From contig JACRCD010000031.1 in assembly GCA_016219175.1 (NCBI GenBank), positions 1 to 36,217 of the forward strand: a stretch of 36,217 bases of DNA, given 5' to 3'. The notes under the pieces are model-generated. The model was given only the letters and a program-made list of their open reading frames with translations. It had not been told where the DNA came from and ran no database searches. Positions 1 through 36,217 of the stretch are shown here, piece by piece; the stretch's first letter is position 1; every line of letters starts with the position of its first letter. Source of the DNA: Deltaproteobacteria bacterium. GTDB taxonomy: Bacteria > Desulfobacterota > Desulfobulbia > Desulfobulbales > SURF-16. The position numbers were made by a program, and so were the translations under genes.

Positions 1-137
1 CCACACTCAGGGCAGACAAATCCCAGCGGCCACCTCATGTTAAAGAGAATCTGACGACATTTCTCGGCACAGCCGTATTTGGAAAAAAACTGAGTCAAAC
101 TCAAACCTTTTTGAAACTGAATTGGATTTTTTGCCAT
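1..137 (-). CDS. IS1595-family transposase, N-terminal fragment
   Basis: My translation from the ATG at 137 gives 45 codons before the window edge. It starts MAKNPIQFQKGLSL and contains a RWPLGFVCPEC stretch. This matches the N-terminal zinc-ribbon region typical of IS1595 (ISXO2-like) transposases, where CPxC forms the first half of the zinc knuckle. The start is supported by a GAAGGAG ribosome site 6 bases upstream. The catalytic DDE-type domain must lie to the left of the window, so whether the enzyme is intact cannot be judged. Transposases of this family move the element by cut-and-paste. Here the insertion coincides with loss of the end of the adjacent abi gene. Confidence 0.75.
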   Translation of the reverse strand, partial: MAKNPIQFQKGLSLTQFFSKYGCAEKCRQILFNMRWPLGFVCPEC

Positions 138-211
138 GGCCCTCTCCTTCAATTAAATGAATGTTTTTTGAAGGAGTATGCCATGGCAGATAGGACAAAT
201 AGCGTCCTACC
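1..211 (-). mobile_element. IS1595-family insertion sequence, one end only
   Basis: The left edge of the window lies inside an insertion sequence: the first 137 bases encode the start of an IS1595-type transposase reading leftward out of the window. Beyond its start codon lie a ribosome site and then a dyad, TAGGAC (191-196) and GTCCTA (204-209), which may be part of the terminal inverted repeat. The outer boundary is not fixed. It lies between about 189 and 240, because the neighbouring abi gene loses its reading frame at 239. The other end and the target duplication are outside the window. Confidence 0.65.
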
Positions 212-238
212 AGTTAAAAAAATGAAACTTAGTGGTAA

Positions 239-727
239 TCACAAATCTTTTTGTTTTTTAGCCCATTCTTGCCAATAGTTAATGACGTTACCTTCCCTGT
301 CCTTTGTGTCTCTCAATATTTTTGGATTTATGAATGATTCTTTTTGATATGCCATCGGGTCGAAGCGGCCTACTTCATGCGCGATTACCGAACGAACATG
401 AATCTCGACCCTTTCTATTGCATCAAGCATTAATTGTCTGAGTTTTTTATCAAATAAGTACATCTCAATTATGTCAGTGAAATTAGTACCATCCTGGAAA
501 TCATCTTCCCTGACAGGGTGCTTTGTGACCATGTCCCTGACATATTCACCGCTCTCATCAACCTTTCCTTTTCTGCAGGGGTACCAAAACCCACTGAGTC
601 TATAATATCCTATCTGAGCAAGTTTTCTCTTTGCTCTTTCCTCATCAGGGACAGTCATTCCTCTTTGTTTTAAAAGGGAAACTAATTCTGAATATGTTTT
701 ATGGGGTTTTGGGGGAGATAAGATCAA
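239..727 (-). pseudogene. abiF: AbiD/AbiF (Abi_2) HEPN abortive-infection protein, 3'-truncated
   Basis: The 162-residue product has hallmarks of the Abi_2 family: a GYYRLSGFWYP motif (residues 40-50), the segment FDKKLRQLMLDAIERVE (92-108), and a HEPN ribonuclease motif RxxxxH (R112-H117, RSVIAH). Family members are usually close to 300 residues and continue with a second conserved block that is missing here. The frame stops at 239, within about 50 bases of the IS1595 end, so the gene was most likely truncated by that insertion. The predicted start is TTG at 727, the only start after an in-frame TAG, with a weak ribosome site. AbiF-type proteins are RNA-cleaving HEPN toxins used against phages. 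With its C-terminal half gone this copy is probably inactive. The family call is firm; the gene symbol is by analogy. Confidence 0.75.
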
Positions 728-751
728 AATCTAAGACCTAGAAACAAGAAG

Positions 752-794
752 GCCCAGCCGTAATGTAGATCAAGTCTGCATCAGGGGACTGGGC
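752..794 (-). ncRNA. abiF-type structured RNA upstream of the abi gene
   Basis: Between the promoter and the abi start codon the minus strand can fold into one long hairpin. The outer stem is GCCCAG (794-789) with CTGGGC (757-752). Inside it TGATG pairs with CATTA, then AGA with TCT, closed by a CUUGA loop. A structured RNA directly upstream of AbiF-like genes is a described class (the abiF RNA motif), and such RNAs are thought to act as the partner of the HEPN toxin. I see the position and the fold directly. Membership of that class is inferred from context, since I could not score a covariance model. The transcript probably starts near 800 and runs on into the toxin gene. Confidence 0.6.
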
Positions 795-806
795 ACGATT
801 AATTAT

Positions 807-834
807 ATTCTAGCCACTGGATTATTTTTGTCAA
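807..834 (-). promoter_or_regulatory. sigma-70 promoter of the abi RNA/toxin locus
   Basis: On the minus strand a perfect TTGACA (834-829) is followed after 16 bases by TAGAAT (812-807). A consensus TATAAT also exists at 807-802 but with a 21-base spacer. The start would fall near 800, a few bases before the predicted RNA hairpin, which supports an independently transcribed RNA. Confidence 0.6.
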
Positions 835-912
835 CTTTAATACACTTAAAAAACTCGACATATTTTTTGGGCCGGAATACCCTTCTCAATATTTTTTCTC
901 TATCGGTCTTTT

Positions 913-2718
913 CTACGGCATGACAATTTCATTGAAGAATTTGTCTGCTAAATCCGAATCAAGAGTCTTAAGGCGCTTATATACTTCCATGACTTTTCCG
1001 GTTTGGCTTGATACCTTGTAATTAATGCCCAAATTGAACCACGCTTTGGCAAATTCCGGACTAATGCGGATGGCCTGCTGGTATGCATCAATGGCCTTGT
1101 CGGTTTGATTGAATTTCCCGTAGGCAAAACCCAGGTTGAACCACGCTTGAGCATCCTCGGGACTAATGCGGATGACCTGCTGGCATGCATCAATGGCCTT
1201 GTCGGTTTGATTGGATTTCCCGTAGGCAATACCCAGGTTGAACCACGCTTCGGCATATTCAGGATTAATGCGGATGGCCTGCCTGTAAGACTCAATCTCC
1301 TTGTCGGTTTGATTGGATTCCCCGTAGGCAAAACCCAGGTTGAACCACGCTTCGGCATATTCAGGATTAATGCGGAGGGCCTGCCGGTAAGACTCAATCT
1401 CTTTGTCGGTTTGATTGGAAATTTTGTAGACAATGCCCAAATTTAACCAGGCTTTAGCATCCTCTGGATTAATACGAACGACCTGCTGTAAGGCCTCAAT
1501 GACTTTCTCGGTCTGGTTGGAGGATTTCGCATAGGCAATGCCAAGGTTGTTCCATGCTTCGGCAAATTCCGGATTAATGCGGATGGCCTGCCTGTAAGAC
1601 TCAATCTCCTTGTCGGTTTGATTGGATTTCCCGTAGGCAATGCCCAGGTTGAACCAGGCTTCGGCATCCTCGGGATTAATGCGGATGGCCTGCTGGAATG
1701 CATCAATGGCCTTGTCGGTTTGGTTGGATTTCCCGTAGGCAATGCCAAGGTTGAACCACGCTTGAGCATCCTCGGGACTAATGCGGATGGCCTGCCGGTA
1801 AGACTCAATCTCTTTGTCGGTTTGGTTGGATATCCCGTAGGCAATGCCAAGGTTGTTCCATGCTTCGGCAAATTCCGGATTAATGCGGATGGCCTGCTGG
1901 TATGCATCAATGGCCTTGTCGGTTTGATTGGATTTCCCGTAGGCAATACCCAAGACATACCATGCCACTATATTTTTTTCCTCCACCTTGGTCCAGCGGA
2001 GAGCATGTTCCAGCAGGCCTTGCCAATCTTTTTTCTGTCCCAGCGCTATGGCCTTGTTCATCCAATCGGTGACCAGCTTGCTTGCCTCCTGTTCGGTCTG
2101 CCGCTTGGGCAGTTCCTTGATCCACTCCACCGGCACCGCGAAGTTGAGCTGCTGCCCATCTTCAAGAAAAAAGGTGGGCATCCCTATCAATCTGCCCTCG
2201 TCGTCAAACAAGCCACCGCCGCTTGGACCGGGAGAGATGGGCGCGGTAATCTGCAGATACTGGCCGCCCACTACGTGCCGCAGGCTGGAGATAATACCGC
2301 TGGAAAGCGTCAACTCCAGCCCTTTGGGCGCGCCTACAGCATAGACCTGTTCCCCCACCTTGAGGCCGTTGGTGGCCCCCAGGGTCACCGCCGGGGCATG
2401 GAAACCTTCTACCGCCAGAGTGCAGACATCCCGCTCCCGGTCGCTCTTGATCGATGAGGCCTGGTACTCGCCCCCCTGATATACCACATGAAAGGAAACG
2501 GCGTTTTCAATCACATGGCAGTTGGTGGCTATCACTCCATCTGCCAATACAACCCCGCTTCCAAAAGCAATAGCCGTACCCTTGGCGTCAAAGGATTTCA
2601 CCACCACGATACTGGGAGAAACCGACTCGAACACCTCGCTTGCGCTCTTGGCCTGCACTTCGGCGGTGCAGATCAGAATACTCGTTGCCGCAAGAACATT
2701 CCCTATCCATGATTTCAT
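913..2718 (-). CDS. Exported trypsin-like (S1C/HtrA-like) serine protease with C-terminal TPR repeats
   Basis: The product (601 aa from the chosen start) begins with a signal peptide, MKSWIGNVLAATSILICTAE, cut probably after VQA, so the enzyme should be periplasmic. A chymotrypsin-fold protease domain follows, with catalytic His in TNCHV (residue 68), Asp in RERDV (97) and Ser in GPSGGG (166). There is no PDZ domain. Instead ten 34-residue TPR units of the form WFNLGIAYGKSNQTDK fill about residues 253-595. I start at 2718 because GGGGAAA precedes that ATG at good spacing; an ATG at 2745 would add nine residues ahead of the signal peptide and has no ribosome site. The TPRs presumably bind a partner or substrate. 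The gene lies in the accessory island next to the abi locus, but a defence role is only a possibility. Confidence 0.8.
   Translation of the reverse strand: MKSWIGNVLAATSILICTAEVQAKSASEVFESVSPSIVVVKSFDAKGTAIAFGSGVVLADGVIATNCHVIENAVSFHVVYQGGEYQASSIKSDRERDVCTLAVEGFHAPAVTLGATNGLKVGEQVYAVGAPKGLELTLSSGIISSLRHVVGGQYLQITAPISPGPSGGGLFDDEGRLIGMPTFFLEDGQQLNFAVPVEWIKELPKRQTEQEASKLVTDWMNKAIALGQKKDWQGLLEHALRWTKVEEKNIVAWYVLGIAYGKSNQTDKAIDAYQQAIRINPEFAEAWNNLGIAYGISNQTDKEIESYRQAIRISPEDAQAWFNLGIAYGKSNQTDKAIDAFQQAIRINPEDAEAWFNLGIAYGKSNQTDKEIESYRQAIRINPEFAEAWNNLGIAYAKSSNQTEKVIEALQQVVRINPEDAKAWLNLGIVYKISNQTDKEIESYRQALRINPEYAEAWFNLGFAYGESNQTDKEIESYRQAIRINPEYAEAWFNLGIAYGKSNQTDKAIDACQQVIRISPEDAQAWFNLGFAYGKFNQTDKAIDAYQQAIRISPEFAKAWFNLGINYKVSSQTGKVMEVYKRLKTLDSDLADKFFNEIVMP
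940..1962 (-). repeat. Ten tandem 102-bp repeats encoding TPR units
   Basis: The 3' half of the protease gene is a tandem array with a 102-bp period. The ten units start with Trp codons, and one (the fifth) is 105 bp. Copies are nearly identical in DNA as well as protein and alternate between KAIDAYQQ and KEIESYRQ versions, a pattern expected from recent duplication and gene-internal recombination. The unit number could change by slippage. Confidence 0.85.
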
Positions 2719-3136
2719 GCTGGTTTCCCCGGAATTCATTTTCATGTCATTTTGACTGTAATAAAAGGCTTCTCGGCAAGAACTGGCATCGTTTGGTTGT
2801 GCAATATATTTGTTTGGACTTCGAAGTCAATCAAATACGTAGTGTCCTGCAGTTCGTCCTGAAATCAACTGTCCCGACCCGGCTGAAGAAAATTATTTCT
2901 AATCTCGCCAGAGAATGACGTTTGCATCTTGCAAGACAAAAGGGTCATTACTTGACCACCTCATATCCGCAATTGTTGCGTGCTGGCCTCAAAGTTCATG
3001 TGCAAGGCTCCACCAAGCCCATTTCATATACCTTTCCGGTATAGATTGGCCCTTAGTCTCAGAGAAAGTCGGCGTCTCTGAAGTCCTCGCTTTCGTGAAC
3101 GAACAGAGCAGATTATAGAGAATTATTGACCCTAAT
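2719..3136. other. Non-coding gap between protease and zinc-ribbon genes
   Basis: I see no convincing gene here. A 12-bp palindrome GACTTCGAAGTC lies at 2817-2828 and a short dyad TATACC/GGTATA at 3027-3043. The longest open frame (2915-3118, plus strand, 67 codons) has no ribosome site and no recognisable motif. The stretch may hold remnants of older insertions. Confidence 0.5.
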
Positions 3137-3736
3137 TTAAAGTTGTACCCCGTACCGCTGCATGGCTATTTCCCAGCTAAGATTTTCGGCTTGTTCCGCC
3201 TCGTTGCGTAAGCGCCAGTAAGTTTTCCAATGCATGTTCTTCGGTTTTGCCGGGAATAAATCGCCGGTAGCCCCTGAGCCACCAAGGCGTTTCCTTATTT
3301 TCTGGCTTTTAATCAGTATTCTTACAGCAGGGCCTTCTTGTTGGCTCTCATAAGTCAATTGATAACAGTGTCTACAGAGGAAATATTTTCCAGCGCCATA
3401 CAAGACAGCCACGCGCTTCCAGCATCGGGGACAGAAGAACCACGATCTTTCCCCACCGTAATTGCATGGTGTCGGGGTAATGGTGACCGTCTGTTCAACT
3501 TGTTCCCACTCGCCACCGTTTCGCCTGTAATTATAAACAAGGACCATTCGGTCATGATCTATCCTGTAACTAATCCAGCCAGAATCTTTCCCGTTGCATG
3601 TCCATGACAGTGTGCCGGATATGCCGGGCCGGATATACCCCTGTTTTTTCAACCAACGAATATCAAGACGGCGCTGGCTTTCCGTTGTTGTTTTTGAATT
3701 CCACCTGTGCCAACGTCCTGAACCCTGTCCACCCAT
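3137..3736 (-). CDS. Zinc-ribbon protein of unknown function, mobile-element associated
   Basis: The 199-aa product starts MGGQGSGRW and carries two Cys pairs, CPRC and, after 15 residues, CRHC (about residues 120-142), enough for one zinc ribbon. Before that lies a beta-rich segment with many Trp and aromatic residues. The C-terminal third is basic and Gln/Arg rich. I recognise the MGGxGSGR opening from uncharacterised proteins carried on prophages and integrated elements but know no function for them. The fold suggests nucleic-acid binding. The start has only a weak ribosome site (GGTGAG), yet the conserved opening supports it. The gene lies alone, about 400 bp from either neighbour. Confidence 0.6.
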   Translation of the reverse strand: MGGQGSGRWHRWNSKTTTESQRRLDIRWLKKQGYIRPGISGTLSWTCNGKDSGWISYRIDHDRMVLVYNYRRNGGEWEQVEQTVTITPTPCNYGGERSWFFCPRCWKRVAVLYGAGKYFLCRHCYQLTYESQQEGPAVRILIKSQKIRKRLGGSGATGDLFPAKPKNMHWKTYWRLRNEAEQAENLSWEIAMQRYGVQL

Positions 3737-4146
3737 AACTCACCATTTATTTTTGTCGAAATCATTAGGAAATACAGTCGATTACTTGCCTCAAAGTCCT
3801 TTCAAGACCTTACTTGGCGCAGGATATAACCAATTCCATAAACTTCTCAAAAAATTAAAATCTGCCAATTTCCTTTACTGTACTTTATGCCATCTGCCTT
3901 TCAATGCCCTTTTCAGAAACAAGGGAAAGAAAGACTTTCTGCATTCCCGAAAGTTACCTTTCTGTGATTTCAATTCAGGGCCTAGCGCATTGATTTGCGG
4001 CGGTGGGGCCTGATTTTTTTTATAGTGCGGGGAAATTGGCTGCATTTTATGACATAGAATGGGGGAGTGAACCACGTCCATCCGATTCGCTCCCCATCAG
4101 GTTTTCTGTTCAATCTTGCCCTGAATATTCGCTCATAGAACAATAT
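3737..4146. other. Non-coding gap
   Basis: No gene can be supported. Minus-strand frames such as 3875-4081 lack a ribosome site and any protein-like pattern. The stretch is AT-rich and could include the promoter of the downstream zinc-ribbon gene. Confidence 0.4.
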
Positions 4147-4338
4147 TTAGCACGAATCTTTTGCCGGGTCGTGTGTACGGAATGGGAACAAGGCGCAAAG
4201 TTTTGCCGTGCATCTTCTCACCTCGTGAGCATTGAACCCCATGCATTCTTTGCAATGCTCAATAATCGCCCGGCGCGCTGTCAATTTGACTGACCTGGTG
4301 CCGCCGCTGGCTTCTCGGATTATGTGATTTACTGCCAT
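4147..4338 (-). CDS. Small Cys-rich conserved element protein
   Basis: The gene encodes 63 residues with the pattern AIIEHCKECMG followed by EVRRCTAKLCALFPFR. The CxxC and CxxxxC pairs could bind one metal ion. This resembles a family of roughly 60-80-residue proteins seen on prophages and integrative elements, which has no assigned function that I know. The start is well supported: GAGGTGAGGAA lies immediately before the ATG. It is transcribed in the same direction as the regulatory genes upstream (4527-5578) and may belong to the same unit, although 188 bp separate it from the wHTH gene. Confidence 0.6.
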   Translation of the reverse strand: MAVNHIIREASGGTRSVKLTARRAIIEHCKECMGFNAHEVRRCTAKLCALFPFRTHDPAKDSC

Positions 4339-4526
4339 TTCCTCACCTCAATTAATCGGGCTCTTTAACCCCGCGCTGTTTTCAATTTGTTTCTTTCACC
4401 ATGCTCTTCTTTGTTACATACCTGTAGATCTTTAGAATGCTGACATAAATGCCAGAAGTTCACTGCAAGAGGGGGTAACTGACTTTTCTCCCACTATGTC
4501 AAATAGTTACGCCAATTTTAGAATTT

Positions 4527-5054
4527 TCAACTACTGTCATTTTTGACAGGCGTTTTTTTGCTATTTTTACTTAAACCGCTGTCATTTTTGTCAGTGATTG
4601 CGCTGTCATTTTTGTCACCGGCTTTTAATTTTTTCTTGGCATTATATGCGGCCCACCCTCGCCCTTGAATGGTGTCCTTTATTCGTGGTTTTTTCGGTGG
4701 CTGAAAATTTTCATTATTATAGTATTTCCATCGGCTATCTATGAAATAGAGAGTTGATTCACCTGAACGACCACCTTTCCCATATTGGGCAATGTCGATA
4801 AAGCCCTTTCTTTGCAATTCATCAATTGAATCACGAAAAGCCCTTTCGCTAATGCCAAGTGAACAGGCTTCACGGTAGGTGAAAACAATCTCACCATTGT
4901 TGGCAATCCTGTATGAGCGCTTTTTCCCCTTGCCCTTTTCTTTGCTAAGGCGGCGCTTTCTAAGAAAATGTATATAGACGAGGATGCTGCACCGGGATAG
5001 GCTCCTAAATGCCTCGGAATTTAACAAAGCCGGTTCCATGAAAATTCCATGCAT
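4527..5054 (-). CDS. Winged-helix protein, possibly replication-related
   Basis: The 175-aa protein opens with a hydrophobic LNSEAFRSLSRCSILVYIHF segment and continues with a winged-helix-like FTYREACSLGISERAFRDSI (about residues 54-73) and a following wing. This layout is common in wHTH proteins of phages and integrative elements, some of which are thought to help start replication. The C-terminal tail is basic and repeats the peptide DKNDS/KNDS three times, encoded by repeated DNA described separately. The ATG sits immediately against the upstream HTH gene (the two share base 5054), so they are translationally coupled. I cannot show that it is a replication initiator; a regulator is equally possible. 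Confidence 0.6.
   Translation of the reverse strand: MHGIFMEPALLNSEAFRSLSRCSILVYIHFLRKRRLSKEKGKGKKRSYRIANNGEIVFTYREACSLGISERAFRDSIDELQRKGFIDIAQYGKGGRSGESTLYFIDSRWKYYNNENFQPPKKPRIKDTIQGRGWAAYNAKKKLKAGDKNDSAITDKNDSGLSKNSKKTPVKNDSS
4534..4616 (-). repeat. Three copies of CTGTCATTTTTG(A/T)C, iteron-like
   Basis: Copies lie at 4534-4547, 4579-4592 and 4603-4616 inside the 3' end of the wHTH gene. The first also forms a perfect dyad CTGTCA-tttt-TGACAG (4534-4549). Spacings are 45 and 24 bases. They encode the KNDS repeats, so they may be only a coding repeat, or they may be binding sites for the protein itself. Confidence 0.5.
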
Positions 5055-5353
5055 TATTGACCTCCCGTGACACTCAAAACATATTTTGCCACTCTATGAG
5101 CTTTTCCCTGTTCGGTAATGTCTTCAACCCAAACAGTGTCAATCTGCCAGCCTTCCTTGCGTAAATCCATAATGCGGCCAGCTGGATGAATTACATCAAT
5201 TTCCCGGCGCGCCTCTATGGTCGTGATGGAGCCATGATTATGCAGATAGCTCAAAAGGCGTTGACGTTGGGCGGGGAGTGAATTACAATAAGATTGTTTG
5301 TTGTATTTGCCCCCTGAACCCTGCTCGGTGAGGGGGTTTTCTTTTGTCGTCAT
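5054..5353 (-). CDS. Helix-turn-helix protein (HTH_39-like)
   Basis: A 99-aa protein. After a short polar N-terminus, QRQRLLSYLHNHGSITTIEA (about residues 29-48) followed by GRIMDLRKEGWQI and a basic HRVAKYVL end matches small winged-helix proteins in which the helix-turn-helix recognises DNA through GSITTxEA. These are frequent beside AlpA regulators on prophages and P4-like elements, where they are thought to control element genes. It lies 3 bp after the AlpA gene and abuts the following wHTH gene, so the three form an operon. Confidence 0.7.
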   Translation of the reverse strand: MTTKENPLTEQGSGGKYNKQSYCNSLPAQRQRLLSYLHNHGSITTIEARREIDVIHPAGRIMDLRKEGWQIDTVWVEDITEQGKAHRVAKYVLSVTGGQ

Positions 5354-5356
5354 AGC

Positions 5357-5578
5357 TTATTCCCCCACCTGTTCAATCAAAGCGCGTATATCTTCGACAC
5401 GCCAGGCAGTGCAACGCTCCGACAATTTCACAGATTGCGGGTAACGGCCAGCTTTTACGCCAGCCCACCAAGTAGATTTTGATACAGGGATGATTGCCGG
5501 AATCGGCGGTTCGGCTTTCGGGTTGCCGACAATTTGAGGAAGCCGGAGATAGCCGGTTTCAGGAAGCGAATGCTGCAT
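5357..5578 (-). CDS. alpA: AlpA-family phage/element regulator
   Basis: The 73-aa product has the AlpA/MerR-like DNA-binding layout: GYLRLPQIVG, then IIPVSKSTWWAGVKAGRYP, SVKLSERCTAWRVEDIRALI. AlpA proteins of P4-type elements are small regulators that can activate integrase expression or act as excision factors. The start codon is preceded by AAGGTG, which is itself one arm of a larger inverted repeat (5581-5633), so translation may be controlled by RNA folding or the site may be an operator. First gene of a three-gene operon with the two HTH proteins. Confidence 0.75.
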   Translation of the reverse strand: MQHSLPETGYLRLPQIVGNPKAEPPIPAIIPVSKSTWWAGVKAGRYPQSVKLSERCTAWRVEDIRALIEQVGE

Positions 5579-5580
5579 AA

Positions 5581-5633
5581 AATCACCTTTGATTAGTTAT
5601 GTCCACGGGAAATCCGTGAGCTTCAAGGTGATT
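5581..5633 (-). promoter_or_regulatory. Nested inverted repeat covering the alpA ribosome site
   Basis: AATCACCTT (5581-5589) and AAGGTGATT (5625-5633) are perfect 9-bp complements, with an inner hairpin CACGG-ggaaat-type loop-CCGTG (5604-5608 and 5614-5618). In the minus-strand transcript the outer 3' arm contains the alpA Shine-Dalgarno sequence, 2 bases from the ATG. It could be an RNA switch on translation, or a DNA operator. Confidence 0.55.
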
Positions 5634-5700
5634 CTAAGCTGTGTGATGTTCTGAAACCCCGGTATCGGAATTCCAAAACATAGATTACGGAATGGGAAAA

Positions 5701-6630
5701 TTAGGGGTTGAGAGGAATATTTTTCCGGAGTAAAGTGAGAATTTTAGAAACAGCATTTTGTTTATAACATCTTGGTTTTATTGTTATTTCTCTATTTTGT
5801 CCACTAAGTAGAACTTTATCTTGTGTTGTTATGGTATTGCCAGACTTAGAAATTTTTACTTTCTCAATACGCTCTGAAAGGTACTCTGAAATATTCCCAT
5901 TTCCTTTTTCATGGAGATCTTTCAGGCTTTTAAGAAAATCCCCGATGCGCCCTGGTTTTAAAATTTCCTTATCTCCATTTTCTATAAAATGACGATAGGC
6001 ATATTCAATTGCTTCATTAAGTGGGCCTTTGGGTTTGCCAGATTTTTTCTCTGAGGAAATTTCTGTTAAAGTTTGAATAACGTGATCATTTTCCGCAAGA
6101 CTTTTTTGAAAGTCGATCAAGGCACTCTTACGAACAACCCAAATACTATTGAGTGGCAAACCTGCTGGACGATGAGTTTTGTTGTCCGGGAAATGGTCAA
6201 TATCAACGAGTTCGTATTTTTCCCCTTTTTCATCTTCTACGAAAGCTCCTCCAATGATTAGTTCGGTGACGGGTGGCCCGCCTATTAATTCAGAAAATTT
6301 TTCTTTGATTACAGATTTCGAATAGTCGCCAATCAAATCAAATATCCCAGAAAGACTATAGAATGTTTCAACTTTTTCTATGACATACGGGAATACTACA
6401 CGCATTTTTACTTTACCAGAATGAAACTCTTCCGGTGTCATAAGCCGTGCTTTTCTTCCACGAGCAGGGTTCACAAAATTTACCGATAGTTTCAAGCGCT
6501 TTTCAAGAAAAAACTGGAATATATCGCCTTCTGTTACTTCCTCTTCAATCATTTTTGAAAGATGTCTTGCCGCTTCAGAAACAGTAAACCAATCTTTCAG
6601 ACCAAAAAGCTTGCTGTTAACAGTATTCAT
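5701..6630 (-). CDS. Uncharacterised 309-aa element protein with HTH-like N-terminus
   Basis: The product begins with WFTVSEAARHLSKM (residues 14-27), and the element continues with KRLKLSVNFVNPARGR. This N-terminal arrangement is familiar from uncharacterised proteins on proteobacterial prophages and islands and suggests a MerR/excisionase-like helix-turn-helix. The middle holds a charged region and a lysine-rich linker (SEKKSGKPKGP), and the C-terminal part has no motif I recognise. The DNA is distinctly AT-rich compared with the flanking chromosome. It lies between alpA and the integrase, 98 bp from the latter, from which it is separated by a strong hairpin. No function is assigned. Confidence 0.6.
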   Translation of the reverse strand: MNTVNSKLFGLKDWFTVSEAARHLSKMIEEEVTEGDIFQFFLEKRLKLSVNFVNPARGRKARLMTPEEFHSGKVKMRVVFPYVIEKVETFYSLSGIFDLIGDYSKSVIKEKFSELIGGPPVTELIIGGAFVEDEKGEKYELVDIDHFPDNKTHRPAGLPLNSIWVVRKSALIDFQKSLAENDHVIQTLTEISSEKKSGKPKGPLNEAIEYAYRHFIENGDKEILKPGRIGDFLKSLKDLHEKGNGNISEYLSERIEKVKISKSGNTITTQDKVLLSGQNREITIKPRCYKQNAVSKILTLLRKNIPLNP

Positions 6631-6662
6631 AGTCGCGTCACCCTTAACACGCCCTGAAAATC

Positions 6663-6719
6663 TCCGGGGGAAGCTGGCAGGGTTTTCCAGCTTGTCAGGT
6701 GGCCACCCTATCCCCCGGA
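6663..6719 (-). terminator. Hairpin cluster after the integrase gene
   Basis: TCCGGGGGA (6663-6671) pairs perfectly with TCCCCCGGA (6711-6719). Inside, AAGCTGG (6671-6677) pairs with CCAGCTT (6687-6693). It lies just past the integrase stop on the same strand and before the next gene. There is no long T-run, so it may slow or end transcription or protect RNA ends. Confidence 0.45.
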
Positions 6720-6728
6720 AAAATGTTG

Positions 6729-7958
6729 CTACCCGTTTGTCGCTCGCAAAGGAATAATCTTCGCCCCCGCCTTCAGTTTTTCCAGAAATTCCGCCCAGGC
6801 CTGCATCATCTTTTTCCGTTCCGGCATAAACTCAGCGTAATTGTACGCCGCCCGCACACTGTTTCTTTCGGCATGGGCAAGCTGCCGCTCTATGGCGTCA
6901 CGGTTCCAGCCCATTTCATTCAATAAGGTGCTGGCCATGCTCCTGAAGCCGTGGCCGCTCATTTCATCCTTTGCATATCCCATCCGCCGCAGGGCAGACA
7001 ACACAGCATTACTGCTCATGGGCCGTGAGCCTGTGCGAGGGCTTGGGAAAACATAGCGGTCCTGTCCGGTCAATGGCTGGATTTCGTGAAGCACGGCCAA
7101 GGCCTGCCGGGACAACGGCACGATGTGCAAGACGCCAGCCTTCATTTTCTCTGCCGGTATGCGCCATTCCGCCGTCTCAAAATTGATTTCAGACCATTCC
7201 GCGTGGCGAAGTTCGCCGGGCCGGACAAAGACCAAGGGGGCAAGCTGCAAAGCGCAGCGGGTAACGATGCCGCCATTGTAATCATCAATGGAGCGCAGCA
7301 GACCGGCAATTCCTTTCGAATCGGTGATGGTGGCCATGTGTTTTTCAGAGGCCGGGGGGATGGCTCCGCGTAGATCGCCGGACGGGTCGCGCTCGGCCCT
7401 GCCGGTTGCCACGGCATATCGGAAAACCTGGCCGCAATTCTGTTGCGCACGGTGCGCGGTTTCAAGGGTACCTTTGGCTTCAATTCTCCGCAATGCCGCC
7501 AGCAGTTCAGGGGCCGTGATGGATTTGATTGGTCTGGAGCCAATCCACGGGAAAATATAAAGTTCCAAACGCCTGATGATTTTGTCGCTATGGCTTGCCT
7601 TCCAGGAAGGGGCAAATTTGGCGTGCCATTCCCTGGCTATTACCTCGAAGGTTTCAGTCTCTTGGGTGTCCGCCGCCTTCTGAGCTTTCTTTGTGTCGCT
7701 GGGGGAAACCCCATTAACAAGTAACGCTCTGGCCTGGTCGCGCTTCTGTCTTGCCTCTGCAAGCGAAACGTCTGGGTATGCGCCAAGAGCAATTCTGCTC
7801 TCTTTGCCGTTAATTCGATATTTGAGATTCCAGAGTTTTCCGCCGGTCGGAGTGACCAGAAGGAAAAGGCCTCCGCCATCGAAAAGTTTTTGAGGCTTTT
7901 CGGTCGGCTTGACTGTTCTGACTTTGGTGTCAGTGAGCGGTGCAATCCGTTTAGGCAT
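6729..7958 (-). CDS. int: P4-type tyrosine-recombinase integrase
   Basis: A 409-aa integrase. The N-terminal arm-binding domain (DUF4102 type) shows KLFDGGGLFLLVTPTG, KYRINGKESRIALGAYPDVSLAEAR. The core-binding and catalytic domains carry RPGELRHAEW (first Arg), GHGFRSMAST (HxxR) and LAHAERN followed by the Tyr in RAAYNYAEF, so all catalytic residues appear present. I start at 7958, where GAGGAA precedes the ATG; an upstream in-frame start at 8027 would read through repeated DNA and add a tail unlike the family. The gene faces away from the tRNA-Met 3' end 181 bp upstream, the usual arrangement for P4-type elements that integrate in tRNA genes. It most likely inserts and excises this island. 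Confidence 0.9.
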   Translation of the reverse strand: MPKRIAPLTDTKVRTVKPTEKPQKLFDGGGLFLLVTPTGGKLWNLKYRINGKESRIALGAYPDVSLAEARQKRDQARALLVNGVSPSDTKKAQKAADTQETETFEVIAREWHAKFAPSWKASHSDKIIRRLELYIFPWIGSRPIKSITAPELLAALRRIEAKGTLETAHRAQQNCGQVFRYAVATGRAERDPSGDLRGAIPPASEKHMATITDSKGIAGLLRSIDDYNGGIVTRCALQLAPLVFVRPGELRHAEWSEINFETAEWRIPAEKMKAGVLHIVPLSRQALAVLHEIQPLTGQDRYVFPSPRTGSRPMSSNAVLSALRRMGYAKDEMSGHGFRSMASTLLNEMGWNRDAIERQLAHAERNSVRAAYNYAEFMPERKKMMQAWAEFLEKLKAGAKIIPLRATNG

Positions 7959-7972
7959 GGTGGGTTCCTCGG

Positions 7973-8030
7973 TTTTGGGGGTCGCCATTTTACTTTGGGG
8001 GTCGTTTGTCTTCAAAACAACCCCCAAACC
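7973..8030. repeat. TTTGGGGGTCG repeats between integrase and tRNA (possible arm sites)
   Basis: TTTGGGGGTCG occurs at 7974-7984 and 7994-8004, exactly 20 bp apart, and an inverted near-copy (GGTTTGGGGGTTG on the minus strand) lies at 8018-8030. Two direct copies two helical turns apart plus one inverted copy, next to the attachment site and in front of the integrase, is what arm-type integrase or excision-factor sites look like. Confidence 0.5.
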
Positions 8031-8071
8031 GTTCGGATTTCATTATATCTTAGTGGATTATGTCGGACAAC

Positions 8072-8106
8072 AGAAAAAGAAAAAGCCCTTATTGCTAAGG
8101 GCTTTT
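8072..8106 (-). terminator. Terminator after tRNA-Met
   Basis: AAAAGCCCTTA (8081-8091) and TAAGGGCTTTT (8096-8106) form a perfect 11-bp stem with a 4-base loop. On the minus strand it is followed by a T-rich run (TTTTTCTTTTTC), so it is a good factor-independent terminator for the tRNA transcript. Confidence 0.75.
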
Positions 8107-8138
8107 AGGGTGGTCCTGGATCTCTCCGGACTATGACT

Positions 8139-8215
8139 TGGTGGCGATGCAGGGAATTGAACCCCGGACACTACGGATATGAGCCGTATGCTCTAACCAT
8201 CTGAGCTACATCGCC
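8139..8215 (-). tRNA. tRNA-Met (CAU), elongator type
   Basis: The minus strand folds as a full tRNA with encoded CCA. The acceptor stem is GGCGATG/CATCGCC with discriminator A, the D-stem GCTC/GAGC, the anticodon stem TACGG/CCGTA around loop CTCATAT, and the T-arm CGGGG-TTCAATT-CCCTG. The anticodon is CAU. The G-C first pair and acceptor sequence argue against initiator tRNA. An elongator Met is more likely than the lysidine-modified Ile tRNA, judged by the CGGCTCAT anticodon arm. It is the probable integration target of the island. Confidence 0.9.
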
Positions 8216-8224
8216 GTATTCAGC

Positions 8225-8244
8225 GTCCGCCATTGCTGGCGGAC
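8225..8244. repeat. 8-bp inverted repeat just upstream of tRNA-Met
   Basis: GTCCGCCA (8225-8232) and TGGCGGAC (8237-8244) form a perfect stem with a 4-base loop, ten bases before the tRNA 5' end. It lacks a T-run on the minus strand. It may be a processing signal or a second terminator for opposing transcription. Confidence 0.4.
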
Positions 8245-8249
8245 TATAT

Positions 8250-8283
8250 AAAAAATGTTGCCGGTCCAAGTTTTGGCGGCAAC
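8250..8283 (-). terminator. groEL terminator
   Basis: On the minus strand GTTGCCG (8283-8277) pairs with CGGCAAC (8263-8257) and is followed by ATTTTTTA. It is placed after groEL and before the tRNA, a standard factor-independent terminator. Confidence 0.65.
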
Positions 8284-8295
8284 ATGATAGGGCAG

Positions 8296-8340
8296 GACAA
8301 TGTGAAGAAACTGTATATGGTAAATTTTCTTCACATTGTC
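8296..8340 (-). repeat. 15-bp perfect inverted repeat after groEL
   Basis: GACAATGTGAAGAAA (8296-8310) and its exact complement (8326-8340) flank a 15-base loop starting 22 bases past the groEL stop. There is no T-run behind it, so it more likely stabilises the mRNA end than ends transcription; the terminator follows at 8250-8283. Confidence 0.55.
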
Positions 8341-8361
8341 AACAAAAAATCAGCGACGGGA

Positions 8362-10071
<1,710 letters not shown>

Positions 10072-10116
10072 TTATTTTTTTGTTCTTTAAACTGTCAGCA
10101 GATAAATCTGTTTTTA

Positions 10117-10407
10117 TTACTTCTCAATCACACCAAGGATATCATCCTCGCGCATGATCAGATAATCAACGCCATCAACCTTAATGTCGGTTCCCCCGTA
10201 TTTGCTGAACAGGACATTGTCGCCTTTTTTTACTTCCAGGGCGATACGTTCGCCCTTGTCGTTTAATTTACCGGTGCCAACGGCGATAACCTCGCCTTCA
10301 GCCGGTTTTTCCTTGGCGCTGTCGGGTATGATAATGCCGCCAGCGGTTTTTGTCTCGCTCTCAAGTCTTTTGACCAGAATACGATCATTTAATGGACGAA
10401 TTTTCAT
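10117..10407 (-). CDS. groES: Co-chaperonin GroES (Hsp10)
   Basis: The 96-aa product matches the normal GroES length and has the conserved opening [14 protein letters not shown], the mobile loop [16 protein letters not shown] (about residues 17-32), and the C-terminal DDILGVIE. It caps the GroEL ring during folding. GGAGG lies 6 bases before the ATG. First gene of the groESL operon. I searched the leader for a CIRCE repeat (TTAGCACTC/GAGTGCTAA) and found none, so HrcA control is unlikely; a clear heat-shock sigma promoter was not evident either. Confidence 0.97.
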
Positions 10408-10566
10408 CTAAAACCTCCGTGCTTAAAGATTTTTATTTTTCGGATAAACCGGCCTGGGAAAAAAGTGCCGGTCAGTCTCTTGTCAACAGCAGTCGCGCGG
10501 TTTGCTGCTTGCCCGCAACCTGAAAATCCTGATGTAAAAAAGGATCGGTAGGGGACTTTTATGAAA

Positions 10567-10609
10567 AACTAGAAAATCGGGTCGCAAACAAAGGTCCAAT
10601 TTTCTAGTT
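10567..10609. promoter_or_regulatory. 11-bp inverted repeat between ilvE and groES
   Basis: AACTAGAAAAT (10567-10577) and ATTTTCTAGTT (10599-10609) are perfect complements separated by 21 bases. The dyad lies after ilvE and 160 bp before groES on the same strand. It has no T-run of a terminator; an operator in the groE leader is possible. Confidence 0.45.
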
Positions 10610-10663
10610 GGGCATACAGTAGGGATGGGTATTTAAAAAATCAAGAGAGGTACAAAAAAAAAA

Positions 10664-11731
10664 TTACAGCCTGGCTACCCAGCCGTGGGACTCGGCGAGC
10701 AGACCGCGCTGGATGTCTTGCAGTTCATTGAAGAGCCGCATGGCAAGTTCCCCTGTTTGACCGTGATTCACGGAGCAGGTGTTGCCTTTATAAAAAAGCG
10801 AGCCGACCGGTGAAATAACGGCAGCGGTGCCCGTGCCGACGACCTCATGGAGCCGGCCCTCGGAACTGGCCTCAAAAACCTCATCGATGGAGATCTGTCT
10901 TTCAACAACCTTGCGCCCCCAGTCCTTGAGCAGCTGGATGACGGAATCCCTGGTAATGCCGGCCAGGATGCTGCCCCCGAGGGGCGGGGTGATGATCTCG
11001 TCGCCAATGACAAAAAAGATGTTCATGGTGCCGACTTCTTCAACATATTTGCGGTGAATCGCATCCAGCCAGAGCACCTGGGTGAAGCCCTGCTGCTGGG
11101 CTTCGACCGCGGCCATGATGCTTGCCGCGTAATTGCCGGCGGTTTTGGCGGTGCCCACCCCGCCCGGTACGGCCCGCACGTACTTGTCGGTCACAAAAAT
11201 TTTTACCGGGTTGAAGCCTTCGGGATAATAGGCGCCGACCGGCGTTAAAATGATAAAGAAAAGATATTTTTTAGCGGGCCGCACCCCGAGCCCCGCCTCG
11301 GTTGCCACCATGGTGGGACGAATATAGAGCGATGCCCCCTTTGCGGCCGGAACCCACTCCTGTTCGGTGCGCAGGAGAGCCTGCAGGGCGGCAAAGACCT
11401 CATCGACATTAAAAGCCGGCATGCACATGCGGCTGGCTGATTTATTCATGCGCTCCAGGTTGTCCTTGGGCCGGAACAGAAAAATCTGATTATTTTCGCC
11501 CCGGTAAGCCTTGAGCCCTTCGAAGATGGCCTGGCCGTAATGGAGAACCATGGCCGCGGGATCCAGGGAGAAGTTCTGGTATCCGGTAATCCTGGCAGCA
11601 TGCCAGCCCTGGCCGGCGTCATACTCCATGACGAACATATGGTCGGTGAAGATAGCGCCAAACCCCAGGGATTTGCCATCAGGTTTTGGTTTAAGATGGG
11701 TTTCCGGCACTTTTTCAATCGTAAGATCCAT
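10664..11731 (-). CDS. ilvE: Branched-chain amino-acid aminotransferase
   Basis: A 355-aa PLP-dependent class IV aminotransferase of the longer, BCAT1-like type. It moves the amino group between glutamate and the 2-oxo acids of Leu, Ile and Val, the last step of their synthesis. Diagnostic segments are HYGQAIFEGLKAYRG near residue 70, LYIRPTM, the catalytic Lys in HRKYVEEVGT, and the phosphate-binding GGSILAGITRDS and GTGTAAVI. The start is at 11731 (MDLTIEK) with CGGGAGT upstream; the long open extension in front is leader DNA. Monocistronic, divergent from the AI-2E-family gene. Confidence 0.95.
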   Translation of the reverse strand: MDLTIEKVPETHLKPKPDGKSLGFGAIFTDHMFVMEYDAGQGWHAARITGYQNFSLDPAAMVLHYGQAIFEGLKAYRGENNQIFLFRPKDNLERMNKSASRMCMPAFNVDEVFAALQALLRTEQEWVPAAKGASLYIRPTMVATEAGLGVRPAKKYLFFIILTPVGAYYPEGFNPVKIFVTDKYVRAVPGGVGTAKTAGNYAASIMAAVEAQQQGFTQVLWLDAIHRKYVEEVGTMNIFFVIGDEIITPPLGGSILAGITRDSVIQLLKDWGRKVVERQISIDEVFEASSEGRLHEVVGTGTAAVISPVGSLFYKGNTCSVNHGQTGELAMRLFNELQDIQRGLLAESHGWVARL

Positions 11732-11947
11732 AATGACTCCCGAGGAAAGACGAGATGCGGCACACCCGTAAATATTCCTCTGTACAAAAAAAATGTTCTG
11801 CTGGTAAAATTTATCGTGCGTAATAACAGGAAAAGGATTTATCAGACTCCAGCATTCTGTAACGTAACAAAAAAAAGAATGGTAATATAGCTGATTCTTC
11901 CACCCTTTGAAACAAATTATTTTGCTATTCACCCTATTAGACCATCC

Positions 11948-13123
11948 ATGAAAACACAACAACCAAGCCCCATTGTCCTGCTCTATTTTCTAAGTCTGAT
12001 GCTTCTGGCCACTTTGCTCATGGGCTGGCTATTGTGGCCTTTTGTCTCGATCATCATTCTTTCCTATCTGCTGGCCACCATCTTTGATCCGGTTTTCATA
12101 TTCCTGAACAAGAAACTTTCGCCGCAATTTTCGGCACTTGCCACCTGTACCTTGATCGTCCTGCTTATTTTCGTGCCGCTGGTTTTTTTTGTCGGCACCC
12201 TGTCCCAGGAGGCCTATGCCCTTTTTCAAGTGACCAAGGGCACGAATCTGGAGGCAAAATTCAATGAGTATGTTGAAAACAGCGCCCTGCTGGCCAGGTT
12301 CAAGGAATTGCTGGCCGGATACGGGATACGGATTGAGCTTGCGACCTTTGGCAACGAGCTGTCAAAGTTCGGCGGCACGCTCGCGCTTTTTGTTTATAAC
12401 CAGGCCAGCGCCTGGGCGGCCAATATCCTTAATTTTGTCTTCAAATCCTTTATGATGGTTCTCATCATTTTTTTTCTGCTCATAGACAGGACAAGATTGC
12501 TGCATTATCTGATGCTGCTTTCTCCGCTGCCCGACGAGCATGAAAAAAAGCTGATCAGCCGCTTTGAAGAGATCAGCAGGGCCGTTTTGATCGGGAACGG
12601 GATATGCGGCTTGATTCAGGGGGTGGTGGGTGGAGTGGTTTTCGCCTTCTGGGGGTTTTCCTCGCCGGTTATCTGGGGCGTGTTGATGGGCGTTCTCGCC
12701 TTTTTGCCCATTGTCGGCATCGGTCTTGTCATGTTGCCGGCCGCGTTTTTTCTTCTGCTGCAGGGCAATGTGGAGCAGAGCCTGGCCATGGTCATCATTT
12801 ATATGTTGCTTTCCTATTCCGTGGAGTACTTTCTCAAGCCGAAACTGGTGGGCGGCCAGGTGAAAATGCATATGCTGCTTGTCTTACTGGCCATTATCGG
12901 CGGGCTGCAGCTGTTCGGCATCATGGGCATTATCTATGGACCGCTTATTGTCACGGGCTTTCTGACCCTGGCCGACATCTACCTGACCAATTATGACAAG
13001 CTGGTAAAAAGCAGCCCTTACTGGCTGGGGAGGGTTCTTACCGTGGAAAGGGAGGATGGTGATCCGCCAGGCAAAACCGGGGCGGCAGGAAGCGAGGATG
13101 GGCGGGATGACCGTAGTCCCTGA
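11948..13123 (+). CDS. AI-2E-family transporter (PerM/YdiK-like membrane protein)
   Basis: The 391-residue product has the AI-2E transporter family layout: paired N-terminal helices (from LYFLSLMLLATLLMGWLL), a soluble segment, then helices near residues 160-180 and a cluster of several more between about 205 and 350, with the conserved GVLAFLPIVGIG and LVGGQVKMHMLLVLLAIIGG. It is an inner-membrane permease; members have been linked to autoinducer export, Na+/H+ exchange or other small molecules, so the substrate is open. The C-terminal 40 residues are polar and low-complexity. The ribosome site is weak. It converges with arfB, 43 bp away. Confidence 0.88.
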   Translation: MKTQQPSPIVLLYFLSLMLLATLLMGWLLWPFVSIIILSYLLATIFDPVFIFLNKKLSPQFSALATCTLIVLLIFVPLVFFVGTLSQEAYALFQVTKGTNLEAKFNEYVENSALLARFKELLAGYGIRIELATFGNELSKFGGTLALFVYNQASAWAANILNFVFKSFMMVLIIFFLLIDRTRLLHYLMLLSPLPDEHEKKLISRFEEISRAVLIGNGICGLIQGVVGGVVFAFWGFSSPVIWGVLMGVLAFLPIVGIGLVMLPAAFFLLLQGNVEQSLAMVIIYMLLSYSVEYFLKPKLVGGQVKMHMLLVLLAIIGGLQLFGIMGIIYGPLIVTGFLTLADIYLTNYDKLVKSSPYWLGRVLTVEREDGDPPGKTGAAGSEDGRDDRSP

Positions 13124-13166
13124 TCGAGACCCGGCCGCTGGCCTGTTCGGGGGACCTTTCTTCTCC

Positions 13167-13589
13167 CTATTCCTCGTCCCGGCGCAGTCGCCTGGTCTGC
13201 TTGGTGGAGCTTCTCTGTTTTTTTGATTCGAGCCGGCGCATTTTTGCCCCAAGGGAAGGTTTGGTTGGATGGCGGGCGGCTTTTATCACCCCGGCCTCGC
13301 GTATCAACCGCGCCAGCCGCAGCAGGGCCTCCTCCCTGTTTCTTTTCTGGCTGCGATATTCGCGCGCCTCGATGGTCAGAATGCCGTCCTTGCTCATTCT
13401 TGAGCCGGCCAGCTGGCGCACCCTGTTTTTTACCGTCTCCGGCAATGAGGGTGAGCCCATGACGTCGAAGCGGAGCTGCACCGCGGTGGCCGACCGGTTC
13501 ACGTGCTGTCCGCCTGGCCCCGAGGCCCGGATGAAGGTAAAGCTGATTTCCCCCATGGGGATGCGCAGGGCAGATGTAATGAAAAGCAT
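13167..13589 (-). CDS. arfB: Alternative ribosome-rescue factor ArfB (peptidyl-tRNA hydrolase)
   Basis: A 140-aa release-factor-like protein. RASGPGGQHVNRSATAVQLR (about residues 22-41) contains the catalytic GGQ loop that hydrolyses peptidyl-tRNA on stalled ribosomes. The basic C-terminal tail (KKQRSSTKQTRRLRR) would enter the empty mRNA channel. Length and both features match ArfB (YaeJ) rather than a full release factor, which would also have a codon-recognition domain. The opening MLFITSALRIP is typical and supports this start, although no strong ribosome site is seen. Confidence 0.92.
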   Translation of the reverse strand: MLFITSALRIPMGEISFTFIRASGPGGQHVNRSATAVQLRFDVMGSPSLPETVKNRVRQLAGSRMSKDGILTIEAREYRSQKRNREEALLRLARLIREAGVIKAARHPTKPSLGAKMRRLESKKQRSSTKQTRRLRRDEE

Positions 13590-13959
13590 GTGATCACACT
13601 GTGTTAAAACTGTTCAGGGGGAATAGGCCGCGGGCTGTTGGTAAAAGAGGCCGGGCAATGGCTGGGGAAAGCATTTTTATCCAGTCAGTACCGCAAGGCC
13701 TTCAATTTTTAGCATTATACCATAAAAACGCGGAAATGGTTATAATTGGCCGGCGCGGCTTGGGAATCGGTCAAAATCAAGGCCCCGTTATCGAAAACCG
13801 GAAAAGAAAAAAAGATAAAAAAATTGACGTAATTTTTTTTGCATGTATAGTGCTTGCCTTCTTTTTTGTCCGGAAAAGGTGAACATTAAAAATTGCTGCC
13901 GGTTTGAGCGAAAAGCTTATTTTTTGCAAGTTTAAGTTGTGGGGGGAGGCATGGCGCAT
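13590..13959 (+). other. Leader region of the polyamine operon
   Basis: This stretch separates arfB from the polyamine genes. It holds a plausible promoter (listed separately) near its middle and an AT-rich leader of about 100 bases. TGTGATCACA, a short palindrome, adjoins arfB at about 13590-13599. I see no gene or recognised riboswitch. Confidence 0.5.
13824..13851 (+). promoter_or_regulatory. sigma-70 promoter of the speB-speA operon
   Basis: TTGACG (13824-13829) is followed after 16 bases by TATAGT (13846-13851), both close to consensus, about 110 bases ahead of the first gene and on its strand. Confidence 0.6.
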
Positions 13960-14866
13960 ATGGAGTATGAATTATTGAGCAGGAGCGAAAATCCTTATTA
14001 CCCCGCCGTGCCGGCCCTCAGTCCGCAGCCCCGCAGCGTGAACATCATCGGTGTCGGGTTTGACGGCACCGCCTGTTTTCGCAAGGGCGCAAGCCTCGGG
14101 CCCGACGCGATTCGCCGCGTCTCCGAAGATATCGAAACCTATTCCCCCTATCTTGACATGGATCTGGCCGAGGTTGGCCCGCTCTTTGATCTCGGCAACC
14201 TGCGGGTCGGCGCCAGCGGCGACGGCAACGCCGACTGGCTGGTCGCCCATGACTCCTTCGCCGCTTTGACCGCTGGTCTTGATTTTACCGGAGACGAGAT
14301 AAAAGTGTTGGCCCTGGGAGGGGAGCATTCAGTATCCTGCTCCATGATACGAAAATACCTGCAAACCTTTCCCGATTTGGTCCTGCTGCATCTGGACGCC
14401 CATGCCGATCTGCGTGACGGCTACCAGGGCTACCATTATTCACACGCAGCGGTCATCAGAAGGTGTCTCGACCATTTCGGTCCCGGACATCGGCTGGCCC
14501 AGTTCGGCATTCGTTCCGGCACACGGGAGGAATTTGCCTGGATGAGGGAGAACAACACCCTGTACGCCAGCCTGGCGGAGTTTGCGGGCTTTGTGGAGAA
14601 CCTTGGCGCGGAGCGGCCCGTCTACCTGACCCTGGATCTGGATTTTTTTGATCCGGCCTTTCTGCCGGGCACCGGTACTCCGGAGGCGGGGGGCGAGGAT
14701 TTTCTTTCTTTCATCCGGATTGTGAAACTGTTAAAGACAAAAAGACTGGTCGGGGCCGATGTGGTTGAATTGGCCCCGGCCATCGATCCCACCGGGAACA
14801 GTGATGTTTTTGCTGCCAAGGTGGTCAGGGAACTCATTCTGGCTTTTTATGGAGGGGAGACTGGTC

Positions 14867-14877
<11 letters not shown>
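13960..14877 (+). CDS. speB: Agmatinase-family ureohydrolase
   Basis: A 305-aa Mn-dependent ureohydrolase (arginase/agmatinase fold). Metal ligands are visible in GGEHSVS, LDAHADLRD and LDLDFFDP. Because the next gene makes agmatine, the likely reaction is agmatine to putrescine plus urea; the sequence alone does not separate agmatinase from related ureohydrolases. I start at 13960 because the GGGGGAGG ribosome site ends 10 bases before this ATG but only 1 base before the ATG at 13951. The last 11 bases overlap speA, so the two are translationally coupled. First gene of the polyamine operon. Confidence 0.85.
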
Positions 14878-16783
<1,906 letters not shown>

Positions 16784-16879
16784 AATGCAGGCAACAGGCA
16801 GAAGGCAGAAGGGATAAGGAAGAAGAAATAACGTTTGAACGTTGCAGCGCTTGAACGATTCAGTTGAAAGGAGTTTGCC

Positions 16880-18058
16880 ATGTCAAGAGTGCTCATTATT
16901 GGGGCCGGCGGTGTCGGTTCGGTTGTTGTTCATAAATGCTGCCAGGCGCCGGAGGTCTTTTCCGATATCATGCTGGCTTCGCGCACCAAGGCGAAATGCG
17001 ATGCCATTGCGGCAAGCCTCCCCCGGCCGATTAAAACGGCCAGGGTGGATGCCGACCAGGTGGCTGAGCTGGTCGCCCTCATGCGGGACTTCAAGCCCGA
17101 GCTGTGCATCAATGTCGCCCTGCCCTATCAGGATCTGACCATCATGGATGCCTGCCTGGAGTGCGGCGTGCATTACCTTGACACGGCCAATTATGAACCG
17201 CGGGACGAGGCCAAATTCGAATATAAATGGCAGTGGGCCTATCAGGAGAGGTTCAAAAAGGCCGGGCTCATGGCCCTGCTCGGCTCGGGCTTCGATCCGG
17301 GCGTGACCAATGTCTATACCGCCTGGGCCATGAAAAATCATTTTGACGAGATCCATGAGCTGGACATCATCGACTGCAATGCCGGGGATCACGGGCAGCC
17401 CTTTGCCACCAATTTCAATCCGGAGATCAATATACGCGAGGTGACGGCCCCGGCCCGGCACTGGGAGAACAAACAATGGATCGAGACGCCGGCCCTGTCC
17501 ACCGCCGAGGAGTTCGATTTCCCGGAGGGGATCGGCCCCAGAAAAATCTATCTGATGTACCACGAGGAGCTGGAGTCGCTGACCAAACATTTCCCCGGCC
17601 TGAAAAAGGCCAGGTTCTGGATGACCTTTTCCGACAATTATCTGCGCCATCTGGAGGTTCTGCGGAATGTGGGCATGACCAGTATCGAGCCCATCGATTA
17701 CAACGGCCAGCAGATCGTGCCCCTGCAGTTTTTGAAGGCCGTGCTGCCGGACCCCGGCTCGCTTGGCCCGCTGACCAAGGGGCGGACCTGCATCGGCTGC
17801 CTGATCAAGGGGATCAAGAACGGTAAAGAGAAGAAATATTACATCTATAACATCTGCGACCATGGCAAGTGTTACGAGGAGGTCGGGGCCCAGGCGGTGT
17901 CCTATACCACCGGCGTGCCGGCCATGATCGGGGCCATGATGATGCTGACCGGGGCCTGGAAAGGAACGGGCGTTTACAATATGGAGGAGCTTGATCCGGC
18001 GCCGTTCATGGAAAAATTGAACCTGCACGGGCTGCCATGGACCGAAGTTATCTTGTAA
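16880..18058 (+). CDS. Carboxynorspermidine/carboxyspermidine dehydrogenase (saccharopine-dehydrogenase family)
   Basis: A 392-aa oxidoreductase with an N-terminal Rossmann NAD(P) site, VLIIGAGGVGSVV (residues 4-16), and the family segments LDTANYEPRDEA and GSGFDPGVTNV. It joins putrescine (or diaminopropane) to aspartate semialdehyde by reductive condensation, giving carboxyspermidine (or carboxynorspermidine). AAAGGAG precedes the ATG. A 96-bp gap after speA holds GGCAGAA repeats. Its 3' end overlaps nspC by 22 bases, so the product can be passed straight to the decarboxylase. Confidence 0.93.
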   Translation: MSRVLIIGAGGVGSVVVHKCCQAPEVFSDIMLASRTKAKCDAIAASLPRPIKTARVDADQVAELVALMRDFKPELCINVALPYQDLTIMDACLECGVHYLDTANYEPRDEAKFEYKWQWAYQERFKKAGLMALLGSGFDPGVTNVYTAWAMKNHFDEIHELDIIDCNAGDHGQPFATNFNPEINIREVTAPARHWENKQWIETPALSTAEEFDFPEGIGPRKIYLMYHEELESLTKHFPGLKKARFWMTFSDNYLRHLEVLRNVGMTSIEPIDYNGQQIVPLQFLKAVLPDPGSLGPLTKGRTCIGCLIKGIKNGKEKKYYIYNICDHGKCYEEVGAQAVSYTTGVPAMIGAMMMLTGAWKGTGVYNMEELDPAPFMEKLNLHGLPWTEVIL

Positions 18059-19194
18059 ACTTTGACCCGCACCGGGTTCCCAGTCCGTCCTATGTGGTTG
18101 ACAACGGGGCGCTGGAGAGAAATCTGCGCATTCTGGATTCCGTCCAGCAGCGCACCGGCTGCCGTATCCTGCTGGCCCTGAAGGGCTTTGCCATGTTCCG
18201 GGTTTTTCCGCTGATCCGCGGCTATCTCAAGGGGGTCTGCGCCAGCTCTCCCCATGAGGCCCGGCTCGGCCGCGAGGAGTTCCGGGGCGAGGTGCACGGT
18301 CACGCCCCGGCTTACAGCGAGGCGGATCTGCATGAGCTGCTCATTCTGTGCGATCACCTCGTCTTCAACAGCTTCAGCCAGTGGCAGCGTTTCCAGCCCC
18401 TGATCGCCAGCTGCCCCAGCGCGCCCAAGTTCGGGCTGCGGGTCAATCCCCGCCACTCGGAAACCGAGGTGGCCATTTATGACCCCTGCGCGCCCGGCTC
18501 CCGGCTCGGCATCCCCAGGGAGCTGTTTACCGGGCAATCCCTGGACAACATCAGCGGCCTGCATCTCCACACCCTGTGCGAAAAAGGCGCCGACGCCCTG
18601 GCCCGAACGGCCCAGGCCTTCGAAGCCCAGTTCAAGGATATCCTGCCCGCCATGCAATGGCTTAACCTGGGCGGCGGCCATCACATCACCAAACCCTCCT
18701 ACGACCTGGATCTGCTCTGTCAGGTCATCACTCATTTCAGTTCAACATACAATCTGGACGTTTTTCTGGAGCCGGGGGAGGCGATTGCCATCCATACCGG
18801 CGCTTTAATCACCACGGTGCTCGATATCGTGGAAAACGACGGCCCCATCGCCATCCTCGACACCTCGGTCACCTGCCATATGCCGGATGTGCTGGAAATG
18901 CCCTACCGGCCCGACATCCGGGGGGCAAGGGGGCCGGGTGAGCTGCCCCACACCTACCGGCTGGCCGGCGTGTCCTGTCTGGCCGGCGATGTGCTGGGGT
19001 TCTACTCCTTTGCCCGTCCCCTGCGGGTGGGCGACCGGCTCATCCTGGAAGACATGAGCCACTACACCATGGTCAAGACCACGACCTTCAACGGGGTCAG
19101 GCTGCCGTCCATCGTTCTTTACGAGCCGGAAGCGGACCGGGTTGAGATCGTCCGCGAGTTCGGCTACGAGGATTACCGCAACCGTTTGTCGTGA
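18037..19194 (+). CDS. nspC: Carboxynorspermidine/carboxyspermidine decarboxylase
   Basis: A 385-residue fold-III PLP decarboxylase. The PLP lysine is K49 in LLALKGFAM; further marks are SPHEARLG, LHLHTLCE, LNLGGGHHI and the EPGEAI motif. It removes CO2 from carboxyspermidine to form spermidine, or from carboxynorspermidine to form norspermidine. Both genes of this alternative pathway follow putrescine-making genes, so spermidine is the more likely product. The start overlaps the dehydrogenase gene. Last gene of the operon; a clear terminator is not visible after it. Confidence 0.93.
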   Translation: MDRSYLVNFDPHRVPSPSYVVDNGALERNLRILDSVQQRTGCRILLALKGFAMFRVFPLIRGYLKGVCASSPHEARLGREEFRGEVHGHAPAYSEADLHELLILCDHLVFNSFSQWQRFQPLIASCPSAPKFGLRVNPRHSETEVAIYDPCAPGSRLGIPRELFTGQSLDNISGLHLHTLCEKGADALARTAQAFEAQFKDILPAMQWLNLGGGHHITKPSYDLDLLCQVITHFSSTYNLDVFLEPGEAIAIHTGALITTVLDIVENDGPIAILDTSVTCHMPDVLEMPYRPDIRGARGPGELPHTYRLAGVSCLAGDVLGFYSFARPLRVGDRLILEDMSHYTMVKTTTFNGVRLPSIVLYEPEADRVEIVREFGYEDYRNRLS

Positions 19195-19385
19195 GGATAA
19201 CCCGCGAAAGGCTCCCGCTCCTCTCCGCTTTATCTCTCCCCAAGAAAACTATTGTCATGATTAGTTGGATAGGATACTTAGACAGAATCCGAGCATACGC
19301 TGATAATTCAAGTTAATCAACAGGTAGCGGAGATTACTCTGATTCCGGCCGAACGCTCCGCAGCCATGAAAATAAGGCAGCCTGA

Positions 19386-22300
19386 ATGACCGTCATCCTC
19401 CACAGCAACTTCGCCCATCTCGAAGAGCACGATAAACAGCTCGTCCGTTTAGGCCTGCTTGCGGAGCGCTATTTCGCGGACGATCCCAACACCTCCCTGC
19501 TCAAGCTCCGCCAGCTGACAGAACTGCTGGCCCAACACGTGGCGAGCAGGATCGGGCTCTACGTCTCGACAGAGGAGTCACAATACGAGTTGATCCGCCG
19601 CCTGCAGGACCAGGGTATCCTGTCTCGCGACATCGCCCAACTCTTTAGCGAAGTTCGCCGGGCCGGCAACGCCGCCAACCACGGCCTGGCCGGAAACCAC
19701 CGCACCGCGCTGGCTGCCTTAAAGATTAGCTGGCAACTGGGCGTCTGGTTCCATCGTACCTTCAAGGATCCCGGATTCAAATCAGGTCCGTTCATTCCAC
19801 CCCAGCCACCCGTGGAAGAATCGGCCGATTTACACAGTGAGCTCGGCCGCCTCAACCTGGAACTCGCAACCTACCGGGCGGCGCATCACGAGGCGGCGCA
19901 GCAACTGGAATCCATGGGCGCCAAGCTGCGCGAGGCACACGACGAGCAGACGTTCTGGGAACAGTTGGCCCAAGAGGCCGAGAACGCCAAGGTCGCTCTT
20001 GCTGCCCAACTGGCAACGCTCCAGGCGCAATCAGCTTCCCAGCCCAAAGCGCACATCGCCGCCCTTATGACGGCAGCCAACACCGCCTCCGCGGCCGTTC
20101 ATCTGGACGAGGCCGAGACGCGCAAACTGATCGATGCGCAATTGCGGCAGGCCGGTTGGCAGGCTGATTCAGAGGCCTTCAAATATTCCGCCGGGACTCG
20201 CCCCGAAAAGGGCAAGAATTTTGCCATCGCCGAATGGCCCACCGCCAGCGGTCCTGCCGACTATGTCCTGTTCGTGGGGCTTACACCCATGGCCACAGTG
20301 GAGGCCAAACGCAAGAACACGGATGTCTCCAGTGCCCTGCAACAGGCCAAACGATACAGCCGTGGCTTTACCGCGAGCGAAGACACCATTCTGCACGCCG
20401 AGAATTGGGGAGACGAGAATGAATACCGCCTGCCCTTCATTTTTTCCTCGAACGGCCGGCCCTATCTGCGTCAGCTCGCCACCAAGAGCGGCGTCTGGTT
20501 CTGCGATCTGCGCCGGCCGGACAACCTTGGCCATGTGCTGGATGGTTGGTACACGCCGGAGGGGCTCACCTCCCTGCTCAAGCGTGACGAGACGGCTGCC
20601 GATGAACAGCTCAAGAAAGAGCCCTTCAATTATGGTTTTCCGCTCCGTTATTACCAACAGGCCGCAATCCAGGCGGCGGAGACCGCCATCGCTATGGGCC
20701 AACGCGAGATGCTCCTCGCCATGGCCACCGGCACCGGCAAGACCAAAACCTGCATCGCCCTCATCTATCGCCTGCTCAAGACCCGGCGTTTCCGCCGTGT
20801 CCTCTTTCTGGTCGACCGCTCGGCCCTCGGCGAACAGGCCGTCAATGCCTTTAAGGATACACGCATGGAAAGCCTGCAAACCTTCGCCGACGTTTTCGGT
20901 ATCAAGGAACTGGACGAGCAGGCCCCGGATACCGACACCGCCGTGCATATTGCCACGGTGCAGGGCATGGTCCAGCGCGTGCTCTACGCGGGTGAAGATG
21001 CCGTGCCGCCGCCCGTCGACCGCTATGACTGCATCGTCGTCGATGAGTGCCACCGTGGCTATCTGCTCGACCGTGAACTTTCAGACACGGAACTCGCCTT
21101 CCGCAGCTTCGAGGATTACATCTCCAAGTACCGGCGGGTACTGGACTACTTCGACGCCGCCAAGGTCGGCCTCACCGCTACCCCGGCCCTGCATACCACC
21201 CAGATCTTCGGGCCGCCGATTTACAACTACAGTTACCGCGAGGCGGTGATCGACGGCTATCTGGTCGACCACGAACCGCCGGTGCAGATCAAGACGCAAC
21301 TCGCAACAAACGGCATCACCTGGAAGGTTGGCGAGGAGGTGCAGGTCTATGACACGCACCGCAACCAGGTCGATCTCTTCAACACCCCGGACGAGATCAA
21401 GATCGAAGTCGAGGGCTTCAACCGCAAGGTCATTACCGAACCGTTCAACCGCGTGATCTGTGGTTACCTGGCCCGTGAGCTTGACCCGGCGTCACGCCAG
21501 AAGACCCTGATTTTCTGCGCCACCGACGCTCATGCCGATCTGGTTGTCGATCTCTTGAAGCAGGACTTCCGTGACCACTACGGCAGCGTCGAGGATGACG
21601 CGGTCATCAAGATCACCGGCACCGCCGACAAACCGCTGCAACTGATCCGCCGTTACAAGAACGAACGGAATCCCAACGTCGCCGTCACCGTTGATCTGCT
21701 CACCACCGGCGTTGATGTGCCCGAGATCTGCAACCTGGTCTTCCTGCGCCGGGTGAACAGCCGCATCCTGTTTGATCAGATGCTGGGCCGCGCCACCCGT
21801 CTGTGCGAGGAGATCGGCAAGGAAACCTTCCGCATCTTCGACGCGGTACGGATCTATGAAGATCTGCAGGATATCACTGCCATGCGGCCGGTGGTGGTCA
21901 ACCCCTCGTTCACCTTCAGCCAGCTGGCCGCCGAGCTTATCGGGGTATGCGGAGACGAGGAACGCGCCTTGGTGCGTGACCAGTTCGTGGCCAAACTCCA
22001 GCGTAAGAAACGCCATCTTGACGAAACCGCAGCCCGCGACTTCGAGACCTGCGCCGGCATGCCGCTGGACGCCTTTATCCGGAAATTGCGCACTATGCCG
22101 CTTACCGACGTCGCGGCCTGGTTCACGGAGAACCAGAACTTGAGCGAGATCCTCGATCGCCAGGGAGAGGGGCGCGGCCAGCCCATGTTCATCTCCGGCC
22201 ACCCGGACCACCTGCTCAGCACCGAACACGGCTATGGGCAGGCCGAACGGCCCGAGGACTATCTCAAGGCCTTTACCAACTTCATCAACAGTCATCGCAA

Positions 22301-22763
22301 CGACATCCCGGCGCTGCTCACCGTCCTCACCCGGCCACGCGAACTGACCCGCAAGCAACTGCGCGAGTTGGCACTTGAACTGGACAGGGCCGGTTTCAGC
22401 GAGGCCAACCTCGCCACGGCCTGGCGCGAGATGACCAACCAGGACATTGCCGCCCGCATTGTCGGCTACATCCGCCAGGCCGCCATCGGGGACGTCCTGC
22501 TCCCTTACGAGCAAAGGGTGGACAATGCCCTGCGCAAGATGCTTGCCTCACGGGCCTGGACCGTCCCCCAGCGCCAGTGGTTGAAGCGGATCGGGGCACA
22601 GACCAAGGCCAACCTCATTGTCGACCGGGCCGCCCTTGATGATCCCGATCTGGTCTTCAAACGCGAAGGCGGCGGTTTTGCCCGGCTCGACCGCATCTTC
22701 GACGGCGAACTGACCCAGGTGCTCGACACCTTCAACGAATCTCTCTGGCAGACGGCTGCCTGA
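19386..22763 (+). CDS. hsdR: Type I restriction enzyme, endonuclease/translocase subunit R
   Basis: A 1125-aa HsdR. In order: an N-terminal DUF4145-like helical domain with RAGNAANH (about residues 97-104), a coiled coil (about 140-220), the nuclease PD-(D/E)xK site with ADYVLF and VEAKRK (about 290-306), then an SF2 motor with Walker A ATGTGKT (about 446-452), DECH (about 551-554) and motif VI QMLGRATRL. With HsdM and HsdS it cuts unmodified DNA far from the recognition site after ATP-driven translocation. The layout is like EcoEI-type enzymes. It opens the island, 191 bp after nspC; the ribosome site is weak. All key motifs look intact. Confidence 0.96.
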   Translation: MTVILHSNFAHLEEHDKQLVRLGLLAERYFADDPNTSLLKLRQLTELLAQHVASRIGLYVSTEESQYELIRRLQDQGILSRDIAQLFSEVRRAGNAANHGLAGNHRTALAALKISWQLGVWFHRTFKDPGFKSGPFIPPQPPVEESADLHSELGRLNLELATYRAAHHEAAQQLESMGAKLREAHDEQTFWEQLAQEAENAKVALAAQLATLQAQSASQPKAHIAALMTAANTASAAVHLDEAETRKLIDAQLRQAGWQADSEAFKYSAGTRPEKGKNFAIAEWPTASGPADYVLFVGLTPMATVEAKRKNTDVSSALQQAKRYSRGFTASEDTILHAENWGDENEYRLPFIFSSNGRPYLRQLATKSGVWFCDLRRPDNLGHVLDGWYTPEGLTSLLKRDETAADEQLKKEPFNYGFPLRYYQQAAIQAAETAIAMGQREMLLAMATGTGKTKTCIALIYRLLKTRRFRRVLFLVDRSALGEQAVNAFKDTRMESLQTFADVFGIKELDEQAPDTDTAVHIATVQGMVQRVLYAGEDAVPPPVDRYDCIVVDECHRGYLLDRELSDTELAFRSFEDYISKYRRVLDYFDAAKVGLTATPALHTTQIFGPPIYNYSYREAVIDGYLVDHEPPVQIKTQLATNGITWKVGEEVQVYDTHRNQVDLFNTPDEIKIEVEGFNRKVITEPFNRVICGYLARELDPASRQKTLIFCATDAHADLVVDLLKQDFRDHYGSVEDDAVIKITGTADKPLQLIRRYKNERNPNVAVTVDLLTTGVDVPEICNLVFLRRVNSRILFDQMLGRATRLCEEIGKETFRIFDAVRIYEDLQDITAMRPVVVNPSFTFSQLAAELIGVCGDEERALVRDQFVAKLQRKKRHLDETAARDFETCAGMPLDAFIRKLRTMPLTDVAAWFTENQNLSEILDRQGEGRGQPMFISGHPDHLLSTEHGYGQAERPEDYLKAFTNFINSHRNDIPALLTVLTRPRELTRKQLRELALELDRAGFSEANLATAWREMTNQDIAARIVGYIRQAAIGDVLLPYEQRVDNALRKMLASRAWTVPQRQWLKRIGAQTKANLIVDRAALDDPDLVFKREGGGFARLDRIFDGELTQVLDTFNESLWQTAA

Positions 22764-22781
22764 TAAGGAAAACACCACCGC

Positions 22782-24254
22782 ATGAGCACCATCACCCACG
22801 ACATCGTCGCCAAACTCTGGAACCTCTGCAACGTCCTGAAGGACGACGGAGTCACCTACCACCAGTATGTGACCGAGCTGACCTATCTGCTCTTCCTCAA
22901 AATGGCTAAAGAAACCGGCACCGAAGAGCAGATCCCCGCCGGCTACCGCTGGGACGACCTCGAAGCCAAGGCCGCCCCCAACCGGCTGGAGCATTACAAA
23001 TTTACCCTGATCCACCTGGGAACCAACGGCTCCACCCTGGTGCAGGAGATCTTTGCCAACGCAAGCTCCTTTATCAAGAAGCCCGCCACCCTCTCCACCC
23101 TGGTGGCCGAAATCGACAAGCTCGACTGGTACAGCGCCCGCCAAGAGGGCCTGGGCGACCTCTACGAAGGCTTGCTGGAGAAGAACGCCAACGAGAAGAA
23201 ATCCGGCGCCGGCCAGTACTTCACCCCGCGCCCCTTGATCGACAGCATGGTGGCGATGATGCAGCCCCAGCTTACCGATATCATCCAGGACCCGGCCGCC
23301 GGCACCGGCGGCTTTCTCATCTCCGCCAGCCGCTATCTCCGCAAGCACCACGACATTACTGGGCTCACCGAGGATAAGCAGAGACGCTTTTACACCAAGA
23401 CCTTCTTCGGCATGGAACACGTCCAGGACACTCACCGCCTGGCCTTGATGAATTTGATGCTGCACGGGCTGGACTCCAATCCCAACGGGGCCGGTATCCG
23501 CTACGGCGATACCCTATCACCCGAGGGTGAGGCTTTGCCCAAGGCGACCCTCATCCTCACCAACCCACCCTTTGGCACCAAGAAGGGCGGGGGGCTCCCC
23601 AGCCGTACCGACTTCACCTTTCCCACCAGCAACAAACAGTTCTGCTTTCTGCAGCACATCTACCGGGGCCTGAAACCAGGCGGCCGCGCCGCCGTGGTCC
23701 TGCCCGGCAACGTGCTTTTCGAGGGCAATATCGGCCGCCAGATCCGCGCCGACCTCATGGACAAGTGCAATCTGCACACCATTCTGCGGCTGCCAACCGG
23801 TATTTTCTACGCCCAGGGGGTCAAGACCAACGTCCTCTTCTTCAGCCGGGGCGCGACGGACAAGGGCAACACCAAGGAGGTATGGGTTTACGATCTCAGG
23901 GCTAACATGCCGCAGTATGGTAAGCGCACCGTGCTTACCCGCGCCCATTTTGCCGAGTTCGAGGCGGCCTATGGCGACGACCCCCTCGGCTCGCCCAAGA
24001 GCTTGCGGAAACGCCGGGACACCGGCGAGGCCGGCCGTTTTCGCCGCTTCACCCGGGAAGAGATCGCCAGCCGTGGCGACTCCCTCGACATCGCCTGGCT
24101 CAAGGACGACAGCGACACGAACAACGACGAACTGCCCGAACCCGCTATCCTGGCCCGCGAGGCGCTGATTGAACTCGACGCGGCCATGGAGGAACTGCGG
24201 GGGATTCTGGAGGAGTTGGGCGAAGATGTGCTGGAAGAGGAGTCGGGCATATGA
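22782..24254 (+). CDS. hsdM: Type I DNA methyltransferase subunit M
   Basis: A 490-residue N6-adenine methyltransferase. The N-terminal helical domain (TYHQYVTELTYLLFLKM) is followed by GQYFTPRPL, the AdoMet-binding DPAAGTGGF (about residues 170-178) and the catalytic NPPF (about 260-263). With HsdS it methylates the recognition sequence and protects the host. AAGGAA lies upstream, 18 bp after hsdR, so both are likely on one transcript. Full length, no damage seen. Confidence 0.96.
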   Translation: MSTITHDIVAKLWNLCNVLKDDGVTYHQYVTELTYLLFLKMAKETGTEEQIPAGYRWDDLEAKAAPNRLEHYKFTLIHLGTNGSTLVQEIFANASSFIKKPATLSTLVAEIDKLDWYSARQEGLGDLYEGLLEKNANEKKSGAGQYFTPRPLIDSMVAMMQPQLTDIIQDPAAGTGGFLISASRYLRKHHDITGLTEDKQRRFYTKTFFGMEHVQDTHRLALMNLMLHGLDSNPNGAGIRYGDTLSPEGEALPKATLILTNPPFGTKKGGGLPSRTDFTFPTSNKQFCFLQHIYRGLKPGGRAAVVLPGNVLFEGNIGRQIRADLMDKCNLHTILRLPTGIFYAQGVKTNVLFFSRGATDKGNTKEVWVYDLRANMPQYGKRTVLTRAHFAEFEAAYGDDPLGSPKSLRKRRDTGEAGRFRRFTREEIASRGDSLDIAWLKDDSDTNNDELPEPAILAREALIELDAAMEELRGILEELGEDVLEEESGI

Positions 24255-24280
24255 TACCCCTGCTTGACCTGCCCAGCCGA

Positions 24281-24307
24281 ATTGTCGCAACACTGATGCG
24301 ACAATTG
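24281..24307. repeat. Dyad element, leader copy
   Basis: A 27-base element with arms ATTGTCGC and GCGACAAT, 50 bases before the DUF1016 gene. It matches the element at 24661-24687 at 23 of 27 bases, 380 bp further on. Possible operator for that gene; alternatively a leftover of duplicated coding sequence, since both copies encode IVATL-x-RQL in the same register. Confidence 0.55.
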
Positions 24308-24357
24308 CTCGTAATCAGCGAAACACAGACCAGTCGCGGCCTCGGGGAGGATACGCC

Positions 24358-25458
24358 ATGAAAACACCGCTTGGCATTCCCGCCACCCTTGGCGCCGACT
24401 CGCTTCACAGCGAACTCCGTTCCCTGATCTCCGCCAGTCGCCAGCGCCTGGCTGGCGCGGTCAACGCCGAACTTACCCGCCTCTATTGGGCCGTGGGCGA
24501 ACGGTTACACCGCGAGGTGCTGGGCGGTGAACGCGCCGCTTACGGCAGCATGGTCATTGATCACCTGGGCACTCGTCTTGCCGCCGAGTTCGGCCGGGGT
24601 TTCGAGGCCAAGAACCTGCACCGCATGGTTCAGTTCGCCCAGGCCTTCCCGGACGCGGAAATTGTCGCGACACTGTCACGACAATTGAACTGGAGCCACA
24701 TTGTTACTCTGCTTCCCCTCAAAGACTCCGAAGCGCGTCGCTTCTATGCTCAGGCCATTGCCACGGAAGGCTGGAGTGTGCGCGAACTGCGCCGACGCAT
24801 TGAGCAAAAGACCTTCGAGCGCACCGCCCTCGCCAGCAGTCAGGGTACGGGCATCGACCAGGCCCTGGCCCACACCGAGAGCAGCGGCCAACTGAGCCCT
24901 GGCCTGGTCTTCAAAGACCCCTACTTTCTTGATTTTTTGGGCCTGCGCCAGGGCTATGACGAGGCCGATCTGGAGAACGCCATCCTGCGCCAGCTTGAGG
25001 CCTTCATCCTGGAGTTGGGCCGGGGCTTTGCCTTTGTCGAGCGCCAGAAACGGATGGTCATCGACGGTGACGACTTTTATCTCGACTTGCTTTTTTTCCA
25101 CCGCCGCCTGCGCCGTTTGGTGGCGGTGGAACTGAAGCTTGGCCGCTTCAAGGCCGGCCACAAGGGGCAGATGGAGCTCTACCTGAAATGGTTGGACAAA
25201 TACGAGCGCCAGCCCAATGAGGAGGCCCCCATCGGCCTCATCCTCTGCGCCGAGGCCAGCCGCGAGCAGGTGGAACTCTTGCAGATGCAGCAGGACGGCA
25301 TCACCGTGGCCGAGTACTGGACCGAACTGCCGCCCAAGGAGGAGTTGGAGCGCCACCTCCATCAGGCCTTGATTGAGGCCCGGGAGAGGTTGGCGGCCCG
25401 TCGGGTGCTGATGGCGCCGGGACGTGCGGGTGATGAGCTTGGGGAGGGGGAGGGATGA
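24358..25458 (+). CDS. DUF1016/YhcG-type PD-(D/E)xK nuclease-domain protein
   Basis: The 366-aa product has the DUF1016 N-terminal helical region (LTRLYWAVGERLHREVL, then NLHRMVQFAQAFPD) and a C-terminal YhcG-like nuclease domain, with DDFYLDLLFFHRRLRRLV and VELKLGRFK (Asp ... ELK) forming the presumed metal site. Proteins of this family are often embedded in type I restriction loci; their role is unsettled, with a restriction, DNA-repair or regulatory part suggested. It lies between hsdM and hsdS, has GGGGAGG upstream, and ends in an ATGA overlap with hsdS, so it is expressed as part of the locus. Confidence 0.88.
   Translation: MKTPLGIPATLGADSLHSELRSLISASRQRLAGAVNAELTRLYWAVGERLHREVLGGERAAYGSMVIDHLGTRLAAEFGRGFEAKNLHRMVQFAQAFPDAEIVATLSRQLNWSHIVTLLPLKDSEARRFYAQAIATEGWSVRELRRRIEQKTFERTALASSQGTGIDQALAHTESSGQLSPGLVFKDPYFLDFLGLRQGYDEADLENAILRQLEAFILELGRGFAFVERQKRMVIDGDDFYLDLLFFHRRLRRLVAVELKLGRFKAGHKGQMELYLKWLDKYERQPNEEAPIGLILCAEASREQVELLQMQQDGITVAEYWTELPPKEELERHLHQALIEARERLAARRVLMAPGRAGDELGEGEG
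24661..24687. repeat. Dyad element, copy inside DUF1016 gene
   Basis: Second copy of the 27-base element, with arms ATTGTCG and CGACAAT, at codons 102-110 of the DUF1016 gene, where it encodes IVATLSRQL. See the leader copy. Confidence 0.55.
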
Positions 25459-27083
25459 GTGAATTGCCTCAAGGTTGGGCGCCAGCTACGCTCGGGCAGC
25501 TTGCAGGGGGTGGACAGTACGGTTGGACCACAAAAGCGACCGACAGCGGAACGACAAAATTCCTTCGTACCACTGACATCACGAAGGGCTCGATTATATG
25601 GGATCGTGTGCCCTATTGCCACGAAACACCCTCTGCCGACGATAAATACAGACTACATAGTGGAGACATCCTTATCTCACGGGCCGGATCAGTGGGCTTC
25701 AGTGTCTTACTCGAAACCATTCCATATCCAACGGTGTTCGCTTCGTATTTAATTCGCTTTTTACCGGACTCAGAGCAGGTTGTTCCTCAATATCTCGCCC
25801 ACTTCCTCCGCAGCCCGAGCTATTGGAACCAGATCGCAGGAGTTTCTGCCGGCATTGCCCTTTCAAATGTGAACGCTACAAAACTGGCGGAAGTTGCGGT
25901 TCCTCTCGCCCCCATAAACGAACAGAAGCGCATCGCCGACAAGCTCGACGCGGTCTTGGCGCGGGTGGATGCCTGTCGCGAGCGACTCGACCACATGCCC
26001 GCCATCCTCAAACGCTTCCGCCAAGCCGTCCTCGCCGCCGCTACCTCCGGCACGCTGACCGAGGAGTGGCGGAATAAGAAGCAGCTACCGGACAGTTGGC
26101 CGGAAGTTTCGCTCAGGGATGTTGCACACGATTTTTCCTACGGCTCTGCTGCAAAATCTGCCAAACTTGGCACAGTTCCCGTGCTGCGTATGGGTAACAT
26201 CCAAGATGGCCTTCTCGACTGGACGGACTTGGTCTTTACTTCCGATGCTGCGGAAATTTCAAAATACTCGCTAGCACCTGGGGATGTGCTTTTTAACAGA
26301 ACTAACAGCCCAGAACTGGTTGGCAAGACAGCAATTTATCGTGGCGAACGTCCTGCGGTGTATGCCGGCTATCTGATACGGGTTCGATGCACGAATCGAC
26401 TACTCCCTGACTATTTGAACTACTGTTTGAACAGTCCTGCGGGACGGGACTACCGCTGGCGCGTTAAATCGGACGGCGTCAGCCAGTCCAACATCAACGC
26501 AAAAAAGCTGGCGGCCTTCACCTTTGTACTGCCAACAGTCGAAGAACAACACGAAATCGTCCGCCGCGTCGAAGCCCTTTTCACCTATGCCGACCGTCTC
26601 GAAGCACGCAACGCCACGGCCCGCGCCCAGGTCGACCGTCTCACCCCCGCCCTACTCGCCAAGGCCTTTCGCGGTGAGCTGGTGGAACAGGACCCCAACG
26701 ATGAACCGGCCAGCGAATTGCTGGCGCGCCTCCAGGCCGCCCGCGCCGAGGAAGTGGCTAAACCGAGAAAGCACAAAACACTGAGGAGAGCCAAAGTGAA
26801 GACGACAATCACCGAAGAGGCGGTCAAAGCGATCATTGCTCGTCTGCCGACACCGAGCTTTAGCTTTGATGATCTGCGCAGTCAGGTCTCTGGTGACTAT
26901 GAAACGTTGAAAGACGTCATTTTCAACCTGCTCACCGACCCCACGTCTGGCATTACGCAAGTCTTTGACGTGCAAATGAGCGAAATGCGTTTTCAGCGAA
27001 CGCGACCACGAAACTGCTCCGGTTGCATATTGTCGCGGCGAAGACCTGTGGCGGTCTGCTCGATGGCATGGACATTTGGCTAA
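25455..27083 (+). CDS. hsdS: Type I specificity subunit S, with C-terminal read-through
   Basis: A 542-residue HsdS with two target-recognition domains and two conserved spacers. TRD1 covers about residues 1-155, spacer INEQKRIADKLDAVLARVDACR; TRD2 about 215-365, then VEEQHEIVRRVEALF and the helix to LLARLQAARAEE. It fixes the bipartite DNA target of the complex. The ATG overlaps the DUF1016 stop (ATGA). The last 24 residues, from R519, are unlike any HsdS tail and read into the next gene in the wrong frame. A TGA at codon 519 would give 518 residues, so the present end probably reflects a lost stop codon. Function may be unaffected. Confidence 0.9.
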   Translation: MSELPQGWAPATLGQLAGGGQYGWTTKATDSGTTKFLRTTDITKGSIIWDRVPYCHETPSADDKYRLHSGDILISRAGSVGFSVLLETIPYPTVFASYLIRFLPDSEQVVPQYLAHFLRSPSYWNQIAGVSAGIALSNVNATKLAEVAVPLAPINEQKRIADKLDAVLARVDACRERLDHMPAILKRFRQAVLAAATSGTLTEEWRNKKQLPDSWPEVSLRDVAHDFSYGSAAKSAKLGTVPVLRMGNIQDGLLDWTDLVFTSDAAEISKYSLAPGDVLFNRTNSPELVGKTAIYRGERPAVYAGYLIRVRCTNRLLPDYLNYCLNSPAGRDYRWRVKSDGVSQSNINAKKLAAFTFVLPTVEEQHEIVRRVEALFTYADRLEARNATARAQVDRLTPALLAKAFRGELVEQDPNDEPASELLARLQAARAEEVAKPRKHKTLRRAKVKTTITEEAVKAIIARLPTPSFSFDDLRSQVSGDYETLKDVIFNLLTDPTSGITQVFDVQMSEMRFQRTRPRNCSGCILSRRRPVAVCSMAWTFG

Positions 27084-27514
27084 GGAGTCCATCCGTCGAG
27101 GTCGCTGGGTTTGAACCGCTTTGCCTGATCGGACCAAATGGTGCTGGTAAGTCCCAATTTCTGCAAGTGGTGGCCGAGATGTTTCAATCCATCCTGCATG
27201 AGACCATTGGCCGCGAGGAACGAGTGGAAGGCAATTCACATCTACAGTTCGAGGTCGAATACCTGATCAAACCGAGAGATAGTGACAAGGCTGTCCATGT
27301 CCGAGCCTCCCGCCTGGCGCAGGGTAAAAGAAAGCCCATAGTGGTAATCAGCAAGAAAGAAGATGAGGAGTGGATAGAGTGTGCTGATCCGCAAGCACCA
27401 TCGACAGTTGCCTTGCTGCCGGCAAAAATTGTCGGATGGGAGGAGCAGCATAATGGCCATCTGGCTCATTCGCTCGGACCCTTCAGGCCAGATCCTCGCC
27501 GGTGGTGGTCATGA
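27008..27514 (+). pseudogene. Restriction-associated AAA ATPase, N-terminal fragment
   Basis: The frame encodes KLLRLHIVAAKTCGGLLDGM, then the Walker A loop GPNGAGKSQF, then FEVEYLIKPRDSD. This resembles the beginning of AAA ATPases found downstream of hsdS in other type I loci (called restriction system-associated AAA family ATPases, as I recall). Such proteins are several hundred residues; here homology ends by about residue 155 where the DNA meets the nikR 3' end (27483), and the frame runs 10 codons antisense into nikR. Walker B and the rest are gone. The expected start is ACG at 27008; the nearest usable start is TTG at 27023. A decayed remnant marking the island's right border. Confidence 0.75.
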
Positions 27515-27899
27515 CCAGTTTGCCGTGTTTGACCCCTTTGACGCCGATCAGTTCGTCGGCTATCTGTTTCACTTCATGGGCCGCCCCGCGCACCACCAGG
27601 ACTTCGAGGCAGTTATGGGCATCCAGATGCACATGCAGGGAGGAAATGATCCGGTCGTGGTGGCCGTGCTGGTGCTCCGTCAGCTTGTCGGAAAGATCCC
27701 GCACGTGGTGGTTGTAAATGAGGGTGACGGTGCCGATGGCCTTCTCTTCCGATTCGCACTTGTTCTCCACCAGCGAGGCGCGGATGAGATCGCGAATCGC
27801 CTCGGAACGATTGGTGTATCGTTTCCGGTCAATCAGTTGATCAAAATCAACCAGCAGTTTTTCATCGAGCGAAATCCCGAATCTGACGGTTTTCCCCAT
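27483..27899 (-). CDS. nikR: Nickel-responsive transcriptional regulator NikR
   Basis: A 138-aa ribbon-helix-helix repressor. The N-terminal DNA-binding part is [19 protein letters not shown]; the C-terminal ACT-like domain has the nickel ligands in QHGHHD, LHVHLD (His89, His91) and Cys97. With Ni(II) bound it represses nickel import. I start at 27899 because AGAGG lies 7 bases upstream; the ATGs at 27905 and 27917 are too close to or beyond that site. It points away from nikMN, whose promoter contains a NikR box. The RM island abuts its 3' end. Confidence 0.95.
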
Positions 27900-27941
27900 G
27901 TTCATTCCTCTCCGCAACGGTTAGAATTTATGCAATGAATA

Positions 27942-28089
27942 CTATACATAGCGACATAAGTTCCGGTCGCCTGGCTGGCAAGGAATGAGCGAGGAGGCCG
28001 GCGGAGCAGCCTGGTAGCGCTGGGAGCAGGCCACCGCAGCGAATGACGCAGCAAGGCAGGATGAATCGAACTTATGTCGCTGTGTATAC
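27942..28089. mobile_element. MITE-like element with 22-bp terminal inverted repeats
   Basis: The ends 27942-27963 and 28068-28089 are inverted copies matching at 20 of 22 bases, with the core AGCGACATAAGTTC identical. The 104-bp interior is GC-rich with GCGAGGAGG and GCAGGCC-type repeats and has no gene. Size and structure are those of a miniature inverted-repeat element or a large palindromic repeat; no transposase is nearby to match. Confidence 0.6.
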
Positions 28090-28139
28090 CTGATTCCCGG
28101 AAAAAAATAAACGTATTCCCCGGTGCCCGGATAAAGCGG

Positions 28140-28168
28140 TTGACACACGAAAAAGAACATCGTATATA
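28140..28168 (+). promoter_or_regulatory. sigma-70 promoter of the nickel transport operon
   Basis: TTGACA (28140-28145), a 17-base spacer and TATATA (28163-28168): close to a perfect promoter. Transcription would start near 28175, within the NikR box. Confidence 0.75.
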
Positions 28169-28172
28169 AAAA

Positions 28173-28199
28173 GTGTTACTAATTTAGATTTTATAACAC
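28173..28199 (+). promoter_or_regulatory. NikR operator
   Basis: GTGTTAC (28173-28179), 13 bases, then ATAACAC (28193-28199): one mismatch from the GTGTTAC-N13/14-GTAACAC signal I recall for deltaproteobacterial NikR. It covers the expected transcription start, so bound NikR would block the promoter. Confidence 0.75.
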
Positions 28200-28243
28200 G
28201 ATGATTGCTGTCAACATCAGGATTCGCCCAGGAGAAACGAGTT

Positions 28244-29290
28244 ATGCATATGGCAGATGCGCTTTTATCGCCCGCGGTAGGGACCGCCATGTGGGGAGCC
28301 GCCGCCGCTACCATCGCCTACAGTTCCATGAAGGTGAAAAAAGAGCTTGATGACCGCCGGATTCCCCTCATGGGGGTGCTCGGGGCCTTTATCTTTGCCG
28401 CCCAGATGATCAATTTCACCATTCCGGCCACCGGCTCCAGCGGGCATCTCGGCGGGGGGCTGCTGTTGACCATCCTGCTGGGTCCTCATGCCGCCTTTCT
28501 GACCATCGCCTCGGTCCTCGTGGTGCAATCGCTGTTTTTTGCCGATGGCGGCGTCCTGGCCCTGGGCTGTAATATGTTCAACCTTGGCTTTTTCCCGGCC
28601 TTTATCGCCTATCCCCTGATCTACCGCAAAATTGCCGGCGCCCAGGCGACTCAGAGGCGCATGACCGGTGGAGCCATTGTGGCCGCGGTGGCCGGCTTGC
28701 AGCTGGGGGCCTTTGGTGTGGTGCTGGAAACAGTGGCCTCGGGCATTTCCTCTTTGCCCTTTGCCACCTTTGTGGGGCTCATGCAGCCCATCCATCTTGC
28801 CATAGGCATTGTCGAAGGGCTGGTGACCGCAACCGTTGTTGCCTTTGTCTATAAGGCCAGACCGGAGATCGTGGCCGGGGCCATGGCCTCGCAACCCGTG
28901 GGGACCGCGCCGCTGCGGCGTATCCTTTTTTCTTTTCTGGCCGCCGCCCTGCTCACCGGCGGGGTGGTCTCCTGGTTTGCCTCGGAAAATCCGGATGGTC
29001 TGGAATGGGCCATTGCCAGGGTGACCGGCGCCGAAGAGGTGGCGGCCGGGGAGAGCCCCCTGCACCATGGGCTGGCCGATCTGCAGGAGAAAGTAGCCTT
29101 CTTGCCTGATTATTCCTTCAGGCAGGGGGTGGCAACGGACCATGGTGCCACAGTCTCTGCTGGCGAAACCGGTCAGGACAAGGCGAGCAGACTCGGCACC
29201 AGCGTGGCCGGGGGTGTCGGCGCCTTGCTCAGTTTGGCCATCGCCTTCTGTCTGGGCTTTGTCTTGAAAAGACGCCATCAGGTTGCATGA
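28244..29290 (+). CDS. nikMN: NikM-NikN fused substrate-binding component of nickel ECF transporter
   Basis: The 348-aa protein opens MHMADALLSPAVG, where the N-terminal Met-His ends are metal ligands in NikM/CbiM proteins. Multiple membrane helices follow with GGGLLLTILLGPHAAFLTIA and the conserved CNMFNLGF. The C-terminal part carries a PDGLE motif (about residues 249-253) in a periplasmic loop and a final helix, the NikN/PDGLE part fused to NikM. NikR control points to nickel, not cobalt. AGGAGA lies 8 bases before the ATG at 28244. Overlaps nikQ by ATGA. Confidence 0.9.
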   Translation: MHMADALLSPAVGTAMWGAAAATIAYSSMKVKKELDDRRIPLMGVLGAFIFAAQMINFTIPATGSSGHLGGGLLLTILLGPHAAFLTIASVLVVQSLFFADGGVLALGCNMFNLGFFPAFIAYPLIYRKIAGAQATQRRMTGGAIVAAVAGLQLGAFGVVLETVASGISSLPFATFVGLMQPIHLAIGIVEGLVTATVVAFVYKARPEIVAGAMASQPVGTAPLRRILFSFLAAALLTGGVVSWFASENPDGLEWAIARVTGAEEVAAGESPLHHGLADLQEKVAFLPDYSFRQGVATDHGATVSAGETGQDKASRLGTSVAGGVGALLSLAIAFCLGFVLKRRHQVA

Positions 29291-30099
29291 GAGCCATCGA
29301 CGGGGCGGTGGCGGACCTCAAACGCTTGGATCTCCTGGCCACGGGGGATTCCGTCATGCATCGTCTTGATGCCCGGGCCAAGGTGCTGACTACCCTGGTC
29401 TTCATCATCTCGGTGGTCTCCTTTGGCAGATATGAATTCACCGCCCTGTTTCCCTTTTTTATTTACCCCGTGGTTGCCGCCTCCCTCGCCAACCTGCCGG
29501 GGGGCTATCTCATCAAGAAGATTGCCATGGTGATTCCCTTTGCCTTTGTGGTGGGCATGCTCAACCCGCTGTTTGACCGGCAGCCCATGGCGCAGCTCGG
29601 GCCGCTTGCCGTGAGCGGCGGCTGGATATCCTGCGCCTCCATCATCGTCCGGGCTGTTCTCACTGTCGGCGCCGCCTTCATTCTGGTGGGGATGACCGGC
29701 TTCCTCTCCGTCTGCCAGGCCCTGGAGCGTCTGGGCACTCCTAAACCCTTCACCGTCCAGCTGCTTTTCCTTTACCGCTATATCTTTGTGCTCACCGAAG
29801 AGGGAGCCCGGGCCTCGCGGGCGCGGGAACTGCGCTCATGCGGCCGCAAAGGGCTGGGGTTGAGCAGCTTCGGCTCCCTGATCGGCCATCTGCTTATTCG
29901 CACCTGGCTGCGGGCGGAGCGCATTCACATGGCCATGCTGGCCCGGGGTTTTACCGGTGAATTCCACTCAGGGCAGCTAACCCGCTTCGGCGCCAGGGAG
30001 CTGTTTTTTGTGCTCGGCTGGTCCGCTCTTTTTGTCATCCTGCGGCTGGAAAATGCTGCAAGTTTCATGGGCAGGCTGCTTGCGGGATTGCTGACATGA
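29287..30099 (+). CDS. nikQ: Energy-coupling factor transmembrane protein NikQ
   Basis: A 270-residue CbiQ/EcfT-type membrane protein. It has an N-terminal soluble start, several membrane helices from TTLVFIISVVSFG on, and two coupling motifs, SRARELRSCG and ERIHMAMLARGF, that dock on the ATPase dimer. It transmits ATP-driven movement to NikMN during Ni(II) uptake. Start and stop overlap both neighbours by ATGA, so expression is coupled. Confidence 0.9.
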   Translation: MRAIDGAVADLKRLDLLATGDSVMHRLDARAKVLTTLVFIISVVSFGRYEFTALFPFFIYPVVAASLANLPGGYLIKKIAMVIPFAFVVGMLNPLFDRQPMAQLGPLAVSGGWISCASIIVRAVLTVGAAFILVGMTGFLSVCQALERLGTPKPFTVQLLFLYRYIFVLTEEGARASRARELRSCGRKGLGLSSFGSLIGHLLIRTWLRAERIHMAMLARGFTGEFHSGQLTRFGARELFFVLGWSALFVILRLENAASFMGRLLAGLLT

Positions 30100-30851
30100 G
30101 TCATCATATTGTTGAGGTCAAGCATCTGCACCATGTCTATCCTGACGGCACCGTTGCCCTGCGGGATGTGTCGTTTACCATTCATCACGGCGAGTCCGTG
30201 GCTGTCATCGGGGCGAACGGCGCCGGGAAATCGACGCTGCTGCTGCACTTAAACGGCTATCTGAGCCCGACTTCCGGCGAGATCCGCATTGGTGATTTCC
30301 CTTTGACCAGGAAGACCCTGCCGGAAATACGGCGCACGGTGGGCATGATTTTTCAGGATGCCGACGATCAGCTCTTCATGCCCACGGTTTTCGATGACGT
30401 GGCCTTCGGTCCCTTCAATCTCGGGCTGTCCGGTGAGGAGGTGAAACTGCGGGTCAAGGATGTTCTTGAGCAGGTTGGCGCAACCCATCTGCTGGGAAAG
30501 CCGCCCTACCATCTGTCCGGCGGGGAGAAAAAACGGGTGGCCATTGCCACGGTGCTGGCCATGTCGCCTGATATCCTGGTCATGGATGAGCCGACCAGCG
30601 GTCTGGATCCCTATGCCCGGAGGCAGCTGCTGGGGTTGCTCAGGGATTTTCATCATACCAGGATTTTCACCAGTCATGACCTTGACATGGTGCTGGAGCT
30701 CTGTGAAAGAACAATCATTCTCCATCAGGGCAGGGTCAAGGCGGATGGCCCCACCCGGCGGATTTTCGGCGATGATGCCCTTCTTGCCGAGTGTCGGCTG
30801 GAGAAGCCTTTTTCCATGCAGGGCTGTCCGGTGTGCGGCAGCCGCAAATAA
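30096..30851 (+). CDS. nikO: Nickel ECF transporter ATP-binding protein NikO
   Basis: A 251-aa ABC ATPase: Walker A GANGAGKST (residues 39-47), Q-loop FQDADDQLF, signature LSGGEKKRVA, Walker B ILVMDEPTSGLD and switch His in TSHDLD. It powers Ni(II) import with NikMN and NikQ. The tail ends with GCPVCGSRK, a CxxC pair that could sense or carry metal; tails like this occur in some relatives. Last gene coupled by overlap; the porin gene follows after 82 bp. Confidence 0.92.
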   Translation: MSHHIVEVKHLHHVYPDGTVALRDVSFTIHHGESVAVIGANGAGKSTLLLHLNGYLSPTSGEIRIGDFPLTRKTLPEIRRTVGMIFQDADDQLFMPTVFDDVAFGPFNLGLSGEEVKLRVKDVLEQVGATHLLGKPPYHLSGGEKKRVAIATVLAMSPDILVMDEPTSGLDPYARRQLLGLLRDFHHTRIFTSHDLDMVLELCERTIILHQGRVKADGPTRRIFGDDALLAECRLEKPFSMQGCPVCGSRK

Positions 30852-30933
30852 AACCGGCTGGACAAGATGTTGATTTTAAGGCTTCAATAGTATAGCTATT
30901 CTGACAACATTTTTTTGCGGGAGGGGGGAGGGA

Positions 30934-32214
30934 ATGAAGAAACGTATCAGTATGACGGCAATAGCCTTGCTGGCCGGCGTCTCAACAGGTTGGGCAGCCG
31001 ACAACGCTGATCTGGAAAAGCAGGTGCTTGAGCTGGCCCGGCAGAACAGGATGTTGCTGGAACGGGTCGTTGAGCTGGAAAGGATTGTGGCCGGGCAGGA
31101 GCCTCCGGCCAAGGGGCTGGCTGAGAAAACAAACATTCATGAGGAGAAGGAGAGTGTTGAAAAACGGCTGCGGCAGATTGAAGCGGCCCTGGACGGCAAA
31201 CTAGAATCGGAAAGTGGTGACGTAGAAAAAAATCTTGCCCGCCGGATTAATGATCATGTTGAGCTGAGCGGGCTGGTTGAGGTTGAGGTCAACAGTTCGG
31301 AAAATTTTGCCGGCGAGGAGAGCAGCGATATCAATCTCGCCACGGTGGAACTGGGAATTGATGCCACAATCTCGGACTGGTCCCAGGCCCATGTGGTCCT
31401 GCTTCATGAAGAGGGGGAGGAAGATGAGCATGTGACTGTTGACGAGGCCTTGATCACCGTGGGCAATACCGAGGAGTTCCCCGCCTATCTGACTGCGGGC
31501 AGGATGTATCTGCCTTTCGGTTCCTACGTGACCAACATGGTTTCCGACACCCTGCCGCATGAGATTGGTGAAACCGGCGACTCCGGAGTGCTGACCGGCT
31601 TTCAGGTCTCTGGTTTTTATGGTTCGCTTTATGCCTTCAACGGCGATATCCGGGAACAGGGCGAAGACGACAGAATTGACGCCTGGGGCGCAAGCCTGGG
31701 CTATGCCCATGAGGGTGAGCAATTTTCCCTTGATGCGGCGCTTGACTGGCTGAACAGCATCGGCGATTCGGACGGTCTGGGTGATTATCTGCAGGATAAC
31801 ACCGGGAATGAGGAGACCGATGAGTATGTGCAGGGCTTTGCCGCCCATCTGCTTCTGCAGTACGGCCCTTTTGATGTGGTCGCCGAATATGTCAGGGCGC
31901 TCGATGCCTTTACCACGGCTGAGATCGCTTTTAACGGTTCAGGCGCCGAGCCGCGGGCGTGGAGTCTGGAGGCAGGCTGGACCTTTGACCTGCTGACGAG
32001 GCAGACGATCTTTTCCCTCTCCTGGCAGGGCACGGACGAGGCGCTGGCCTTGGGTTTGCCGGAGGATCGTTACATGGCGGCGGTCAGGATGTTTCTGCTG
32101 AGCAATACCAGCGTGGCGTTGGAATACCTGCATGACGAGGACTATGATCTCGCCGCGGGCGGCACGGGAGATGATGGTGATTCCGCCACCATGCAGGTGG
32201 CGGTGGAATTCTGA
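30934..32214 (+). CDS. LbtU-like outer-membrane porin
   Basis: The 426-residue product has a signal peptide (about residues 1-21, cut after GWA), a coiled coil (DLEKQVLELARQNRMLLERV, on to about residue 90), and a C-terminal barrel of alternating aromatic/polar strands ending in Phe (VAVEF), the usual outer-membrane insertion signal. The family is that of Legionella LbtU, a TonB-independent siderophore porin. The gene lies 82 bp after nikO on the same strand with GGAGGGGGGAGGG before the ATG. Placed behind nickel uptake genes, it may admit nickel or a nickel chelate across the outer membrane. The barrel and family call are good; the substrate is a guess. Confidence 0.8.
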   Translation: MKKRISMTAIALLAGVSTGWAADNADLEKQVLELARQNRMLLERVVELERIVAGQEPPAKGLAEKTNIHEEKESVEKRLRQIEAALDGKLESESGDVEKNLARRINDHVELSGLVEVEVNSSENFAGEESSDINLATVELGIDATISDWSQAHVVLLHEEGEEDEHVTVDEALITVGNTEEFPAYLTAGRMYLPFGSYVTNMVSDTLPHEIGETGDSGVLTGFQVSGFYGSLYAFNGDIREQGEDDRIDAWGASLGYAHEGEQFSLDAALDWLNSIGDSDGLGDYLQDNTGNEETDEYVQGFAAHLLLQYGPFDVVAEYVRALDAFTTAEIAFNGSGAEPRAWSLEAGWTFDLLTRQTIFSLSWQGTDEALALGLPEDRYMAAVRMFLLSNTSVALEYLHDEDYDLAAGGTGDDGDSATMQVAVEF

Positions 32215-32221
32215 TTTCCGG

Positions 32222-33142
32222 TCAGCGTTCATTGCCGGCCCTGGGCTGCCCCGTTTTTTTCTGTTTGCGCGAGAACAATTGCCGGAAAGAGCAGCGGCGG
32301 CAGAGGGGTTCCACCACCAGGCGTTGCGCGAAGCCCTGGCGGATGGCGGTGGCCCGTGGGGTGGCCAGGATTTCCCCCAAGGTCTGGCGATGAATGTTGC
32401 CCAGATTGATATCCGCCTCGGCATCCAGACAGCAGGGCGCGACCGTGCCGTCCACCAGAATGGCCACATGATCCCGCAACCCCAGGCAGTAACCTTGGCT
32501 GCCGTAATCCGGACCCTGGGCATGGGGCCAGGTGAAGGGGTGGCCGCGGCTGAGAAAGACCCTGGGGGCCAAGGTAATGCCGCGCCCCGCAAAGGGCAGG
32601 CCGGCAATCCGGCCGGCCGCGGGAAAAAAGGCTTCAAGCTGGGCAAGGATGCGATCATTGGCGCGCCCGCTGGTACCCTCTTCCGGCCGTGGCATGTTCC
32701 AGAGCCGCAGGTTGATGAACAGCTCCGTTTTGGCGATTGCCTCGCGGATAAAGGCAAAGAGTCCGGGCATATAGTCGCCGCCGGCAAGTGAGCCGGCTTC
32801 CCGCTCAGCGTAGCTGTGCAGGGAGACGTTGATCTGCCGCAGGGCGGGGCTGGCAAGCAGCATGGCCCCTTTCTGGGTCAGCAGGGTGCCGTTGGTGGTC
32901 AGGTTGACCCGCAGCCCCTGTCCGTGGCAGATGTCGAGCAGCTGATCCAGGTCAGGGTGGAGCAGGGGTTCCCCCAGCACATGCAGAGAGAGATGGCCGG
33001 TATAGTCTCTGATCCGCGAGACAATCCCGGCAAAGGCCCCGGGACTCATAACGTCCCCGGGCCGCTTGCTTTTATGGCAGAAACCGCAGGAAAGATTGCA
33101 GCGGTTGGTGATTTCGATATAAATTTTTTTGAATTTTTTCAA
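32222..33142 (-). CDS. Radical SAM protein with SPASM-like C-terminus
   Basis: A 306-aa radical SAM enzyme. The [4Fe-4S] motif is CNLSCGFC (C15, C19, C22), followed by the SAM-site LGEPLLHP. The C-terminal SPASM-like region has C in GYCLGLRD, the pair CC in VAPCCLDA, and CRRCSF. These regions bind an extra cluster; enzymes of this type modify peptides or other substrates, here unknown. The start is TTG at 33142 with a weak ribosome site, 14 bp after the GH17-GT2 gene, so it probably depends on that transcript. It converges with the porin gene, 7 bp away. Confidence 0.85.
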   Translation of the reverse strand: MKKFKKIYIEITNRCNLSCGFCHKSKRPGDVMSPGAFAGIVSRIRDYTGHLSLHVLGEPLLHPDLDQLLDICHGQGLRVNLTTNGTLLTQKGAMLLASPALRQINVSLHSYAEREAGSLAGGDYMPGLFAFIREAIAKTELFINLRLWNMPRPEEGTSGRANDRILAQLEAFFPAAGRIAGLPFAGRGITLAPRVFLSRGHPFTWPHAQGPDYGSQGYCLGLRDHVAILVDGTVAPCCLDAEADINLGNIHRQTLGEILATPRATAIRQGFAQRLVVEPLCRRCSFRQLFSRKQKKTGQPRAGNER

Positions 33143-33156
33143 AGAACACGAACCGG

Positions 33157-35784
33157 TTATTCCGTGTTGCCAAGGGATGCGGGCTCCGGCGCCATAGCCG
33201 GGGTTGAAGTCATGTTGCCGATGATTTTTTTCGGCAGCCTGGAAAATCCGCTGACAATGGCCACGATCGCCGCGGCCAGATAGGGGATGGACTGCACCAG
33301 CAGCACGATGATCCAGACCACCAGGTCAGGGCTGTCCGTCCCCTGGGTTAGATGGACGGCGACCGCGGCCAGCCAGAGACCGGTCAAGATAAGCACCTCC
33401 TCGCGGGCCGACAGCAGGGCCTGCAGCAGGGCATGGGCATTGGCCATTTTCGGGGTGCGGAAGAAGGGTTTGCTCTTCGTCACTAAACCCGTCATGATAG
33501 CCAGGGAAATGGTGTGGGACAGGGAAAGACCGGCCAGGGCCGAGGCAAAGGTCTGGGTAACGGTGGCCCCCACCCGGCTGCGATAGAGATAGAACATCTT
33601 GGCCATCTTGAAAATAAAGAGGGTGAGCGGCATGGCGGACAGGATCACCAGCGGCGGGTCCACCACCTTGGGGAAAATGGTCATGCCCACCGACCAGAAC
33701 AGGGCCGCCAGGGTGAACAGGAGATTAAGGCTGTCCGCCATCCAGGGCAGCCAGCCGGCGATGAAATGATAGCGCTGGCCCAGGGTCAGACTGGACCCGC
33801 CGCGGAACAGGGTTCCGGCATGGTGGCGCATGATCTGCACCGCGCCGTAGGCCCAGCGGAAGCGCTGCTTCTTGAAGTCTATGAAGGTGTCCGGCATCAG
33901 CCCCTGGCCGTAGCTGTCGGCGATGTAGGCGGCTTCGTAGCCTTTTTCGAATATTTTCAGTCCCAGCTCCGCATCCTCGGTGATGCACCATTCAGCCCAG
34001 CCGTCCACCTCCGCCAGCACCGATTTGCGCACCATGGTCATGGTGCCGTGCTGGATGATGGCATTGCGTTCATTGCGGGTGATCATGCCGATATAGAAGA
34101 AGCCCCGGTACTCGGCATAACACATGGCCTTGAAAAGGTTTTCCCGGTCGTCGCGATAGTCCTGCGGCGCCTGGACGATGGCGGTTTTCGGATTGCTGAA
34201 CTGGGGGGCCAGATCGCGCAGCCAGTTCGGAGTGACCGTGTAATCGCTGTCAATAACCGCGATGACGGTGGCCTCCGGGGCGGTGTGGGCCAGGGCAAAG
34301 TTGAGGGCGCCCGCCTTGAAGCCGGCCAGGGGGTCCTCATGGAAAAAGCGGAAACGCGGGCCGAGCCTGGCGCAATGCTCGGCAACCGGCTGCCAGACCG
34401 CGGGGTCCTTGGTGTTGTTGTCGATGACGATGACCTCGAAATGCGGGTAATCAAGTCTTGCCAAGGCGTCAAGCGTTTCGTTCAGCATCTCCGGCGGCTC
34501 ATTGTACGCCGGCACGTGGACGGAAACCATGGGCAACTGATCGTCATCCAGGGCCACGGGCGTGAAAGGCCTTCGTCTGCTTGACGCCCACATGGCCTCG
34601 GCCCATTCATGGGCTTCCGCCAGCAGAACCACGGTGACGCCCACCATGCCGACAATCATCAGCATGCCGACGAGTATCGTGGTGAGAGAGAGATACTGCC
34701 GGGTATAATTGTAGACGATCCACACCGCCCCGCTGGCCGCGGCAAAGGCGATGGAGGCGAGAAAAGAGCGGCCGCGGGTTTTCAAGGTCGTGCTGTCGAT
34801 CAGCAGAAAGGCGAAGGTAATCATGGCAATGCCGATGGAAATGGTGGCCAGCACGCGCCATTCCGGGATTTCGACAATGGGCTCGGAAAAGGGAAATTTG
34901 GGCTGCCGGTACACGTCATAAACGCCCCAGTAAGCCCCGACCGCGCCCTCCGAAGTCTTTTTCCACGGCTGGTCAAAGGCCTCTATTACATAATAGATGT
35001 AGTGTTCCTGGGTGGCCCGGGCCAGAAAACGGCGCAGGAAAGTGGCCTCACTGGCCGGGGAGGCTACCGCCGCATGCCGGGTGCGGCCGTTGCTGGGCCA
35101 GCCTATCTCACTGACGATGAGCGGTTTGTCGGGAAAAAGGTTTTTGAGCAGATTGACATGATCGACAACATAGTCAACGGCACGGTCCACATGCACCCCT
35201 TCCCAGTAGGGCAGCATATTGACCGCGACAAAGTCGACATGTTGCGCCAGGTCCTTGTGGGCCAGCCACACATCCCAGGTCTCGGCGGTGCCCACCGGCA
35301 CATCCAGCGCCTCCCGCACCCTGTCCAGATAAACGCCGAGCTCGGCAACGGTGAGGTCGCCGCGCAGAATGGCCTCGTTGCCGACAATGACCCGCACCAC
35401 GTTGCGGTAATTCTGCCGGGCCACCTCAATGAGTTTTTCTATCTCCGCCTCGTTTTTTTCCGGATTGCCGTCGATCCAGGCCCCCAGGGTTACATTGAGC
35501 CGGTGTTTGCGGGCCAGGGCGGGGATGGACGCCAGCGTTCCTTCCATGGTGTAGGTACGGACGGCATGGGTTTTATCCGCCAGCAAGGCAAGATCGGCGT
35601 CGATCTCCTCTTCCGAGGGCAGGATATGCTCGATGGGGCTCTGTCCCTCGCGCATGGGGGAAAAGGAAAACCCCTGAATGCGTTCCGGCCAGGGGGGCTC
35701 TGTTTCAGGCAGGTTGATAGCCGCCCAGAAACTGAGGCAGATAACGGCAATGGCTATGGTGATAAGGATATTGGCTCTATTCAT
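33157..35784 (-). CDS. GH17-GT2 fusion, NdvB/NdvC-like beta-glucan synthase
   Basis: An 875-residue membrane protein. After an N-terminal anchor (about 6-24) lies a family-17 glycoside-hydrolase-like domain (about 35-305) with the acid/base Glu in VGNEAI and nucleophile Glu in VSEIGWPS. Two to three helices (about 312-395) precede a GT2 domain (about 425-660) with DNNTKD, VIDSDYT, TEDAELG and the QRFRW processivity motif, then several C-terminal helices. Rhizobial NdvC and Pseudomonas NdvB have the same fusion and make beta-1,3/1,6 glucans, with the GH17 part acting as transglycosylase. A periplasmic or exported glucan is the likely product. Start at 35784; the ribosome site is not clear. Confidence 0.88.
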   Translation of the reverse strand: MNRANILITIAIAVICLSFWAAINLPETEPPWPERIQGFSFSPMREGQSPIEHILPSEEEIDADLALLADKTHAVRTYTMEGTLASIPALARKHRLNVTLGAWIDGNPEKNEAEIEKLIEVARQNYRNVVRVIVGNEAILRGDLTVAELGVYLDRVREALDVPVGTAETWDVWLAHKDLAQHVDFVAVNMLPYWEGVHVDRAVDYVVDHVNLLKNLFPDKPLIVSEIGWPSNGRTRHAAVASPASEATFLRRFLARATQEHYIYYVIEAFDQPWKKTSEGAVGAYWGVYDVYRQPKFPFSEPIVEIPEWRVLATISIGIAMITFAFLLIDSTTLKTRGRSFLASIAFAAASGAVWIVYNYTRQYLSLTTILVGMLMIVGMVGVTVVLLAEAHEWAEAMWASSRRRPFTPVALDDDQLPMVSVHVPAYNEPPEMLNETLDALARLDYPHFEVIVIDNNTKDPAVWQPVAEHCARLGPRFRFFHEDPLAGFKAGALNFALAHTAPEATVIAVIDSDYTVTPNWLRDLAPQFSNPKTAIVQAPQDYRDDRENLFKAMCYAEYRGFFYIGMITRNERNAIIQHGTMTMVRKSVLAEVDGWAEWCITEDAELGLKIFEKGYEAAYIADSYGQGLMPDTFIDFKKQRFRWAYGAVQIMRHHAGTLFRGGSSLTLGQRYHFIAGWLPWMADSLNLLFTLAALFWSVGMTIFPKVVDPPLVILSAMPLTLFIFKMAKMFYLYRSRVGATVTQTFASALAGLSLSHTISLAIMTGLVTKSKPFFRTPKMANAHALLQALLSAREEVLILTGLWLAAVAVHLTQGTDSPDLVVWIIVLLVQSIPYLAAAIVAIVSGFSRLPKKIIGNMTSTPAMAPEPASLGNTE

Positions 35785-36053
35785 AAAGTTTTACAGACAT
35801 GGGGAAATGAGTGGCGGATAAGCCGTAAATGCCGGCAGCACCCGATATATTTTTCTTTAAATAATATAAACAACTGGTTACGGAGTGCTTTTTTCATTAT
35901 ATAGCATTGTTTGGCGGGAATTTGTGCTTTTTTTTACAGCGCTTCCCGGATGGTCAGGCCTTCTCCGGAAAGGGAATATGCAAGTCATATAAATTGTTCT
36001 CTAAAGATCCGCAGGCGCGGGGCGGCAAATTATTTGCGAGGGCAAGTAAGGAT
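35785..36053. other. Non-coding region upstream of the glucan synthase
   Basis: AT-rich DNA expected to hold the promoter for the minus-strand GH17-GT2 operon; I could not settle on one -35/-10 pair. No known riboswitch pattern is apparent. A 62-codon plus-strand frame beginning at 35907 runs into the repeat element and shows no protein signature. Confidence 0.4.
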
Positions 36054-36217
36054 GATGAACTCGTAAAAAGTCGGCGACAAAGCCCGGATGGCTAAGTAAC
36101 AAAATTCGATATACAAGGCGTAGTGTATTTTTGAGAGCGAGGCTATACATGTGGTATGCCGAACGAACAAAAATGCGCTACAACGCAGTAGATCGGATTT
36201 TTTACGACGCCATCAAG
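36054..36217. repeat. Dispersed inverted-repeat (MITE-like) element at window edge
   Basis: The ends mirror each other: GATGAACTCGTAAAAAGTC (36054-36072) against GATGGCGTCGTAAAAAATC read on the minus strand from 36215. The TTGATGGxxTCGTAAAAAGTC end sequence is one I recognise as common in intergenic DNA of Desulfobacterota. The 124-bp interior has no gene. It may continue to the right, so its full length is not certain. Confidence 0.6.

What the first reader, a model, noticed from the sequence alone, without database searches (positions are those of the whole stretch)
27006..27013. One base change can explain loss of both the hsdS stop and the ATPase start
Bases 27006-27013 read CCACGAAA. If 27009 were T, CCATGAAA would hold an ATG for the AAA ATPase (MKLLRL...) and an overlapping TGA ending HsdS at 518 residues, the same ATGA coupling seen between DUF1016 and hsdS just upstream. 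The present C makes HsdS read 24 foreign residues and removes the ATPase start. As the ATPase is cut short anyway, the mutation fits decay after truncation, or it could be a sequencing error.
Basis: partly seen in the sequence, partly recalled or inferred. Interest (0 to 1): 0.6.

Follow-up and report, generated by a model that had tools for sequence, protein, structure and literature searches.

The report
Broken hsdS–ATPase gene junction
At the end of a bacterial DNA-restriction operon, one base differs from every intact relative examined, so one gene runs on 24 residues too long and its cut-short neighbour has no normal start; it is a piece of ordinary gene decay, but it pointed to a widely shared pair of linked defence-type genes that this operon seems to have lost.

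Summary
Bases 27006-27013 read CCACGAAA. In 34 loci that encode the same HsdS-ATPase junction (33 from a genome scan, one plasmid), the codon aligned with 27008-27010 is ATG (28) or GTG (6). In 32 of 34, a TGA beginning at that codon's second base ends HsdS; in the other two the stop codon begins 2 and 5 bases before it. The middle base is T in all 34 and C here. So in this assembly one substitution explains the lost start and a 24-residue HsdS extension that none of the 34 has.

The ATPase is a fragment: homology stops at 27436, about 143 of about 540 residues. Homologues are followed at once by a gene with an HNH-type motif (33 of 33 testable), not seen here. The hsdR, hsdM and hsdS core is open and full length. 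The fragment shows little other damage (0 of 35 conserved columns changed, no stop or frameshift). Loss of function thus looks recent; sequencing error, chance decay and selected silencing cannot be separated without reads or a sister strain.

The lost pair distantly resembles PtuA-PtuB. A PrrC-like guard role for it is a hypothesis only. The finding itself is ordinary.

The parts
19386..22763 (+). hsdR, type I restriction subunit, 1125 aa, full length
   Evidence: NCBIfam NF008521 1583.9 bits (cut-off 729), model 3-1122 of 1123
22782..24254 (+). hsdM, type I methyltransferase subunit, 490 aa, full length
   Evidence: Pfam PF02384 1.1e-72; match in 33 of 34 homologue loci, up to 79% identical
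24358..25458 (+). DUF1016/YhcG nuclease-like gene between hsdM and hsdS; overlaps the hsdS start by ATGA
   Evidence: Pfam YhcG_C 8.3e-48 and DUF1016_N 1.5e-44; overlap
25455..27083 (+). hsdS as it now reads, 542 aa
   Evidence: ORF; two Methylase_S stretches
26814..26999 (+). C-terminal domain of HsdS, predicted winged helix, alignable in the 34 homologues that carry the ATPase
   Evidence: AlphaFold2 on a 34-row alignment, mean pLDDT 74.8 overall, 10-residue means 86-90 from residue 41 of the 100-residue query, 73 for residues 31-40; weak Foldseek matches, best E 0.098, none below 0.001
27006..27013 (+). the site of the finding: CCACGAAA, homologous to the stop/start overlap of hsdS and the ATPase
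   Evidence: 34 homologue loci compared
27009..27080 (+). 24 extra HsdS codons read from the ATPase coding region in another frame
27008..27436 (+). remaining 5' part of the restriction-associated AAA ATPase gene (TIGR04435-like), no standard start codon
   Evidence: TIGR04435 58.6 bits over model 2-173 of 568; alignment with 34 homologues ends after KIVG
27437..27482 (+). 46 bases of unassigned origin between the ATPase break and the nikR stop
   Evidence: similarity to the homologues' next motif not above shuffles, 127 of 500
27483..27899 (-). nikR, nickel-responsive regulator, the neighbour at the break
   Evidence: NF003381 222.5 bits (cut-off 105); 90-93% identical in 5 congeners

Best explanation
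This is the 3' end of a type I restriction-modification operon (hsdR-hsdM-DUF1016-hsdS). By homology it once continued into an overlapping AAA ATPase gene and a gene with an HNH-type motif. In relatives the HsdS stop and the ATPase start share an RTGA overlap, so a ribosome ending HsdS can restart on the ATPase (mechanism inferred from the layout). Here the downstream module was lost: the ATPase breaks off at 27436, neither its remaining two thirds nor the HNH-type gene follows, and nikR comes 46 bases later. A single substitution at 27009 then, or earlier, removed both signals. The result is a full-length HsdR/HsdM/HsdS core whose HsdS carries 24 extra residues after its C-terminal winged-helix-like domain, and a 143-residue ATPase remnant that is probably not translated (inferred).
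For: Junction comparison: start codon ATG/GTG at the homologous place in 34 of 34, TGA overlap in 32 of 34. ATPase length 490-545 aa in the 34 homologues against about 143 homologous residues here. In the own genome TIGR04435 matched only as model 2-173 (E 1e-10, 3 of 22 candidates scored), and neither the C-terminal 396 residues of L016's ATPase nor the HNH profile matched at E 0.01; these two empty answers have no positive control. HNH-type gene directly after the ATPase in 33 of 33 loci with enough sequence. hsdR and hsdM full length by family models. nikR is conserved in 5 congeners, but homology ends at the nikR stop.
Against: No reads and no second strain were available, so the base itself rests on one assembly of 97 contigs. 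The remnant is otherwise little damaged (0 of 35 conserved columns changed). Under neutral decay only about 2.5% of first visible lesions would fall on the start codon, a figure that is post hoc because the start loss was what drew attention. L004, more distant, has no overlap, and 2 of 34 have another stop position. Translation of the remnant was not tested.
Confidence: 0.8

Rival explanations
1. The C at 27009 is a sequencing or assembly error; the strain really has the usual stop/start overlap, with a truncated ATPase downstream.
For: Single assembly of 97 contigs; the rest of the remnant looks little damaged.
Against: The place is no long homopolymer; consensus substitution errors are rare in most assemblies (general knowledge, not tested). 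The truncation remains in any case.
Confidence: 0.13
2. The start was lost because silencing the remnant was favoured: a 143-residue fragment with an intact Walker A (GPNGAGKS; motif name recalled), or an unpaired member of an ATPase-nuclease pair, was costly, and the mutation switched it off at the price of a harmless HsdS tail.
For: The start is the only lesion at a conserved position, and neutral first lesions should fall there about 2.5% of the time. GPNGAGKS is intact in the remnant.
Against: No evidence that the fragment is harmful; one event, noticed after the fact; indistinguishable from chance with one genome.
Confidence: 0.2
3. The remnant is still translated, from ACG at 27008, TTG at 27023, or by restart at the in-frame ATG 27068, which lies 13 bases before the new HsdS stop at 27081.
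For: In-frame TTG 27023 and ATG 27068 exist, the latter close to the new HsdS stop.
Against: No Shine-Dalgarno-like sequence in the 15 bases before either (by eye); a start at 27068 would remove 20 residues conserved in homologues; the product would lack two thirds of the ATPase anyway.
Confidence: 0.05

Closest known systems
NCBIfam TIGR04435, restriction system-associated AAA family ATPase
   Same: The remnant aligns to its N-terminal part; a full homologue (L016) scores 473.4 bits against a cut-off of 300; same place after hsdS.
   Different: The window copy scores 58.6 bits, covers model 2-173 of 568 and has no standard start codon.
Septu / PtuA-PtuB (also the effector pair of retron Eco7)
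   Same: Two-gene pair of an ATPase and an HNH-type protein; the L016 ATPase scores 154 bits with a PADLOC PtuA model, and the four HNH-type proteins tested (L016, L017, L020, L032) match PtuB or related candidate models weakly.
   Different: L016 scores 35.7 bits against the NCBIfam PtuA cut-off of 500; the HNH-type proteins match no Pfam family at E 0.1 (5 tested) and no NCBIfam family at E 0.01 (4 tested); the model of L016's gave no significant fold match; the pair follows hsdS; in the window it is destroyed.
PrrC of EcoprrI, anticodon nuclease inside a type I restriction operon
   Same: An ATPase gene lodged in a type I operon beside hsdS. Papers describe PrrC as sequestered by the restriction enzyme and activated on its inhibition (PMC3874165, PMC12707154, passages seen).
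   Different: Here the ATPase and a putative nuclease are separate genes; Pfam families found for L016's ATPase are AAA_21, AAA_15, ABC_tran and SMC_N; no tRNA cleavage shown.

Membership tests
Type I restriction-modification system | R subunit with helicase and nuclease parts, full length | tested here: met
   NF008521 1583.9 bits over cut-off 729, model 3-1122 of 1123; HSDR_N, ResIII and EcoEI_R_C domains
Type I restriction-modification system | N6-adenine methyltransferase subunit | tested here: met
   PF02384 245.4 bits over cut-off 20.4; below the TIGR00497 cut-off, 50.6 of 242.75
Type I restriction-modification system | Specificity subunit with two target recognition domains | tested here: met
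   Two PF01420 stretches; below the cut-off of the best NCBIfam model, 407.8 of 662
Type I restriction-modification system | Methylates and restricts DNA | not testable with these tools
   needs methylation-aware sequencing or phage tests
TIGR04435 restriction system-associated AAA ATPase | Score over the curated cut-off (300 bits) | tested here: not met
   58.6 bits, a fragment; homologue L016 473.4 bits
TIGR04435 restriction system-associated AAA ATPase | Linkage to type I restriction genes | tested here: met
   directly after hsdS; hsdM match in 33 of 34 loci, the 34th (L021) a short contig
Septu (PtuA-PtuB) | PtuA-type ATPase over the curated cut-off | tested here: not met
   window remnant: no NF041760 PtuA hit listed at E 0.001, best PADLOC PtuA 27.4 bits; L016 35.7 bits of cut-off 500
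Septu (PtuA-PtuB) | Adjacent HNH nuclease PtuB | tested here: not met
   not found after the remnant, nor in the own genome with the HNH profile at E 0.01 (no positive control); in homologues a weakly PtuB-like HNH-type gene follows, no fold match
PrrC-type guard of a restriction system | Latent tRNA nuclease released when the restriction enzyme is inhibited | not testable with these tools
   needs bench work on an intact homologue

The most novel reading that the evidence does not exclude
The module that this window has lost is a PtuAB-like ATPase-HNH effector pair, hard-wired to HsdS by overlapping genes and by an added C-terminal winged-helix domain on HsdS. It would act as a PrrC-like guard that fires when a phage disables the restriction enzyme. 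The window would then show a restriction system that shed its suicide module and silenced the remnant with one base change.
Probability: 0.2. Interest if true: 0.65.

Novelty: new member of a known kind. Interest (0 to 1): 0.3.

Why it matters
For the window alone it matters little: annotators should note that HsdS overruns the conserved junction and call the ATPase a pseudogene fragment. The comparison is of wider use. It shows a conserved hsdS-ATPase-HNH-type unit in many bacterial groups (among the record titles: Alphaproteobacteria, Burkholderiales, Pseudomonas, Nostoc and other cyanobacteria, Corallococcus, a Chloroflexi and a Deinococcales bin, Pelagicoccus). Its function was not found in the papers seen, and it can be tested directly.

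Tried and rejected
A reading in which 27453 (GGAGGAGCAGCATAATG, MAIWLIR...) is the start of another restriction-associated gene was tried. The pattern (up to 3 mismatches) occurs once in the 22 genomes of the family, in the window itself, and a shorter one in two viral contigs, where it opens frames of 75 and 43 residues that do not resemble each other by eye. Rejected as unsupported.

A reading in which ATPase homology runs on to the nikR stop ([16 protein letters not shown] against YTSGDNETLSLPF) was tested against shuffles; 127 of 500 shuffles did as well (412 of 500 for the longer stretch). Rejected.

An empty-site comparison in congeners did not work. In 5 congeners the two flanks of the restriction operon were found on different contigs, and the DNA after nikR differs in each. 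No insertion boundary could be defined. A related hsdM (60%) in G399 sits in a locus (L087) where no ATPase of this kind is evident among the ORF beginnings listed; no family search was run there.

Whether the HsdS tail domain occurs without the ATPase could not be settled. The tail profile hit only the window among 390 genomes of the phylum, and tail queries found nothing in plasmids. The latter means little: the query also missed the Sphingobium plasmid, which carries a tail. The viral collection gave no ATPase relative. Distant-mode DNA searches of E. coli genomes and plasmids gave no match. The phylum search with the remnant found only the window's genome, and the first genome-contig scan found no relative. 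Sequence searches of solved structures gave no relative for the ATPase or the HNH-type protein and one weak hit, CagD at E 0.012, for the tail, not taken as meaningful.

Full report
What was checked. Bases 27006-27013 read CCACGAAA. HsdS (25455-27083) is 542 residues; codon 519 begins at 27009, so the present protein is 24 residues longer than one ending there. The frame from 27008 reads TKLLRLHIVAAKTCGGLLDG... with ACG in the first place.

Comparison with relatives. The remnant alone found no relative outside the window's own genome (395 genomes of its phylum at E 1e-10; genome contigs), but one plasmid of Sphingobium yanoikuyae encodes one (annotated). An alignment of the two used as a query found 37 loci in genome contigs. 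Four (L048-L051) are short weak hits and were dropped. In the remaining 33 plus the plasmid, the codon homologous to 27008-27010 is ATG in 28 and GTG in 6. In 32 of 34 a TGA begins at the second base of that codon and ends HsdS; in L032 a TAA begins 2 bases and in L034 a TGA 5 bases before the start codon. None has a longer HsdS. A more distant member, L004, has a 6-base gap instead of an overlap.

How much of the ATPase is left. The 34 homologues are 490-545 residues (L021, the shortest at 490, ends 104 bases before its contig's end). The window's copy aligns from codon 2 to KIVG, ending at 27436. The NCBIfam model TIGR04435 matches positions 2-173 of 568 at 58.6 bits, against a cut-off of 300. 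In the own genome this is the only match at E 1e-10 (3 of 22 candidates scored), and a query with the C-terminal 396 residues of L016's ATPase found nothing at E 0.01 (no positive control). The next 46 bases have no assigned origin: an apparent resemblance to the following motif is no better than shuffles (127 of 500). Then nikR ends on the other strand at 27483. In five congeners nikR is conserved, with at least part of the gene that follows it (cbiM-like, name recalled), but homology ends at the nikR stop and the sequence beyond differs in each.

What else is lost. In homologues the ATPase is followed by a gene with a CPFCG...LDH motif, an HNH-type signature (motif naming recalled; invariant columns). 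A pattern search found it in 25 of 34. Reading the eight other loci that have sequence showed it in L032, L042-L047 and, across a run of N with a change of frame, in L031. L021 ends 104 bases after the ATPase. That is 33 of 33 testable. In the 28 loci where its start was placed by rule, the gene begins between 1 base of overlap and 15 bases after the ATPase stop. The nuclease label rests on this motif and on weak PADLOC matches in four proteins tested; no Pfam family (5 tested, E 0.1) and no NCBIfam family (4 tested, E 0.01) matched. In the window nikR follows 46 bases after the break, and the profile of the 27 HNH-type proteins found nothing in the own genome at E 0.01 (no positive control).

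State of the rest of the operon. HsdR matches NF008521 from end to end at 1583.9 bits. HsdM and DUF1016 match their families over most of their length. HsdM is up to 79% identical to the homologues and HsdR about 70% to the closest, so the operon is a normal member of this group. HsdR was seen in only 8 of 34 loci, perhaps partly because loci reach about 6 kb upstream at most (8 kb for L003); gene order may also differ. DUF1016 has a match in 1 of 34 (L017, 82 residues), so that insertion is unusual within the sample.

Age of the damage. Of 35 columns conserved in at least 90% of homologues, none is changed in the remnant; homologues themselves show 0 to 5. There is no internal stop or frameshift; one extra in-frame codon stands where only 2 of 34 homologues (L037, L038) have a residue. 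With a simple substitution model, zero such lesions bounds neutral divergence since loss of constraint at about 3.5% (95%), and only about 2.5% of first visible lesions would hit the start codon. That makes slow random decay a slightly strained account and leaves room for chance, selection against the remnant, or an error in the base. The order of truncation and start loss is not determined. The calculation is post hoc.

The HsdS tail. The last 100 residues of HsdS before the conserved stop were modelled with 33 homologues (the plasmid row was not eligible): residues 36-97 form helix-(short strand)-helix-helix-strand-strand, the order of a winged helix. Mean pLDDT is 74.8 and pTM 0.51 overall; ten-residue means are 86-90 from residue 41 on and 73 for 31-40. 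Of the 50 Foldseek matches listed, many are winged-helix proteins of the Fur, MarR or SarA kinds or Z-alpha domains (names partly recalled), others are not; the best E is 0.098 and none is below 0.001, so this is weak support. The 34 homologues with the ATPase all align over this tail (script alignment), at 19-46% identity to the window with two invariant columns. Whether the tail occurs without the ATPase is untested outside the window's phylum. The 24 extra residues of the window begin three residues after the last predicted strand's end, so they probably do little harm (inference).

What the lost module may do. A full homologue (L016) scores 154 bits with a PADLOC PtuA model but only 35.7 against a cut-off of 500 for NCBIfam PtuA; the HNH-type proteins match PtuB and related candidate models weakly, and the model of L016's (mean pLDDT 85.5, with 56-66 in several blocks of its presumed active region) finds no fold match in the PDB. 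So the pair works perhaps like Septu but is not shown to be Septu. Septu and the retron Eco7 pair cut tRNA-Tyr in phage-infected E. coli (PMC13096335, abstract start and passages; PMC11555353, abstract start and passages), and PrrC, encoded within type I restriction operons, is sequestered by the restriction enzyme and activated on its inhibition (PMC3874165, PMC12707154, passages). By analogy an HsdS-coupled ATPase-HNH pair could be a guard of the restriction enzyme. This is a hypothesis.

What the papers show. In the open-licence library, the family name, its accession and one stricter word set gave no paper. Three wider searches listed 3, 15 of 25 and 2 papers; no title or abstract start in those listings describes this unit. 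I looked at passages of six papers: the four named above, PMC10853773 and PMC8565338. Those passages do not describe it either. Two papers that might treat it, cited in passages seen, were not held. This does not show that the unit is undescribed.

Verdict. It is a small piece of gene decay in a known kind of operon. The conserved hsdS-ATPase-HNH-type unit seen in the relatives is the more interesting part.

Noticed in passing
L015-L047 and L003, downstream of hsdS: A conserved hsdS-AAA ATPase-HNH-type gene unit with overlapping or nearly touching genes in many bacterial groups; not described in the listings and passages seen.
   Followed up: partly
window 24358-25458: A DUF1016/YhcG nuclease-like gene sits between hsdM and hsdS and overlaps hsdS by ATGA; only 1 of 34 homologue loci has a (short) match to it.
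   Followed up: no
L031, downstream of the ATPase: The HNH-type gene is interrupted by a run of N and changes frame across it.
   Followed up: no
L004 955-1494: The frame upstream of the ATPase contains an in-frame stop at 955-957 within what looks like hsdS.
   Followed up: no
G000:C53:1771-2319 (outside the window): A second, partial hsdM-like stretch with an in-frame TGA in the same genome.
   Followed up: no
window 27437-27482: 46 bases of unassigned origin with a ribosome-site-like GGGAGGA before ATG 27453; no gene supported.
   Followed up: partly
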